Positions 1 through 64,000 of a DNA stretch of 64,000 nucleotides are shown here, one piece after another. The first letter of the stretch is position 1. Each line of letters opens with the position of its first letter. The translations under genes were made by a program, and so were the position numbers. The notes beneath the pieces are model-generated. The model had not been told where the DNA came from, did no database searches, and saw nothing but the letters and a program-made list of their open reading frames with translations. The DNA lies in assembly GCA_028714535.1 (NCBI GenBank), contig JAQTME010000002.1:1-64000 (forward strand), read 5' to 3'. The stretch is from Candidatus Iainarchaeum sp. (lineage in GTDB: Archaea > Micrarchaeota > Micrarchaeia > Anstonellales > Bilamarchaeaceae).

Positions 1-91
1 CGGGCCCGCGCTATTCCCCCAGCAAGAAGAAAAATGCCTAAACACTCCCGTCTGGGCGAATGATTTTATATTGCCGTGCAGAATCCAGCTT

Positions 92-1465
92 ATGCCGGAG
101 CGGAGCATAAGCGTCATAATCCCAGCCCTCAATGAGGAACGGACCATCGCGGCCACTGTCTCAGCATCGCTCAAAGCGCGCGGCATAGCCGAGGTCCTGG
201 TGGTGGATGACAAATCAACGGACAGGACCGTGATGCTGGCGAGGCGTGCCGGCGCCACGGTCATAACCAGCGGGATAAAGGGCAAGGGCGCTTCCATGCA
301 GGATGGCCTTGCGGCGGCCAAGGGCGACATAATAGTTTTCGTGGATGCCGACATAAAGAATTTCAGCACCGGCATCATAGACGCAGTGACCCAGCCCCTG
401 CTTGAGGACCGCTGCGACTTCGTGAAGTCCGCATACGGCCGGAAGAGCGGCCGGGTGACTGAGCTGCTTTGCAAGCCACTGCTCGCAGAGTTGTTCCCGT
501 CCCTGCTGTCCTTTAAACAGCCCCTCAGCGGCATTATAGCCGGCAAGAAGAAATTTTTCATGAAGGCCAACTTCGAGAACGACTATGGCGTGGACGTGGG
601 CATACTCATAGACATGGTCAATGCCGGCGCCAGGGTGATGGAAGTCGACGTCGGCTACATAGCGCACAAGATGAAGGCGTGGCGGCAGCTCGGCGGCATG
701 GCCCAGGAGGTAGCACGGTCCATCATCAAGCGGGCCAGCATCACGAACAAGGTTGTGCAGAACGGCATAGTCGCAGAGGCATCCCTCATCGGAGGCATGC
801 TTGCCAAGGGGCCTGAGGTCGCATTCCCCATGGAGAAGGTCGCATTCCTGGACATCGACGGCACGGTCCTGAAGGACCGCTTCATCTATTCGTTCGCCCG
901 CGCAAAAGGTTTCACTGACGACCTGGTTTCTGCAGTATCCTCCTCTGCCGACCCATATGCACGGACACGCTCCATCGCATCCCTCATGCGCGGCTTCTCC
1001 AGAGACGACGTCACATTCTTCGCCAGGCACATGCCATTCAGCAGGGGCGCCGGGCGGCTGATTGCAAACCTCCGAAGGCACGGCTACCTCACGGTCCTGA
1101 TGAGCGACGGCTATGAGAGCGTGGCATACGAAGTGGCTGAACTGGTGCATGCAGACAGGGTGATAGCCAACCGCCTCCACTGGAACAGTGGCTTGTGCAC
1201 GGGGGCCATAGACATCAACCCCCTTTACCTTCCCTCGGCCGAGGGCTGCACGCACCACCCCGTATGCAAGCTCACGGCCGCCATGCGGTTCTGCCGCATG
1301 CACAGCGTGGATTTCGAAAAAACGTTCGCGATAGGCGACAGCGACAACGACCGGTGCCTGCTGCGCTTTGCCAATGTCAGCTATGCATACCTGCCAGCCA
1401 GCGATGAGGTGGCATCCGCCGCGAAATATGTGATAAACGACCTGGCAGACGTGAAGGTTTTCTGA
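92..1465 (+). CDS. Bifunctional family 2 glycosyltransferase fused to HAD-superfamily (SerB-like) phosphatase
   Basis: N-term SVIIPALNEERTIAATV...VDDKSTDRT...VDADI (GT2 fold); C-term VAFLDIDGTVLKDRF...SDGYESVAYEVAE...AIGDSDNDRCLL (HAD motifs). Start likely at MPERSISV. Confidence 0.8.
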   Translation: MPERSISVIIPALNEERTIAATVSASLKARGIAEVLVVDDKSTDRTVMLARRAGATVITSGIKGKGASMQDGLAAAKGDIIVFVDADIKNFSTGIIDAVTQPLLEDRCDFVKSAYGRKSGRVTELLCKPLLAELFPSLLSFKQPLSGIIAGKKKFFMKANFENDYGVDVGILIDMVNAGARVMEVDVGYIAHKMKAWRQLGGMAQEVARSIIKRASITNKVVQNGIVAEASLIGGMLAKGPEVAFPMEKVAFLDIDGTVLKDRFIYSFARAKGFTDDLVSAVSSSADPYARTRSIASLMRGFSRDDVTFFARHMPFSRGAGRLIANLRRHGYLTVLMSDGYESVAYEVAELVHADRVIANRLHWNSGLCTGAIDINPLYLPSAEGCTHHPVCKLTAAMRFCRMHSVDFEKTFAIGDSDNDRCLLRFANVSYAYLPASDEVASAAKYVINDLADVKVF

Positions 1466-1495
1466 CTTCCCGGGCTTCCAGGCCGGCTGCCGGCC

Positions 1496-3946
1496 CTACC
1501 ATTTCCGCTGCTCTGCCAGCGCGTAGGCGTAATGCTTGACCCATTCGGTGATGAAGAAGAACATCACAGTCCAGCCCCAGAGGAACAGGACCAGCCAGAA
1601 GCTTATGGGGGTCACGAAAACCCCCAGGAGCGCCATGCACGTGGCGAGCAGCTGGGTGCCAACAACGGCGCATAGCAGCGCCCTTGAAGGCGGAGTCCCT
1701 TTCAGGACCGGCCCTTTGTTGCGCGCGTGGAACAGCATCAGGTGGCCCGAGAGCGAGAGCTTGAGGAACAGGAAAGTCTGTATGACCTCTATGGAGAACC
1801 CGAGCACGAAAGATACCAGGCAGAGGAGTGTCGCGCTGCTGACAAGCCCGACCAATCCCAGTGCCGAAGAAACGCCCAGCAGGCGCTTGACCCGCCATCT
1901 CTCAGGATAGGTCGCATTGTTCACGTTGTCCGTGGCCATCGCCAGGATGGGGATATCGTTCAGCACCGAGAGCAGGACCAGCTGGAGCGGGGTGAGCGGG
2001 AAGAAGCCGAAGATGATTATCGCGAAGGGCACCAGGAACAGCACCCTGAACGTCTCGGCCAGGCGGTACGTCACGTAATGATACATGCGCTTGTAGATGG
2101 CCCGCCCCTCCGCTATGCCGTCCACGATGACCGATAATCCGGGGCGGGTCAGCACCAGGTCCGCCGCAGACCTGGCGACCTCGTTGGCGCCTGACACCGC
2201 GATGCCCACCGCCGCCCGCTTGAGCGCAGGGGCGTCGTTGACCCCGTCTCCGGTCACCGCTACGACCTGGCCGCCGGCCTGGAGGGCCTCGACGATCTCG
2301 AATTTCTGGGCGGGAATGACCTCGCTGAAGATGGTGGTCGCCCGTATCTTCATTGCGCCCGCGGTCCCTTTGAGGGCAGCGATGGCAGCGGAAGTCAGCT
2401 CAGTCCCCTTCATGCCGATGCGGGCGGCGATATTGCGTGCTGCTGCGGAATGGTCTCCGGTGACCATGCGGACCTGGACGCCCATCTCCCCGGCCCTCTT
2501 TATCGTCGCTGCGGCATCCTGGCGCGGCTGGTCTGAGAGGGCGATCAGCCCGAGCAGGGTGGCTCCGCTCTCATCAAGCGTTTTGAGCTGCATGTGGGGC
2601 CCGTCGATCTGTTCGGCTGTCATGCCCTTGACTGCGATTCCGAGACTGCGGAAACCCTGGCCGGCAAACCGCTCCATCTGGGAAAGTGCGGCATTTCTCG
2701 CCTTGGAATCGGCTTTGCAGAGTTCCAGTACCTTCTGCGGCGCACCCTTGATTGCCAGTTTGTAAGACTGTGTTTTCTCATTGTACAGGACCACGGTGGC
2801 CCGCTTACGGTCTCCGTCTGCGGGGATGTACCTGATGCGTTTCCATCCATCCAGCAGGCCAGGCGACTTTTGTGCGTAGCCGGAAATGGCCGCATCTATC
2901 GGATCGGAAGAACCTTCCGGCATGCAGGAGGCTGCAGAACTCACCAGGGTAGCTTCCGTGCAGTCGTGCGTCCAGACCGAGCCTACAGCCAACTTGTTCT
3001 CCGTGAGCGTGCCGGTTTTATCCGAGCATATGACCGTGACTCCTGAAAGCTCCTCCAACGAGCTGAGCTGGCGCACCACCACGCCTGCCTTGGCCAGGCG
3101 CATCGCGCCGACGGCCATTATGGTGGCCAGCACCGCGGGCATGGCCGCGGGGACCGAAGCCACCAGGAGGGTGAGGGCCAGCAGGGCGGTCTCACTAAGC
3201 GGATACTGCCGGGCCACCCCGACCGTGACCACTACTGCAGAGCCGATGACTGCCAGCACCACCAGATACTGGCCTATCTTGAGGGTTGATTTGTCCAGGC
3301 TGCCCATTGGCCGCTGGGCCTGGGCCAGCTGCGCAGTCCGCCCGAACGTGGTGTTTACGCCTATGAGCGCTACGATGCCCTGGGCATGGCCCCGCTGCAC
3401 CAGGGACGCGGCATATGTAAGCCCCCCGGCTCCGCAAGCCACCGGAAGGCTCTCCCCGGTGAGCGTGGACTGGTCCACTTCCACTTCCCCATCGATTATC
3501 TTGATGTCCGCGGGAACAACGTCGCCGCCATCCAATTCGACCAGGTCGCCAACGACGAGCTCCGCGGCAGGGCGGCGGCTCCAGAGGCCGTCCCGCCTGA
3601 CCCGCGCGGTGACCCCGATCTCCCGTGAAAGTTCGGCCAGCGCTCCGTCTGCCTTGCGTTCTATATAGATGCCTATGGCGCTGTTGAGCAGGTAAAGGAA
3701 GAGGATGACGACCGCATCCTCTACATTGCCGATCCACGCTGAGAGCAGCCCGGCAGCCAGCAGGACCAGGGAGATGGGGGCGATCAGATGCGCCAGGACC
3801 TTGCGCCAGAGGGGCGTGCGCTTCTCGGGGATGGAATTAGGGCCGTCCCGCAGCAGCCGTTCGCGTGCCTGCGCCCCGGTCAGGCCCTGCTCGGAGAAAG
3901 ATAGCGCGGTTTTGACTTCCTCCACCCCGGCTGTCTTGAAGTCCAT
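1496..3946 (-). CDS. P-type ATPase, plasma-membrane proton pump-like (P3A)
   Basis: DQSTLTGESLPV, CSDKTGTLTENKLAV, VTGDGVNDAPALKRAAVGIAVSGA; overall layout resembles P3A H+-ATPases. Confidence 0.85.
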   Translation of the reverse strand: MDFKTAGVEEVKTALSFSEQGLTGAQARERLLRDGPNSIPEKRTPLWRKVLAHLIAPISLVLLAAGLLSAWIGNVEDAVVILFLYLLNSAIGIYIERKADGALAELSREIGVTARVRRDGLWSRRPAAELVVGDLVELDGGDVVPADIKIIDGEVEVDQSTLTGESLPVACGAGGLTYAASLVQRGHAQGIVALIGVNTTFGRTAQLAQAQRPMGSLDKSTLKIGQYLVVLAVIGSAVVVTVGVARQYPLSETALLALTLLVASVPAAMPAVLATIMAVGAMRLAKAGVVVRQLSSLEELSGVTVICSDKTGTLTENKLAVGSVWTHDCTEATLVSSAASCMPEGSSDPIDAAISGYAQKSPGLLDGWKRIRYIPADGDRKRATVVLYNEKTQSYKLAIKGAPQKVLELCKADSKARNAALSQMERFAGQGFRSLGIAVKGMTAEQIDGPHMQLKTLDESGATLLGLIALSDQPRQDAAATIKRAGEMGVQVRMVTGDHSAAARNIAARIGMKGTELTSAAIAALKGTAGAMKIRATTIFSEVIPAQKFEIVEALQAGGQVVAVTGDGVNDAPALKRAAVGIAVSGANEVARSAADLVLTRPGLSVIVDGIAEGRAIYKRMYHYVTYRLAETFRVLFLVPFAIIIFGFFPLTPLQLVLLSVLNDIPILAMATDNVNNATYPERWRVKRLLGVSSALGLVGLVSSATLLCLVSFVLGFSIEVIQTFLFLKLSLSGHLMLFHARNKGPVLKGTPPSRALLCAVVGTQLLATCMALLGVFVTPISFWLVLFLWGWTVMFFFITEWVKHYAYALAEQRKW

Positions 3947-4156
3947 GAAAGAATATTACGGTTGTATGCTTATAAACGTCTTAGACCCGGAGGGGTAGCC
4001 CACATCGCACCTGCAGCTCCTCGATTTTTGGGGCAGGGATATGCGAGGGGGGCCTAGGCTAAGCGAAGGGTATCCACTTATGCACCCAAATAGCACCCCC
4101 GGGATGCGACCGACTGCGGTCGTCCATCCCCTGGGCTTCGCTCACGTCGTTCGCTA

Positions 4157-4229
4157 CGCCCCGGGGAGGATTCGAACCTCCGGCCTGCTGATTAACAGTC
4201 AGCCGCTCTACCGACTGAGCTACCGAGGC
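4157..4229 (-). tRNA. tRNA-Asn (anticodon GTT)
   Basis: Reverse strand GCCTCGG...CTGACTGTTAATCAG...GGTTCGAATCC...CCGGGGC forms a cloverleaf with complementary 7-bp acceptor ends; no encoded CCA. Confidence 0.93.
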
Positions 4230-4272
4230 AAAACAGAATAAGGTCGCTTGTTATCGAAACGTGTTTAAAAAA

Positions 4273-5328
4273 CTACACCTTCTGGCCGAGCGCCCTGTCC
4301 ATGGCTTCCTTCGCGGTTTCCAATATTATCTGCACCAGGCGGTCGTAGGTGCCTCTTACGACCGCGCCTGCCTTGTCGCGATGCCCGCCGCCGAGCATGT
4401 TCTCCGGCATGCCGCACTTCCTGCTCGTCTCCCTCGCGATATCGCTGGCGTAGACGCCCTGGCCGGCATCCTGGTTCCTGACGCGGTAGGAGACCTTGTA
4501 GACGTTCTCGTCCGCGGTCTGGCCGCTTCCGACCTCGCATAATATGGCAGTGACCGATACGTTCATGTCCCTGAGCATGCTGGCCATTATGGCCGGGTTC
4601 TCCAGGCAGCTTTCCCCGATGGCTATGAGCCTGTCCCGGTATATCTCCGTCCTTATGTACCTCATCTCATCGAGGATTACCTTCAGGTCGTGCGCCCCCA
4701 GGGGAGGATAGGCGAGCAGGTCCAGGGTTTTCTTGTCCTCCCCGCATATGGCCGCCAGCCTCTCGAACAGCGGCAGCGTGTCCTTGTCAACGTCATTCAG
4801 CTTCTCGCTGTCCCCGGCTATGCCCACGGCCAGCGCCAGGGCCATCTCGGGGTCTATGGCCTCCGCCGGTATCAGCGAGGCGATTATCTGGCATCCCGCC
4901 ACCGCCTTCCTCACTATCTTCATCCGCGCTTCCAGCGGCGGGTTGTTGACCAGGTGGTGGTCTATGACGGCCAGGACATCCGTCTTCTTGCATCCGGTCA
5001 GCAGCGATGGCGTGCCGGTGTCAACGACAATCAGCGGGCGCGCGTCAGATGCCGATATGTCCCTCCACCCCTTGAGCGCCATGCCGAGCCGCTCCACCAG
5101 CGGGTCGGTCAGGTGCGTGGTCCTGCCGGTCACTATGTCCACGGGCGCGCCTGGCTTCTCCAGGTGCCTTTTGAGAGCGTATGCGCCGCCGAGCCCGTCC
5201 ACGTCCGGCGTGTCGTGGGTGGTTATTATCGCGCCTTCCTTGGCCACGATTTTCGCTATCCGCCGGAAGTGATTCCTGTCGGTGGGGCCTGCAGCACCGC
5301 CTATATAGCCTGGTTTCTCCACCCTCAT
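4273..5328 (-). CDS. DHH/DHHA1 family phosphoesterase (RecJ/NrnA-like)
   Basis: TTHDTPDVDGLGGAYAL, VVDTG, VIDHH, C-terminal GGGHRDKAGA motif. Confidence 0.8.
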   Translation of the reverse strand: MRVEKPGYIGGAAGPTDRNHFRRIAKIVAKEGAIITTHDTPDVDGLGGAYALKRHLEKPGAPVDIVTGRTTHLTDPLVERLGMALKGWRDISASDARPLIVVDTGTPSLLTGCKKTDVLAVIDHHLVNNPPLEARMKIVRKAVAGCQIIASLIPAEAIDPEMALALAVGIAGDSEKLNDVDKDTLPLFERLAAICGEDKKTLDLLAYPPLGAHDLKVILDEMRYIRTEIYRDRLIAIGESCLENPAIMASMLRDMNVSVTAILCEVGSGQTADENVYKVSYRVRNQDAGQGVYASDIARETSRKCGMPENMLGGGHRDKAGAVVRGTYDRLVQIILETAKEAMDRALGQKV

Positions 5329-5379
5329 ATACAGTATTATGCCGCCTAGTGTTTTTAAATAGTTGCAAAAAGAGGTTTT

Positions 5380-5511
5380 TTACGCTTCCTCGCACTCGCT
5401 CCAGCCGCACGATTCGCATTCTATGCAGCCTTCGCTGTGGCTGAGTTTGCTCTTGCAGACCGGGCAGAGGCCCTTGCTTATCAGTTCCCGGGCCTCCTCG
5501 CTGTTCTTCAT
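5380..5511 (-). CDS. 43-aa zinc-ribbon miniprotein (NrdJ C-terminus-like)
   Basis: Hand translation MKNSEEARELISKGLCPVCKSKLSHSEGCIECESCGWSECEEA*; ATGA overlap with the stop of the upstream ORF; below the ORF-track length cutoff. Confidence 0.75.
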   Translation of the reverse strand: MKNSEEARELISKGLCPVCKSKLSHSEGCIECESCGWSECEEA

Positions 5512-5882
5512 TTGCCCCCCAGTATCGTCTTGAGGCCCCGTATGAGCCCCTCGGACTTTGCCTTCCAGCCCATCAGGAAGCCCTGCAGGCCGTCCATGTT
5601 GCCCAGTTTCATGAGTATCTTGTCTGCCGCGGTGATGATCTTGCTGTTGGTGTCGAGGCCGGGCACCTGGAAAAGCGTCGCAAGCAGGTCTGTTATGCCC
5701 CTCCTGGTGAAAACCGGCTTGCCGTCCCTCTGCTTGGTCACCCAGTCGCTTACGAACTCTTTTGCCTCGCCCGTCTTGAGGAAATCCTCGGCGCTGGATG
5801 ATTTCTGCTGCCCGACCGGCTTCTGCGCGGCCTTCGGCTCCTCGTCCTCCTTGAACGCGCTTTTGAACTGGCCCAGGAACAT
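5508..5882 (-). CDS. Hypothetical protein (124 aa), coupled to zinc-ribbon miniprotein
   Basis: ORF with ATGA overlap to the downstream Zn-ribbon ORF. Confidence 0.6.
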   Translation of the reverse strand: MFLGQFKSAFKEDEEPKAAQKPVGQQKSSSAEDFLKTGEAKEFVSDWVTKQRDGKPVFTRRGITDLLATLFQVPGLDTNSKIITAADKILMKLGNMDGLQGFLMGWKAKSEGLIRGLKTILGGK

Positions 5883-5929
5883 GAGGTTAAAACTCGTGGT
5901 AGCTTTTTAAAGGTATTTATGGGCCAACG

Positions 5930-6463
5930 TCAGAGGCCGAGCAGCTCCAGTATCTTCCCGGTCTTGAACTTCCGGTCATCCACCTTCTTGTCCAGCCTGA
6001 CCACCTCGACCCCCTTCGGCCTGAGGAACTCCTTCTGGTCATAGCCGTAGACTATGACGTCGGGCTGCACGAAATCGAGCATCATCTCCGGCCGGTCGAA
6101 CCCTGATACCGCGACGTCCACCGCCTTGAGCGACTCCACCAGCATCCTTCGGTATTCCTGCGGATGGACCGGCGTCCTGCCCTTCTTCATTATGTGCTCG
6201 TCCATGGCCAGGGCCACAACCAGCACGTCGCCGTGCGTCTTCGCCTCGGCCAGCGTCACGATGTGGCCGATGTGCAGGACGTCGAACACCCCGCCGGTCA
6301 GCACCACGCGTATCTTCTCCCGCGCGCCGTTGCGCAGGAAGAACCTGCCCTTTATCTCGACCAGGAGTTTTTTCTCATCGTCAGGCAGGAAATGGTACAC
6401 GTCCTCTGGTATGCCGCCGTACTGGAGCTGCATCACGTAAAGCCTCTTCACCGCCTCCTTCAC
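5930..6463 (-). CDS. Cytidylyltransferase-like nucleotidyltransferase (FAD synthase/RibL-like)
   Basis: VVLTGGVFDVLHIGHIVTLAEAK...; real start probably GTG at 6463, overlapping the aminotransferase stop (GTGA). The longer ORF N-terminus is out-of-frame sequence of the upstream gene. Confidence 0.75.
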   Translation of the reverse strand: MKEAVKRLYVMQLQYGGIPEDVYHFLPDDEKKLLVEIKGRFFLRNGAREKIRVVLTGGVFDVLHIGHIVTLAEAKTHGDVLVVALAMDEHIMKKGRTPVHPQEYRRMLVESLKAVDVAVSGFDRPEMMLDFVQPDVIVYGYDQKEFLRPKGVEVVRLDKKVDDRKFKTGKILELLGL

Positions 6464-7686
6464 AGGCACCCCTCCAGTATCGCCAGCCCCTTCTCCGCCT
6501 CGCCCTTCGTCAGGGTGAGCGGGGGCGATATCCTGACGACCGATTCGCCGGCGGGCAGGAGCAGCAATCCATCCTCCATCGCCTTGCGCACTATCCTGTC
6601 GCGCTCCACCCTGTCGCATATCTCCACGCCTATCATGAGCCCGAGCCCGCGCACGTCCACGATGGCGTCGCCCTTCATGGACTCCAGCCCCTTCATGATT
6701 ATCTTCCCTATGCGCACGGCGTTGTCGCCCAGCTTCTTCCGCTTCATGTACTCCAGCGCAGCGATGCCGCCCGCGCAGGCGAGCAGGTTGCCGCCGAAGG
6801 TGTTCGCGTGCGCGCCCTGCGGCCAGTCCATTACCGCGTCCGTGGATACCATGGCGCCGAGCGGCACCCCGCCGCCTATCGCCTTGCTGAGCGAGACTAT
6901 GTCCGGCTTCACGCCGAAATTCTCTATCGCGAGGAACTTCCCGGTCCTGAAGCAGCCCGCCTGAACCTCGTCGTCGCAGAGCAGCGCGCCGTATTCGTTG
7001 CACAGCTTCCTCACGCCCTTTACGAAACTGGCTGGCGGGACCACGTAGCCCCCTTCGCCCTGTATGGGCTCCAGGAAAACCGCGGCCAGGTCGCCCCTCA
7101 TGGTGTTCATCCTGTCCTCGAGCAGGCCGAGGCAGTGCTGCGCGCACTCTTCCGGCTCCATTCCCATGCGGAACGCATACGGATATGGGGTGTGCACCAC
7201 CGGAAGGAAGGGGCCGAACCTGCCCCTCTGCACCGGTTTCGAGTTAGTCATTGAAAGGGCGCCCATGGTCCTCCCATGGAACGCGCCCTGGAACGCTATC
7301 ACCCAGGTCCTGTCGCTGTGCCAGCGGGCCAGCTTGTAGGCGGCCTCGACGCTCTCTGTGCCCGAGTTGCACAGGAAGACCTTCTGGAAGCCGGGCATGA
7401 GCCCGAGCAGCGTCTCCGCGAGGCGCACCGGCGTCTCGGCGTAGAAGTCCGAGAAGGCCGCGTGTATGCCGTATTTTATCTGCCTTAGCATCGCCTTCCT
7501 GATGACCGGGCTGTCATGGCCGATGCTGCTCACCGCGATGCATGCGGTGAAATCGAGATAGCGCTTCCCGTCCACGTCCCAGAGGTGGCAGCCGGAGCCC
7601 TTCTGGAACACGAACGGCAGCTCGCGCGTGAGCGATGGCGAGATGACCTTCCGGTCCCTTGCGATTATATCAGAAGATTTAGACAT
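6460..7686 (-). CDS. Class III PLP-dependent aminotransferase (omega-aminotransferase)
   Basis: LCNSGTESVEAAYKLAR, FQGAFHGRTMGALSMT, EPIQGEGGYVVPP, DDEVQAGCFRTGK, SLSKAIGGGVPLGAM. Confidence 0.9.
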   Translation of the reverse strand: MSKSSDIIARDRKVISPSLTRELPFVFQKGSGCHLWDVDGKRYLDFTACIAVSSIGHDSPVIRKAMLRQIKYGIHAAFSDFYAETPVRLAETLLGLMPGFQKVFLCNSGTESVEAAYKLARWHSDRTWVIAFQGAFHGRTMGALSMTNSKPVQRGRFGPFLPVVHTPYPYAFRMGMEPEECAQHCLGLLEDRMNTMRGDLAAVFLEPIQGEGGYVVPPASFVKGVRKLCNEYGALLCDDEVQAGCFRTGKFLAIENFGVKPDIVSLSKAIGGGVPLGAMVSTDAVMDWPQGAHANTFGGNLLACAGGIAALEYMKRKKLGDNAVRIGKIIMKGLESMKGDAIVDVRGLGLMIGVEICDRVERDRIVRKAMEDGLLLLPAGESVVRISPPLTLTKGEAEKGLAILEGCL

Positions 7687-7687
7687 G

Positions 7688-9148
7688 TCATTCCCCCGCG
7701 TCTATCTGCGCCTTCTGCAGCTTCCCTGAATAATCTATGTATACGGTCTTCAGGTGCGAGAACTCGTCTATGCCTGTTATCCCGGCCTCGCGCGTGTGCC
7801 CCGTGGCCTTCACGCCCCCGAAAGGCAGGTGCACCTCGGCCCCTATGGTGCTCGCATTGACGTATGTGATGCCGGCCTCTATGCCGGATATCGCCCTGAG
7901 CGCGCTGTTCACGTCCCTGGTGTATATGGAGGAGCTAAGCCCGTACTCCACCGAGTTGGCGATGTCTATGGCATCGTCCAGGCCGCCGCACTCCAATACG
8001 GAGAGCACAGGCCCGAATATCTCCTCGCGCGCGATGCGCATGCCCCTGTCCGCATCGTCGAAAATCGTCGGCCTGTAGAAGAACCCCCTGCCGGGCGGCC
8101 TTTTCCCGCCGCACACCAGCTTGGCGCCCTCCTTCCTGCCGATGTCCACGTATCCCTCTGTTTTCTCAACCGCAGCCATGTTGATGAGCGGGCCGACGTC
8201 GGTCGTCTTCGCCACGCCAGGGCCGAGCCTCAGCCGCTCAGCCCTCCGCACGAGCTCGGCCACCAATTTTTTCCTTATGGCCCTGTGCGCTATCACCCTG
8301 CTCGCGGCCGTGCACCTCTGGCCGGTGGTGCCGAAGGCGCCCCATATTATGCCCTCCACCGCGAGCCCCAGGTCGGCGTCGTCCATGACTATCACCGGGT
8401 TCTTGCCGCCCAGCTCCAGCCCGACCTTCTTCAGGCCCGCGTTCTTCGTTATCCACTCGCCCGTGGCCTTGGAGCCTGTGAATGAGATGCCGCCTACCCT
8501 CCTGTGCCTGACAATCGCCTCGCCGACGTCAGCGGCCGAGCCGGTCACGAGATTGACCACGCCGTCCGGCACGCCGGCGCGCAGCAGTATGCGCACGAGC
8601 TCGTAGGCGCACAGCGGCGTGTCGGAGCTCGGCTTGAAGACCGCGGTGTTGCCGCAGACGAGCGCCGCGGACAGCTTCCACGCCGGTATCGCTATCGGGA
8701 AGTTCCACGGCGTTATCAGCCCCATGACGCCCACAGGCCTCCGCACTGTCATGGCGAACTTGCCCTTCAGCTCGCTCGTGGTCGTGTTGCCGAAAAGCCG
8801 CCTGCCCTCGCCTGCGAAATACTCGAAGACGTCGATGGCTTCCTGCACGTCGCCCAGGGCCTCGGGCATGACCTTGCCCATCTCGGTTGCCACGAGCGTG
8901 CCCAGCCGTTCCTTCTCCTTCCTGAGGATGTCGGCCGTCCTCTGCAATATGCGGCCCCTTTTCGGAGGCGGCGTCTCGGACCATGATTTGAGCGCGCCTT
9001 CGGCCGCGTCCACCGCCCTGTCCACGTCCCCGGCGCTTCCGGCCGGGAACCTGGCCATCACCTGCCCGGTCGCGGGGTTGAGGTCGTTGAAATAGCCGTC
9101 TCCCCCGACCCACTCCCCCCCGATGTGCATGCGATAGGCCTGGACCAT
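7688..9148 (-). CDS. NAD(P)-dependent aldehyde dehydrogenase
   Basis: [59 protein letters not shown]. Confidence 0.92.
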
Positions 9149-9221
9149 GGAACAGGAAGCCCTCTAAACATTATAAATGTTTGGCGAGAGAATGAAACTA
9201 AGCAGAGGCAGAGGGAGCCAC

Positions 9222-9716
9222 ATGATTTTGCCGAAACAGCATCTCGAGGAGGCCAGGCCGGTCGACGTCCTCCACCCGTCCCAGTTCCAGCCCGCCGGCA
9301 TCGACGTGACATTGCGCGAGGCGTACCGCTTCCGCTCGGCCGGGAAAATAGACTTCGACAACAAGGAGCGTAAGATAAGCGACGTGGAGCCGCTGCCGTT
9401 CGGCCCCTCGGACGACATCGTCCTCCAGCCGGGCGCATACAAGGTGATGTTCAACGAATACGTCCGCATACCGAAGGACGCGGCCGCGTTCTGCTTCCCG
9501 CGCTCGTCGCTGCTCCGCTGCGGCGTCACGCTGGAGTGCGCCGTCTGGGACCCCGGATACGAGGGAAGGAGCGAGGCGCTCCTCGTCGTCCGCAACGAGC
9601 ACGGCGTCACGCTCAAGCGCAACGCGAAGATAGGCCAGATGGTTTTCCTGAAACTGTCAGAGGCGGCAAAAACCCTCTACGAAGGCGTCTACAAGGGCGA
9701 GAACAAGGAAAAGTGA
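9222..9716 (+). CDS. dCTP deaminase / dUTPase family protein
   Basis: MILPKQHLEEARPVDVLHPSQFQPAGIDVTLREAYRF...FPRSSLLRCGVTLECAVWDPGYEGR. Confidence 0.8.
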   Translation: MILPKQHLEEARPVDVLHPSQFQPAGIDVTLREAYRFRSAGKIDFDNKERKISDVEPLPFGPSDDIVLQPGAYKVMFNEYVRIPKDAAAFCFPRSSLLRCGVTLECAVWDPGYEGRSEALLVVRNEHGVTLKRNAKIGQMVFLKLSEAAKTLYEGVYKGENKEK

Positions 9717-9757
9717 AACCTCTCCCCCTGCGTTTATCTGTTCTGACCTGAGAAGCC

Positions 9758-10774
9758 CTACCTGATTGATTTAACCGAGGCGGTACCTCTCCCATATCTT
9801 AGAAAATTATTCTCAAACTTCAATTGTTCATAAATGAGCAGAGTGGAATACTGTTTTATGAGTTCAGGAAAAGTAGAACGAACCATCTGCATCAATTCGT
9901 TATATTTGTGGTAACTTTCAACTTCGCATTCTAATTCCATATCCCAGGGTCCGGCCGCTTTTGATATGTTGATTATGTCGGGATGTGAGCGGCAAAATCC
10001 AAGGAATTCCAGTTCTTTTTCCCTGGTGATGCCCTTGAAGTTTATCAGCGTCTTGTAATACTCTCTCCCCAATTTCGATGGCTCCATGATGATCCGGTAC
10101 CAGGTTATTACGCCTTCCCGCTCCAGCCGACTCATCTTGTAAGCGATCACCCTCGGGGTCGAGCCCAGCTTTCTCGCGATTTCAGTTACCGGCAGTCTGC
10201 AATTCTGTCCCAGGAAGTCAAGGAGTCTTATATCGAGCTGGTCGAAGTCCATCCTGCTGGGTTTCACCAGGAACGGCTTCGATGGAGCCATCGATTCTTT
10301 TCCAAGGTAGCCTCTCGTGTAGAATTCAGGGTCGATGTGGCTGGTGAGCTCTGTTTCAATAACATAATTGCTGAATAGCGTATTGAATTCAAGCATTTCC
10401 TGATAAAAATCGTGGATGGATTCGGCCAGGACGCAGAACATGAGGTCAAATGCGCCGGCGCAGCGTATGATCCACCAGACCCTCCGGTGATTGTTGAGGT
10501 AGTCAAGAATCTCCTTCTCTTTCTGAGGCGCGAGGTTCTGGAACCTCAGGTACACCTTCCAGCTTATCAGATTGAACTTTGCCGGGTCTATGAAAGCATT
10601 GAACGCCAGGATCACCCTTTTTTCCTGGAGCTGTTTTATCCTATAATCCACGATATTTCTCGATAGCCTCAGTTTTTTGGCGATTTTTAGGCTCTGAAGC
10701 CGGCTGTTGAAATCTAGTTCTGCAAGGATTTTGTAATCAGTTTTATCGAGCTTTACTGCTGCCCTTTCTTTCAT
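9758..10774 (-). CDS. Tandem-domain Lrp/AsnC-family transcriptional regulator
   Basis: Two Lrp/AsnC wHTH-RAM units in one ORF: LDKTDYKILAELDFNSRLQSLKIAKKL... and FDQLDIRLLDFLGQNCRLPVTEIARKL... Confidence 0.85.
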   Translation of the reverse strand: MKERAAVKLDKTDYKILAELDFNSRLQSLKIAKKLRLSRNIVDYRIKQLQEKRVILAFNAFIDPAKFNLISWKVYLRFQNLAPQKEKEILDYLNNHRRVWWIIRCAGAFDLMFCVLAESIHDFYQEMLEFNTLFSNYVIETELTSHIDPEFYTRGYLGKESMAPSKPFLVKPSRMDFDQLDIRLLDFLGQNCRLPVTEIARKLGSTPRVIAYKMSRLEREGVITWYRIIMEPSKLGREYYKTLINFKGITREKELEFLGFCRSHPDIINISKAAGPWDMELECEVESYHKYNELMQMVRSTFPELIKQYSTLLIYEQLKFENNFLRYGRGTASVKSIR

Positions 10775-10870
10775 GATTTTGAGTATACTTACAAGATTTT
10801 ATAATATTATGTAAATTTTGCGGAAATTCTTGAAGCAGATTACTAATATCGTAATTGTGTCTATAAGCAC

Positions 10871-11647
10871 ATGAAAAAGGACATACTTACGCGTACGGCA
10901 CGGTGGAACTATGCGAGAGATGCAAGTCTATTCCAGAAAGTCGAAACTGTTCCAGGCGAGCAGGCGCTTTACGAAACAGCGAAAAAGGAGATTCTTGCAG
11001 AACTCGACCGTCTCCGCAGACCAATCACTTTAATCGACTTCTGCTGCGGTACGTGCGAAATATTCAGCAGGTTGATCCCCGAACCGCGTATAGCACATTT
11101 CATCGGCGTTGATATTGAGCCGGCTTACCTTGATTTTGCAAAAAACCGGCTTGCTGGAGTTGTTGGCGCAGACCTTGTCCGTGGAGACGCCGTCGATTGC
11201 CATCTTGGAGCGTCTGCTGATGTCCTACTAGCCAGTTCTGCATATCATCATATCGAAGACGATCGGAAGTTGCCCTTCCTTAGAAATATGATCCGGCACA
11301 TGAAACCGGATGGCAGGGCGATTTTTGCGGAAAATGTACTTCCGAAGTATGAAGATGAATGCGGGCATGCGACTGCCGCAAAGCTCTTCTATAGGAAGCG
11401 CATTGAGGAAGCCCAAGAAATAGGCATGGACGAAAATGTCCTCGGGCTCCTGCATCAGGTGATGAGGTATGAAATCTGTCGCGAGTATGAATGGAAAGTT
11501 GACCATCGTCGTTTCACAGAGGATCTTGGAAGGGCGGGCTTCGTCGTATTGAAAAAAACCAAGGTATGGCCCACTAAATTCGAGTTTGAAGACCAACTGG
11601 CAGGCGATTACGTGATTTTAGCAGAGGTGCCGTGTGAATATATGTGA
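10871..11647 (+). CDS. SAM-dependent class I methyltransferase
   Basis: ITLIDFCCGTCEIFSRL...FIGVDIEPAYLDFAK...ADVLLASSAYHHI. Confidence 0.75.
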   Translation: MKKDILTRTARWNYARDASLFQKVETVPGEQALYETAKKEILAELDRLRRPITLIDFCCGTCEIFSRLIPEPRIAHFIGVDIEPAYLDFAKNRLAGVVGADLVRGDAVDCHLGASADVLLASSAYHHIEDDRKLPFLRNMIRHMKPDGRAIFAENVLPKYEDECGHATAAKLFYRKRIEEAQEIGMDENVLGLLHQVMRYEICREYEWKVDHRRFTEDLGRAGFVVLKKTKVWPTKFEFEDQLAGDYVILAEVPCEYM

Positions 11648-11650
11648 GCC

Positions 11651-12979
11651 TTATTTCTTCTTCGCTTTGAGCAGCTTCTCCACCGCCTTCTCAAGGAAGC
11701 CCGGCTTCAGCTCCCTCATGGTGTAGTTCACGTGGACTATGGGCATCTTCACCTTCAGCACCTTGCCTATGTCCACCGGCGTCCCTGAGACCACGACGTC
11801 CGCGCCGCTCCTGTTTATGGTCTCCGACAGCTCTTCTATCTGCTTCCCATAGTATCCCATGGCAGGGACGACCTTGTCGAGGTGCTCGAACTTTTTGTAG
11901 ATGTCCCTTATGCTTCCGACCGCAAACGGCCTGGGGTCGATGACATCTGCGCCGTTGCGCGTCGCATACTCGTACCCTGCGCCGAACTTCATGCCGCCGT
12001 GCGTGGTCGTCGGGCCGTCCTCCACGACTATGGCCTTCTTCCCGGCCAGGGCTATGCGCGGCGTCGCTGACAGTTCCAGGTCCGTCTCTATCACAGCTGC
12101 CTTCGGATTGGCGATCTCCGCGTTCTTGCGTATCCTCCGTATGTCCGTGGGGTTCTCCGCGGCCTTGTTTATCACGATGACGTCGGCCGACCTGAAGTTC
12201 GTCTCGCCGGGGTAATACAGCATCTCGTGCCCGGGCCTCAGCGCATCCGCCACCACAAAATGCAAATCCGGCCTTATGAACGGCATGTCGTTGTTGCCGC
12301 CGTCCCATATTATGACGTCCGCCTCCTTCTCCGCGGCCTCTAGTATCTCGCCATAATCCACGCCGGCGAAGACCACGACGCCGTTCCTTATGTGCGGCTC
12401 GTATTCCTCGCGCTCCTCTATGGTGCACTTGCCCTTCGCCAGGTCCGCCATGGTCGCGAACCTCTGCACCTTCTCCTTGAGGAGGTTGCCGTATGGCATC
12501 GGATGACGGATCACAACGAACCGCGCCTTCTTCTCCTGGAGTATCTTCGCGATGGTCCGCGACAGCGGGCTTTTGCCCGCCCCGGTCCGCACCGCCGTTA
12601 TCGCTATGACCTTCCGCCTGCTCTTCAGCATGGTTTCCCGCGGCCCGAGCAGGACGAAGCTCGCGCCGTGCGCCTGCGCCCTGCATGCCAGGTGCATGAC
12701 GTACTGGTGGCTGACGTCGGAATAGGAGAAATAGACCTCGTCAACCTTGTTGCGGTCTATGAGCGCCTCCATGTCCTTCTCATCGTATATGGGTATGCCC
12801 TTCGGGTAGAGCTTGCCGGCGAGTTCGGCAGGATAGCGCCGATTCGTTATGTTCGGTATCTGCGTCGCGGTGAATCCGACGACGTTGTATTCGGGGTTGT
12901 CGCGGAAGAACATGTTGTAGTTGTGGAAGTCACGACCGGCTGCGCCAAGGATAAGCACGTTCCTTTTCATGGAATCCAC
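11651..12979 (-). CDS. Cyclic 2,3-diphosphoglycerate synthetase family (COG2403-like) P-loop protein
   Basis: VLILGAAGRDFHNYNMFFRDNPEYNVVGFTATQIP; ITAVRTGAGKSPLSR P-loop; VIIWDGGNNDMPF. Confidence 0.85.
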   Translation of the reverse strand: MDSMKRNVLILGAAGRDFHNYNMFFRDNPEYNVVGFTATQIPNITNRRYPAELAGKLYPKGIPIYDEKDMEALIDRNKVDEVYFSYSDVSHQYVMHLACRAQAHGASFVLLGPRETMLKSRRKVIAITAVRTGAGKSPLSRTIAKILQEKKARFVVIRHPMPYGNLLKEKVQRFATMADLAKGKCTIEEREEYEPHIRNGVVVFAGVDYGEILEAAEKEADVIIWDGGNNDMPFIRPDLHFVVADALRPGHEMLYYPGETNFRSADVIVINKAAENPTDIRRIRKNAEIANPKAAVIETDLELSATPRIALAGKKAIVVEDGPTTTHGGMKFGAGYEYATRNGADVIDPRPFAVGSIRDIYKKFEHLDKVVPAMGYYGKQIEELSETINRSGADVVVSGTPVDIGKVLKVKMPIVHVNYTMRELKPGFLEKAVEKLLKAKKK

Positions 12980-13020
12980 TTGCCGGTTAAGCTTTTTATC
13001 CTATCACCCGAATCCAACTC

Positions 13021-13884
13021 ATGCGGATAGTCATAGCTCTCGGAGGGAACGCGCTGCTGCCGAAAGGCGCGCGCGGCACTGCGAAGGGGCAGCTCGCCGC
13101 GGCAAGGGCCGCGCTTGGAAAGCTCTCGCGCCTCATGGACGACCACCAGGTGGCGCTCACCCACGGCAACGGCCCGCAGGTCGGCTCCCTGCTGCTCCAG
13201 CAGCACGCGACGAAACGCGTGCCCGAGATGCCGCTGGACGTGCTGGACGCGATGACGCAGGGGGAGATCGGATATTTCATGCAGAGCGCGCTGCACCGCA
13301 AGTCCGCCGTGCTGCTCACGCGCGCGCTCGTTGATGAGAAGGACCCTGCGTTCAGCCACCCCACAAAGCCCATCGGCCCGTTCTACGGCCGCATCCAGCG
13401 GGGCATGCACATGGTCATGGACGCGGGCAGGGGCTACCGCCTGGTCGTGCCGTCGCCAGAGCCGCTGGCCATATTGGAAAAAGACGCCATCCTCTCGCTC
13501 ATGCGCTCCAAGTTCGTCGTAATCTGCGGAGGTGGCGGCGGCATTCCGGTAAACAAGGCAGGCCACGGCGTGGCGGCCGTGATAGACAAGGACCGGTTCT
13601 CATCCCTGCTCGCCTCCTCTGTCCATGCCGACCTGCTGGTCTTCATCACTTCCGTGGACGCGGTCTATGCGGATTTCGGGAAAAAATCGCAGAAGGCGAT
13701 AGCGAAGGCCGACGCGCGTGCCATGAAGCGCATGATGGCGCATTTCGCAGAGGGCAGCATGCGGCCGAAAGTAGAATCAGCAGTCCGTTTCCTGGAAAAA
13801 GGCGGGAAGAAGGTCGTCATCTGTTCCATAGGCAACGTCGCCCGCGCGATAAAAGGTAAAGCAGGCACGACCATTGTCCGCTAA
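13021..13884 (+). CDS. arcC: Carbamate kinase
   Basis: MRIVIALGGNALLPKG, LTHGNGPQVGSLLLQ, VICGGGGGIPV, GVAAVIDKDRFSSLLA, GSMRPKVESAVRFLE. Confidence 0.92.
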   Translation: MRIVIALGGNALLPKGARGTAKGQLAAARAALGKLSRLMDDHQVALTHGNGPQVGSLLLQQHATKRVPEMPLDVLDAMTQGEIGYFMQSALHRKSAVLLTRALVDEKDPAFSHPTKPIGPFYGRIQRGMHMVMDAGRGYRLVVPSPEPLAILEKDAILSLMRSKFVVICGGGGGIPVNKAGHGVAAVIDKDRFSSLLASSVHADLLVFITSVDAVYADFGKKSQKAIAKADARAMKRMMAHFAEGSMRPKVESAVRFLEKGGKKVVICSIGNVARAIKGKAGTTIVR

Positions 13885-13902
13885 TGCGCCCATGCGCGTC
13901 TC

Positions 13903-14334
13903 CTACACGTCTATTATGACTACCGCCTTCCATCCCCTGGCGGTCTTCTCGACCTTGAACTTGTTCCAGGTGACCGCCTTGACGTCGATGAGAAGCTCGT
14001 GCTTCCTCATGTCGAGCGGCTCGCCCCTGGCCTTCGCCTTGAGCGTGAATCCGCCGCCCGCCTTCGTTATCTTCAATTCGTAGCTGCTGAACAGCAGCCG
14101 CTCCGCGTCCTTGAAGAATATCAGCTCCTGCAGGAAATCGTGCAGCAGCCGTTCCTCATCAGCCGCATTGATGCAGAAATCAGTCTCCACCTTCGGCTCG
14201 ACCTTCTTCAGGTCCTTGACCTGGGTGCTCATCATGGCATCGGCTGCGCTGGCGAACATCCCCTCCAGCGTCTTTCCCGTGGCTTCGAACGCCACGTCCG
14301 CCATCGTCAGGCCCTCAAGAAACTTGTACGGCAT
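13903..14334 (-). CDS. Archease (RtcB activator)
   Basis: MPYKFLEGLTMADVAFEATGKTLEGMFASAADAMM...EERLLHDFLQELIFFKDAERLLF...VKAVTWNKFKVEK. Confidence 0.9.
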   Translation of the reverse strand: MPYKFLEGLTMADVAFEATGKTLEGMFASAADAMMSTQVKDLKKVEPKVETDFCINAADEERLLHDFLQELIFFKDAERLLFSSYELKITKAGGGFTLKAKARGEPLDMRKHELLIDVKAVTWNKFKVEKTARGWKAVVIIDV

Positions 14335-14750
14335 ACTGCATCACTGTCAAGAAAAAACCTGTCCCCATCGCCCCTCATACGCTTGGCAAAAGTTAGTCAT
14401 ATCATCGGGGCTCTGGTTCATCCGATAGTATCCCGCCGCCAACCCTTATATTCTTTTCATTCGTGCCCCCAGCCCGTAGCCCTGTATTCCTGCGTCGAGC
14501 TCCTCGGCTCCTGCCCGAATCCGGCAGGCCGGGAAGGCGGCGGCTTGGCCAATGGCTCTTCCTGGGGGTGGAAAACCTCAAAATCCGCGTTTTTCCGGGA
14601 ATTAGATTGTGTGGCAGGCGCAGCGCCAAAGTACAGTTTCGCCTTTCAGCAGCAGTTCCCGTCTTTCTGTCTTCCTGTCCATCGTGCTACACCTCCGTTA
14701 TGTTGTTGTTTACGATGCTGTAGCGGATTTCTTTTTAAACATGCGTAACA

Positions 14751-16001
14751 TCAGCCCTTCACGTTGCCGATTGGCACGAGCTTGGCGACCTTCCTGGAAA
14801 TCCCGGCATTGTGCGCCGTTTCAATCACTTCGTCTATGTCCTTGTACGCGCCGCCTGCCTCCTCTGCAAGACCGGCAAAAGAGGTCGTCTTCACGTATAT
14901 GCCGCGATTCTCCATGTCCTTCTGGAGCTGCTCGCCGCGGTATAGCTGTTTCGCGCGCGTCCTGCTCATCGTGCGGCCTGAGCCGTGCGCCGTCGTGAAC
15001 CACGTCTGTGCGGCGCTCTCGGCCCCCACGAGCAGGTACGACCCCGTCTCCATGCTGCCGCCTATGATGATGGGCTGGCCGTCCTCCCTGTATTTCTGAG
15101 TGACGTATTCGGAAGCAGGGCCGAACGCGGCGGTCGCGCCCTTCCTGTGGACTATGAGCTCCTTCATGCTGCCGTCCACCCTGTGCTTCTCCACGGACGC
15201 GCGGTTGTGCGCGACGTCGTATACCTGGTGCATGCCGAGCTTCTCGGCGTCCATGCCGAACACGGAAGAAAACGTTTCGCGCACCCTGTGCAGTATGGTC
15301 TGACGGTTCGCGAAGGACATGTTCATGGCACACTTCATGCCAGAGAAGTAGTTCTGGCCCTCTGGCGAGTCGAACGGGGCGCTCGCAAGCTCCCGGTCCA
15401 GTATCTTTATCCTGTACTTGCTTTCCATGACGTCGAGGAACAGGTTGAGGTAGTCGGTCGCCACCTGGTGGCCGAACCCGCGCGAGCCGCAGTGGAACAT
15501 GACGACCATCTGGTCCGGGAAAAGGCCCCACTTCTTCGCGAGCGCCTTGTCCATTATGTTCTCCTCCTTCACATGCTGTATCTCAAGGTAGTGGTTGCCG
15601 CTGCCAAGGGTGCCTATCTGGTCCTTGCCCCTTTCCACCGCCTTGCTGCTGACGTTCTTGTTGTCCGCGTTCTCCTCCCTGCCCCCGAGTTCCGTGGCCT
15701 TCAGGTCCTCGTCCCAGCCGTAGCCGTTCTTCACGCACCATTCAGAGCCCTCCTCGACGACCTTCCTGAACGTGTTCGCGTCCAGGCGCACGAAGCCGCG
15801 GCTCCCCACGCCCGCCGGCACCGCCTTGAAGAGCGCGTCCACCAGCTGGTGCAGCTTCGGCTTCACGTCCTTGTACGTGAGGTTGGTGCGGATGAGCCGC
15901 ATGCCGCAGTTGATGTCGAAGCCGATTCCGCCCGGCGATATCACGCCGCCGTCGCTCCTGTCCATGGCAGCGACGCCGCCTATCGGAAAACCATACCCGG
16001 A
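14751..16001 (-). CDS. rtcB: RNA-splicing ligase RtcB, C-terminal segment (frame reopens at S-GYGFPIGGVAAMDRSDGG)
   Basis: GYGFPIGGVAAMDRSDGGVISPGGIGFDINCGMRLIRTNL...LGSGNHYLEIQ...FHCGSRGFGHQVATDYL...YDVAHNRASVE...VHRKGATAAFGPASEYV...PIGNVKG. First ATG at 15965. Confidence 0.92.
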   Translation of the reverse strand, partial: SGYGFPIGGVAAMDRSDGGVISPGGIGFDINCGMRLIRTNLTYKDVKPKLHQLVDALFKAVPAGVGSRGFVRLDANTFRKVVEEGSEWCVKNGYGWDEDLKATELGGREENADNKNVSSKAVERGKDQIGTLGSGNHYLEIQHVKEENIMDKALAKKWGLFPDQMVVMFHCGSRGFGHQVATDYLNLFLDVMESKYRIKILDRELASAPFDSPEGQNYFSGMKCAMNMSFANRQTILHRVRETFSSVFGMDAEKLGMHQVYDVAHNRASVEKHRVDGSMKELIVHRKGATAAFGPASEYVTQKYREDGQPIIIGGSMETGSYLLVGAESAAQTWFTTAHGSGRTMSRTRAKQLYRGEQLQKDMENRGIYVKTTSFAGLAEEAGGAYKDIDEVIETAHNAGISRKVAKLVPIGNVKG

Positions 16002-16034
16002 TTTGCCTTTCTTTTAACTTCAATTAAAAGAAAT
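16002..16034 (-). other. 33-nt hairpin segment interrupting rtcB (intron-, bypass- or insertion-like)
   Basis: ATTTCTTTTAATTGAAGTTAAAAGAAAGGCAAA between GGC CAC (G-H) and TCC GGG TAT (S-G-Y); in-frame TGA and TAA; perfect 10-bp stem TTTCTTTTAA/TTAAAAGAAA with 6-nt loop. Confidence 0.7.
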
Positions 16035-16256
16035 GTGGCCGTCGGGCATGCAATAGGCGTACTTTACTATTCCAGGCAATGTGGCGACATTGGTTATCTG
16101 CTCGAAAACCTGCATGTCCATGCCGTCAAGGAGCCTTCTGCTCGCATAGATGCGTGCAGGCACACGCATGCCCGACTTGTAATCCACGCCGATTTCCCAG
16201 ATGTAGTCGCTTATCTTCTTGAATTCTGGCCTTTTGACGTCTCCTCCGTATCCCAT
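16020..16256 (-). CDS. rtcB: RNA-splicing ligase RtcB, N-terminal segment
   Basis: MGYGGDVKRPEFKKISDYIWEIG...RIYASRRLLDGMDMQVFEQITNVATLPGIVKYAYCMPDGH then diverges (ISFN*). Confidence 0.88.
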   Translation of the reverse strand: MGYGGDVKRPEFKKISDYIWEIGVDYKSGMRVPARIYASRRLLDGMDMQVFEQITNVATLPGIVKYAYCMPDGHISFN

Positions 16257-16360
16257 GTCAATCCTCCGAATTTGTCGATCTCATTGATGTTATTGAAAGC
16301 GTATTCTCAAAATAACTATTCGATAGATAGGTAAATTAAGGTTAGCTGGCTAATTGTGGC

Positions 16361-17116
16361 GTGGTCCACATGCATGCCGATTCAAAAAATCCGGCGGCTC
16401 TCAGGAACGAGGCGCGCCAGGTGGCGGCCGTTTCCACAGAGCCATTCATGGCCTGGTCAGAGCTGAAGCGCTGGTCCCTCGGCAAGGGGCCTGCCGCGAC
16501 GAGGGTGGCGGTCATGGAGTTCATGGAGCAGCACGGCCGGAAGCCCGAGGCCGCGGCCATCATCCCGGAGATATCCCGCCTGGCGTTGCAGATGCCTGAG
16601 CCCGAGCGGAAGGAGATGCTGTCGCTCGCCAACAGGCCGTTCGCGCCTGCAAGCGGCTTCGAGCGCACGATTTCGCCTATTTCCAGTTCCATAGGCACCA
16701 CGTTCCCGAAAAAGAAGGAGCAGAAGGAGATGCCGGCCCCCCATCCGGACATCGCCCGCATGATGGAGCAGAGGGACGCTATTTTCCACGTGAACCGCGG
16801 CGCGCTCGGCGCCCCCAGGGAAGGGAAGAAGGCCGGATTCGCGCCAGCGCTCCCGATCACCCGCAGGGACTTCACGCCCGTGCTCAGCGCAGGCCACGGC
16901 CACGCGCTGGTGCACTCGCTCAGCGAGAGGCTCAGCTTCCACGGCCATGAGGAGCATGTGCATGCTGAAAACCCAGGGGAGCGCGCATTTGCGCTGGCAA
17001 AGAAGCGCCATGCGGCAAAAAAGAGGGCCGCGAGGAAAGCTGCCCGGCCGGCAAGGAAAAAAACAATCTCCCGCGCCCCTGCCCGCGTGGCTAAGAAGAG
17101 GAAGGCCCGGAAATAA
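16361..17116 (+). CDS. Hypothetical protein with strongly basic C-terminal tail
   Basis: C-term KKRHAAKKRAARKAARPARKKTISRAPARVAKKRKARK. Confidence 0.55.
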   Translation: MVHMHADSKNPAALRNEARQVAAVSTEPFMAWSELKRWSLGKGPAATRVAVMEFMEQHGRKPEAAAIIPEISRLALQMPEPERKEMLSLANRPFAPASGFERTISPISSSIGTTFPKKKEQKEMPAPHPDIARMMEQRDAIFHVNRGALGAPREGKKAGFAPALPITRRDFTPVLSAGHGHALVHSLSERLSFHGHEEHVHAENPGERAFALAKKRHAAKKRAARKAARPARKKTISRAPARVAKKRKARK

Positions 17117-17158
17117 CTCCCAGCTTTTAAAAATGCTCGCCAGCAAGATAAAACCGCT

Positions 17159-17233
17159 GCTCCTGTAGTCTAGTCCGGTCAAGGACAACGGACTCTCACT
17201 CCGTAAACCCGGGTTCAAATCCCGGCAGGAGCA
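17159..17233 (+). tRNA. tRNA-Glu (anticodon CTC)
   Basis: GCTCCTG...ACGGA-CTCTCAC-TCCGT...GGGTTCAAATCCC...CAGGAGC cloverleaf. Confidence 0.93.
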
Positions 17234-17407
17234 TCATAATAATGATTAAGTTTTGGTGTCTGTCGGCGTCTGCTCAGCATCCGGCCTCAATCCTTGGCCT
17301 TCTTTTGCCCTTGGAGGCGCCCCCGGAACCCAATGCTTATGTGTCCCGTATTTGCGGCCGTTAATGAAAAACCACATTTTTAAACCTTTTTAAACACATT
17401 AACTGCC

Positions 17408-18052
17408 ATGACCACGACACTTAAGGTGCATCCTAAACTCGTCAGGTCAGCCGGCATTCTGCTTTCACGCCAGGCAGCCAGCATGCGTGAGATGGAAACG
17501 AGGGAGCGGAAAATCAAGGCTGTTTTTGCCCCCTGCCAGCCCCAACTCGAACAGCATTATCCAGGCTGTTCCCTGCGCGCGATTGAGTCAAAAGGCACCA
17601 AAACCAGATCCTCCAACTTCGTCGTAGTCAAATCAGAGCCTTCCAATTCAGCGCCTATCCTGGCCTACGTGAAGATACGGCAAAGGCAGTCCGTTTTTAT
17701 TCCATCCAAAACCGGCGAATCAGAAATCCCGTTGAAAATTCCGGCTAAGGCGGCTTTTGAACTGAAGCAGCAGGGCCGGCTGTTTGAAAAGGCATGCAGG
17801 CAGCATACCCTCTACAGCAGAGCTCTTTCGCTAATCACGGATTCCAGCAACGCTTATATCGGCTCGCTCACCGGGCTTTTAGACGCGATTTCTTCCAAAA
17901 GGGAAACGGCAATCTACCTGCTCAAAAGGGCAGGCGCCTCTGCAGACCGGCGCTTTGTACTAGCCAGCCTCGGTTCTCTGAACGACCTTGTGCAGGATAT
18001 AAAATCCCGTTTGCCCAAGTCGGTCCCGATAACGCTGAAGCCAGGGAAGTAG
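17408..18052 (+). CDS. Hypothetical protein (214 aa)
   Basis: Complete ORF in a coding gap, no recognised domain. Confidence 0.5.
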   Translation: MTTTLKVHPKLVRSAGILLSRQAASMREMETRERKIKAVFAPCQPQLEQHYPGCSLRAIESKGTKTRSSNFVVVKSEPSNSAPILAYVKIRQRQSVFIPSKTGESEIPLKIPAKAAFELKQQGRLFEKACRQHTLYSRALSLITDSSNAYIGSLTGLLDAISSKRETAIYLLKRAGASADRRFVLASLGSLNDLVQDIKSRLPKSVPITLKPGK

Positions 18053-18133
18053 CTGCCCCTTAACGCGCTCGTCCAGCATTTTGCAACCTGCACCTTCCCA
18101 AACCAATTTATTACATCGCCTCGATTCCAGTGC

Positions 18134-18775
18134 ATGCTCGACTTGCTGCTCAAGGTCCTCGCGCTGGGAATAGCATCCACCGCGTCGCCTGTCATATTCG
18201 GCGTCACCTTCTCGCTCCTCGCTGACAAAACCAGCGGAAAGGTCAGGGCAGCGGCCCTCTTGGCCGGCGGGGTGCTGAGCGTAGCCATCATACTCGCCGT
18301 AGGCGCGGCTGCAGGCAGCCATCTCGCGGGCTATGGCACTGAAATCAGGGCACAGGCCAAGGCCATCGACCTTGGGCTGGCGGTCGTTTTCCTGCTTTTC
18401 GCGGCATTTTCCCTTTTCTCCAAGGACCGCGCCCCGGGCACTGCGCCCAAGAAGGCAGGCATCCTGAAATGGGCGGCCGCAGGCTTCGTGCTTAACACCA
18501 CGAACCTCGACGCCGTCATCCTCCTTCTCACCGAAGCCAAGGAGATCTTCCAGTCCGCGGCGCTCATGCCAGAGAAGGCGCTCCTCATGGCGCTCGGCGC
18601 CTGCTTCTTCCTGCTGCCCACGCTCCTGCCGCTGGCGGTTTACATCGCCCGGCCAGGCCAGGCCGCCCGGATACTCGAGCCGGCCGGCCTGTTCATCCGG
18701 AAATACGGGCGCTATCTCGCCTGTGCGGTCTTCCTGGGCTTCGGCATCTACCTGGCCTACCGCGGCCTGATGTAG
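18134..18775 (+). CDS. Multi-pass membrane protein (LysE/GAP-like transporter fold)
   Basis: Six hydrophobic segments; HGT-free 213-aa ORF with ASTASPVIFGVTFSLLADK N-terminus. Confidence 0.55.
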   Translation: MLDLLLKVLALGIASTASPVIFGVTFSLLADKTSGKVRAAALLAGGVLSVAIILAVGAAAGSHLAGYGTEIRAQAKAIDLGLAVVFLLFAAFSLFSKDRAPGTAPKKAGILKWAAAGFVLNTTNLDAVILLLTEAKEIFQSAALMPEKALLMALGACFFLLPTLLPLAVYIARPGQAARILEPAGLFIRKYGRYLACAVFLGFGIYLAYRGLM

Positions 18776-18807
18776 GCATTTTAATTCCTTGCCGCTGTTA
18801 TCCAGCC

Positions 18808-19059
18808 ATGGCATTCGATATCGTGAGCCTGGTTAACCTGATCCTGTCCGTGGCCATAGCAGGCGTGGCGCACTGGGGCTACCTGACGAGCCGCAACCGC
18901 CTGCTCCTATACGTGAGCATCGCTTTCGGCCTGTTCGCCCTGTCGCACCTGCTCCTCCTCGCAGGGCTGGAGGAGTCGCTGATGGCAGTGGTGACCGCCC
19001 TCAGGGTGCTCGGCTACCTCACCATGCTATTCGCGGTCCTCACCGGGCTGAAGAAATAG
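18808..19059 (+). CDS. Small membrane protein (83 aa)
   Basis: Three hydrophobic segments. Confidence 0.5.
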   Translation: MAFDIVSLVNLILSVAIAGVAHWGYLTSRNRLLLYVSIAFGLFALSHLLLLAGLEESLMAVVTALRVLGYLTMLFAVLTGLKK

Positions 19060-19567
19060 CCGAAAGCAGGGCCGCAAGATCTTCCAGGCCCTTGGCCACG
19101 ACCACGAAGCCGTGCCCGATTATCTTTATGCGGTCTGAGTTCCGCGACGCCGCCCCTGCTGCCTCCGCAAGCTCTGCGGTCCCATATGGGAACGGCCCTA
19201 TTTCCGCGCCGAATTTCTCCCCCAGCCGCCTGTCGTCGTGGAAATGCAGTATCACGTTCGCGTCCTTCCTGGCCCTGTATATCTCCCAGTGCATGCGCGA
19301 TTCGGACGACGGCGTGCCGCCGACCGCATGCACCACGCCGCCAGCAATCTTCTTCACGAAGACGACGTCCTCTTCCATGAGCTTCGTCATCCGCGCGCCG
19401 GTGCGCTTTATCAGGAAGCCGCCGCCCTTGCGCACGCTGATGTTGCCCTCGCCGCCGCTGACCTGCATGAAACGCGCCACCAGCCTGTCAGCCTCAAGCA
19501 GCTCTGCGCTTCCCACCCTGCCTGGAAGCGCCTTCACTTCGAACTTGACGCCGGCGTATCCTTCCAT
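19040..19567 (-). CDS. Class II aldolase/adducin family protein
   Basis: SGGEGNISVRKGGGFLIKRTGARM, SSESRMHWEIYRARKDANVILHFHD, IIGHGFVVVAKGLEDL. Confidence 0.8.
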   Translation of the reverse strand: MEGYAGVKFEVKALPGRVGSAELLEADRLVARFMQVSGGEGNISVRKGGGFLIKRTGARMTKLMEEDVVFVKKIAGGVVHAVGGTPSSESRMHWEIYRARKDANVILHFHDDRRLGEKFGAEIGPFPYGTAELAEAAGAASRNSDRIKIIGHGFVVVAKGLEDLAALLSAISSAR

Positions 19568-20505
19568 CTGGCCAACCCCTCCGCCTTGCCGATGCCCTTC
19601 TCGGTGACATATGCGGTCACGTACCTGGCCGGCGTCACGTCAAAAGCAGGATTCAATGCCCTGGCCCCCTTGCCGTAGACGCGCTTGCCTGAAACCTCCA
19701 GGACCTCGTCCTCGTGCCTCTCTTCAACAACGATCCCGTCGCCGTCCGCGAGCGAGAAATCAAACGTTGAGAGGGGCGCGAGCACGTAGAACGGCACCGA
19801 ATTCTCCCTTGCGGCGACCGCCAGGGGATATGTGCCTATCTTGTTTGCGAAGTCGCCGTTGCGCGCTATCCTGTCCGCGCCGACCATGGCCATGTCCACC
19901 ATGCCGCGCCGCATGAGCGAGCCTGCCGCAGCATCCACAATCACCCTGTGCTCTATGCCTGCCTGCGCCAGCTCCCAGCTGGTGAGCGCGCCCTGGAACC
20001 TGGGCCTCGTCTCGTCAACGTAGGCGAATACCCTCTTCGTCTTCGCAGCCTCCAGCACGGCGCCCAGCGACGTGCCCGAACCTGCGGTGGCCAGCGGCCC
20101 TGCATTGCAGTGGAGCAGCACCCTGGCCCCCCCGGGTATGAGCGAGGCGCCGTGCCTGCTTATGGCGGCCGTGTTCTCCCTTATCATCCTGTGCCATCCG
20201 TTCGCCGCGTCAAGCGCTGTCTTTCCGGCCTTCATCGCCGCAAGCACGTAATCCACGGCGTTGGACAGGTCGGCCGCGGTAGGCCGCGCCTTCTTCAGCA
20301 CGGCTGCGGCCTCCGCCGGGTCCTTGGAAAGCGCCATGCCGTATGCAGCTGCGACTCCTATCGCAGGCGCGCCGCGGACGTTCATCCCGCGTATGGCATC
20401 AGCCACCTCCCCAGGGGTCCGGCACGTGATGTATGCGGTCTCGTGCGGCAGCCTGGCCTGGTCAAGAATCCTGACCCCGCCCTTGGCGAATGTGACTGCG
20501 TCCAT
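19534..20505 (-). CDS. mtnA: S-methyl-5-thioribose-1-phosphate isomerase family protein
   Basis: MNVRGAPAIGVAAAYGMAL, LLHCNAGPLATAGSGTSLGAV, VDETRPRFQGALTSWEL, GADRIARNGDFANKIGTYPLA. Confidence 0.9.
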   Translation of the reverse strand: MDAVTFAKGGVRILDQARLPHETAYITCRTPGEVADAIRGMNVRGAPAIGVAAAYGMALSKDPAEAAAVLKKARPTAADLSNAVDYVLAAMKAGKTALDAANGWHRMIRENTAAISRHGASLIPGGARVLLHCNAGPLATAGSGTSLGAVLEAAKTKRVFAYVDETRPRFQGALTSWELAQAGIEHRVIVDAAAGSLMRRGMVDMAMVGADRIARNGDFANKIGTYPLAVAARENSVPFYVLAPLSTFDFSLADGDGIVVEERHEDEVLEVSGKRVYGKGARALNPAFDVTPARYVTAYVTEKGIGKAEGLARWKDTPASSSK

Positions 20506-20557
20506 GCAGGAGTAATGCGTTACTCTGGCTTAAAATATTTCGCGAAGATGCATCACC

Positions 20558-21046
20558 ATGGAAATATCCATACGCAGGGCCAAGCCCGGGGACATGGACG
20601 CCCTCGCGGCGCTGTGGAACGGCCTCATGCTCCACCATGTGAAGCTGTACGGCCGGGACAAGCGGGCCGAGAACCACGAATTCCGCAAGGATGCGGAATC
20701 GATCTGGAGGAAATGGGCCCTCAAAAACATCCGCTCGCAGAACGGGCTCGTCCTAATCGCCGAGGACGGCGGAAGGCCCGTGGGATACTCGCTCAGCCTC
20801 ATAAAACCGAACATCCCGGTCTTCCGCATCAGGAAGCTGGGGCACATGTCCGACCTTTACATCAGGCCCGGCTACCGCGGCAAGGGCATAGGGACGCGCT
20901 TCAGGGACGCGGCGTTCCGCTGGTTCAGGAAGAAGGGGATAAGGCACGCGTCCATAGCCGTGCATGCGCTCAATCCCGCGTCTTGGAAGATTTACAGGAA
21001 ATGGGGCTTTTCGGATTACCACATGGAGATGAGGCGCAGGCTCTAA
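20558..21046 (+). CDS. GNAT family N-acetyltransferase
   Basis: ISIRRAKPGDMDALAALWN...HMSDLYIRPGYRGKGIGTRFRDAAF...AVHALNPASWKIYRKWGF. Confidence 0.85.
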   Translation: MEISIRRAKPGDMDALAALWNGLMLHHVKLYGRDKRAENHEFRKDAESIWRKWALKNIRSQNGLVLIAEDGGRPVGYSLSLIKPNIPVFRIRKLGHMSDLYIRPGYRGKGIGTRFRDAAFRWFRKKGIRHASIAVHALNPASWKIYRKWGFSDYHMEMRRRL

Positions 21047-21079
21047 AGATTTATAATCCGCAACGGATAATCCTTTTCC

Positions 21080-22516
21080 ATGCAGCTCAACCTGAAAAAA
21101 CCCAGGGAAGTGAAGGGGATCCTAGCGGTCGCGGTCATGCAGGGGCAGGCGCTCCCGTTTCCGGAAGTGACGCGTTCGGTGCGCAAGGACGAGTTCGAAG
21201 GCAAAGCCGGCCAGCTCCTCGCCATCGACACCCACGGGAAGGCTGCTTTCAGGAAGCTCGTGCTCTACGGCCTCGGCGAGAAGAAGGAGTTCAAGGCAGA
21301 CTGCCTCAGGCGCTTCGGCGGCGCCGCAGTGCGCTATGCCGCCCAGGTGAAAAGCCCGTCAGTCGCGGTCTTCGTCCTGCTCAAGCCGGCAAGGGACACC
21401 GTGCGGCTGGCATGCGAGGGCGCGATACTCGCTAACTACAGGCCTGTCAAGTTCAAGACCAAGAAGGACGATTATTTCGAAGTCAAGGAGCTCGACGTCG
21501 TGACCAACGAGCAGCTGGGCGACGTGCTGAAAAAGGCCGCGATCATGGCCAACGCGCAGAACTACGTGCGGGACATAAACGAGAACCCGGCCAACATCGC
21601 AACCCCGCAGCTGCTCGCAGACGAGGCCCGGAAGCTGGCTAAGGAACGGAAGCTGGACGTGGCCGTTTTCGACAAGGGCGACCTGAAAAGGCTGAAGATG
21701 AACGCCATCCTCGCGGTCAACCAGGGAAGCGCGCTCCCGCCGGTGTTCGTGGTGCTCGAATACAACAGGGGCAGGAAGAACCTCCCGCTCTACGCCGTGG
21801 TCGGCAAGGGCATAACCTTCGACAGCGGCGGCATATCAATAAAGCCGTCCAAGGGCATGCAGGACATGAAATACGACAAGACCGGGGCGGTCACCGCCAT
21901 GGGCATAATCAAGGCCGTGAGCGAGCTCGGGCTCCCGATCCGGCTCATGGCCGCGTTCGCAGCCACAGAGAACATGCCGTCCGGAAGCGCGCAGAAGCCA
22001 GGCGACATAATAACCGCCTACAACGGCAAGACCATAGAGGTCCTGAACACCGACGCCGAGGGCAGGCTGATACTCGCTGACACGCTGGCCTACGTCGCGG
22101 AGGCGAAGCCCAGGGCCATAATCGACCTTGCGACGCTCACCGGCGCCATGATAGTCTGCCTTGGAAGGAACCGGGCCGGCCTGTTCACCAACGACGACCA
22201 CCTGGCGAAGGTGATTTACGACTCGGGCGAGAAGACGTTCGAGCGCGTGTGGCGCATGCCGCTCGACAGCGAGTACAAGGAGATGAACAAGGCGGATTTC
22301 GGTGACATAAAGAACATAGGCAGCGAGACCGGCGACGCGGGCTCGATAACCGCGGCCTGCTTCCTCTCTGAATTCATCGGCGACTGCAGGTGGGCGCACA
22401 TCGACATAGCCGGGGTGGACAACATAGCCTCATCCCACGGCTACCTGGAAAAAGGTGCGAGCGGCATCGGCGTCCGCCTGGTCACAGAGGCGCTCGCAAG
22501 GCTGGCGAAGAGATAG
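21080..22516 (+). CDS. pepA: Leucyl aminopeptidase (M17)
   Basis: VGKGITFDSGGISIKPSKGMQDMKYDKTGA, NTDAEGRLILADTLAYV, NIGSETGDAGSITAACFLSEF. Confidence 0.93.
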   Translation: MQLNLKKPREVKGILAVAVMQGQALPFPEVTRSVRKDEFEGKAGQLLAIDTHGKAAFRKLVLYGLGEKKEFKADCLRRFGGAAVRYAAQVKSPSVAVFVLLKPARDTVRLACEGAILANYRPVKFKTKKDDYFEVKELDVVTNEQLGDVLKKAAIMANAQNYVRDINENPANIATPQLLADEARKLAKERKLDVAVFDKGDLKRLKMNAILAVNQGSALPPVFVVLEYNRGRKNLPLYAVVGKGITFDSGGISIKPSKGMQDMKYDKTGAVTAMGIIKAVSELGLPIRLMAAFAATENMPSGSAQKPGDIITAYNGKTIEVLNTDAEGRLILADTLAYVAEAKPRAIIDLATLTGAMIVCLGRNRAGLFTNDDHLAKVIYDSGEKTFERVWRMPLDSEYKEMNKADFGDIKNIGSETGDAGSITAACFLSEFIGDCRWAHIDIAGVDNIASSHGYLEKGASGIGVRLVTEALARLAKR

Positions 22517-22888
22517 TCACGCCAGGCACTGGAACTGCGGCCCGCCGTTGCTGCTGTAATATATGGCCACCTGCTGCGGCATGAAAAAGTCGTTTGCCAC
22601 CTTCAGGACGTCGTCCAGCGCAGATGCGGTGCGATTGTTGTCCGCGCCGCTCCACTCCGCCTTGATGATGTAATTCGCGCTCGTTTTCATGGCCAGGGCA
22701 GCTATGGTGGGCGGTATGCATGTGTCATTGCCTTTCTCGATGGCTTCCCAGGTCTGATGTGCATGCATTGCCAGCCCCTCCGGCTTTCCTGCGGCTTCCT
22801 TCATGCCGCCAAGCTCCCTTCTCACTTCCCCGAGCGGGCTGCGGGAACGCAGAATCGCGTATGCCCTGCCTGTTTTCATATGCGTCAT
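22517..22888 (-). CDS. Hypothetical protein, tandem paralog family member 3
   Basis: GRAYAILRS N-term and SANYIIKAEWSGADNNRTASALDDVL motif shared with the two upstream ORFs. Confidence 0.6.
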   Translation of the reverse strand: MTHMKTGRAYAILRSRSPLGEVRRELGGMKEAAGKPEGLAMHAHQTWEAIEKGNDTCIPPTIAALAMKTSANYIIKAEWSGADNNRTASALDDVLKVANDFFMPQQVAIYYSSNGGPQFQCLA

Positions 22889-22890
22889 GG

Positions 22891-23388
22891 TTATCCGGCC
22901 CCCGGCGGCTGGATGTGCTCGCAGACGTACTGTCCGCTGCGCTCGCTGAAATGGTATACCGCCCCAATCCCGGCCTCAATTTTTTCAATCATAAGTGTGG
23001 AATGCCCGCTACCAAGGAAGCTTTTGAGCTCCTCGGCAACCGTTTCATTGGTGGCACCGGATATTGCGACCCTCAGGAAGAAGTTTGCTCCCTTCGATTC
23101 CCATTGCTGTGTCTCTGCCACCAGGCGGTGCTCGTCCTTCAGCACCATCATCGCCCCTGGCCGTATGTCCCTTATGTCGTATATGCCAAACGTGGTCCTC
23201 AGTGGTTCGTTTAAAGGCTCGGTGAAAGCCGGTATCTCGTATCTCCAATCAGGTTTCAACGTAGTGACGGCATTCCTGATGCCGCCCTCAGTGAAGCCTG
23301 ACCTGAACATGCAATACGCTCTGCCTCCGCTTGGCGCCAGTTTCATCAGGCTTCCACCCCGGATTTTGGAACTCTCCCTTCCATGCAC
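22891..23388 (-). CDS. Hypothetical protein, tandem paralog family member 2
   Basis: GRAYCMFRS and GANFFLRVAISGATNETVAEELKSFL. Confidence 0.6.
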   Translation of the reverse strand: MHGRESSKIRGGSLMKLAPSGGRAYCMFRSGFTEGGIRNAVTTLKPDWRYEIPAFTEPLNEPLRTTFGIYDIRDIRPGAMMVLKDEHRLVAETQQWESKGANFFLRVAISGATNETVAEELKSFLGSGHSTLMIEKIEAGIGAVYHFSERSGQYVCEHIQPPGAG

Positions 23389-23996
23389 ATGATCTTTTCA
23401 AGAGCCTTCATCGCAATCCCGAATTGGCTCATGGATACGTATACGCGATTATCATCCCTGAAATATGTCTCGTGCACAAGCCCGTGTGGCTTTCCTGACA
23501 CATAAATGCGGAATCCAGCGTTGTCGAAGATGCTTTCGAGCATCCTGGCAGTCTCATAGTTCGTGGAGCCCGGCAGCAGCATCCTGATTATATAACTGGC
23601 CCCTTTCCTCTGCCACGCATCTGCCAGGGGAATGAGCGGGCCTTCTCCCTGCCCGATTGCCACCGACGTCCTGTTTAGATTGGCCAGGGAATATGCAGAA
23701 AAATGCGCATGCCGCAGTTTCCCTGCGGCTTCTTTGTCCTTTAACGAGCCACAAACAGTAAGCAGAAATTCCGGATTCGCCTTCAGCCTGCTTAGCTCGC
23801 TCTTCATTACCGGCCGTGGCTCTCTCATCATGGCATTCCCCTTTATCCTGTTGAGAGCGTGTATTACGTCATCGGGCTTTGGGCGCGTGGAGCCGAGGAA
23901 CATGTAGGCCCTGCCTGCGGCTGTCATGCCTGGCGTGGCTGCGCGTAGGTGTAATGCCCTTTTTTCATCCGCCATACAATCATATATGTTATACAA
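23346..23996 (-). CDS. Hypothetical protein, tandem paralog family member 1
   Basis: GRAYMFLGS and GASYIIRMLLPGSTNYETARMLESIF. Confidence 0.6.
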   Translation of the reverse strand: MYNIYDCMADEKRALHLRAATPGMTAAGRAYMFLGSTRPKPDDVIHALNRIKGNAMMREPRPVMKSELSRLKANPEFLLTVCGSLKDKEAAGKLRHAHFSAYSLANLNRTSVAIGQGEGPLIPLADAWQRKGASYIIRMLLPGSTNYETARMLESIFDNAGFRIYVSGKPHGLVHETYFRDDNRVYVSMSQFGIAMKALEKIMCMEGRVPKSGVEA

Positions 23997-24086
23997 AGTG
24001 TTTATATACGCTTCTTATGCGCCACGCTGCACCTTTTCATCCCCACCCCACAAATATTTATAACCACAAACCACCAATCTTTTCCC

Positions 24087-25376
24087 ATGAAAACCATCCA
24101 CTGCGGAGCGGCACTGCTGCAAGAGCAGCGCGCTGATGCGAGGGCCGGCGCATTCATGCGCGCCATGGAACGTTATGACGACCGCACCCGGGCGATCCGT
24201 GGCTGCGGCCCTGGCAGGTCCGAAACCGGCATGCACCTGGGCACCCGCAGGCTCGGCATGCTGAACGTCTTCGTGGACAAATGGTACGTGAACCTGCCCA
24301 TGAAGAGGGAGGACCACGCGAAGCTTCCCGGCAGCCTGAGGGATGCGGAAAACAGAATCCGTGCTGGCGTCCCGCGGAAGGCGCTCAACATGCACCTCCA
24401 CATAATCCCTGCCGTCCGCCTGCTGAAGCACATCCGCCATGGCTACACAGCTGAGCTGGAAGCCACCGAAAGGCTGCTCGCGCCGCTTGACGCGCTGAAC
24501 CTGAAGCTTGCCAAGAAAGGCCAGCGCACCGGCAGCGAGATATCCTCTGCAATCCGCTGCCTGGATGATTTCCGGGACAGCCAGCTCGCGAGGAAACATT
24601 CGGCGGTGAAGCGCATAGCTGCAAAAGGCCGCCTCGAAGAGACCCTGCAGCTGCTTCAGAACACCCTTGGGCTGGATGGCAACGCCCGCGCCATGGAAGT
24701 GAGCAGGGCATGCGCCCAGTTCTCTGCGTTCCGCGCCCGCCTGGGCGAGTGGCGCGACAGGGATGTCGCAGGCATCGCGGTCCACAACCTGAAGAGGGAA
24801 TGCGCGCTCCGCATCGAGCGCGACCGGTGGGTGCTGGCGCAGCTCGACAGGTTCGCCACCTCGCTGGAGAAGATATACGAATACGACCTCGTTGACCATC
24901 ACAAGCGTGATGCGCTCATCGAGCTGGAAGCCCTCATCAGCCGCAATGCGCCGAAAGAGCTGGTGCTCATGCAGCTGCGTGCGGCGAGCAGGCTTTTCCG
25001 CGTGCCTGAACGGGCGCGGATGGATGTGGCCGAAGCAGGCCTGCTGGCAGCAGGCAGGAAAGTGGACTATCTCATCGCCCACTACGGCTGGCTCTACCGT
25101 TACGCCGGCAACGGCCAGAAGGAGAAGGCGCTGGCCAAGCTGGATTTCATCTCCACGTTCGTGAACGGCAACAAGCCCCCGTTCATCCTCCGCGAGCTTT
25201 CCAGGGATGCGGACGCGTACCTCGCGCCTGTGCTTGAAAAGCTCGAAAAGGCCGTGGGCGCCTACCGGCTCATCTACCATGCCGCCGATGTCAGCGCCGC
25301 ATTCGCAGCCGCAAAGGCGGCCTTCGCGGCCGCAAGGGACGAATTAAAAAAGATTGTCGCCCCTGACAAATCGTGA
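24087..25376 (+). CDS. Hypothetical alpha-helical protein (429 aa)
   Basis: Long ORF whose stop overlaps the GTG start of the downstream permease; no recognised domain. Confidence 0.6.
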   Translation: MKTIHCGAALLQEQRADARAGAFMRAMERYDDRTRAIRGCGPGRSETGMHLGTRRLGMLNVFVDKWYVNLPMKREDHAKLPGSLRDAENRIRAGVPRKALNMHLHIIPAVRLLKHIRHGYTAELEATERLLAPLDALNLKLAKKGQRTGSEISSAIRCLDDFRDSQLARKHSAVKRIAAKGRLEETLQLLQNTLGLDGNARAMEVSRACAQFSAFRARLGEWRDRDVAGIAVHNLKRECALRIERDRWVLAQLDRFATSLEKIYEYDLVDHHKRDALIELEALISRNAPKELVLMQLRAASRLFRVPERARMDVAEAGLLAAGRKVDYLIAHYGWLYRYAGNGQKEKALAKLDFISTFVNGNKPPFILRELSRDADAYLAPVLEKLEKAVGAYRLIYHAADVSAAFAAAKAAFAAARDELKKIVAPDKS

Positions 25377-26635
25377 AGCTCAAACGCGAGCTGGGGCTGT
25401 TCAGCACAACGCTTTACGGCATCGGCGTCATACTCGGCGCGGGCATCTACGCCCTCATCGGGGTGGGCGCAGGCCTCGCAGGCAACATGCTCTGGCTGGC
25501 ATTCCTCATCTCGGCAGTAATCGCCATCTTCACCAGCCTGAGCTATGCCGAGCTCTCAAGCATGTTCCCGAAGGAGGCAGCCGAGTACAATTATGCGCGC
25601 AGGGCGTTCAGGCGCGAATGGCTCTCCTTCGCGGTCGGCTGGGTGCTGGCCATAGGCACGGTCATCGCTGCCGCCACCGTCGCGCTGGGCTTCGGCGGCT
25701 ATTTCTCAGCCCTCACGGGCATAGACGTCAAGGCCGCGGCCCTGGGTATCATCGGCATGATGACCCTGCTGAACTATCTCGGGATAAAGGAATCCGCCTG
25801 GTTCAACAGCGCCGCGACCGTCATAGAGATGGGCGGCCTCGTGATAGTCGTCCTTGCAGGGCTTTTCCTGCCGCCGCTTGCCGATGTCAATCTGCTTGAA
25901 ATGCCTGCCGCAGGCCTCGCAGGCATACTCACAGCCGTTTCAGTCATATTCTTCGCATACATCGGCTTCGAGAACGTTGCCAACCTCTCCGAGGAGGTCA
26001 AAAACAGCAGGAAGGTCGTCCCGCAGGCGCTCGTCCTCGCGCTGGCGATCTCCACCATCCTCTACCTGCTCGTGGCAGTGGCCGCCGTGCGCGAGGTCGG
26101 CTGGGAGGCGCTTTCACAGTCCCAGGCGCCGCTCACGCTCGTCGTTTCCAGGGCGCTCGGCCAGTACGCGTCCCTGCTTTCCTACATCGCCCTGTTCGCA
26201 ACCGCCAATACGGTCCTGATGTTCCTCATCGTCCCGTCCCGCATACTCTACGGCATGGCTGAAGGCGGCTCGCTCCAGCGCATTTTCTCGGTTGTCGGCT
26301 CCCGCGGCACGCCATACCTTTCGGTCGCCATCGTCGGCATGGCAGCGGCCGCCATGGCAGCTGCCACCGACATCAAGACCGTCGCCCAGCTCGCGGACCT
26401 GGCCGTCTTCATCGCCTACCTCGTCGTCAACCTTGCTCTCATAGCGCTCGCCGCGTCGAAAATAAGGCGCGAATTCACGAGCCCGCGCGTCGCCGGCGTC
26501 CCTGTGCTCGCATGGGCCGGCGCGCTCAGCGCCGCGTTCATGCTGTTCCATTTCGAGCCGAGGCTCTGGCTGGCCGAGGGCGCGGTCGTGGCGGTCGGGC
26601 TGGCGCTGTTCCTGCTGAATAAGAAGAAACCTTAG
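25373..26635 (+). CDS. APC-family amino acid permease
   Basis: LGLFSTTLYGIGVILGAGIYALIGVGAGLAGNMLW; multi-TM; GTGA overlap start. Confidence 0.85.
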   Translation: MKLKRELGLFSTTLYGIGVILGAGIYALIGVGAGLAGNMLWLAFLISAVIAIFTSLSYAELSSMFPKEAAEYNYARRAFRREWLSFAVGWVLAIGTVIAAATVALGFGGYFSALTGIDVKAAALGIIGMMTLLNYLGIKESAWFNSAATVIEMGGLVIVVLAGLFLPPLADVNLLEMPAAGLAGILTAVSVIFFAYIGFENVANLSEEVKNSRKVVPQALVLALAISTILYLLVAVAAVREVGWEALSQSQAPLTLVVSRALGQYASLLSYIALFATANTVLMFLIVPSRILYGMAEGGSLQRIFSVVGSRGTPYLSVAIVGMAAAAMAAATDIKTVAQLADLAVFIAYLVVNLALIALAASKIRREFTSPRVAGVPVLAWAGALSAAFMLFHFEPRLWLAEGAVVAVGLALFLLNKKKP

Positions 26636-27117
26636 ACCTGCGCCAGTATGACCACGTAGTTCTTGCCGTAGTATTTGGCGCAGCTCGGGCACGTGGTGTA
26701 GAAGAAATACATCTTTTTCATCTTGCGATTTTTCGCCTTCACATGGTCGTGCATCGCCTGGACCCATTTGCCCATGTCCTGGTAGGGGCCTTCGAAGACC
26801 CTGGTGAGGAACCTGCCGGATACCTTCTCCATCCTGGCCCCGGGCACGTTCCTGCTCACGTTGATGTATACGTCGCTGCCAAACATTGAATTCTCATCCG
26901 AAAGCATGAGCGCCTTTTCAGGGAGCGCATTGGCAGCCTTTATCTTCTCCATGTTCCTGACGATGACCTGCCCGAAGTTCAGCGGGATGTGGAACAGGCT
27001 GAGCACCCGGTCCCTGACGAAAAGCTTGTCCTTCCAGACGATTTCCTTCCCGTCCCACGGCCCTGGTTCGAACCGCTGGCAGCATCCTGTTTCAGAATCC
27101 TCGTAGAGCTTGTCCAC
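26632..27117 (-). CDS. Conserved hypothetical protein (GyrI-like/hydrolase-annotated family) with C-terminal CPSCAKYYGKNYVV
   Basis: ETGCCQRFEPGPWDGKEIVWKDKLFV...FFYTTCPSCAKYYGKNYVVILAQV. Confidence 0.7.
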   Translation of the reverse strand: MDKLYEDSETGCCQRFEPGPWDGKEIVWKDKLFVRDRVLSLFHIPLNFGQVIVRNMEKIKAANALPEKALMLSDENSMFGSDVYINVSRNVPGARMEKVSGRFLTRVFEGPYQDMGKWVQAMHDHVKAKNRKMKKMYFFYTTCPSCAKYYGKNYVVILAQV

Positions 27118-27129
27118 ATTATCACCATG

Positions 27130-28566
27130 TCATGCCGTTTCCGGCCCTGCCTTCTCGCTTTTCACTCCGTGGTCTGCGGCCTCGGTCGCCCACCAGTTGC
27201 CGTACCTTTCCTTGAGCTTCTCCTCTATGCTCCTGGACTCGTGTATGGCGTGGACCACGTCCTTCTTCTCTATGCGCCCCTTCTTCTCCATGGCGGCCAC
27301 GTCGCCTGCCATCTTTATTATGCCGGTGAGGTTGCGCAGCCTGAGCGTCAGGCCCTTGGCGTTGTCGATGCGCCGGGCGATGTTGCGCGCCTCGTCTATG
27401 ATGAGCATCGCGGCCGCGTATTCCGCGTGCGGTATCTTGCCGTCCTTGGTTATCTCCTGCGCCAGGAACTGGAAGAGCTTCTTCTCGTTCTGGGGCACGT
27501 CGTCCATGTAGGCGTTCATCAGAACCTCGTAGCCGTCGCCGCGTATCCTTGAGCGCAGGGGCGGAGTGATGTGCTTCATGTCGTTTATGTTGGTCGCGCC
27601 GACGAATATGAAGTCGCAGGGCACGCCGTCCACGCGGACCGCGGCACCGCTGCTCATGGGATTACGGCCGACGATGGGGAATGCCTTGTCCTGCATGGCT
27701 GTGAGTATGTAGCGCTGGATGTTGCCGAGCGTGGACAGCTCGTCGATGAAAAGCACTCCTTCGTGCGCCTCGTGCACCGCGCCGGGCACCACGCGCTGGT
27801 AGGCCGCGGTCCCGAGGTGGTGGTGGCCGCCGTATGGGTCGTGCCGTATGTCGCCCAGCAGCTCGGTTTCCGTCCCGCCGCTCGCCTGGACGAACGTGGA
27901 GCGCTTGAGCGGCACGATGACCTTGCGCTTGGACTTCTTGCCCATCTCCTCGATCTTCTTTATCTCGTCCTGGGTCAGCATGAGTATCTTGCCGTCTGTC
28001 GTGCGCTCGTAGATTATGACCTCGTCCTTGCCGTTCGGGTGCCGCCTCGTCGTCGCGATGCGTATCCGCTCGCCTTCCTGCGGCATCTGCGCCGGCATGC
28101 CATAGCGCTCGAAGAGGTTGCCGCCCTGGGTCTTGTTCGCGCCGCACTGCGGGCATATCACGTCCGTGAACGGGCTCAGCGCGGCGCACCTCCTGCACCT
28201 GAAGCCGAGCCGCTCCGCGACGAAGGAGGGGACGTCCAGCGGCGTCACTTCAATCCCTATCTTCTTCTCCTCGCCCTTGTCCTTCCTTATCTGGGCCTCG
28301 GCCCGTATCTCCACGATCGGCCTTTCCGCTATCTCAGGGTTGTCGAGGACCGAGACCTCGAACCTGGGGGCGGGCAGCACAGTGGATATGGCCTGGGCGA
28401 TCATGCTCTTTCCGGTGCCTGGCGGGCCGACTAGAAGCAGGTGCCTGCGCTGGTGCGGGACCATGCGCGCTATCCTCACTGCCTCGTCCTGGCCTATGAT
28501 GCGCTCGAACGGGTCCCTGGGTATGGGTATGTCTTTAGTATCGTCAAAACCAGATGATTTCGCCAT
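27130..28566 (-). CDS. LonB-like AAA+ ATPase with Zn-ribbon insert, lacking a Lon protease domain
   Basis: IGQDEAVRIARMVPHQRRHLLLVGPPGTGKSMIAQAIS; CRRCAALSPFTDVICPQCG insert; GVLFIDELSTL; ORF ends before any serine-lysine protease domain. Confidence 0.8.
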   Translation of the reverse strand: MAKSSGFDDTKDIPIPRDPFERIIGQDEAVRIARMVPHQRRHLLLVGPPGTGKSMIAQAISTVLPAPRFEVSVLDNPEIAERPIVEIRAEAQIRKDKGEEKKIGIEVTPLDVPSFVAERLGFRCRRCAALSPFTDVICPQCGANKTQGGNLFERYGMPAQMPQEGERIRIATTRRHPNGKDEVIIYERTTDGKILMLTQDEIKKIEEMGKKSKRKVIVPLKRSTFVQASGGTETELLGDIRHDPYGGHHHLGTAAYQRVVPGAVHEAHEGVLFIDELSTLGNIQRYILTAMQDKAFPIVGRNPMSSGAAVRVDGVPCDFIFVGATNINDMKHITPPLRSRIRGDGYEVLMNAYMDDVPQNEKKLFQFLAQEITKDGKIPHAEYAAAMLIIDEARNIARRIDNAKGLTLRLRNLTGIIKMAGDVAAMEKKGRIEKKDVVHAIHESRSIEEKLKERYGNWWATEAADHGVKSEKAGPETA

Positions 28567-28641
28567 GGGAATATTTCTCAATGCCTATATTTAAATGACG
28601 CCGGATGCCCTGGCCCTCCATCTTCAACAACAAAATCCTGC

Positions 28642-28858
28642 CGTGAGCCGGCAAGCAGGGCCCAGTGGCGCTCACACCGGCACCTGCAAAGGCGCCGGTG
28701 CCGCCACCGGGAAACTGTAACCAGTACGTTATGCCGGTTGGCTTGCACCTGGCGGTGTTCGCTCCGACAACTGTTTTTCAGACGCCGTACTGGCAGTGAG
28801 TTTTACCTGAGGGCCCGGATTTCCGGAACCCCGCAGGCGGTGTGTTTTTCTTTTTCTA
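28642..28858. ncRNA. Candidate structured ncRNA region (orientation uncertain, + favoured by T-rich end)
   Basis: CACCGGCACC/GGCGCCGGTG and CCAGTACG/CGTACTGG inverted repeats, CCGGATTTCCGG, then a T-rich tract at 28843-28856; no convincing ORF. Confidence 0.35.
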
Positions 28859-28870
28859 AGATAGCAACTT

Positions 28871-28932
28871 GGGAACGGACCAAAGGATGAGATGAGAGGC
28901 GGGAGTCTGATCCGTTCCCAGTCTTGCCATCA
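28871..28932. repeat. Structured repeat copy R1
   Basis: GGGAACGGA...AATGAGATGA-like core GATGAGATGAGAGGCGGGAGTC...TCCGTTCCCAGTCTTGCCATCA; near-identical to R2. Confidence 0.75.
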
Positions 28933-29012
28933 GCGTGAGAAGAAACTTGCCCCAAGCCCTGGTCGGGGCCCGAGGCGTTTCTTGCTTTTTTGCTTACGTT
29001 GGGAGGATAACA

Positions 29013-29034
29013 AGTCGTGGCCGGCGAACCGGCC
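29013..29034. repeat. Perfect hairpin TCGTGGCCGG-CGAA-CCGGCCACGA-type inverted repeat
   Basis: CGTGGCCGG CGAA CCGGCCACG. Confidence 0.75.
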
Positions 29035-29038
29035 ACGA

Positions 29039-29058
29039 TTGGCGAACAAGTTCGCCAA
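29039..29058. repeat. Perfect 9-bp hairpin TTGGCGAAC-AA-GTTCGCCAA
   Basis: Direct reading of the inverted repeat. Confidence 0.75.
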
Positions 29059-29061
29059 GTC

Positions 29062-29122
29062 GGTAACGGACCAAATAATGAGATGAGAGGCGGGAGTCGG
29101 CCCGTTACCAGCCTTGCCATCA
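29062..29122. repeat. Structured repeat copy R2
   Basis: GGTAACGG...AATGAGATGAGAGGCGGGAGTC...CCGTTACCAGCCTTGCCATCA; stem carries G-C to T-A compensatory change relative to R1. Confidence 0.75.
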
Positions 29123-29157
29123 TTATGAAGCTGCTTTCGCAGCAGCAAGACTTTCAC

Positions 29158-29619
29158 TTATTCCGGAAAGAAGTAAACCTTCTTCCCCGCCTGCTGCTTC
29201 TGCAGCAGGCCCATGTCGCAGAGGCGGTTCAGCCTCGCGCACGCGGCGTTTTTGCCCTTGTAGTTGAATTTCGCACGGATGTCCTCGGCCGTGCACCTGC
29301 CTTTTTCGTGGACGAACGCCATGATCTGCTCGTCTACTTCGGGCAGTATGGGCGCCGCGGCCGGTGCAACTGGCATTCCTTTGGCTTCGAGGGCGTCGAG
29401 TTTGGCTAGTATGTTCTTGAGCAGGCGGTTCGTGTTCTCCCGTTCCTCAAGGAGCCGGTAGACCAGCTCCCCCAGGACTATGGGGTCCTTGAACTTCGCC
29501 ATGTTCGTTTGGAGGTCGTTTTGGATTTCGTGTGCGAGTGTGCTGTCAACAGGTTTATATTCTTTGTTGTCCATTGAATCACCACGTTGGTTTGGTATGC
29601 AAGGTTGCGATGAAATCAC
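29158..29619 (-). CDS. Putative winged-helix DNA-binding protein
   Basis: C-term CTAEDIRAKFNYKGKNAACARLNRLCDMGLLQKQQAGKKVYFF resembles wHTH. Confidence 0.6.
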   Translation of the reverse strand: MISSQPCIPNQRGDSMDNKEYKPVDSTLAHEIQNDLQTNMAKFKDPIVLGELVYRLLEERENTNRLLKNILAKLDALEAKGMPVAPAAAPILPEVDEQIMAFVHEKGRCTAEDIRAKFNYKGKNAACARLNRLCDMGLLQKQQAGKKVYFFPE

Positions 29620-29684
29620 GCAACTGTCATGATGTAATCATGATATATTTTTAAACCTATCGTTCCTCCGCTACGGGTGCCCAC

Positions 29685-30233
29685 GTGAAACCACTCAAAG
29701 AGCTCGCATCCTCTGTACTCCTAGCGTTCCGCAAGCACAATCAGCGCCGCCTCAGGAAGCTGAACGACGACATACTCGTGGAAGCGGCCATGAACTTCAC
29801 GCCGGTCTATTTCAACATGGCCATATTCTCCTACGTCCTGGCGAAAATCGTCTCCAAGCCCAGGTTCCTGGGCAGGGACTACGAGGCAGCGCTCCACGAA
29901 ATAGAGAACGCGCTCCAGGCCGTCTCCGACACGATCGACACGGCCACACATGAAGAGTCGCTGGCGGCCTTCTCTGTGCTGGAGAAATCAATAGCATCGC
30001 TGGAGCAGCGCGACCCGCGCTTCGTGGTCGACCTGGTCACAAAGGGGAAATTGAAGATGGCAGCGACGCTCTACGCCCAGGGCATGAGCCTCGGCGTGGC
30101 GTCGGACATGACTGGCATGGAGAAGCAGGAGATACTCGACTATGCCGGAGAGACGATGATGTTCGACCGCATGAAGGAGGAGAAGCCGATAGCCGAGCGG
30201 ATGAAATTCGCGAGGAAGCTCATAGAGGAATGA
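29685..30233 (+). CDS. Conserved hypothetical helical protein
   Basis: ORF immediately upstream of and co-directional with the PIN-like gene. Confidence 0.6.
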   Translation: MKPLKELASSVLLAFRKHNQRRLRKLNDDILVEAAMNFTPVYFNMAIFSYVLAKIVSKPRFLGRDYEAALHEIENALQAVSDTIDTATHEESLAAFSVLEKSIASLEQRDPRFVVDLVTKGKLKMAATLYAQGMSLGVASDMTGMEKQEILDYAGETMMFDRMKEEKPIAERMKFARKLIEE

Positions 30234-30234
30234 C

Positions 30235-30927
30235 ATGAAGACGCGCGACATACTCTGCGATTCCGGCTCGCTCATATCCCTTACGGCCGCGTGCCTGGAC
30301 CACCTGCTGTACTACTTCCACGAGAACTACCACGTCCGCTTCATCATCCCGCCGTGCGTGGAGCGCGAGTCGGTGCAGCGGCCGCTGGAATCCAACCTGC
30401 GCAAATACCTTTTCTCAGCCATCCGCATAAAGAACGCCATAGAGGACGGCGTGGTCGTGAAGGTGGACGCGAACATCAGCGACCAGTCGAAAAAATACAT
30501 GAACGCAGCCAACAGCATGTTCTTCGCCCGCGGCAAGCCCCTGCGCCTGATACAGGAGGGCGAGTCAGAGATGCTCGCGCTGGCAAAGGAGCTGGGCATA
30601 GAATACATCCTCATAGACGAACGCACCACCCGCATGCTCATAGAGGCGCCGCTGAAGCTGAAGGAGCACCTGGAGAAGGAGTTCGGCGTCAACATCATGG
30701 TGAACAAGGACAACCTCAAATACCTGGCGTCAGAGATATCCCCGCTGCGCGCCATACGCTCCAGCGAGCTTGTCATGCTGGCCCACGAGAAGGGCTATTT
30801 CAGGAATTTCAAGAAGCTGCAGAAGGACGCGCTCGAGGCAGCGCTCTACAAGATGAAGTATTCGGGCTGCGCCATCAGCTACGACGAGATAAACGCCTAT
30901 CTTGCATCGGCGCAGCAGTCGGAGTGA
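30235..30927 (+). CDS. PIN-like domain protein
   Basis: ILCDSGSLISLTAACLDHLL...ESEMLALAKELGIEYILIDERTTRMLIE acidic motif pattern. Confidence 0.65.
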   Translation: MKTRDILCDSGSLISLTAACLDHLLYYFHENYHVRFIIPPCVERESVQRPLESNLRKYLFSAIRIKNAIEDGVVVKVDANISDQSKKYMNAANSMFFARGKPLRLIQEGESEMLALAKELGIEYILIDERTTRMLIEAPLKLKEHLEKEFGVNIMVNKDNLKYLASEISPLRAIRSSELVMLAHEKGYFRNFKKLQKDALEAALYKMKYSGCAISYDEINAYLASAQQSE

Positions 30928-31616
30928 TCCGCGTGCAGCAGTTCCTTGAGAAACCACCGGACGGCAAGGTCCGCATCGCAGTGGACCACCGCGAAGACGC
31001 GCATTTCGACGAATTGTTCAAATCCCTGGGCGCTGACGTCGAGCGCCGCGCGCTCAGCGTGGGCGACTTCCTCTGCTCGGCGCGCCTCGCCATAGAGCGT
31101 AAGACGCGCAGCGATTTCGAGCAGTCCGTTGTGGACGGCAGGCTTTTCAGCCAGCTGCCCAACCTCATCTCCAACTACGAGCGCGTGGTGATAATCGTCG
31201 AAGGCACGAGCGGCGAGGGGCGGCTGGCGCGCGCATCGCTTCTCGGCGCCTACGCCGCGATAGCCGCAGATTACGGCGCCTCCCTGGTTTTCACCGATGG
31301 CATGGAAGGCACTGCGGAACTCGTCTTCGCGTTCGCGAAGCACGAGCAGCTCGGGAAACGCGTCCCGTTGCGCATCTACGCGAAGAAGAAGACGTTCACC
31401 CCGTCGCAGACCGCCCGCTCGATAGTCGAATCGCTGCCCATGGTGGGCCCCAAGGGCGCGAAGGCGCTGCTCGCGCATTTCGGCAGCGTGGACGCGCTCG
31501 CCCGCGCGTCCGAGCGCGAGCTGTCCGAAGTCCCCGGCGTCGGCAAGAAACGGGCGAAAATGATCCGCGCCATACTCGCCTACGAGTACAGGGAAGACGA
31601 AGACCAGCCCCATTAA
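30924..31616 (+). CDS. ERCC4/XPF-family nuclease with C-terminal helix-hairpin-helix
   Basis: VRIAVDHREDAHFDEL...IERKTRSDFEQSVVDGRLFSQL...LPMVGPKGAKALLAHFGSVDALARASERELSEVPGVGKKRAKMI; GTG start overlaps previous stop. Confidence 0.88.
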   Translation: MIRVQQFLEKPPDGKVRIAVDHREDAHFDELFKSLGADVERRALSVGDFLCSARLAIERKTRSDFEQSVVDGRLFSQLPNLISNYERVVIIVEGTSGEGRLARASLLGAYAAIAADYGASLVFTDGMEGTAELVFAFAKHEQLGKRVPLRIYAKKKTFTPSQTARSIVESLPMVGPKGAKALLAHFGSVDALARASERELSEVPGVGKKRAKMIRAILAYEYREDEDQPH

Positions 31617-31640
31617 TATCTTTTCCTGCGAAATCGCAGC

Positions 31641-32540
31641 ATGCATATCCCATGCAGCAGCCTCAGGATAGGCCTTGACCATCCTGACGGCGACCTGTCG
31701 TTCCTTTCGCATGCCCATTCCGACCATACGTCCGGGCTGAAAAGGCAGAAAAGGATAATCGCAAGCCCCGAGACGCTGGAGCTGGCAGGTTTCGCGCCGG
31801 AGCCTGCATCGTGCACTGGCGCGAAACTGCTCGACGCAGGCCACATCCTCGGCTCGCGGCAATTGCTCGTTGACAGCGATGGCCGTCGCACCGCCTACAC
31901 AGGCGACTTCTCGCTAAAACCGAACGTATTCGGGTGGAAGGCCGAGGTCCCGCAGTGCGACCGGCTGATAATGGAGGCGACCTACGGCGACCCGTCATAC
32001 GTGTTTCCGGCGCACGGAGAGGTGCATGGCATGATATCGCGCTGGGTGCGCGGCAACGAGTCCAGCAACCTCGTCATCGGCTGCTACGAGCTTGGCAAGG
32101 CCCAAGAGATGATAAGGATACTGAACGAGTGCGGCGTCGCCCCGGTCATCACAGAAAAGGCCGAGGCGTTCACGTCCATCTACGAAAAATACGGCGTGAA
32201 GCTGGACCGCATCGTGGTGGGGAGCCCCGAGGCTGAAGAGGCGATGGGGCACAGGTTCGTCTCCCTGCTGCCAATGGCAAAGGCGAAGAGGTATTTCGCA
32301 TCCAGGCTCGCCCAGGCGTTCGAGCGCGAGACGCTGTGCGCGGTGGCCACGGGCTGGGCGTTGCACCACCGGTTCGACGCCGACGCCGCGTTCCCGCTGA
32401 GCGACCACGCGGACTTCAACGACCTCGTCGAGTTCGCCGCGCAGAGCGGCGCGAAGGACGTCGAGTTCTTCTGCGGCGACGGCTCCGCAGTGCTCGCTGC
32501 CCGGGAGGATGCTGCCATCGCAGTCCGGAACTGCCGCTAG
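31641..32540 (+). CDS. Metallo-beta-lactamase fold exonuclease-like protein
   Basis: FLSHAHSDHTSGL, DAGHILGSRQLLV, AYTGDFSL, LIMEATYGDP, FPLSDHADFNDLVEF. Confidence 0.85.
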   Translation: MHIPCSSLRIGLDHPDGDLSFLSHAHSDHTSGLKRQKRIIASPETLELAGFAPEPASCTGAKLLDAGHILGSRQLLVDSDGRRTAYTGDFSLKPNVFGWKAEVPQCDRLIMEATYGDPSYVFPAHGEVHGMISRWVRGNESSNLVIGCYELGKAQEMIRILNECGVAPVITEKAEAFTSIYEKYGVKLDRIVVGSPEAEEAMGHRFVSLLPMAKAKRYFASRLAQAFERETLCAVATGWALHHRFDADAAFPLSDHADFNDLVEFAAQSGAKDVEFFCGDGSAVLAAREDAAIAVRNCR

Positions 32541-32594
32541 GTTTTCACAGCGATACGCCGAAATGGTTTTATTCCACCACTGCCCTACATCTAT

Positions 32595-33245
32595 ATGGCC
32601 CGCCTGCTGTCATTGGCCGTTTTTTGCTACCGTGCTGCCTTTCTGGCCGGTTTTTTCCTGCTCGCATCATCGCTCACCCTCGTTGTTTTCGCCGCTTTCA
32701 TCATCCCATCTATCCTCTCGTCCATTCCCGGCATCTTCCTGCCGCTCTGGATTGCGCTTTTCCTCTGCCTCTGCATATCCGGCGTCATCTTCTCAGTGCT
32801 ATACTCCCTGGTCCCATTGCCGACGCGCCTTTCTACGGCGTTGGACCTCTGGATGTTTCAGAAACGGTTCCTCAGGAACGCCCCCCAGCTTCTCGAAGGG
32901 GAGCAGATGCTCTTCAGCCCCGTCCCCTGCGCCATAAACGGTGGCACCGCCCGGACCAGGGTGATGGCCCAGGACGTCATGGTCACGGACAAGCGGATCG
33001 TCACATCCGGCTTCCTGGACGGCCTAAGCTACTGGTATGCTGCCCCTTCTGCCCCGGCCTCTTTTCCCGGATCATTAATCGGCTGGAGATGGAACATAAC
33101 CTCGCTATCCTCCGGGTCCGACCCACGGCTCGGCGATTATCTGGAGATCACATCCCCCTCTCGCTTCCATCAGCTCAAAATCACCATCTATCATCCCCAG
33201 GCCCTCAGCATAATGGCCCGGCTCCCCAAATACCTCCCCCGCTGA
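32595..33245 (+). CDS. Membrane protein with possible C-terminal PH-like domain
   Basis: N-terminal TM segments; VMVTDKRIVTSGFLDG...WNITSLSSG resembles bPH/YdbT-type pattern. Confidence 0.5.
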   Translation: MARLLSLAVFCYRAAFLAGFFLLASSLTLVVFAAFIIPSILSSIPGIFLPLWIALFLCLCISGVIFSVLYSLVPLPTRLSTALDLWMFQKRFLRNAPQLLEGEQMLFSPVPCAINGGTARTRVMAQDVMVTDKRIVTSGFLDGLSYWYAAPSAPASFPGSLIGWRWNITSLSSGSDPRLGDYLEITSPSRFHQLKITIYHPQALSIMARLPKYLPR

Positions 33246-33336
33246 TTCCGGCCCGCAAACAAGCCATTTTAAACTGTTGAGCGCAAGTTTCATCCGGACA
33301 CAGCCAACAGGAAACAGTTTTTGATTAAACTTCCCT

Positions 33337-33385
33337 ATTGTTCGGCGCACCGAACAATGAGGCACAAAGAACCGCTGTTCTTTGT
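33337..33385. repeat. Paired perfect 9-bp hairpins (ATTGTTCGG-CGCA-CCGAACAAT; ACAAAGAAC-CGCT-GTTCTTTGT)
   Basis: Direct reading; both enclosed by AGGAAAC (33309-33315)/GTTTCCT. Confidence 0.8.
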
Positions 33386-33473
33386 TGTTTCCTAAAAAGT
33401 TTAATGGCCACGGTGTGTTTGAACGTCGCGTTCAAAACCCGCGGCCAGAATTGGAGCATTGCTCCAATCCGAT

Positions 33474-33545
33474 GGCCACGGTGGCGTAATGGTAGCGTGA
33501 GTGGCTGTGGCCCTCTAGGCCCGAGTTCGATTCTCGGCCGTGGCC
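33474..33545 (+). tRNA. tRNA-His (anticodon GTG), G-1 encoded
   Basis: G-GCCACGG...CTGTGGC loop with GTG...CCGAG-TTCGATT-CTCGG...CCGTGGC-C; one T-T mismatch in the anticodon stem. Confidence 0.85.
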
Positions 33546-33595
33546 CTTGAATTTTATTCAAGGCACACCCGAGAAATCTTTTTCCGGATTTCTCG
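33545..33595. repeat. Hairpins downstream of tRNA-His (CCTTGAAT-TTT-ATTCAAGG; CGAGAAATC-N8-GATTTCTCG)
   Basis: Perfect inverted repeats read directly. Confidence 0.8.
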
Positions 33596-33597
33596 AG

Positions 33598-33629
33598 CGT
33601 GGCCCTAATTCCTTTTTTTATCTCTGTCG
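33598..33629. repeat. 32-nt direct repeat, copy 1
   Basis: cgtggccctaattcctttttttatctctgtcg, 31/32 identical to copy 2. Confidence 0.85.
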
Positions 33630-33650
33630 TCTCCTTGGTTCTGTCTCATG

Positions 33651-33696
33651 AATTAGGGCCACCCACGGCGCTTGCGCCGGGACCGTGGCCCTAATT
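33651..33696. repeat. 12-bp perfect inverted repeat AATTAGGGCCAC/GTGGCCCTAATT with inner CGGCGC-TT-GCGCCG hairpin
   Basis: Direct reading. Confidence 0.85.
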
Positions 33697-33715
33697 CCTT
33701 TTTTTATCCCTGTCG
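33684..33715. repeat. 32-nt direct repeat, copy 2 (overlaps 3' end of the downstream-located minus-strand gene)
   Basis: cgtggccctaattcctttttttatccctgtcg. Confidence 0.85.
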
Positions 33716-33957
33716 CTCCGTATCGTCAGGACCAGGTAGATGTGCAGGGCCAGCAGAAGCACGAACGGGACCAGGAGCATGCCGTGTATGGTGAAGGAAA
33801 GCGCCTTGGTCAGCATCCCGCCAGTCAGCGGCTCAATGGCCCTGTATTCCGTTATTCCCAGCCCTGAGATGAGATAAGCCAGTGTGACGAGCGCGAAAAG
33901 ATAATGGACCGCCCTTCTAAGCGTTTCCTTGCCCGTGATATCCATGCAGTCCCTCAT
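33691..33957 (-). CDS. Membrane protein, possible heme b / MsrQ-like or cytochrome b561-like subunit
   Basis: HYLFALVTLAYLISGLGI...HGMLLVPFVLLLALHIYLVL; ATGA overlap with upstream Moco-domain gene. Confidence 0.55.
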   Translation of the reverse strand: MRDCMDITGKETLRRAVHYLFALVTLAYLISGLGITEYRAIEPLTGGMLTKALSFTIHGMLLVPFVLLLALHIYLVLTIRSDRDKKRN

Positions 33958-34604
33958 CCGATGAAGCTCCCGTTCAGGTCGCCCGAATCCGAGTAGCCCC
34001 TGCTTTCCCAATACCCTTCGTAAGCGGTGTCATTTGACAGTTCTATCCCGGTTATCCACTTGATCCACTTGTACCCCCACTTGCTCTCTGCGACAAGCAC
34101 GAAGGGATACCCTCTTTCCGGCGGGATGGTGACGTTGTTCATCCTGTAGGCCATGATGATGTTGTTATCCTCCACGTACCCTATGGGGAAGGACGTGGAA
34201 TAGCCGTCGTAGGCCCTGAATATGACCGTTTTTGCATCCGGCTTCGGACCGGCCTCTTCCAGCAGGTCCTTCACCAATACCCCCTCCCAGAGTATGTCCA
34301 CGCTCCACCCCTCGACGCAATTCAGGGTGACCGGCTTGGTATAATGCTGGTGGCCGCCGACCACTTCCTGGTATGTATATTCACCGGGGTTTTCCACCAG
34401 GCCCGTTATCATCAGCCTGTAGCTGCTTTCATTGATGTACTGCGGCCCATGGATGGAATTCTCCCGGAAATCGTTGACGGACGAGAGCTTCTCTCCTTTG
34501 TATTCGTTGATTTCGGTGCCGTTGAGCGCTATCGGCCCGGTCGTTCCCAGGCATCCGCTCACTAACAGGACGAGCGCGACAAGTGCTATTTGCCACCGAT
34601 TCAT
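33954..34604 (-). CDS. Oxidoreductase molybdopterin-binding domain lipoprotein (sulfite oxidase/YedY-like fold)
   Basis: Lipobox LVSGC; YRLMITGLVENPGEYTYQEV, VTLNCVEGWSVDILWEGVLVKDLLEEA, GYPFVLVAESKWGYKWIKWITGIEL. Confidence 0.8.
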   Translation of the reverse strand: MNRWQIALVALVLLVSGCLGTTGPIALNGTEINEYKGEKLSSVNDFRENSIHGPQYINESSYRLMITGLVENPGEYTYQEVVGGHQHYTKPVTLNCVEGWSVDILWEGVLVKDLLEEAGPKPDAKTVIFRAYDGYSTSFPIGYVEDNNIIMAYRMNNVTIPPERGYPFVLVAESKWGYKWIKWITGIELSNDTAYEGYWESRGYSDSGDLNGSFIG

Positions 34605-34679
34605 GCTAGGCGAACACCCTGCCGAGATTTAATGTTTTCCTTTCCCTGCCCACGGTTTAAAAATATCCCTGCGGATTCA

Positions 34680-35126
34680 ATGCCCATGAGACCCATCCTG
34701 TTCGTGCTTCCGCTGCTGGTCATCGCGGGCTGCTGTGGAATGAGCAGCACCCCGTCGTCCTTCTGCCCGCTCGGCACCTACGGTTCGGCATGCACCGATT
34801 TCTGCGATAGGTCTGCCGGAACCCAGTATGACGGCGGCCCGAACTGCTTTTCAGAGTGCATGGCCCTGGTCAGACAGGCTGAGATGGGCGACGCGACGAC
34901 CTGCTGCAAGGAATCCATAAGCGAGGCGTGCCAGCGCACGTGCACCGAGACGATGGCCTCCATCTATTCCAAATACGGTGCTGGCGCGATGGGCGAGGAG
35001 CAGCGGGAAGAGATAGAGCAGTGCGTGGGAGAATGCACGGCGCCATACCTCCAGATGGGCATCCCCCTGAACAGCTGCAACGTCCTGGATTATGATATTG
35101 TGAAACAGGCGATAGCTGAGGACTAA
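34680..35126 (+). CDS. Cys-rich lipoprotein, hypothetical
   Basis: Lipobox VIAGC and 16 or more Cys in about 148 aa. Confidence 0.6.
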   Translation: MPMRPILFVLPLLVIAGCCGMSSTPSSFCPLGTYGSACTDFCDRSAGTQYDGGPNCFSECMALVRQAEMGDATTCCKESISEACQRTCTETMASIYSKYGAGAMGEEQREEIEQCVGECTAPYLQMGIPLNSCNVLDYDIVKQAIAED

Positions 35127-35135
35127 GGTGACATT

Positions 35136-35513
35136 ATGCCAGCGATGAAACAGGCCCAAGAGAAGAAGGATGCTGAAGCGGTGTTTGAGAAACTGCCCGC
35201 CAAATACGGCGCCATACTGCCCATGGGCAGCTCCCTCGACGGGCGGCTGAGGTTCGAGGATTTCAACTCCAACCAGGTCAGGCCGTTCCAGATGTCAAAT
35301 GTGCCGGCGGAAGAAAAGGACGCGCTGGTGAATAAGCTGGTCAAGGATCTGACTGCCGCGCAGTACAAGTATGACCCTTCCACGAAGGACTCTGTCTTCG
35401 TTGCCAGTAAAGTCACATACGATGAAAAGGGAGGGCTGTTGTCGTTTTCCCTGCAGCGGATAGACGCCACACGCAGGGAAAAGGGCGCTACCGAGCAGCT
35501 GGCCAGGAAGTGA
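35136..35513 (+). CDS. Hypothetical protein (125 aa)
   Basis: ORF, no recognised domain. Confidence 0.5.
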   Translation: MPAMKQAQEKKDAEAVFEKLPAKYGAILPMGSSLDGRLRFEDFNSNQVRPFQMSNVPAEEKDALVNKLVKDLTAAQYKYDPSTKDSVFVASKVTYDEKGGLLSFSLQRIDATRREKGATEQLARK

Positions 35514-35519
35514 CCGGCA

Positions 35520-35807
35520 TCAGCTCCTGTTCGCCCGGTCGTTCTCCTTGCCCCCTGCAAGAACAAGCATGCCGCCGATGAAGGCCACTGATGCCAGTGC
35601 CATGAACCATTGCGGCGGATCCGCATGATTCTCCCTTGCCCATGCATTCCCGGCCTTGGCGGTGTCTGCCGCTGCAATCCTGTCGGCTGCCGGCTCCTTT
35701 GCCGCGAATGCCGGCCTTGCCGCCATGGGCGATGCGGCCAGCGCGGCGACGCCGGCAGCGATAATGTATCCTCTCAGTCTCATCGCCACATTCCCCTCCG
35801 CGGGCAT
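35520..35807 (-). CDS. Small secreted/membrane protein
   Basis: N-terminal signal-like segment and C-terminal TM. Confidence 0.45.
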   Translation of the reverse strand: MPAEGNVAMRLRGYIIAAGVAALAASPMAARPAFAAKEPAADRIAAADTAKAGNAWARENHADPPQWFMALASVAFIGGMLVLAGGKENDRANRS

Positions 35808-35850
35808 TCCTGTGGCAACTAATGCTTAAAAAGCAGTGGCACGTCGATGC

Positions 35851-35985
35851 TCATCGCCTTTTCTTCGCCAGCCTGATGAGCTTCCTGACTTTGGACATCT
35901 TGCCCTTCTTGCTGGGCTTGCGCCCCTTCGGGCGCTTTGCCCTGATTTTTTTCCTTGCCTTCGGCTTAAGCTTACGTTTTGCCAT
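35851..35985 (-). CDS. 44-aa highly basic protein
   Basis: MAKRKLKPKARKKIRAKRPKGRKPSKKGKMSKVRKLIRLAKKRR. Confidence 0.5.
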   Translation of the reverse strand: MAKRKLKPKARKKIRAKRPKGRKPSKKGKMSKVRKLIRLAKKRR

Positions 35986-36344
35986 TTTGGTCACCGCTCT
36001 GGCGGGGTTCTGACGTCTGGACTCGGTGAAGAAGAATTTCAAACGATTGCAGATATCAATCTTAACCCATCCGCTCGTTTTAGATATCTACTTCGTGCCA
36101 TAGGCAAGCATGCGCAGGTATGGATTTCATACAGCGAGTTATAGTCCAGACGCCGTATTCATAGCTGACTACCTGTCAGAGGCTGCTATAGACGCATCCT
36201 TTTCAGGACAACCGAAATATCCTCGTCAGAACCCATCCGAGGGGTAGGAGATAACATGGCAAAATTCTTAATTTTTTCGGTTATGCGTGGGAGAAAAAGT
36301 ATGTTTCGCTATGGGTTTGCACACAAAATTGGCGCATCGCCCAT

Positions 36345-37532
36345 CTAATAGAGCTGCCTCAGTTTCCGGAGCGCCTCGCCGAATTTATTCACTTCATCAA
36401 CGGTATTATATACATAGCAGCTCGCGCGCACCGCGCCGTCATTCGCGCCCAGCGCCTCTAGGGCGGGCTGCGCGCAGAAGAACCCGCTCCTCACCGCGAT
36501 GCCCTGCCTGTCCAGCATGAGCGCCAGGTCGTGCGGCTTCCCTTTCAGGTTGAACGAATACAGCGCGCTGTGCCCTGCGGCATCAGCCGGGCCGTAGATG
36601 ACCGCATCAACTGCCTCCAGTTCCCTGCGCAGCGCCATGCCCAGCGTTTTCTCGTGCGCTTCCACCTTTTCCATGCCTATTTTTTTGAGGTAATCGCACG
36701 CCGCGGCGAGCCCGAGGATGCCGCCGTAGTGCTGGACCCCTGCCTCGAAGCGGGTCTGGTCGTTCATCGGGTCTATCTTGCCGCCGCTGACCGCCTTCAC
36801 TGTCCCGCCGCCGCTCATCAGCGGCTCGAGCCTGTCGAGCAGCTGCCTTTTCGACACCAGCGCGCCTATGCCTGTCGGGCCGAGCATCTTGTGGCCTGAG
36901 AAGCAGAGGAAGTCGAAATCATCGCGCCGGAAGTCGGTCCTGCCGTGCGCGACCCCCTGGGCCCCGTCGATGCATATGAGCGCGCCGCTGTCATGGGCTA
37001 TCTTCGCCACTTCCCGCGCGTTGCCCTTCCACCCGGTGGTGTTGGTGCCGCTGTTCGTGACCACGAGCGCCGTCTCGCGGTCTATGGCCTGCGCCCATCT
37101 CCCGGCGCTTACCGTCCCGTCGCTCTCGCAGCCGACGATCTCAAGGCGTATCTGCCCCCTGTCCCTGAGCTTCATGAAAGGCAGCAGCACCGCATGGTGT
37201 TCCATCACGCTGGTGACGACCTTCCTCCTTTTTGAGTAGTCAAGCCCGCTGGCCACCATGTTCAGGCCTTCGGTCGTGTTCCTGGTCCATACGAGCCCCG
37301 ATGCTTCGGCGCCGACGAACCTGGCCACGTTTTCCCGCGCCTCCTCGGTCTTCTCGGTGGTCTTCCTGCCCAGCGCATGCGAGCTCCTTCCGCCGCATGC
37401 GCCCAGCTGGGTATAATACGACGTCTCGGCGTCTATGACCTGCGCAGGCTTCAGCGACGTGCACGCGCTGTCGAGATAGACTAGCTGCGGATTGGCGCCG
37501 AGCAGCGGGAAATCCCTGCGTATGCCGTTCAT
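36345..37532 (-). CDS. Cysteine desulfurase (SufS/CsdA type)
   Basis: VYLDSACTSLKPAQVIDAETSYY, VVTNSGTNTTGW, ICIDGAQGVAHGRTDFRRDDFDFLCFSGHKMLGPTGIGAL, VRSGFFCAQP. Confidence 0.9.
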   Translation of the reverse strand: MNGIRRDFPLLGANPQLVYLDSACTSLKPAQVIDAETSYYTQLGACGGRSSHALGRKTTEKTEEARENVARFVGAEASGLVWTRNTTEGLNMVASGLDYSKRRKVVTSVMEHHAVLLPFMKLRDRGQIRLEIVGCESDGTVSAGRWAQAIDRETALVVTNSGTNTTGWKGNAREVAKIAHDSGALICIDGAQGVAHGRTDFRRDDFDFLCFSGHKMLGPTGIGALVSKRQLLDRLEPLMSGGGTVKAVSGGKIDPMNDQTRFEAGVQHYGGILGLAAACDYLKKIGMEKVEAHEKTLGMALRRELEAVDAVIYGPADAAGHSALYSFNLKGKPHDLALMLDRQGIAVRSGFFCAQPALEALGANDGAVRASCYVYNTVDEVNKFGEALRKLRQLY

Positions 37533-38437
37533 CCGCCCGCCTCGGCTATCGCCTTCTCGAATTCCTCAATCGGCTTCGGGCCGACCAGCGGCTTTCCGTT
37601 GATGAAGAACGTTGGCGTTGCGTAGATGTGCGCGTCCCTGCCTTCCTGGACGTACCTTTCAAGCTCCGCGCCGGTCTCGTTGTTATCGAAGCACCTGTTG
37701 AACGCGGCCATGTCAAGCCCTGCGTTCTGCGCAAGCGGCTTCAGGGCGAGCGCGCCTTCCTCGCTGCATACCTGCTGCTGCCTGAAGATCTCGTCCTGCA
37801 GTTCCCACGACTTGTTCTGCCGGTACGCGCAGAGCACTGCCCTTGCCGCATCCTGGCTGTAGGGGTGGTTGGGCAGGGGGAACGGCTTGAACACGTAATA
37901 TATGGTCCCGTTGTACCTCTGCAGCAGCGTTTTCATGGTCGATTCCGCCTTCTTCGTATAAGGGCAGGTGAAGCATCCGAACTCGATTATGGTCACGTTT
38001 GCGCTGGCATTGCCCGCGGCCATGCCGTCCAATGCCGTGGGCGGTATGAGGTCGGTCGGCTCGCTGAACCTGCCATAGTCGCCGGTTATGTCGTTGAGGA
38101 TGCAGGCGCCGATGGCCTGCGGGCCGTCGCAGTTGCCATAGACGTAGAAATTGTAGACGCCGACCGCCGTGTAGGCGAAGCTTGCCAGCGTGATTATGAC
38201 GAATAGCCACGACAGGGCCGCGAAATGGCCGTTTATCACTTTCGCCAGCGGCGGGGAGTACTTCAGCACGGCGGACACCACGTCGGCCTTTATCCTCTCG
38301 TCAAGCCCGGTATCGCACGGCTTCATCATCAGCGTCCTGAAGACGCAGCGGAAGCCCTCCTTGGCGAGCGGCCTGTATTTCGCCGAGAAGATCGACATGA
38401 CGGCGAACACGAAAAACGCTATGAAGCAAAGTACCAT
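37529..38437 (-). CDS. Membrane-anchored DsbA-like thioredoxin-fold protein
   Basis: ANVTIIEFGCFTCPYTKKAESTM...IYATPTFFINGKPLVGPKPIEEFEKAI. Confidence 0.8.
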   Translation of the reverse strand: MVLCFIAFFVFAVMSIFSAKYRPLAKEGFRCVFRTLMMKPCDTGLDERIKADVVSAVLKYSPPLAKVINGHFAALSWLFVIITLASFAYTAVGVYNFYVYGNCDGPQAIGACILNDITGDYGRFSEPTDLIPPTALDGMAAGNASANVTIIEFGCFTCPYTKKAESTMKTLLQRYNGTIYYVFKPFPLPNHPYSQDAARAVLCAYRQNKSWELQDEIFRQQQVCSEEGALALKPLAQNAGLDMAAFNRCFDNNETGAELERYVQEGRDAHIYATPTFFINGKPLVGPKPIEEFEKAIAEAGG

Positions 38438-38509
38438 GCATTCTCCCTATCCCGCACTCTGCGGGTATCCTAGCATCTCTTATCAGCAGAATAATATATT
38501 TATAGGTTC

Positions 38510-38926
38510 TTGGACGACATCTACCCGATGGAAAGGCCCAAAATACTCGTTTTCGGCAACGCGCTCGTGAAGGAGGATTCCCTGCCGCTGCGGCTGATGC
38601 CCGCATTGCGGAAGCGTTTCCCGTCAGTCGAGTTCAAGGAGTTCGACGCTGCCGAGAACCTCGAGGACGAGGGGCGGGACCTCGTCATACTGGATACGGC
38701 CAAGGGCCCGGACAGGGTCGTGCTGCTGGAGGGCGTCGAGAGCATAGAGACGGGCAAAATCTATTCCATGCACGATTTCGACCTCGCGCTGACGCTGAAG
38801 ATACTGAAGAAGCTGAAATTGCTGGATTCGGTCAGGATAATCGCGGTGCCCATGGGCTACCCTGAAAAGAAGGCGCTGGACGAGACGTGCGCGGTCATCT
38901 CCAGTTTACTTTCAAAAAGTGCGTAG
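38510..38926 (+). CDS. Hydrogenase maturation protease family protein
   Basis: PKILVFGNALVKEDSLPLRLMPALRKRFPSVEFKEFDAAENL...LVILDTAKG; adjacent to hydrogenase large subunit. Confidence 0.8.
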   Translation: MDDIYPMERPKILVFGNALVKEDSLPLRLMPALRKRFPSVEFKEFDAAENLEDEGRDLVILDTAKGPDRVVLLEGVESIETGKIYSMHDFDLALTLKILKKLKLLDSVRIIAVPMGYPEKKALDETCAVISSLLSKSA

Positions 38927-40187
38927 CGCAGCTCATGCACGGGTCGTAGGCGCGTATCAGCTTCTCGATCTCGAGCTGCATCTGCTCCTTGCCCATGCCC
39001 TGGTCCAGCTTCTGCTGGGCGAGCGCGCCCACGTCCTTGTCCATCTTTATGTGGTTCTGCGACGTGGGTATCACCAGGTCCGCGAACTCTATCTTCCCGG
39101 CGTCGTCCATCCTGAGGTTGTAGTACAGCGTGCCGCGGGGCGCCTCCAGGACTCCCACGCCCTCTGATTTCACCGGCTTTATCGCCATTTTCGGCTCGTC
39201 CTTGAACTCCATCGTCTCGAGCATCTCCACCGCCGAGTCGATGCAATGAACAATTTCGATGGCCTGTGCCAGGTTGTTGTGGAATATATTCTTGGACGGG
39301 AACACCGCAAGCGCATTGCCAAGGTCCCTGCGCGTGTCGCGGTGCAGCGTGTCCTTGTTCATGTTGAGCCTGGCCAACGCGCCGACGACGTACGGCCGCC
39401 CCTTGAACTCGAAGCCTGGCGCCTGGGAATACGGGCGCACGGACTTCTGCAGGTAGCTGCGGTAATTCCTCCGCGCTATGCAGATGCCGTCCGAGGCCAT
39501 GAGGTCCCCGCCGCGGTAGCTGAACCTGCTGTTCCTGAGCGCGATATACGTCGTTTCCGTGTCGAACCTGAAGCCGCACTCGCGGAATATCTCGACGAAT
39601 TCGATCACAGCGCTCCTCACGCCGCGCAGCCGCTGCGCCATTTTTTTGGCGTCCTCGGCCTTCGGTATCTTCATGAAGCCGCCGACCTGCGGGAACGGCG
39701 CATGAACCGCCCTCCCGCCAGTCAGCACGCTCAGCTCGTTGCCGGCTGATTTCACGTCGAACGCCTTGTGCACCAGGTCGTGCTCGCGGCCGTGGTCAGC
39801 GAACTCGAGCAGCGAGTCCTTGCCGAAAATGTCCGGCAGGCAGAACAGGTACAGGTGCATGGCATGGTCGCGGATGTTCAGCCCGTAGAGCAGCAGGTCC
39901 CTGAGGTTCCTGGTCTGCTCGGACGGCTTTATCTCCAGCGCGTCCTCGACGCAGTTTATGCAGCACAGCAGGTGCGCGACCGAGCAGGTCCCGCATATCC
40001 TCGACACCACCTGGTGCACGCCCAGCGCGGGCTTCCCTATGGCCCCGGTGGTGAAGAAGCGCTTGTTCTCGGTTATCCTCAGCGCAGAGCCGACGACCTT
40101 CCCGTGCTTGACCGTTATGTCTAGGTCGGTGTGGCCCTCTATCTTGCACAGGTTCTTTATGGTGATGTCGAAATCCTGGCCGTGCAT
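38895..40187 (-). CDS. [NiFe] hydrogenase large (catalytic) subunit
   Basis: RICGTCSVAHLL (L1 motif) and DPCMSCATH-FLKVNWR (L2 motif plus cleavable tail). Confidence 0.9.
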   Translation of the reverse strand: MHGQDFDITIKNLCKIEGHTDLDITVKHGKVVGSALRITENKRFFTTGAIGKPALGVHQVVSRICGTCSVAHLLCCINCVEDALEIKPSEQTRNLRDLLLYGLNIRDHAMHLYLFCLPDIFGKDSLLEFADHGREHDLVHKAFDVKSAGNELSVLTGGRAVHAPFPQVGGFMKIPKAEDAKKMAQRLRGVRSAVIEFVEIFRECGFRFDTETTYIALRNSRFSYRGGDLMASDGICIARRNYRSYLQKSVRPYSQAPGFEFKGRPYVVGALARLNMNKDTLHRDTRRDLGNALAVFPSKNIFHNNLAQAIEIVHCIDSAVEMLETMEFKDEPKMAIKPVKSEGVGVLEAPRGTLYYNLRMDDAGKIEFADLVIPTSQNHIKMDKDVGALAQQKLDQGMGKEQMQLEIEKLIRAYDPCMSCATHFLKVNWR

Positions 40188-40481
40188 TCATTTCCCCCCT
40201 ACGAAATATACGTATACAAGATATGCATCCGAGCGGTTCGCGACGTCATGGAGCGTTTCCTGCGGTATGAAGACGCACTCGTCCCTGGCGAGCGTCCTAG
40301 TCTCGCCGTTGGCGGTGACGGTCGCCTCCCCGTCAAGCACCAGCAGGACCTCCTCGCCCTTCCCCGTGGTGTGCTCGCCGACGTTCTTTCCAGGCGCAAG
40401 GCATATGCAGCCGCCCTTTATCTTCGCGCCCCGCACGAACCCGCCGTTGGCATCCCTCACGTTCATGACATCCATGGGCAT
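40188..40481 (-). CDS. Cupin domain protein
   Basis: GKNVGEHTTGKGEEVLLVLDGEATVTANGETRTLARDECVFIPQETLHDVANRSD. Confidence 0.8.
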   Translation of the reverse strand: MPMDVMNVRDANGGFVRGAKIKGGCICLAPGKNVGEHTTGKGEEVLLVLDGEATVTANGETRTLARDECVFIPQETLHDVANRSDAYLVYVYFVGGK

Positions 40482-40951
40482 CACTTGAACTGTGTTATGT
40501 ACTTGTCGAGCACTTCGATGAACCTGGCCTCTATCATCGGGCAGCCGTCGACCTTGTCGTCCACCTTGACCACCTCGTCCACCCTGAGCACCTTCCTGTA
40601 CAGGTCCCAGCGCCTGATGAACGGCTCTATCTGCGCGCTGAGCTGCTCCGGGAAGTCGTTCCTCTGCGCCGAGGGATAGCCGGTGCAGGCGCACGCGCCG
40701 GTGGCGACCAGGTATTTCGATTTCGCCCTTATCTCCAGCAGCTTTTGCTTCTCCCTTTCATTTGATATGGCGCCCTCAACGAACGCGACGTCGAAGCTGT
40801 CAAACAGGTTCTTCGACTTGAGCGGCCTGCAGTAGCGGAAATCCACCTTCTCCTTCCACTCGAAGTAATGCTTGATGAGCAGCTCTATGAGGACTATGGA
40901 GCTGTCCTCGCTGCACGTGAAAGTGAACCAGCCGACCCTCAGCTTCGCCAT
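40481..40951 (-). CDS. [NiFe] hydrogenase small subunit, short single-cluster form
   Basis: FTFTCSEDSSIV, DVAFVEGAIS, ATGACACTGYPSAQRN, DGCPM. Confidence 0.85.
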   Translation of the reverse strand: MAKLRVGWFTFTCSEDSSIVLIELLIKHYFEWKEKVDFRYCRPLKSKNLFDSFDVAFVEGAISNEREKQKLLEIRAKSKYLVATGACACTGYPSAQRNDFPEQLSAQIEPFIRRWDLYRKVLRVDEVVKVDDKVDGCPMIEARFIEVLDKYITQFK

Positions 40952-41004
40952 CCATTCCGCTTTCCCGCCTAGGGGTTTAAAACCTTGTTATCCAATCCCC
41001 AGAT

Positions 41005-41937
41005 ATGGCGGAGAATCCTGGCAATCACGACAAGGGGATAGCCCTCGCGCTGGCCGCCGCGCTCGTGAGCGGCATCTCGGTGTTCATAAACGGCGTGGCC
41101 GTCCAGCTGGCAGACCCGTTCGTCTATACGGCGATGAAGAACATGGGCGCGCTCCTCCTGGTCTGCGCGATCGCGCTCGCCTTCACAGGTATCAGGCATT
41201 TCCGCCAGCTTTCCCTGCGCCAGTGGGGCATGCTCGCGCTCATCGGCGTGCTCGGGGGCAGCATCCCGTTCCTGATGTTCTTCTGGGGGCTGAAGCTCGG
41301 CGGCGCAGCGGTCAGCTCGTTCATATTCCGCTCCCTGTTCATTTTCGCAGGCATCACGGGATGGCTCATACTGAAGGAGAGGCCTTCGCCCAGGGACCTG
41401 GCAGCCGGCTTCGTCATCCTGGCAGGCAACGCGCTCCTCGTCTCGGGCGAAGCAGCGTTCGGCCTGGGCCAGGCGCTGGTGCTGGGCGCCACAATCCTCT
41501 GGGCAGTGGAATACGCGCTTTCACGCAAGATACTGAGCGACGTCCATCCCCAGGCGGTCATGGCGTCGAGGATGTTCTTCGGCTCAATGGTGCTGCTCGC
41601 GTTCCTGGCGGCGACGGGCTCGCTCGGCGCCATGTTCACGGCCAACGCTGAAATCGTCGGCTGGCTGGCGATAACCTCGCTGCTGCTCTGCGGCTTCCTC
41701 TTCACGTGGTACAACGCGCTGAAGAACCTGCCGCTCATGAAGGCGAGCGTCGTCTTCACGCTCGGCGGAATCGTCACCGCCGCGCTCAACGCTGTCTTCC
41801 TTGCCAAGGCGATAACGCTGGTGCAGGCAACAGGGCTCGTTCTCATACTCGGCGGCGTCCTCATGGCCGTGGGCATAGCATCGCTAGTCCGCTCATCGCT
41901 CAGGCTGCCGCATGCGCTCCCCTGGCTGGTCGAATGA
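41005..41937 (+). CDS. EamA/DMT-family transporter
   Basis: Ten hydrophobic segments with duplicated EamA layout. Confidence 0.85.
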   Translation: MAENPGNHDKGIALALAAALVSGISVFINGVAVQLADPFVYTAMKNMGALLLVCAIALAFTGIRHFRQLSLRQWGMLALIGVLGGSIPFLMFFWGLKLGGAAVSSFIFRSLFIFAGITGWLILKERPSPRDLAAGFVILAGNALLVSGEAAFGLGQALVLGATILWAVEYALSRKILSDVHPQAVMASRMFFGSMVLLAFLAATGSLGAMFTANAEIVGWLAITSLLLCGFLFTWYNALKNLPLMKASVVFTLGGIVTAALNAVFLAKAITLVQATGLVLILGGVLMAVGIASLVRSSLRLPHALPWLVE

Positions 41938-42644
41938 AGGGCCGGCGCAGCATGAACGGCGCGGAACTCGCTGCACGCTATGCTTTCCCGCCGAACAGCC
42001 GGGGATACTGCGGCCGCCGCTCGTTCGCCGCCGCGCTGAAGTCCGGGCGCCGGCTAAAAGCCGAGCTGAAGAAATTCCCTGTGCATTACGGCTATCTCTC
42101 GCTAATCGCCCGCGCGAACCGCAAGAAGCCCTTCGACATGGAGGTCGTCCGCGCCTTCTGGACCGGCAACAGGCTGCTGGGCAGCGTCCGGCCATCGGCA
42201 GTCCGCAGTTTCCTCCGCAGGATAGTCAAGAACCCTGCCCGCGCGGAAAAGCTCGCGGGCAGCCTGCCCCCCGGAATCGCCCCGCATCACAGCTTCAACG
42301 CGCTTTACGTCAATTTCGCCACTGACAAGGCCGCGCGCTCAGCCAGGAACTACGATTCATGCTGCGTGACCTCCGGCAAAATCCTGTCCGTATCCCGCGA
42401 TTCGGCCATCATCCGGCGCTGTTCAATCGCGAGGAAGGCAGGCAGGCTCGCATTCGTGCAGAAAACCGGGCGCGTCGCATTGGAGAAGAACGGCGTCCGC
42501 TTCGTGGATTCGCCCAAAAAGGGCGACACGGTGTCCATCCACTGGGGGATGGCAATCGAGCGGCTTGCGCCGGAGCAATCCGCAGCATTGAAAAGGTATA
42601 CCCTGAAGAATATCGCTGCCGTGAATGGCGCGGCAAAACGGTGA
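41934..42644 (+). CDS. Conserved hypothetical protein (DUF6390-like)
   Basis: RYAFPPNSRGYCG...PHHSFNALYVNFAT; ATGA overlap start. Confidence 0.55.
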   Translation: MKGRRSMNGAELAARYAFPPNSRGYCGRRSFAAALKSGRRLKAELKKFPVHYGYLSLIARANRKKPFDMEVVRAFWTGNRLLGSVRPSAVRSFLRRIVKNPARAEKLAGSLPPGIAPHHSFNALYVNFATDKAARSARNYDSCCVTSGKILSVSRDSAIIRRCSIARKAGRLAFVQKTGRVALEKNGVRFVDSPKKGDTVSIHWGMAIERLAPEQSAALKRYTLKNIAAVNGAAKR

Positions 42645-42651
42645 CTGGCAG

Positions 42652-43839
42652 ATGTTCGACGGCTTTTTCAGCAACCCCTTCAACCGCTATCTTGCCGCCG
42701 CGCTGATCGTGCTCGGCGTCATCCTCTTTGTCGCCGGCCCGCAGGCGGCCGAAGAGCCCTCCACGGCGAAACTGGCGGTCCATTTCTTCTATTCCCCGAC
42801 CTGCCCGCACTGCGCGGCGCAGGAGCCGTTCAACGAAAAGCTCGCGCTTGAATTCACCGGCGTGGAGATTGTGAAGCACGACGTGACCATCGCGGAGGAA
42901 TACCGCCGCCTCCTCGTCATGGCCCAGAACTTCAGCCTCGACGAGTCCAGGCTCGGCACGCCGACAACGTTCATAGGCGACAGCGTCTTCATGGGCTTCG
43001 AATCCGAGAATACGACCGGGCAGCAGATGCGCGAGGCGGTGAAAAACTGCCTTGAGACCGGCTGCAACCGGACGGTTTCGGTTTCAGGCGGCGCGATGCT
43101 GAAGGATTTCAACATCCCGCTGCTCGGCAAGGCAGACCTCTCCGCCATGTCCCTGCCCCTGCTGGCAGCAGTACTGGGCCTCGTCGACGGCTTCAACCCC
43201 TGCGCCATGTGGGTCCTGGTCTACCTCATCGGCCTTGTCATGGACCTGAACGACAGGAAGCGCATCTGGCTCATCGTCGGCACGTTCCTGCTGGCATCTG
43301 GCGTTCTTTATTTCCTGTTCATGACCGCCTGGCTGAACGCCTTCCTGTTCCTGGGCTACGTCCGGCCGGTCACAATCCTCATAGGCCTGGTCGCGCTCGG
43401 CGGCGGCATACTGTCCATAAAGGAATATCTCGAGACCCATGGCGCCATGTCCTGCAAGGTCACCGGAGGCGACGAAAAGAAGAAGCTCACGGCCAGGATG
43501 CGCGAGCTTGTGGCAGCGCCCATGACCTGGGCCGTGCTGGCAGGGATCGTGGTGCTGGCGTTCACTGTCAATTCCATGGAATTCGTCTGCTCCTCGGCCA
43601 TACCTGCGGTCTTCACGCAGGTGCTCGCCCTCAGCGGCCTGCCAGCCTGGCAGTATTACGCCTACATCCTGCTGTACGACCTCTTCTTCATGCTGGACGA
43701 CCTGCTCGTCTTCGGCTCAGCGGTGCTCGTCTACAGCGAAGTCGGCGGAAAATACGCGAAATACTGCAAGATGATAGGCGGCGCGATAATGCTCATCCTG
43801 GGATTGATGCTGCTGTTCGCGCCCGGCATGCTGCGCTAG
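42652..43839 (+). CDS. Thioredoxin-domain/DsbD-CcdA-like membrane protein
   Basis: FFYSPTCPHCAAQEPF; GLVDGFNPCAMWVLVYLIGL and multiple TM. Confidence 0.8.
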   Translation: MFDGFFSNPFNRYLAAALIVLGVILFVAGPQAAEEPSTAKLAVHFFYSPTCPHCAAQEPFNEKLALEFTGVEIVKHDVTIAEEYRRLLVMAQNFSLDESRLGTPTTFIGDSVFMGFESENTTGQQMREAVKNCLETGCNRTVSVSGGAMLKDFNIPLLGKADLSAMSLPLLAAVLGLVDGFNPCAMWVLVYLIGLVMDLNDRKRIWLIVGTFLLASGVLYFLFMTAWLNAFLFLGYVRPVTILIGLVALGGGILSIKEYLETHGAMSCKVTGGDEKKKLTARMRELVAAPMTWAVLAGIVVLAFTVNSMEFVCSSAIPAVFTQVLALSGLPAWQYYAYILLYDLFFMLDDLLVFGSAVLVYSEVGGKYAKYCKMIGGAIMLILGLMLLFAPGMLR

Positions 43840-43857
43840 CCGGCCGCGCGATTTTTT

Positions 43858-44370
43858 TCATCCGAGGAACTTGTTGGCCATTGCCGCATCCCCTGCCCTG
43901 GAGAATATCCTGGAGAGGATTCTTTTCTCACCAGCCGGGATGGCTGCGGCATCCCTGCCCTCAAGATAGCGCTCCGCGCATCTCTTGGCGGCCCAGACTT
44001 CAGAATTGTCAAGGAAAAGCGTCGCCGCCCTGAACGCATCGCTGCCTTCGCAGCCCTGCACGCATCCAATGGCTTCGTGCGGCATCCCTGCGGTTAGATA
44101 GACCCTGGCGGCATCCACCCGGTGGCCGGCCTTCACGCATGCGTCCGCGCACCTTTCCACGTCTTTGACCCTGCCCTGCCTGGCATACTCCATGCCTGCG
44201 GCCAGGTGCTTGCCGCCGGCCTCCAAATCCCCTGCTACTTTGAGCGGGTTATCCCCCAGCGTCATCGGCCCGCTGTAGAACCGCTGATGCAGGATTGGCT
44301 TGCCTGACCGCTGGCCTTTGCTGGCAATCAAGAAGCCGGCCCTGCCGTGGTTGCATTCCCTGGCATACAT
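43858..44370 (-). CDS. Hypothetical helical-repeat (TPR-like) protein
   Basis: Repeated helical A/G/Y pattern. Confidence 0.5.
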   Translation of the reverse strand: MYARECNHGRAGFLIASKGQRSGKPILHQRFYSGPMTLGDNPLKVAGDLEAGGKHLAAGMEYARQGRVKDVERCADACVKAGHRVDAARVYLTAGMPHEAIGCVQGCEGSDAFRAATLFLDNSEVWAAKRCAERYLEGRDAAAIPAGEKRILSRIFSRAGDAAMANKFLG

Positions 44371-44499
44371 GTTATCGCCTGCCTGTGTTACTTGTATAAC
44401 TTATATGGCACTATCTTTATTAGCATATCCCCTTTCCCATTACAACATATCCAGGCCGGCATCAACAGGTTTTTTTAACCCTCACTGCGACTGGAAGGC

Positions 44500-45705
44500 A
44501 TGGCAGGCAACAGCAAGAAAGCCATACTCCTAATCATAGACGGGCTGGGAGACCTTCCCACGCCGAAGACGCCGCTGCAGATGGCGAAGAAGCCGAACCT
44601 GGACCGGCTCGCCAAGAACGGCATGACCGGCCTGCTGGCGCCCGTGAAGCGCTACGTCGTGCCGGGCAGCGACACCTCGCACCTGCAGCTCCTCGGCTAC
44701 GAACCGTCGATATTCTACCATGGCAGGGGGCCCCTGGAGGCGCTCGGCCTGGGCATGGACATGCGCAACGGCGACGTGGCGTTCCGCACGAACTTCGCCA
44801 CCGTGAAGAACGGCAGGGTCATCGACCGCCGCGCGGGCAGGATTGACACGAAGACGGCGGGCGCATTGTCACGGAACCTTTCCATGAAGATAGAGGACGT
44901 GCAGGTCGAGTTCAAGAATTCCGTAGAGCACCGTGGCGCGCTGGTCCTGCACGGGCCAGGCCTCAGCCACAACGTCTGCGAGACAGACCCGCACGAGCTC
45001 GGGCCAGTCCACGAGTGCCATCCGCTTGACGCCAGCCGCGAGGCCGCCAAGACGGCCCGCATAGTGAACCGCTTCACCGAAATCACCGGCGGGATGCTCT
45101 CAGCCGCGCCGGAGAACCGGAAGCGTGAGAAGCCGGCCAACATGCTCCTGCTGCGCGGCGCAGGCTATTACGAAAAGGTCCCGTCCTTCACCGAGCGGTT
45201 CGGCATCGAGGCCGCGTGCGTGGCAGGCGGCGCGCTCTACAAGGGCATCGCCAGGTACCTGGGAATGGACGTGGTGATAGTCCCGGGGGCCACCGGCGAC
45301 AGGAACACCAACCTCAGGGCAAAGGCCCAGGCATCGGTCAAGGCGCTGCAGGACTACGACGTCGTGTTCATGCACGTGAAGGCCTGCGACAGCGCCGGCC
45401 ATGACGGCGACGTGGAAGGCAAGAAGAGGATGCTGGAGCGCATCGACGCCGAGGCAGTGCCGATACTGGAGAAGAGCGGCGCGTATATCATAATAACCGG
45501 CGACCATTCGACCCCGTGCTGCCGCAAGGCGCACTCCGGGCATGAGGTCCCGATACTCGTATGCGGCAAGGGCGAGCGCACGGACGGCGTTACCAAATTC
45601 GACGAGATAAGCTGCGCAGAGGGCGGCCTGGGCCACATACGCGGCAAGGACATCGTATACCTGATCCTGAACCTGATTGAAAAGGCAGAAAAGTACGGAA
45701 GCTGA
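44500..45705 (+). CDS. apgM: Archaeal 2,3-bisphosphoglycerate-independent phosphoglycerate mutase
   Basis: AILLIIDGLGDLPTPKTPLQMAKKPNLDRLAKNGMTGLL, GSDTSHLQLLGYEP, GRGPLEALGLG, IITGDHSTPC. Confidence 0.92.
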   Translation: MAGNSKKAILLIIDGLGDLPTPKTPLQMAKKPNLDRLAKNGMTGLLAPVKRYVVPGSDTSHLQLLGYEPSIFYHGRGPLEALGLGMDMRNGDVAFRTNFATVKNGRVIDRRAGRIDTKTAGALSRNLSMKIEDVQVEFKNSVEHRGALVLHGPGLSHNVCETDPHELGPVHECHPLDASREAAKTARIVNRFTEITGGMLSAAPENRKREKPANMLLLRGAGYYEKVPSFTERFGIEAACVAGGALYKGIARYLGMDVVIVPGATGDRNTNLRAKAQASVKALQDYDVVFMHVKACDSAGHDGDVEGKKRMLERIDAEAVPILEKSGAYIIITGDHSTPCCRKAHSGHEVPILVCGKGERTDGVTKFDEISCAEGGLGHIRGKDIVYLILNLIEKAEKYGS

Positions 45706-45731
45706 AAATAAAAAGAAAAATAAAAGAGGAT

Positions 45732-46313
45732 TCAGCCTGCCTGGACCGCGCCGGTTAGGGTCGCGACCGCGAGCCTGGGCGGTGCGCTGCTGACCTCGTT
45801 GTTGTAGTTGTAGACCACGGCTATGCTTCCCTTGAAGCTGGAGCCGGCAGACATGGGTATCGGGTTGCCGTCGGAGTCCGCGCACTGCAGCGCGAACTCC
45901 TTGTTCGAGCCGGCGGCCATGTTGCCTTCTGCCTCGCTGAGCTGCCGGGCCCCGGGGTTGCCGGTCACCGCCACGGAGTTGAGGTTGCCAGCCACCTCGT
46001 CAGTGCAGAGTATGTAGCTGAGCGTGATGTCCCTGCCCTGCTGGTTGTCCAGCTGGATGGCCGCATTCACCGCGTTGTTCGCACGCGCGACCGAGTATAT
46101 CGCGTGCGCCTTCGAGCTGCACCCGAATCCAGGCTGGCTGAACTGGCAGCTCTCCGGCGCCTTCAGCTGCGGCAATACCACCGCGACCAGTATGGCCAGC
46201 ACGATGAGTATCACGAAGAGCGCGAGGCCGTAGGTTATCAGGTATTCCATGACCGCCTGGCCCTTCATGTGCCCTTTCATCCCATTCATCAATTTTTCCA
46301 AGTCCATAATCAA
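45732..46313 (-). CDS. Type IV pilin-like protein with class III signal peptide
   Basis: MKGQAVMEYLITYGLALFVILIVLAILVAVVLPQL. Confidence 0.75.
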   Translation of the reverse strand: MIMDLEKLMNGMKGHMKGQAVMEYLITYGLALFVILIVLAILVAVVLPQLKAPESCQFSQPGFGCSSKAHAIYSVARANNAVNAAIQLDNQQGRDITLSYILCTDEVAGNLNSVAVTGNPGARQLSEAEGNMAAGSNKEFALQCADSDGNPIPMSAGSSFKGSIAVVYNYNNEVSSAPPRLAVATLTGAVQAG

Positions 46314-46318
46314 CCCCT

Positions 46319-47392
46319 CTATGCTATTGTAGAGAATATTCCTTCTATGCCCTGCCCCACCAGCCAGTATACTAGGTAGGTGAGGCCGAGTACGAACGGG
46401 AAATACTTCATGCCCTGGTTCTTCGTGCCGGTCCGTATCACGCTGACGATGAAAGACGATATGAGCGCCGTGACGAACATGGTGGGCAGGGTGAACCAGA
46501 AGAAGTCAGACGAGCTTATGACCGCCTGGCCGACCTTGATGCCTGAGAACGACGATATCATGCCGCCCCCCGTGGGCAGGCTGCCGCCCCCCAGCTGCGG
46601 GGACAGCTTCTCGAACACCTGGATGAGCTTGGACGCCACTGCGAACAGGAACGGCGTGCCTACTATCGCCGCGAAAAGGACGAATATCTCGTAGAGCACC
46701 AGCGACGCCGCGATCTCCTTCTTCATGGTCGAGGTGTTGCGCACGTCGTCCGCGGTCTGCTCGAGCACGTTGGTCAGCTCGCCCCCGGACTTGCTGGCCT
46801 GCTTCAGCAGGAGTATTGTCCGCTTGAAGACGCGCGAGTCGAAGCGCGAGCCGAGCGTGTCCAGCGCGTTCTCCAAGGATTCGCCGCTGAAGGAGCCCTT
46901 GATGACGCCCTTGACCTCCTGCGACAGCAGCCCGAACTCGGGCTTCGCCGAATACCACATGGCCTGGTCCAGCGTCATGCCCGCGTTTATGTTGGACGAG
47001 ACGAGCGTGAGGAAGTCCGGCAGCACGGATTCCAGCCTGTCGCGGCGGTCGTCAGCCTTCATGAGGAGGTACGTCGAAAGAAGCATGAGCGTGGCCAGGT
47101 AGGTCACTATGAACGCGAGCACGACCACGACCAGCGGCAGTATCTGCGGCAGGCCGATGTAGCTCTTGAGCAGGCCACTGAGGGGCTCGTTCAGGGGCCG
47201 GTAAAGGATGACCAGCAGCGTGAGGAATGCCGTGATGACGAGCACGTTTATGCTCATGTAGCCGGCGAACGAGTCCGCGGGCATGCTTATGCCGGCTATG
47301 CTGAGCTCGCCCTCCAGGCTCTTTATGCGCTGCCTGGTGAAGAAGAGCCGCCCGGCCTTTTCGAACACGCTTTCGTTTGTCATCGTCAGCAC
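46319..47392 (-). CDS. Type IV pilus assembly membrane protein (TadC/PilC-like, T2SSF)
   Basis: LVSSNINAGMTLDQAMWYSAKPEFGLLSQEVKGVIKGSFSGESLENALDTLGSRFDSRVFKRTILLLKQASKSGGELTNVLEQTADDVR. Confidence 0.85.
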   Translation of the reverse strand: MLTMTNESVFEKAGRLFFTRQRIKSLEGELSIAGISMPADSFAGYMSINVLVITAFLTLLVILYRPLNEPLSGLLKSYIGLPQILPLVVVVLAFIVTYLATLMLLSTYLLMKADDRRDRLESVLPDFLTLVSSNINAGMTLDQAMWYSAKPEFGLLSQEVKGVIKGSFSGESLENALDTLGSRFDSRVFKRTILLLKQASKSGGELTNVLEQTADDVRNTSTMKKEIAASLVLYEIFVLFAAIVGTPFLFAVASKLIQVFEKLSPQLGGGSLPTGGGMISSFSGIKVGQAVISSSDFFWFTLPTMFVTALISSFIVSVIRTGTKNQGMKYFPFVLGLTYLVYWLVGQGIEGIFSTIA

Positions 47393-48307
47393 CTATATGA
47401 GGTATTTCGGCCTGGCGCTCTCCACGATGCCGAGGAACAGGAACTGCACCACGGCTATCAGGAAGAACGCTATGACCAGCAGCCCGGAGGAGAACCCGAA
47501 CTTGCCGCCGCTTATGGCGGAGAACACCACGGTCGCCAGCACTATGCCCAGCGAGGGCACTATGATGCCGAACACCATGTAGAACATCACTATGGGCGTC
47601 AGCTTCTGGCTGTACTCCTTCAGCGCTATGAGCTGCTCCTTGGATATCTGGTCCAGCACGCTCTCCAGCGAGCTTCCCACGTCCGCGCCGCTGGAGACGG
47701 AGTTCGCTATCTGTATCATCACCCTGTTGAAATACTTGGACGGGTTGTTCTGCGTGATGTCCCGTATCGCCTGCGTGACCGGCGTGCCGAGCACGACCTT
47801 ATCCACTATCCTGGAGAACTCCCTGCTCACCGCGCCGTATCCTGCGGACGCGCCCGCGAACGTGTCGAAGAGCGGCATGCCCGACTTGAGCGCTATTGCT
47901 ATGTGGCGGGCCGCGAAAACTATCTCGTAGTCCAGCTCCTTCTGCCGCCTTATCAGCGCCGCGTCGGGGTATAGCAGGAGGTAGAAGAACGATGCGAGCG
48001 GCACGAGCACCAGCGGCCCCACGATCATGACGACCGCCATGAGGGCGTTCCTGGCGAGGTTATCGAGTATCGACTGGTAGATGAAGAGGTACACCAGCAC
48101 CAGCAGGCAGGCGGACATGAGCGCCGTCGCGCGGATGGTCTTCTCAAGGAACACGACCGGGTCGTCGTCCATGTCAGCCATCCTGAGCTTGCGCTTCAGT
48201 TCAGGCATCCTCTGCGACACGAGCTCCGCGGCCTGGGTGAACGGACCCCTCTTCTTGGGCGCCGCGGCCGGTGCCGCTTTCGGTATAGACATATCAGCCA
48301 TTTTCAA
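47393..48307 (-). CDS. Type IV pilus assembly membrane protein (TadC/PilC-like), second copy
   Basis: IALKSGMPLFDTFAGASAGYGAVSREFSRIVDKVVLGTPVTQAIRDITQNNPSKYFNRVMIQIANSVSSGADVGSSLESVLDQI. Confidence 0.85.
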   Translation of the reverse strand: MKMADMSIPKAAPAAAPKKRGPFTQAAELVSQRMPELKRKLRMADMDDDPVVFLEKTIRATALMSACLLVLVYLFIYQSILDNLARNALMAVVMIVGPLVLVPLASFFYLLLYPDAALIRRQKELDYEIVFAARHIAIALKSGMPLFDTFAGASAGYGAVSREFSRIVDKVVLGTPVTQAIRDITQNNPSKYFNRVMIQIANSVSSGADVGSSLESVLDQISKEQLIALKEYSQKLTPIVMFYMVFGIIVPSLGIVLATVVFSAISGGKFGFSSGLLVIAFFLIAVVQFLFLGIVESARPKYLI

Positions 48308-49796
48308 CCCCGCTGAAGTATTTCCTTATCATGCTGTCACTTAATCCCTTCTCCTTGGCAAGGCGCGCCTTCGCCCTTGCTATGGCCTCGGCCCTTGAGA
48401 CCGCCTTGCTCTCGTATTTCCTGTAGAAATCCGGGTCCTTGGAACGCAGGTAGGACAATAGGGTGCCCTCGTTGGTGGCGTTGATTTCGCCCACGGTCTC
48501 CATCATCTTTGCCTCCTTGCCCTCCTCCCCTTCGAACACGCCGCTGCCCGCGGAGTCTATGAGCGCCTCTATGTCCCTGCCTATTATGCCCTTGACAGGG
48601 GCGAACTCGGCATCGTAGCCCCTCTTCACGTATTCCAGCCGTTCATCGGCCCTTGCCGCGGTGGCCTTCTCCTTGTCGCCGAGCGATTCGAGCACCTTCT
48701 CCAGCTCTGCGGTGTGCTTCTTCACCGTGTAGTCCTGGTATTTCTTCAGGACCTGCGGAAGCTGCTCGACCAGGGAAGTGACCGAGAACACGAACGAGTC
48801 GAATATCCTCTTCCTCTCCTCCGGCGCTTCCACGCTGGCTATGTCGTCGTAGAACTTCTTCCTTATGGACGCTATCTGGCGGTGGTACGAGTCTATTATG
48901 CTGTCCTTGGTCTGGGCCAGCTCGGCCTGCTGCGTGCCGAGTATCGTTTCCAGCAGCCCGCCGTGGGCGTCTTCACCGCTGACCGCGGCCTTTTTCCTCC
49001 TCACGCCGCCAACGAGCATGTTCTTCATGACGCTTATCTGCAGCTTTATCTGCTCCCTCCTGTTGATGCTCTTCTCCTTGAACAGTTCCTTGGTGAGCTC
49101 CAGCATCTTCTTCTTTATGCTCACCTCGTCGGCCGCACCGCCGAGCATCTCGGCGACCTGCTCCTCCATCTGGTCGTATCTCCTGCCGGCCGCCTCGTCA
49201 GGGCTCTCGCGGAGCGCAGGCGGCACCGTCGCGACCACGACCTTCTTCTCGGCTGGCAGCTCAAGCGCAGGCTCTGCCACTTCAGGCCTGCGCGCCGGCT
49301 CCTTTTCGGGCTCCTCTTCCTTCCTGGCCGGCTTTTCAATCTCCAGCTCCAGGTCAGCCTCAGCCGCCGGCTTCTGTTCGAACTCGATTTCCATCTCGTA
49401 GGGCTTCTGGGCTTCGGCCGGCTTTGGCATCTCCTCCTTCTCAGGGGCCTTCGCCACCTCCTCGGCCATCTTCAGCGTCTCGGTCGTCATCTCCTTTAGC
49501 CTGGTCTCTATGGCGGCGCTGGCGGCGGTCGGCTTCGGCGCGGGAGGCGCAGCGACCGCCTTCTCAGGCGCCCCTGCGGCGGCCTTGAACACCGCAAGGC
49601 CAACCGTGCTCCTTATCTTCTCGCTCCTCTCGTACATGTTGAGCATGTCGGTATATGTGAGGTCCACGAAGTCCCTGGGCTCGAGGTCCAGCGTCCGCTC
49701 TACGCTCACCTCGCCGCTGTAGGGGGCGTATGGCAGCAGCTTCCGCTCAAGCTGCTTGATCTCTTCGGCGGCCGCATCGAATTCCTCCTTGCCCAT
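48294..49796 (-). CDS. Coiled-coil/charged hypothetical protein in pilus locus
   Basis: Acidic low-complexity middle and coiled-coil C-terminal half; overlaps the T2SSF gene. Confidence 0.65.
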   Translation of the reverse strand: MGKEEFDAAAEEIKQLERKLLPYAPYSGEVSVERTLDLEPRDFVDLTYTDMLNMYERSEKIRSTVGLAVFKAAAGAPEKAVAAPPAPKPTAASAAIETRLKEMTTETLKMAEEVAKAPEKEEMPKPAEAQKPYEMEIEFEQKPAAEADLELEIEKPARKEEEPEKEPARRPEVAEPALELPAEKKVVVATVPPALRESPDEAAGRRYDQMEEQVAEMLGGAADEVSIKKKMLELTKELFKEKSINRREQIKLQISVMKNMLVGGVRRKKAAVSGEDAHGGLLETILGTQQAELAQTKDSIIDSYHRQIASIRKKFYDDIASVEAPEERKRIFDSFVFSVTSLVEQLPQVLKKYQDYTVKKHTAELEKVLESLGDKEKATAARADERLEYVKRGYDAEFAPVKGIIGRDIEALIDSAGSGVFEGEEGKEAKMMETVGEINATNEGTLLSYLRSKDPDFYRKYESKAVSRAEAIARAKARLAKEKGLSDSMIRKYFSGVENG

Positions 49797-49907
49797 TGAA
49801 ACTTTCCTCCTATTTCACTCCTGATAAAGTTTAATCAATGTCGCGCTCGACGAATCGAGCACGAACATGCTCAAGGTCGAAACATCGACCTTGACAACTT
49901 CATGAGG

Positions 49908-51479
49908 CTACATCTTAGCCTGCGTCTTAAAATCCCACTGCCTGCCCTTGCTGACCGCGTCGAGCACCTCCTCGGGCTCGATGTAGTAGTGCGAGACTAT
50001 CTGGCCGACCTGGTCCACGTCGTCGTAGTTGTTTTTCACCAGCCAGTTGAGCACGTTGGTCTTCTCCTCTATGTCTTCGCCTATCTCCTTCTCCTCGATG
50101 CCGGCGTAGAGCGAGAGCGTGTCCACGAGCCTGGTCATCTTCCCCGTGCTCCTGGTCTTGTCGGTCTTCACGTCCCAGCGGTAGAGCACGTTGGCCTTGT
50201 TCTGGTTCGTGATCTCCGCGAACTCCAGCACCCTGCGGATGTTGAAGCGCCTGTGCCTGAACGTGACGACCATGCCGGCAAGCGCGTCGAGCATCGAAGG
50301 CGGCACGTTGATGGGCGGGTTGGTGAGCCTGGATATGGTCTGGTCTGCGTTGTCCGCGTGGAGCGTCGCATAGACGCTGTGGCCCGTGTGCATTGCCTCG
50401 AACATGACCTCTGCCTCGCGCTGGCGCCTTATTTCCCCGACTATTATCCTGTCCGGCCTCTGGCGCAGCGCGTTCACCATCAGGTCGAGCATGGTGACCT
50501 CGCCCTTGCCCTCGGGGTTCGGCTCGCGCACCACCATTGGCACCCAGTGGAGGAACGACGGGAGCGTGAGCTCGCGCGTGTCCTCTATGGACACTATGCG
50601 CTGGTTGGCCGGTATGAGCCCCGCCATGGCGTTCAGGAACGACGTCTTGCCGCTTCCGGTCCCTCCGGTCACGAGCAGCGAGAGCTCGTTCTGCATGCAC
50701 AGCCATATGAGCGCTGCGACCTCGGGCGTGACCGTCTTGGACTTTATGAAGTTCGTTATGGTCCAGGGGTTGCGCGAGAATTTCCTGATGGTTATGGTGT
50801 TGCCGAAGGACGATATGGGGAACAGCGTCGCATTGACACGGTCGCCGCTTGGCAGGTGCGCGTCCAGCATCGGGTTCAGCACGTTTATCTGCCTTCCGAC
50901 CTTGCGCGCTATGGTGGATGCGTAATCGGAGGTCATATCCTCGTTCTTTATGCGGAGGTTGGTCTTGCACCACCCGAATTTCTTGTGGTACACCCAGACC
51001 GGGTCGCGGGAGTTGTTTATGACCACTTCCTCCAGCTGCTCGTCCGCGAGCAGCGATTCCAGCTCTCCCATGCCGAGCGTGTTCTGCAGGAGGAACACCG
51101 CCAGGACCTCCTTCTTGTCGTCCGGAAGAGACGGGAAATTGCGCGCCAGTATCTTCTTTGCCGACTCGAGGAACTTGGCCTTGACATCCTCGAACTTCTT
51201 GGGGTCCAGTATCTCGCTTATGTCGAGCTTGACCTCGCTCACAAGCTCTCCCTTGAGCTTGGTCTCCAGCATCAATTTCGTCCCTTCGGCTATGCCAGGT
51301 ATCGTCACTTCGTAGCGCGGCACGAAGTCCGCCTTGCGCCATATCTTCACTTCCACCGGCAGGCCCTCGTTCCTGAACGAGTATGAAGAAAGCAGCGGAT
51401 TCTTGGCCTTCGCCTCCTCGGCGGGCAGGTCGCCCTCCTCCGTCTTCTTCCTGGCTTCATCCTTGGGCATCATCATCAC
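49908..51479 (-). CDS. Type II/IV secretion ATPase (TadA/VirB11 family)
   Basis: LLVTGGTGSGKTSFLNAMAGLIP, SIEDTREL, DLMVNALRQRPDRIIVGEIRRQREAEVMFEAMHTGHSVYATLHAD. Confidence 0.93.
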   Translation of the reverse strand: MMMMPKDEARKKTEEGDLPAEEAKAKNPLLSSYSFRNEGLPVEVKIWRKADFVPRYEVTIPGIAEGTKLMLETKLKGELVSEVKLDISEILDPKKFEDVKAKFLESAKKILARNFPSLPDDKKEVLAVFLLQNTLGMGELESLLADEQLEEVVINNSRDPVWVYHKKFGWCKTNLRIKNEDMTSDYASTIARKVGRQINVLNPMLDAHLPSGDRVNATLFPISSFGNTITIRKFSRNPWTITNFIKSKTVTPEVAALIWLCMQNELSLLVTGGTGSGKTSFLNAMAGLIPANQRIVSIEDTRELTLPSFLHWVPMVVREPNPEGKGEVTMLDLMVNALRQRPDRIIVGEIRRQREAEVMFEAMHTGHSVYATLHADNADQTISRLTNPPINVPPSMLDALAGMVVTFRHRRFNIRRVLEFAEITNQNKANVLYRWDVKTDKTRSTGKMTRLVDTLSLYAGIEEKEIGEDIEEKTNVLNWLVKNNYDDVDQVGQIVSHYYIEPEEVLDAVSKGRQWDFKTQAKM

Positions 51480-51482
51480 CTG

Positions 51483-53177
51483 TCATTCCCACAGCTTCTT
51501 TATGAGGCTCTTGAGCTCCTCCCTCTTCTTCCTGAATTCCATCTCCTCTTCCTCGCTGAGCTTGAGCTCCTGGCGCAGCTCCTCGCGCCTGGCCTCCTTC
51601 TCGGCCGCGGGGCCTGCCTCGCCGCCGGTGCGTATCTCCAGCAGCTTGGCCTCCCTGGACAGCAGGGTTATCCTCTTGTTGAGGTTGTCGGACATGGCGT
51701 CCATGTCCTCCAGCGACTGCATTATCTCGTCGAGCATCTTCTTCTTCTCGCCTATGTCCTGCGCGGTCCTCAGCGCCTCCTGGGCCTCGCTGCCCTTGAG
51801 CGCGGCCTGGAGCTTCTTCGCATCCTCCGCCAGCGCGCCCTCCTTCTGCGCCGCCTCGGCTTTCAGCTTGCCTATGTCCGCCTCGAGGCCGTCCAGCTGC
51901 TTCTGGTATGCCTCGATGGACGGCACGACCCTTTCCTTTATCTTCTGGAACGTGAGGTATGTGGCCTTCTCGTCCTCCAGCGAGCCGGAGAGCGAGTCCA
52001 TGTCGCGCCGCATCTGGTATGCCTTATCGTCTATCCGCTTGGACAGCTCTGTGAACTGCTTCGCGGTCACCTGCTTGCCGCCGGCCGCCTCCAAAAGCGT
52101 CTCCAGCGCCTGCACCTTCTCGGCCAGCCCGTCCTCCAGGTTCTGCATCCGCTCGAGCTCGGCCATGACCTTCTCCTGTGCGGGGAACCTGGCCAGTATG
52201 CCCCTGGCGACGTCCACGGTGTCCCCGAACCTTTCCGTGAGCTCCTTGTTCTCCTTCACCATGGCGCCGATTTCCTTCGCCTTCTTCATGAGGGCGTCTG
52301 CCTCTGCCGACAGGGAGGCCATCTCCTCGCGCAGGCTGCCCACCTTCTCGTCGTGGCCCATGATGGATTCGGCGACGCCCTTCAGTATCTCGGAGCTCTC
52401 GTGCAGGCTTATCATGTCCTGCCGCATCTTCGCATTCCTGGAGCGCAAATCCGCGAATTCCTTCTTTATGGATTCGAACTTCTTCTTTATTTCCGTGACA
52501 GTCGGCAGCGCGACATCCTCGGGCGCCTGCCTGGCGGATTTCCTCTTGAGCTCCTGGAGCTCGTCCTGCATGGCCGAAAGCTCGGCGTTCATCCGCTCTG
52601 CCTTGTCCATCCAGCCCTTGCTCTCGGCAGTGCCCTTCCCGATGCCCAGGCCGCCCAGCTCTGCCCTTATGCCGGCGATGCCGTCCCTGGCCTCTTCAAG
52701 CTGCGAGACAAGCGCCTGCAATGCCGCCTGCTGCTTCGCAGCCGTGTTCTCCGTGACAGCCTTCGCGGCAGGGAACCTGGCGACCTCCTTCTCCAGCTTC
52801 TCTATCTTCGGGTATGCCTTCGCGTAGAATTCGGCGAACGACTTGCGCAGGTCCGCGAAGCCGGCCGTCTGCTCGGTGGCCCTCTGGCGCACCTGCTCCA
52901 CTTCCTCGTTTATGCTCTTCTTCGCCTCGCGGAACGATTCGGCCTCGCTTGCGACCTCCTCTTCCGTGGGCCTGACCCACGCGAGCCAGATGCGCGTGAG
53001 GCGGTACTCCATGCGGATTATGCCTTCTTCCTCGAGCACCCTGGCCCATTCCTCTATGGTCTCCCGCCCTATGTTCAGCGTGGAAGCGGCTTCTTCGAGC
53101 TCGATTTTCTGCCTGTCTTTCACCAGGCGCACAAGCGCATCAACACCTGTGGTTATCAGTAGCTCGTCGAACTCCAT
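51483..53177 (-). CDS. Coiled-coil protein with N-terminal wHTH, pilus locus
   Basis: IELEEAASTLNIGRETIEEWARVLEEEGIIRMEY then long heptad repeats. Confidence 0.7.
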   Translation of the reverse strand: MEFDELLITTGVDALVRLVKDRQKIELEEAASTLNIGRETIEEWARVLEEEGIIRMEYRLTRIWLAWVRPTEEEVASEAESFREAKKSINEEVEQVRQRATEQTAGFADLRKSFAEFYAKAYPKIEKLEKEVARFPAAKAVTENTAAKQQAALQALVSQLEEARDGIAGIRAELGGLGIGKGTAESKGWMDKAERMNAELSAMQDELQELKRKSARQAPEDVALPTVTEIKKKFESIKKEFADLRSRNAKMRQDMISLHESSEILKGVAESIMGHDEKVGSLREEMASLSAEADALMKKAKEIGAMVKENKELTERFGDTVDVARGILARFPAQEKVMAELERMQNLEDGLAEKVQALETLLEAAGGKQVTAKQFTELSKRIDDKAYQMRRDMDSLSGSLEDEKATYLTFQKIKERVVPSIEAYQKQLDGLEADIGKLKAEAAQKEGALAEDAKKLQAALKGSEAQEALRTAQDIGEKKKMLDEIMQSLEDMDAMSDNLNKRITLLSREAKLLEIRTGGEAGPAAEKEARREELRQELKLSEEEEMEFRKKREELKSLIKKLWE

Positions 53178-53255
53178 ACGCTAATATAAATATGGCATCT
53201 TAATAAAGATTTTGATGATTATTATCTGAAAGCGGAGAGGCTTATTTGCCAGAAT

Positions 53256-54752
53256 GTGGTGCAGATGGAAACAGGCTCAGACTATCGCATAATGAAGCTC
53301 GAAAAAGGGCCGCTGCAGCGCTTCAAGAACCAGAACCTGATCCTGAAGAAATACGGGGAGACCGGCCTGCAGATATACAAGGCCATCACAGGCAAGCGCA
53401 CCGCCGCAGAGCTCCGAAAGGACCTCGGCGTGGAGCCCGCCCTTTTCAGGGAGATACTCGACTTCATGCGCGATGCCGGCATGGTGGAGCTCCAGAGCGT
53501 GAAGGCGCACGAGCCTGAAAGGGGCGTGGAAACGCCCGAGGAGGAGCTGCCGCCGGAAGAGGAGAAGCCCGGCCGCACGCTCGAGGAGATCCCCCCCGAG
53601 GAGGAGACGTCGGAAGAGGAGAAGCCGCCTCTCGAGGAGCTCCCAAGGCGGAAGAAGCCCGCGCGCGAGGAAGAGGAGGCAAAGCCCGAGGAAGCCCCGC
53701 CGGAAGAGAAGGCCGAGGTCCGGGCGATGGATTTCGAGGAGATACGTCCCATAGAATTCGGCGAGGAGGAGAAGCCGAAAAAGAAGAAGCCTGCGGAGGA
53801 AGAGGCGCCGCCAGAGGAAGAGGCGCCAGAAGAAAAGGAGGAGGCGCCGCAGGAGGAAGCCCCGCCTGAAGAAAAGGAGGAGCAGCCCGAAGAGGAGATA
53901 CAGCCGCTCTCCCAGGAGGAGATGCCCGAGGCGAAGGAGGAGAAGATATCCTTCGAGGAGGAAAAGCCGCCCGAGGAAGAGGCGGCGGGCCTCAGCCCGG
54001 TGGAGAAGATAATATCTGACAAGTACGGCGACATCGGGCTCAGGGTGTACACGCTCATAGACGGCCAGCGGACGGCAGAGGAGATAATGAAGGACACCGG
54101 CCTCACGGAAGCCAAGCTCGTGGAGATACTCGACTTCATGGACGAGCAGGGCATCATAAAACTCGATTATCCCAAGGGGCAGCCGCCCGCCGGGGCCGCG
54201 GCCGCGCCTGCGGAAGCCGCGAAAGAGGCCGGCTTCGTGCCCATGATAGAGGGCGAGCATGCGGAGGAGACGGGCCAGGTCCCGTCGCCGCTTGAAATCC
54301 CGGTGCGCGCCCCATCGGACCTGGTCAAGAGCGTCCAGATGAAGGCGAAGGTCATGCTCAAATTCGGGGACAGGGGCAGCAGGATACTCAGCCAGATAGA
54401 CGGCAAGAACGACGTCATCGACCTGGCCATGAACCTGGGCCTGCCGCTATACACGGTCACTGACGTCCTGAAGTTCATGATGGAGGGCGGGATGATAATA
54501 ATGAAGCCCGTCCCGCGCGCCGACGCGCGGAAGAAGTACGGCGACGACGGCTATGCGGTCTACAAGCGGTACGGCAAGGAGGGGCTCATGCTGTACGAGC
54601 TGATAGGCAAGGAGCTCACCATAAAGCAGATGGCGGACCAGATAACGACCGACAAGGCGAAGATCATAGACATGTTCATATTCATACACAAGGTGCTCGG
54701 CATCGAGCTGCCCATAGACAAGGACGTGCTGGCCAAGCAGCTGGGCGTCTAG
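53256..54752 (+). CDS. Multi-wHTH repeat protein with long Glu/Pro-rich linker
   Basis: Repeats KYGETGLQIYKAITGKRTAAEL..., KYGDIGLRVYTLIDGQRTAEEI..., KFGDRGSRILSQIDGKNDVIDL..., RYGKEGLMLYELIGKELTIKQM... Confidence 0.75.
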   Translation: MVQMETGSDYRIMKLEKGPLQRFKNQNLILKKYGETGLQIYKAITGKRTAAELRKDLGVEPALFREILDFMRDAGMVELQSVKAHEPERGVETPEEELPPEEEKPGRTLEEIPPEEETSEEEKPPLEELPRRKKPAREEEEAKPEEAPPEEKAEVRAMDFEEIRPIEFGEEEKPKKKKPAEEEAPPEEEAPEEKEEAPQEEAPPEEKEEQPEEEIQPLSQEEMPEAKEEKISFEEEKPPEEEAAGLSPVEKIISDKYGDIGLRVYTLIDGQRTAEEIMKDTGLTEAKLVEILDFMDEQGIIKLDYPKGQPPAGAAAAPAEAAKEAGFVPMIEGEHAEETGQVPSPLEIPVRAPSDLVKSVQMKAKVMLKFGDRGSRILSQIDGKNDVIDLAMNLGLPLYTVTDVLKFMMEGGMIIMKPVPRADARKKYGDDGYAVYKRYGKEGLMLYELIGKELTIKQMADQITTDKAKIIDMFIFIHKVLGIELPIDKDVLAKQLGV

Positions 54753-55162
54753 ATCCGCGACAGCGAGATGCGCTCCAGCGCCAGCGGCTCAGCATTTTTC
54801 TTCAGCTTCGCCTCCTTGGCGCCGAGCGCCTCAAGCTTCTTCACCAGCCCGCCGCGTTCGGAAAAAACGACAACCAAAACGTCCCCGCCCGCTTTCGGCG
54901 CCGCGCTCTCAAGGGCGCTCCTTATGTCCGTCTTCCCCGCGAGCCAGAGCAGGAATTCGAATTCCATCTTTTTAGCGACGTTCGTCTTTTCCGCGAAGGC
55001 GCGCCCCGCCAAATAGTGCGCGAGCTGCAGCTCCTCCAGCGATTCCACCATGCCCGCGCGTATGGCGACCGCGCCCTCCTCTTTCAGCAGCGCCCCGCCG
55101 CCAATCCTGAACACCCGCATGCCAATCTCGTCAAGCCAATATTTTAAAAGCCCTTCAGTCAT
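54749..55162 (-). CDS. KEOPS complex Cgi121-like subunit
   Basis: AEKTNVAKKMEFEFLLWLAGKTDIRSALE...DVLVVVF; start placed at MTEGLLKYW. Confidence 0.65.
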   Translation of the reverse strand: MTEGLLKYWLDEIGMRVFRIGGGALLKEEGAVAIRAGMVESLEELQLAHYLAGRAFAEKTNVAKKMEFEFLLWLAGKTDIRSALESAAPKAGGDVLVVVFSERGGLVKKLEALGAKEAKLKKNAEPLALERISLSRI

Positions 55163-55210
55163 AAGTTTTCTACTAATTGCTCTCAATGAGTAATCTGCAG
55201 AGGTTGTATC

Positions 55211-55594
55211 ATGGACCAATATCACAAGCCTTATGGTAAGAAAGTCGGCTCGGGGACAGGCGGCAGGCGGCGCAAGTTCAGGGACAAGAAGCTCTCCCAC
55301 ATCGGCGGCACCTTCCCGGCCACCAAGGTCGCCGCGAAGGACCTGAAGGTCAGCGTGCGCGGCCGCGGCGGAAGGATGAGCATCAAGCTCAAGAAGGCGT
55401 CGATGATAAACGTCGTCAGCAAGGACGGCAAGATGAAGAAGGTCGCCATAAAGCGCGTGCTCGAGAGCCACAACCCGGAATACGTGCGCATGAACATCGT
55501 CACCCGCGGCGCGGTGGTCGAGACCGAGCTGGGCAAGGCGCGCGTGACCAACCGCGTCGGCCAGGACGGCATAGTCAACGGCGTCCTCATCTGA
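55211..55594 (+). CDS. rps8e: 30S ribosomal protein S8e
   Basis: GKKVGSGTGGRRRKFRDKKLSHIGGTFPATKV...VTNRVGQDGIVNGVLI. Confidence 0.95.
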   Translation: MDQYHKPYGKKVGSGTGGRRRKFRDKKLSHIGGTFPATKVAAKDLKVSVRGRGGRMSIKLKKASMINVVSKDGKMKKVAIKRVLESHNPEYVRMNIVTRGAVVETELGKARVTNRVGQDGIVNGVLI

Positions 55595-55633
55595 CCTGAA
55601 ACACCCTTTTATTCCCTTTCGTTCCCTTTTACC

Positions 55634-56755
55634 TTGATGATACCCCCCGCCAGCAACTCCTTCCTCCGGCTGATGTCGGTCTATTCGCTCTACAATGCGG
55701 CAGGCCTGGTGCTGGGCGGCATTTTCGAGGCATATTTCTACCACCTCGGCCTGAGCCTGGCCGAAATCGTGTTCACGTCAGCAGGCCTTTTCGCCATCCC
55801 GCTCCTGTTCCTCCTTCTCATGAGGAGGTTCGAGGCGCGCCAGTCGATACTCATCGGGCTGGCCATGAACGCCCTTGGCGGCCTGCTCCTCGCGTTCTTC
55901 CCCAACCCGGCGACGCCGTTCATTGCCAGGACAGTCATGGGCGTTGCCATCTTCTTTTTCTGGATGCCGATGAACATCATGTTCTACGAGCACGCGCAGA
56001 AGAACAACGCGTTCCTGGGCTCGCTGTACTACTCGGTCTCGGCCGTGCTTTCCCTGATCCTGCCCGCGCTGGCCGGATGGATAGCATTCGCGTTCGGCTA
56101 TCCGGCCATGTTCCTGGCCGGCGTCGCGATGTTTGCCGTGAACATGGTCATTGCAGAGGCGTTCGTGGAGCCGAAAACATATTCCTACGACCCGCTGAAG
56201 AGCCTGCGCTCGATTTCCGGCCTGCGCACGCTGTTCTTCGTGGAGGGCTTCTCCTTCGTGTCCATCACCCAGATCACGCTCAGCGCCATGATACTGCTTT
56301 ACTTCACCGACCCGGTGGATTTCGGCGGGCTGCTGTCAGCAGTGACCGTGTTCGCAGTGATAGCCTCGTTCGTCACCGCGAGGCTGTCCGACCACTTCGG
56401 CCAGCGGAGGACGTTCCTGGTCGCAGCCGCGTTCGGCTTCCTGCTCGCCGCCATATTCACGAGCTTCGCCAACGGCGTCGCGCTGTTCTTCCTGGGGTTC
56501 GGCGCCATCACCTTCTTCAGGACCATGCTGCTGCCCCTGCCGCTCGCCCTGGCTGTGGACAACAGCACGAGCATGGTCGAGACCATGGTGGGCAGGGAGA
56601 TAATGCTCGATATCGGAAGGGTCGTAGCGGTCCTCATCGGCGTCGCGCTGATACTCCTTTTCGACATCCGCGCCATGCTAATCATGCAGACGATCGCAGC
56701 GGCGCTATACATCCCGCTTTTCGAGCTCAAGAAAAGGAAGCTGGCGAGGTTTTAA
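55634..56755 (+). CDS. Major facilitator superfamily transporter
   Basis: 12-TM pattern, ARLSDHFGQRRTFLVAA loop. Confidence 0.8.
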   Translation: MMIPPASNSFLRLMSVYSLYNAAGLVLGGIFEAYFYHLGLSLAEIVFTSAGLFAIPLLFLLLMRRFEARQSILIGLAMNALGGLLLAFFPNPATPFIARTVMGVAIFFFWMPMNIMFYEHAQKNNAFLGSLYYSVSAVLSLILPALAGWIAFAFGYPAMFLAGVAMFAVNMVIAEAFVEPKTYSYDPLKSLRSISGLRTLFFVEGFSFVSITQITLSAMILLYFTDPVDFGGLLSAVTVFAVIASFVTARLSDHFGQRRTFLVAAAFGFLLAAIFTSFANGVALFFLGFGAITFFRTMLLPLPLALAVDNSTSMVETMVGREIMLDIGRVVAVLIGVALILLFDIRAMLIMQTIAAALYIPLFELKKRKLARF

Positions 56756-57381
56756 TCCAGGATGCGCATGGCGCGCCTCATTATCAGGAACGCGTTGAAC
56801 CAGCAGAGCGGCAGCCATAGCGGCGTGCCGAACATGGCGGCGGAATACTGCCAGGCGCCGGCCATTATGCAGGCGCTCTCCATCGCGGTCCCGAAGACGG
56901 CGGCCATGATTCCAGGGACGATGTCCTGCTTCCTGTGATATCCAACCAGGAACAGCGCTGCGGTTGCCGCGGCAAAGGCGAGCAGCAGGAAGAATTCGTT
57001 GTGGAACGACAGGCCCGCGCCCACTGTGCCAAGGAGCGCGACAACCGCTGACTTTTGCGACGCCTTCACAGGCACGCCGGCGGCGAACGCATCTTCCAGG
57101 AGCACGACCGCCATGCCCCAGCCGATGGGCAGCCAGAGCGGCGCGAACAGCCAGTTCGCGTTCGCGTAGTGCCACGCGCCCATCATCACAGCGATGTTCT
57201 CGCAGGCGCCGCCTATGAGCGTCGCGAGGATGAAATGCTTCGCGCTTTTCCACCTGTCTATATATAGCAGGAGCGCGGCCGCGGCGGACATCAGCGCCAG
57301 CAGCAGCAGTTCGTGCTGCCATAATGTGGCCATGAGGATTGTGCCTGCGATGAAAAATGCGATTGCCAGCGGCGGCTTCAT
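56752..57381 (-). CDS. Membrane protein with internal duplication
   Basis: GGACENIAVMMGAWHYANANWLFAPLWLPIGWG and FGTAMESACIMAGAWQYSAAMFGTPLWLPLCWF. Confidence 0.7.
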   Translation of the reverse strand: MKPPLAIAFFIAGTILMATLWQHELLLLALMSAAAALLLYIDRWKSAKHFILATLIGGACENIAVMMGAWHYANANWLFAPLWLPIGWGMAVVLLEDAFAAGVPVKASQKSAVVALLGTVGAGLSFHNEFFLLLAFAAATAALFLVGYHRKQDIVPGIMAAVFGTAMESACIMAGAWQYSAAMFGTPLWLPLCWFNAFLIMRRAMRILD

Positions 57382-59561
57382 CAGCTCACTTTGCCTTCCT
57401 TGACGTTCCTCATGCGGAGCTCCTCGCCCTGCGTCACGAGCGGCTTCCCTCCTGATACGACTGCGAAATCCTTCACTTCGATTTTTATCTTTTTGAATTC
57501 GTCGAACGTGACCATCTTCGCCGGTGAGTGCGTCGTGCCCTTCTGCGCGACCTTGTCGCCCACCCTGCTTTTCTCGCAGAAAATCACTTCAACGGCGCCG
57601 CTTTCGAGGCCTGCGCCCTTCGTCACTTTCTGCGGCACGTGCTCCCTCCCCTCTGCAGCGAGCAGCATGCCGCTGGACTCGACGCCGCGGAGCATCGCCG
57701 GCTTCAGGTTCTTCACTATGACGACCTTCTTCCCGACGAGGTCCTCCGGATAATAATGCCCGGCCAGGCCGGACACTATCTGCCTCTCGCCGTCCGAAAG
57801 CACGACCTTCTCGACGAACAGCTTTTCCGCGTCCGGGTGCTTCTCCACGCTTTTTATCTCCCCGACCTCGAGGTCCAGCATGCCGACGTCCAGCGCGGCC
57901 GCGGCCTCCTTCTTCCCCGCGAACTTCGCCTTGAGCGCCTCGATCTCCTTCTGCTCGATTTTCCTGAACAGCGGCGCAGGCTGGCCGATTTCGTGCCCTG
58001 ATGCAAGCGGCCTGCCCAGGCCATCCCATTTAGCCTGCTCCAGGCCGAGCTGCTTCGCCATCGCGGCCGCGGTCGCCGGCAGGTACGGTTCCACGAGTAT
58101 CGAGAGGTCCTTCACCTGGGATGCGAGCACGCCGATGACCGCGCCGGCGCGCGCCTTGTCCGTCTTCACGAGCTCCCAGGGCTTGTTGTCCTGGAAATAC
58201 CTGTTCGCGTTCTTCGACAGCGACATCATGCGGTGGAGCGCGTCCTTGAGCTTCACGGCCTCCAGGTCCGCGGTTATCTCGCCGCGCAGCTTCTCCTGCC
58301 CCTGGAGGAACGCCCTGTCCGCGTCGTTCAGCGCGCCCCCGGGCACCCTGCCTTCGAAGTTGTTCTTGATGAATACGAGCGTCCTGTTCACCAGGTTGCC
58401 CAGGTTCGCGAGCAGCTCGTTGTTGTTCTTGTCGGCGAAATCGGCCCAGAGGAAATTGGTGTCCGCCTGCTCAGGCCTGTTGGCCAGCAGGTAATACCTC
58501 CACACGTCCGCGGCTATGCCCGAATTCATGGCGTCGTCGCCGAACACGCCCACCTGGCGCGATTTGGAGAACTTGCCCCCTTCGTAGTTGAGGAATTCGG
58601 TCGTGCTCAGGTGGTGCACGAGCGTCCAGCCCTGCCTCGTGCCCATGAGCGTGGAAGGGAATATCACAGTATGGAACGGCACGTTGTCCTTGCCCATGAA
58701 CTGGTAGAGGCGGACGTCCTTTGGTTTCATCCACCACTCCTGCCACGCATCCGTGAGGTTGGCCGTTATCGATATATACCCTATGGGCGCGTCGAACCAG
58801 ACATAGAAGACCTTGTTCTCATAGCCTGCGAGCGGCACAGGCACGCCCCATTTCAAATCGCGGGTAATCGCCCTTTTCTTGAGCCCTTCGCGCAGCCACG
58901 ATTCGGCGATGCGGATTGTGTTCTCAGACCACGCGCCGTTCCTGGATTCCGTGCGTATCCATCCGGTCAGTTCCTTCTCGATGCCCGGCAGGTTGATGAA
59001 AAGGTGCTTGGTCCTCCTCATGACCGGCTTCGTCTTCGTCACCTTGCTCACCGGGTCTATGAGCTCGCCCGGATGGAGCAGCTTGCCGCACCGGTCGCAC
59101 TGGTCAGAGCGCGCCCCTGTGGACTGGCAGTGCGGGCAGGTCCCCTCTATGTACCTGTCAGCCAGGAACATGCCTGCCTTCTCGTCGTAGAACTGCTCAA
59201 CCTCGTCCTCGACCACGTAGCCGTTCTTGTGGAGCCGGCTGAATATGTCCTGGGTTATCTGCTTGTGCTTTTCAGTGGAAGTCCTGCCGAAGGCGTCGAA
59301 CCTTATCCCGAACCACCGGTAGATGTCGCTGTGGATCCTGTAGTACTTGTCGCATATCTCCTTGGGCGTGACGCCCTCCTCCAGCGCCTTTATCTCGGTT
59401 GCAGTTCCATACTCATCCGTTCCGCAGACGTAGAGGCAGTCGTAGCCGCGCGAGCGGCAGTAGCGGGCGTAGACGTCCGCGGAGAGCACGCACCCTATTA
59501 TGTTCCCCAGGTGCGGCACGTTGTTCACGTAAGGCAATGCGGAAGTTATCAGTATCTTCAT
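57381..59561 (-). CDS. metG: Methionyl-tRNA synthetase with C-terminal tRNA-binding domain
   Basis: ITSALPYVNNVPHLGNIIGCVLSADVYARY, KFSKSRQVGVF, CPHC..CDRCG zinc knuckle, C-term LDLEVGEIKSVEKHPDAEKLFVEKV. Confidence 0.95.
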   Translation of the reverse strand: MKILITSALPYVNNVPHLGNIIGCVLSADVYARYCRSRGYDCLYVCGTDEYGTATEIKALEEGVTPKEICDKYYRIHSDIYRWFGIRFDAFGRTSTEKHKQITQDIFSRLHKNGYVVEDEVEQFYDEKAGMFLADRYIEGTCPHCQSTGARSDQCDRCGKLLHPGELIDPVSKVTKTKPVMRRTKHLFINLPGIEKELTGWIRTESRNGAWSENTIRIAESWLREGLKKRAITRDLKWGVPVPLAGYENKVFYVWFDAPIGYISITANLTDAWQEWWMKPKDVRLYQFMGKDNVPFHTVIFPSTLMGTRQGWTLVHHLSTTEFLNYEGGKFSKSRQVGVFGDDAMNSGIAADVWRYYLLANRPEQADTNFLWADFADKNNNELLANLGNLVNRTLVFIKNNFEGRVPGGALNDADRAFLQGQEKLRGEITADLEAVKLKDALHRMMSLSKNANRYFQDNKPWELVKTDKARAGAVIGVLASQVKDLSILVEPYLPATAAAMAKQLGLEQAKWDGLGRPLASGHEIGQPAPLFRKIEQKEIEALKAKFAGKKEAAAALDVGMLDLEVGEIKSVEKHPDAEKLFVEKVVLSDGERQIVSGLAGHYYPEDLVGKKVVIVKNLKPAMLRGVESSGMLLAAEGREHVPQKVTKGAGLESGAVEVIFCEKSRVGDKVAQKGTTHSPAKMVTFDEFKKIKIEVKDFAVVSGGKPLVTQGEELRMRNVKEGKVS

Positions 59562-59645
59562 GCTTAATCACCGGAAACGCGGCAAAAACACAGTGAAAGT
59601 TAGATATGGCACATGATATTTAAACCGTCCGCGCCCATCCTGTCC

Positions 59646-60956
59646 ATGCGCCCCCGCCACGCCCTCCTGTTCCTTGCCATATTGGCCATCGCCGGCTGCA
59701 CGCAGCAATCGGCGGGCCGCGTAGATGCCGTGGACTGCAGGCTTGACGACCCGCAGTACGACAACGGCATAGGCATGGACACCACGCTGCTCGCCGGGCT
59801 TCAGGACGAGCTCCTCTGGTGCATCGAGAACAACCGCACCTTCGACAACGGCCGCGCGCTCGCGCTCCTTGATTCGTTCTGGCCGGAAAACCCGACCGGC
59901 ATCCGGGAGGTGGACCGCATGAACCCGCTCCTCTGGAACAACCTGGCCATACGGAGCGGCCTCATCCGCATGATGGTGATGCAGCAGAATGACCCGTCCT
60001 ACGCGCCGGACTTCGGCCCTGTGCTTGAAAAAATCCGGCAATACGGCTTCGAGTCCGGCGGCTACGCCACCTGGTACGAGGGCAGCGGATACCTCGTCTA
60101 CACGCTCGCCGCAGTGAGGCAGGCGAACCTGCATTTCTACAGCCCTGAGTTGCGCGATTTCGAGGCGTCGTCCGTCCGCTGGCTCAACGATTTCGCGCTT
60201 CCTGACGGCACGCTCGCGCCGATAGGCGACACCGCTCTGGGCTCGGCCTACGCGCCTGAGAACAGGCAGGACCGCGTCGCCCATACCGATCATGAGACCG
60301 CCATAACCTTCGACAACGGCACCGGCTACCTGCTCTTCAGGCACCCGGTGGCCAATCTCGCGCCTGCAAGCCCCATACGGAACGATCTGCACACGCAATT
60401 CGACTTCGGCTCTGTCTGGCTCTGGTACAACGGCAGCTGGAGGATACGGCCAATCGGCTATCCCGGCTATCCCCTGAAAATTGCAGAAAACCTTGACGAC
60501 AAGCTCAGCTACAACATCCAGTCCGCAGGCCGGATAGGCGAAGATTTCACCCAGGCGGATTTCAACAGCCTGGATTTCATGCGCTACTCAAATTCGTGGA
60601 GGGCGAAAACCTCCGCCACCCTGCCCGGAGGCCCTGTGCTGGTGCAGGAATACCCTGACCGCTACGAGCTCGCCTTCTCCTACGCGCTCAACACAGGCGA
60701 AGGAGGCATATACGAGAACTATTCCAGGAAAATCACGCTGTACAAGGGGCAGAAGCGTCTCGACATAACCGATTCCAACCCCGTGGCCCTCTCATCAAGC
60801 CTGCTGGTTTCCGGCGACGCCATCGTCAGCTCCGCATTCCCGGTCTCATGCAGCTACGGGGCGAAATGGTCCCCTGCCTGGGGGACGGTGGAGGAGTCCA
60901 GGCGCTGCTCGGCGGGCCCGGGCCAGGCCCTCAGCTACGCAGTGGAATGGCAGTAA
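59646..60956 (+). CDS. Secreted lipoprotein, possible heparinase II/III-like
   Basis: Lipobox AIAGC; HTQFDFGSVWLWYNGSWRIRPIGYPGYP near a GDTALGSAY region. Confidence 0.5.
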   Translation: MRPRHALLFLAILAIAGCTQQSAGRVDAVDCRLDDPQYDNGIGMDTTLLAGLQDELLWCIENNRTFDNGRALALLDSFWPENPTGIREVDRMNPLLWNNLAIRSGLIRMMVMQQNDPSYAPDFGPVLEKIRQYGFESGGYATWYEGSGYLVYTLAAVRQANLHFYSPELRDFEASSVRWLNDFALPDGTLAPIGDTALGSAYAPENRQDRVAHTDHETAITFDNGTGYLLFRHPVANLAPASPIRNDLHTQFDFGSVWLWYNGSWRIRPIGYPGYPLKIAENLDDKLSYNIQSAGRIGEDFTQADFNSLDFMRYSNSWRAKTSATLPGGPVLVQEYPDRYELAFSYALNTGEGGIYENYSRKITLYKGQKRLDITDSNPVALSSSLLVSGDAIVSSAFPVSCSYGAKWSPAWGTVEESRRCSAGPGQALSYAVEWQ

Positions 60957-61540
60957 TGCCAGCGGTTAAAAATTATTCCGTAAGGAATAACCCCATGCTT
61001 GAGATAGAACGCATCGGGCGGATGAGGAAGCAGCTCGGCCTCACCCAGAAGGAGCTCGCCTCGCTCTCAGGCGTCTCCCAGTCGCTCATCGCCAAAATCG
61101 AATCCGGGAAGATAGACCCCGCATACTCGAAAGTGACCCACATCCTGGCGGCGCTTGAAAGCCGGCAGAAGAAGGGCAGCAAGACCGCCGAGCAGATAAT
61201 GACCACCGGCCTGATTTCAGTGGGCCCCTCTGACTCATTGGAGAAGGCGATAGCGCTCATGCGCGCCAAGGACATATCGCAGCTCCCTGTCTTCGATTCC
61301 GGCAAGTGCGTCGGCAGCCTGTCGGACAGCATGATAGTCGACCTGATGGCCAGCAAGGGCCAGGGGATACGCGCGGTCAAGGTCGGCGACGTGATGGCAG
61401 AGAGCTACCCTGTCATTCCCGCAAGTTCGCTGGTGGAAGTCGTCACAGGCCTGCTCCAGCACTATCGCGCCGTGCTTGTAGAAAAAGACGGCAAGATCAG
61501 CGGGATAATAACGAAAGCGGACCTGCTCAAGGCAATCTAG
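60956..61540 (+). CDS. HTH (Xre) plus two-CBS-domain transcriptional regulator
   Basis: RMRKQLGLTQKELASLSGVSQSLIAKIESGKIDP; IMTTGLISVGPSDSLEKAIALMRAKDISQLPVFD... second CBS. Confidence 0.9.
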   Translation: MPAVKNYSVRNNPMLEIERIGRMRKQLGLTQKELASLSGVSQSLIAKIESGKIDPAYSKVTHILAALESRQKKGSKTAEQIMTTGLISVGPSDSLEKAIALMRAKDISQLPVFDSGKCVGSLSDSMIVDLMASKGQGIRAVKVGDVMAESYPVIPASSLVEVVTGLLQHYRAVLVEKDGKISGIITKADLLKAI

Positions 61541-63396
61541 TCATATGTCCCCGTGGCCCCGACTCCCATTTCAACTGCTTTATCTTTTTTCGGCCTGCCC
61601 ACCTGGCCCGGACCGCACGCCTGCATCGGTTCAAGGCCCACCTTCTTCCACAGGCCCCGCTCGTCCACTTCACTGTATGCCGCCCCGCTCGTCACCCTGA
61701 GTTTCCAGCCGGTGGTGATACCTTTCCGGGTTTTCAGCTTCTTTACATGGCTGATTACTTCCCTGTCTGTCATTTTGCTGAATATCACGCGCCTGAATCC
61801 GAAGCCAGCCTTTTCCAGCAGCTCCCTGCCCGCCAGCATGTCGTAGGCCCAGTACATCTTCCGGTTGAGCTTCGTCCGGTCGCCGGTTATGCCTTTCGCT
61901 GCAGCGCGTGCGTTTATCTCCGCCATCAGCTCCGTATCCCCCAGTTTATCCCAGTCGGGCTCGGTCTGCACGAACATGATGCGGCCCCCAAGCTTGTTGT
62001 CGTTCAGAAACCGGTATGCGGCATCATCAATGCCCCTCAGCTGCGTGCGGTTTGGTATCTTCTTCTCATCGACCAGTGCCTGTATGGCGGCCAGCGCCTC
62101 CGCCTCTTCCATCATCGCATATCTGTTTACGTCCAAAGGCGGGAATCCTGCCTTGTCCAGCAGTTCTTCACCCGCCAGCACCTTGTAGGCGCCAGAAAGT
62201 TTGTCCTGGAGCTCGCTCCTGGTGCCTGCACCCACTGCCTTGGCGGCCTTCTGCACAGCTTTTATCAGGGCGCGTTCGCCCTTCTTCTCCAGCATGCGCT
62301 TCCACTGCACCTTGCTTGGCGAGAAGCCTGTGAATTTCACCCAGCCGCGTTGGCATGCCACCTGATATGCGCGGCCCATCCTGTCTGTGAAGTCCTCGAA
62401 TGTCTTTACGCCGAGGAGTTCCGCGACCTCCTTGACCTGGGCCAGAAACCTGTCTTTTTCCAGCCCAGTCCATTTGCGGTTCTTCCATTTGAGCGGCAAC
62501 CCGTACAGTATCCCCCTTCTCCTCAGGGTGCTGACGAGCGCCGGGTCGTAATCCTTCAACTGCTCAAAAAACTCAATGCGCCTGGCTGTTATCAGCTCTA
62601 CAGTATACCTCCTGAGTTCATCATTCGTCATCCGTTTCCATTTGCGTCCGCTCTCCAGGTGGAGATCATCAAGCCATCCATTGCGGTACAGCCCATCGTG
62701 GATTTTCCTGTTGAGGAACAGGAGCTTGCCTTCGGTCTTTATGTCGTTGCGCTCGCAGTATGCCTTGCCATAGGCGACGCACCAGTCCCTCCCCTTCTTC
62801 TTCCACAGTATGGCCGGAGGCATCACGTCGTCAAGCACTTCCCTCTTGGCCATCCAATGATAAAGGATGCCGTTGTGATTTTTGAAACTGATGCGTGTTT
62901 TGAACTCGTGGAATATCCTGTACCTGAAGCCTTCCTTCCTGAGCTGGTCCGGGCTCATGAGGTCGTATCTCAGCCCATTCTGGTTAATCCAGCGGCCCTC
63001 TTTTTTATGCAAATCAGCGAAGGTGGATTTGACGTTCCCTCCAATCGCAGACTGAGCGAGTTTGTAGCCCGGGTTGGGCAGCGCGCGTGCGCCTCCGCCT
63101 TTGACCGGCCCGAGAGGCACGCCCGCGCGCGCCAGGCCCTCGCGCACGATGTCCTTGAACTCCACGTTGGCCGCGGCTTTGTTTGCGGTTGCCTCTACAA
63201 TGACTTCCCTGGCTGAGAACAAGTTCGCTTTGCACTGCAGGGCTCCGCCTTTCCTAGCGCCGGCAACCGCACTTTCAACGGGCCTTATTTGCCTCTGGGC
63301 GACAAGTTCAGGCATACTGGTAAAACCATTAATGGCTACATCTTTTAAACGTTTCAGAACGTATCCCGGCATGGCGTGCTTTCCTGTTAAAAACAC
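61537..63396 (-). CDS. Large modular repeat protein with AY-G(W/L)L-GF type helical modules
   Basis: VGAGTRSELQDKLSGAYKVLAGEELLDKAGF; KGITGDRTKLNRKMYWAYDMLAGRELLEKAGF; LGVKTFEDFTDRMGRAYQVACQRGWVKFTGF; C-term VGRPKKDK. Confidence 0.75.
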   Translation of the reverse strand: MFLTGKHAMPGYVLKRLKDVAINGFTSMPELVAQRQIRPVESAVAGARKGGALQCKANLFSAREVIVEATANKAAANVEFKDIVREGLARAGVPLGPVKGGGARALPNPGYKLAQSAIGGNVKSTFADLHKKEGRWINQNGLRYDLMSPDQLRKEGFRYRIFHEFKTRISFKNHNGILYHWMAKREVLDDVMPPAILWKKKGRDWCVAYGKAYCERNDIKTEGKLLFLNRKIHDGLYRNGWLDDLHLESGRKWKRMTNDELRRYTVELITARRIEFFEQLKDYDPALVSTLRRRGILYGLPLKWKNRKWTGLEKDRFLAQVKEVAELLGVKTFEDFTDRMGRAYQVACQRGWVKFTGFSPSKVQWKRMLEKKGERALIKAVQKAAKAVGAGTRSELQDKLSGAYKVLAGEELLDKAGFPPLDVNRYAMMEEAEALAAIQALVDEKKIPNRTQLRGIDDAAYRFLNDNKLGGRIMFVQTEPDWDKLGDTELMAEINARAAAKGITGDRTKLNRKMYWAYDMLAGRELLEKAGFGFRRVIFSKMTDREVISHVKKLKTRKGITTGWKLRVTSGAAYSEVDERGLWKKVGLEPMQACGPGQVGRPKKDKAVEMGVGATGTYD

Positions 63397-63416
63397 GACT
63401 GAGCATCATCTTGCTG

Positions 63417-64000
63417 ATGCTATCCGAATTATCCTATCTTTCCAAGTCCCCAGGCACGGGCGGCAGCCTGAAGAATGCGCCCGAAGACTTCGCAGTCGAG
63501 GAGATCCTGGCGGACGGCACCGTGCTGGAGCTTGACAGGCCGTTCTCCCGGCCGGACGAGCCCGGCAGGTTCGTGCATTTCGCCCTGCAGAAGCGCGGCT
63601 GGTCCACCTCGTCGGCGCTGTCCGAAATAGCGAAGCGCCTGGGCATGGGCCAGAGGAACTTCAACGCCGCCGGCATGAAGGACAAGACCTCCATATCGAC
63701 GCAGCTCGCATCGGCAGAAGGCGCATCAAAGGGCGCGCTGCTCTCGCTCAGCGTGAAGGACATCAGGATATTGGGCGCCTGGGGCGCCAGGGACCGCGTC
63801 AAGCTGGGCGCGCTCCTGGGCAACCGGTTCACCATCCGCGTCGCAGGGCTGGAGCCCGAAGGCGATGCCGGCGGCCGTGTTCGGCGCATTTGCGCCGAAC
63901 TGAACGGCCAATTCCCGAACTATTTCGGCGAGCAGAGGTTCGGCTCGGCCAGGAAGAACACGCATAAGATCGGGGAGAAACTGCTGCAGGGGAAATTCGA
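63417..64000 (+). CDS. truD: tRNA pseudouridine synthase TruD (partial, runs off window)
   Basis: KNAPEDFAVEEILADG...HFALQKRGWSTSSALSEIAKRLGMGQRNFNAAGMKDKTSISTQ...NYFGEQRFG. Confidence 0.9.
   Translation, partial: MLSELSYLSKSPGTGGSLKNAPEDFAVEEILADGTVLELDRPFSRPDEPGRFVHFALQKRGWSTSSALSEIAKRLGMGQRNFNAAGMKDKTSISTQLASAEGASKGALLSLSVKDIRILGAWGARDRVKLGALLGNRFTIRVAGLEPEGDAGGRVRRICAELNGQFPNYFGEQRFGSARKNTHKIGEKLLQGKF

Follow-up and report, generated by a model that had tools for sequence, protein, structure and literature searches.

The closest described parallels to the RNA reported here are bacterial. In the cuckoo/alpha-r14 RNAs of the Alphaproteobacteria an anti-Shine-Dalgarno (anti-SD) motif, CCUCCUCCC, is ultraconserved and lies in unpaired regions, and the stems differ (PMC10746234); the related CcsR1-4 RNAs are co-transcribed behind ccaF1, made from its 3'UTR and released by RNase E (PMC10253847; PMC8625941). 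In Staphylococcus aureus, a C-rich anti-SD motif, UCCCCUG, is found in the 3'UTR of the mRNA of icaR, a transcriptional repressor gene, where it acts against the SD (PMC3868564), and the UCCC-motif sRNAs of Staphylococcus are cited in the same article as pairing rapidly with SD regions through their UCCCC motifs. The locus described here is archaeal and lies in a stretch of 64,000 nt from Candidatus Iainarchaeum sp. (contig JAQTME010000002.1, positions 1 to 64,000; hereafter the window), in which a gene on the minus strand, encoding a winged helix-turn-helix (wHTH) protein, carries a structured RNA module twice in tandem in its 3'UTR. The RNA family was previously uncatalogued and is without an Rfam match: neither the window locus nor 11 relative loci gave a match to Rfam 15 at gathering score, and the best match below threshold had an E-value of 0.68 or worse. 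Small-genome archaea have few known regulatory RNAs; none of comparable spread is known there, and a literature search gave none. A covarying RNA with a loop resembling the tail of 16S rRNA, together with a protein that has a near-unique dyad, makes a compact and testable circuit, and one that apparently converges with the bacterial design of anti-SD RNAs.

As in the cuckoo/alpha-r14 RNAs, the archaeal copies are hairpins in which a constant C-rich anti-SD motif is unpaired and the stems diverge, and as with CcsR1-4 they stand in tandem behind a gene for a small protein, with which they would be co-transcribed. However, the loop reads ACCUCCCGCC or UCACCUCCCAC, its motif being CCUCCC(G/A)C where the cuckoo RNAs have CCUCCUCCC; the upstream gene is not a DUF1127 gene of the CcaF1 type but codes for a wHTH protein that has a near-unique dyad of its own; and the host is an archaeon rather than an alphaproteobacterium, with no sign of homology between the RNAs. 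Given a different motif, a different host gene and the lack of visible homology, we have not filed the RNA as a cuckoo RNA; by analogy, it may work like one. The icaR mRNA, which comes from a repressor gene, resembles it in having a C-rich anti-SD motif within the 3'UTR, but differs in that the archaeal element consists of structured, covarying, tandem hairpins of phylum-scale range and displays no specificity for its own 5'UTR (65 loci, a weak test given that the SDs are alike). The Staphylococcus UCCC-motif sRNAs, unlike the archaeal RNA, are bacterial and have no link to a wHTH gene. When the RNA was compared with C/D box RNAs (RUGAUGA and CUGA), its 5' box was found to read UGAUGGC and inspection revealed no consistent D box.

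The preliminary description placed two copies of a structured repeat, R1 and R2, at 28871-28932 and 29062-29122, and both the coordinates and the sequences were confirmed; the copies are 88-90% identical and their starts lie 191 nt apart. The shared core that it pointed out is real, the 19-nt ATGAGATGAGAGGCGGGAG occurring twice in the window with up to three mismatches allowed against 0.03 occurrences expected by shuffling, as is the compensated swap in the stem (GGGAACGG/CCGTTCCC versus GGTAACGG/CCGTTACC). The proposal of an RNA structure also stood, but the strand implied by the motif was wrong. Plus-strand folding of R1 and R2 was no better than that of shuffled sequences (z -0.2 and -0.5), and a plus-strand RNA was rejected on this ground, whereas minus-strand folding was unusually strong (z -2.6 and -2.7) because the stem extends via G-U pairs to about 14 bp. 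Each minus-strand copy is thus a hairpin of about 14 bp with an identical 20-nt loop, ACUCCCGCCUCUCAUCUCAU. Most of what was described as the core is hairpin loop, and the tail, CAG(T/C)CTTGCCATCA, is to be read on the minus strand as a 5' box, TGATGGCAAG(A/G)CTG. The unit is also larger than R1 and R2, taking in a tail, extra hairpins and the upstream wHTH gene. When the genome itself was searched with a 71-nt DNA query, the only two strong copies were those at this locus; the genome also has one weak candidate elsewhere, which shares the loop word. An exact-pattern scan of genome contigs yielded a single chance match, in Paenibacillus.

All features of the locus lie on the minus strand. Directly after the stop codon of the 138-aa wHTH gene (29158..29574) comes the module 1 hairpin, which corresponds to R2 (29056..29122; TGATGGCAAGGC-stem-loop-stem-ACTTG; covariance model (CM) score 72.5 bits, fold z -2.67) and whose loop, ACTCCCGCCTCTCATCTCAT (29078..29097), is the same as that of module 2 though the stems differ. 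It is followed by two extra hairpins, both perfect inverted repeats, TTGGCGAACTTGTTCGCCAA (29039..29058) and CGTGGCCGGTTCGCCGGCCACG (29016..29037), each with an equivalent in the relatives L040 and L041, that of the former in the same place. These two hairpins precede the tail of module 1, CTTGTTATCCTCCCA (29000..29014), which carries a second CCUCCC motif and is near-invariant in first modules of the genus. Next is a second hairpin (28940..28983; -27.4 kcal/mol) with the loop CGACCA and the family pattern ...TGACCAGGG..., the loop and position of which recur in most genus loci, several of them with a T-run after it. The module 2 hairpin, corresponding to R1 (28865..28932; CM score 73.5 bits, fold z -2.56; loop ACTCCCGCCTCTCATCTCAT at 28887..28906), is without the CCUCCC tail and the second hairpin. 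Beyond it, the region 28600-28860 between the RNA and an AAA gene is GC-rich and contains several inverted repeats, with no Rfam match.

With the same 71-nt query, relatives were detected in the majority of the genus genomes. All genus copies lie directly after the stop codon of one 138-aa winged-helix gene, on the same strand, as one to three tandem copies; G005 has three or more, and the hairpins of two of these are identical. The order of the genus module is TGATGGCAAGGC, 5' arm, loop ACCTCCCGCCTCTC, 3' arm, ACTTGTTATCCTCCCA and a second hairpin with the loop TGACCA, often with a T-run after it at the end of the set, and several relatives have a second copy that is reduced like module 2 of the window. 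The loop ACCUCCCGCC and the tail UUAUCCUCCCA are near-constant in the genus, and the stems vary. We analysed covariation in 22 hairpins from 17 loci over 12 stem pairs, those inside the outer CAAG/CUUG stem. Stem changes without compensation in homologues had been named as the observation that would speak against a selected RNA structure; instead, all 12 pairs showed compensatory change, each having changed on both sides in one case or more. Of the stem cells, 90% were paired as against 30-51% when partners were slid by one to three columns, and none of 500 shuffles equalled the real hairpins in percentage paired or in covariation score. RNAalifold independently found nine of the 12 pairs. The sense strand is fixed by the G-U pairs found in around 20 stem cells, where the opposite strand would have A-C mismatches.

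A covariance-model search of relatives, as had been proposed at the outset, was run against 43 genomes of the family, and matches with E<1e-3 adjoined the 3' side of the wHTH gene: on contigs with that gene all of them lay just 3' of it, in one to three copies. The exception was G005, with a further match on a second contig that begins inside the same repeat array; a match in G029 (E 0.0014) was on a contig without a detected wHTH gene. In the window's own genome a weak match (E 0.006) was noted at L202 (G000:C6:59660-59717, minus strand), between two minus-strand genes, where the same 14-nt loop word, ACTCCCGCCTCTCA, sits in a different, strong stem. This hairpin may be a paralogue acting in trans, although given the many genomes searched the match is not conclusive. 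A 13-nt loop word showed no excess of other sites across 17 genomes (two outside the locus versus three for a reversed control), and long antisense targets were rejected as being at chance level by this measure. At L183 (G010:C32, near 3609-3621), TGAGAGAGGCGGGAGGT lies upstream of an ORF and is complementary to the RNA loop of that genome, but since the 13-nt word is at chance across the genus we treat this target candidate as a lead only.

The wHTH protein is predicted to have a long N-terminal helix and a C-terminal winged helix (AF2 pLDDT 85); it matches Pfam family PF03965, Penicillinase_R, with an E-value of 1.9e-5, just above the cut-off, and wHTH repressors are among its best PDB matches. 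The promoter of its gene is arranged as TTTAAAAATATA, the dyad TCATGAN5TCATGA and a leader inverted repeat. In the window, these are a TATA-box region, GATAGGTTTAAAAATATA (29644..29661), kept in relatives; the operator-like dyad, TCATGATTACATCATGA (29627..29643); and the inverted repeat, GTTGCGTGATTTCATCGCAAC (29604..29624), followed by an SD-like GGTGAT before the ATG and conserved in most f1 relatives. This last repeat might serve as an additional operator or form a hairpin in the mRNA. Counted as full sites, so that half sites elsewhere are not excluded, the dyad is present exactly once per genome in 16 of 17 genus genomes, always at the wHTH promoter, and the wHTH gene was likewise not found in the remaining genome; in the order, 44 of 59 genomes have a match, 42 of these exactly one. 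With the dyad occurring about once per genome and at this promoter, the locus resembles a dedicated autoregulator combined with an RNA. The protein probably binds DNA and regulates itself, and would do so through the dyad.

The RNA module is conserved across one order and several other families, and is kept over much of one archaeal phylum. A homologue of the wHTH gene was found in 131 of 144 relatives and in 114 of the 117 phylum genomes sampled, all in one class; a small-genome archaeal phylum sampled in a single class would fit Micrarchaeota or a related DPANN group. We tested 79 loci from families other than f14 and f18, taken without thinning by relatedness, for the motif ACCTCC or CTCCC(G/A)C within 330 nt behind the stop codon. 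It was present in 67/79 on the sense strand and 3/79 on the antisense strand, compared with 43/395 (11%) in shuffled sequences and 11/80 in a coding control; the corresponding figures for a motif within a hairpin were 53/79, 0/79, 5/395 (1%) and 4/80. These sense and antisense counts are the test, and the motif-anchored alignment profile serves as illustration and not as proof because the motif anchors the alignment by construction. In the order and in neighbouring families, most of the genomes sampled have a related hairpin with the loop ACCUCC/CUCCC(A/G)C behind the wHTH gene. Several further families of this order and class have the loop (ATA)ATTCACCTCCCAC, with GCAAGGCGACCA ahead of the hairpin. 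A CCCACC variant occurs in some families, f8 seems to be without the motif, and f14 and f18 have only a short GC-rich hairpin, with the loop UCCCC(C)AA in f18.

The loop resembles the anti-SD end of 16S rRNA, GAUCACCUCC, which suggests that the RNA tunes protein synthesis. The 16S rRNA of the window's own genome was not found in its assembly; in genus, order and class genomes for which the 3' end was recovered it reads GATAGATCACCTCC, or GTTAGATCACCTCC in one. Loops at the order level read ATAATTCACCTCCCAC and have TCACCTCC plus flanking bases in common with the 16S end, and the genus loop matches only the ACCUCC (ACCTCC) part of the anti-SD. No complement of GGCGACC was found in three 16S loci that would allow the 5' box to pair with 16S rRNA. 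In the window, anti-SD pairing below -5 kcal/mol was found upstream of 41% of first ATGs versus 25% of internal ATGs, so SD sites are present, though not everywhere. By these crude gene calls SD use is only moderate; the count is based on hexamer-scored genes, as shadow ORFs make a longest-ORF estimate unreliable.

The mechanism that we favour as the most likely, tentatively and at somewhat short of an even chance, is that an RNA derived from the 3'UTR of the probably autoregulated wHTH gene acts in trans on SD regions. The wHTH protein would bind the dyad and control the operon, and the RNA would be transcribed from the wHTH promoter, since gaps of down to about 10 nt between stop codon and RNA leave no room for another. 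The RNA, or processed pieces of it, would be released from the 3'UTR with its ACCUCCC loops and UCCUCCC tail displayed, and these would pair with G-rich SD regions in other mRNAs, which would then be translated less; having the module in tandem would increase the dosage. A further step, in which the RNA would be the main output of the locus and the one-site wHTH protein would set the dose of a phylum-scale translation regulator in DPANN-type archaea, we consider doubtful. Action in trans is favoured by the covariation at all 12 pairs, the place of the copies just 3' of the wHTH gene, the sense-strand enrichment of the motif, the recovered 16S ends, the single full dyad per genome, the enrichment of SD-like pairing before first ATGs and the likeness to the cuckoo/alpha-r14 and CcsR1-4 RNAs. 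Against it stand the 13-nt loop word with no excess of other sites, the only moderate SD use and the match of the genus loop to no more than ACCUCC. Strict linkage to one gene also counts against action in trans, being equally expected of a cis element. Indeed, this linkage, the apparent autoregulation of the wHTH gene and the icaR precedent, in which UCCCCUG in the 3'UTR is directed against the SD (PMC3868564), would all suit feedback in cis, the anti-SD loop pairing with the SD of its own mRNA to repress the wHTH protein. Yet the SD of the genus, GGTGA(T), matches the loop only in part, and pairing of the loop with its own 5'UTR (-10.47 kcal/mol) equalled that with swapped 5'UTRs (-10.46 kcal/mol) at 65 loci, so that no cis specificity is visible, in what is a weak test because SDs are generic. 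We regard cis feedback as unlikely.

Trans action on SD regions has also to be weighed against three further readings. The hairpins could merely terminate or protect the wHTH mRNA, as the T-runs that directly follow the final hairpin of several loci in the genus, reminiscent of intrinsic terminators, and the short GC-rich hairpin that is all f14 and f18 have there might suggest; but no T-run follows R1 in the window, and a terminator needs neither a constant single-stranded loop nor a constant second CCUCCC tail nor tandem copies, which makes this a rather improbable account. The resemblance of order-level loops (ATAATTCACCTCC) to the 16S tail (ATAGATCACCTCC), flanking bases included, would fit a decoy for the 16S 3' end, to which a factor of rRNA maturation or of translation, or some other RNA-binding protein, would bind; the genus loop, however, retains ACCUCC only, and we think this quite improbable. 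The preliminary description had left room for a paired DNA palindrome, and two inverted-repeat copies within one intergenic region could be taken for a palindrome or a mobile repeat (REP, integron attC or MITE). Against this, strong copies occur only beside one gene per genome, always 3' of it, their orientation is fixed (by the sense and antisense counts above) and G-U covariation favours one strand, so that RNA is the part of the original alternative that survives and a DNA element is very improbable.

The genes flanking the locus were also noted. In the window and in several relatives the RNA is followed by an AAA ATPase gene, at 27130-28581 on the minus strand of the window; its product matches archaeal LonB (TIGR00764) with 345 bits, below the cut-off of 517, the best stretch covering profile positions 146-402 of 608 with no match to the protease part. 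On the other side, at 29685-30233 on the plus strand, lies a divergent gene of unknown family, and several relatives (L064 and L129 among them) apparently have a gene for a similar protein next to that for the wHTH protein.
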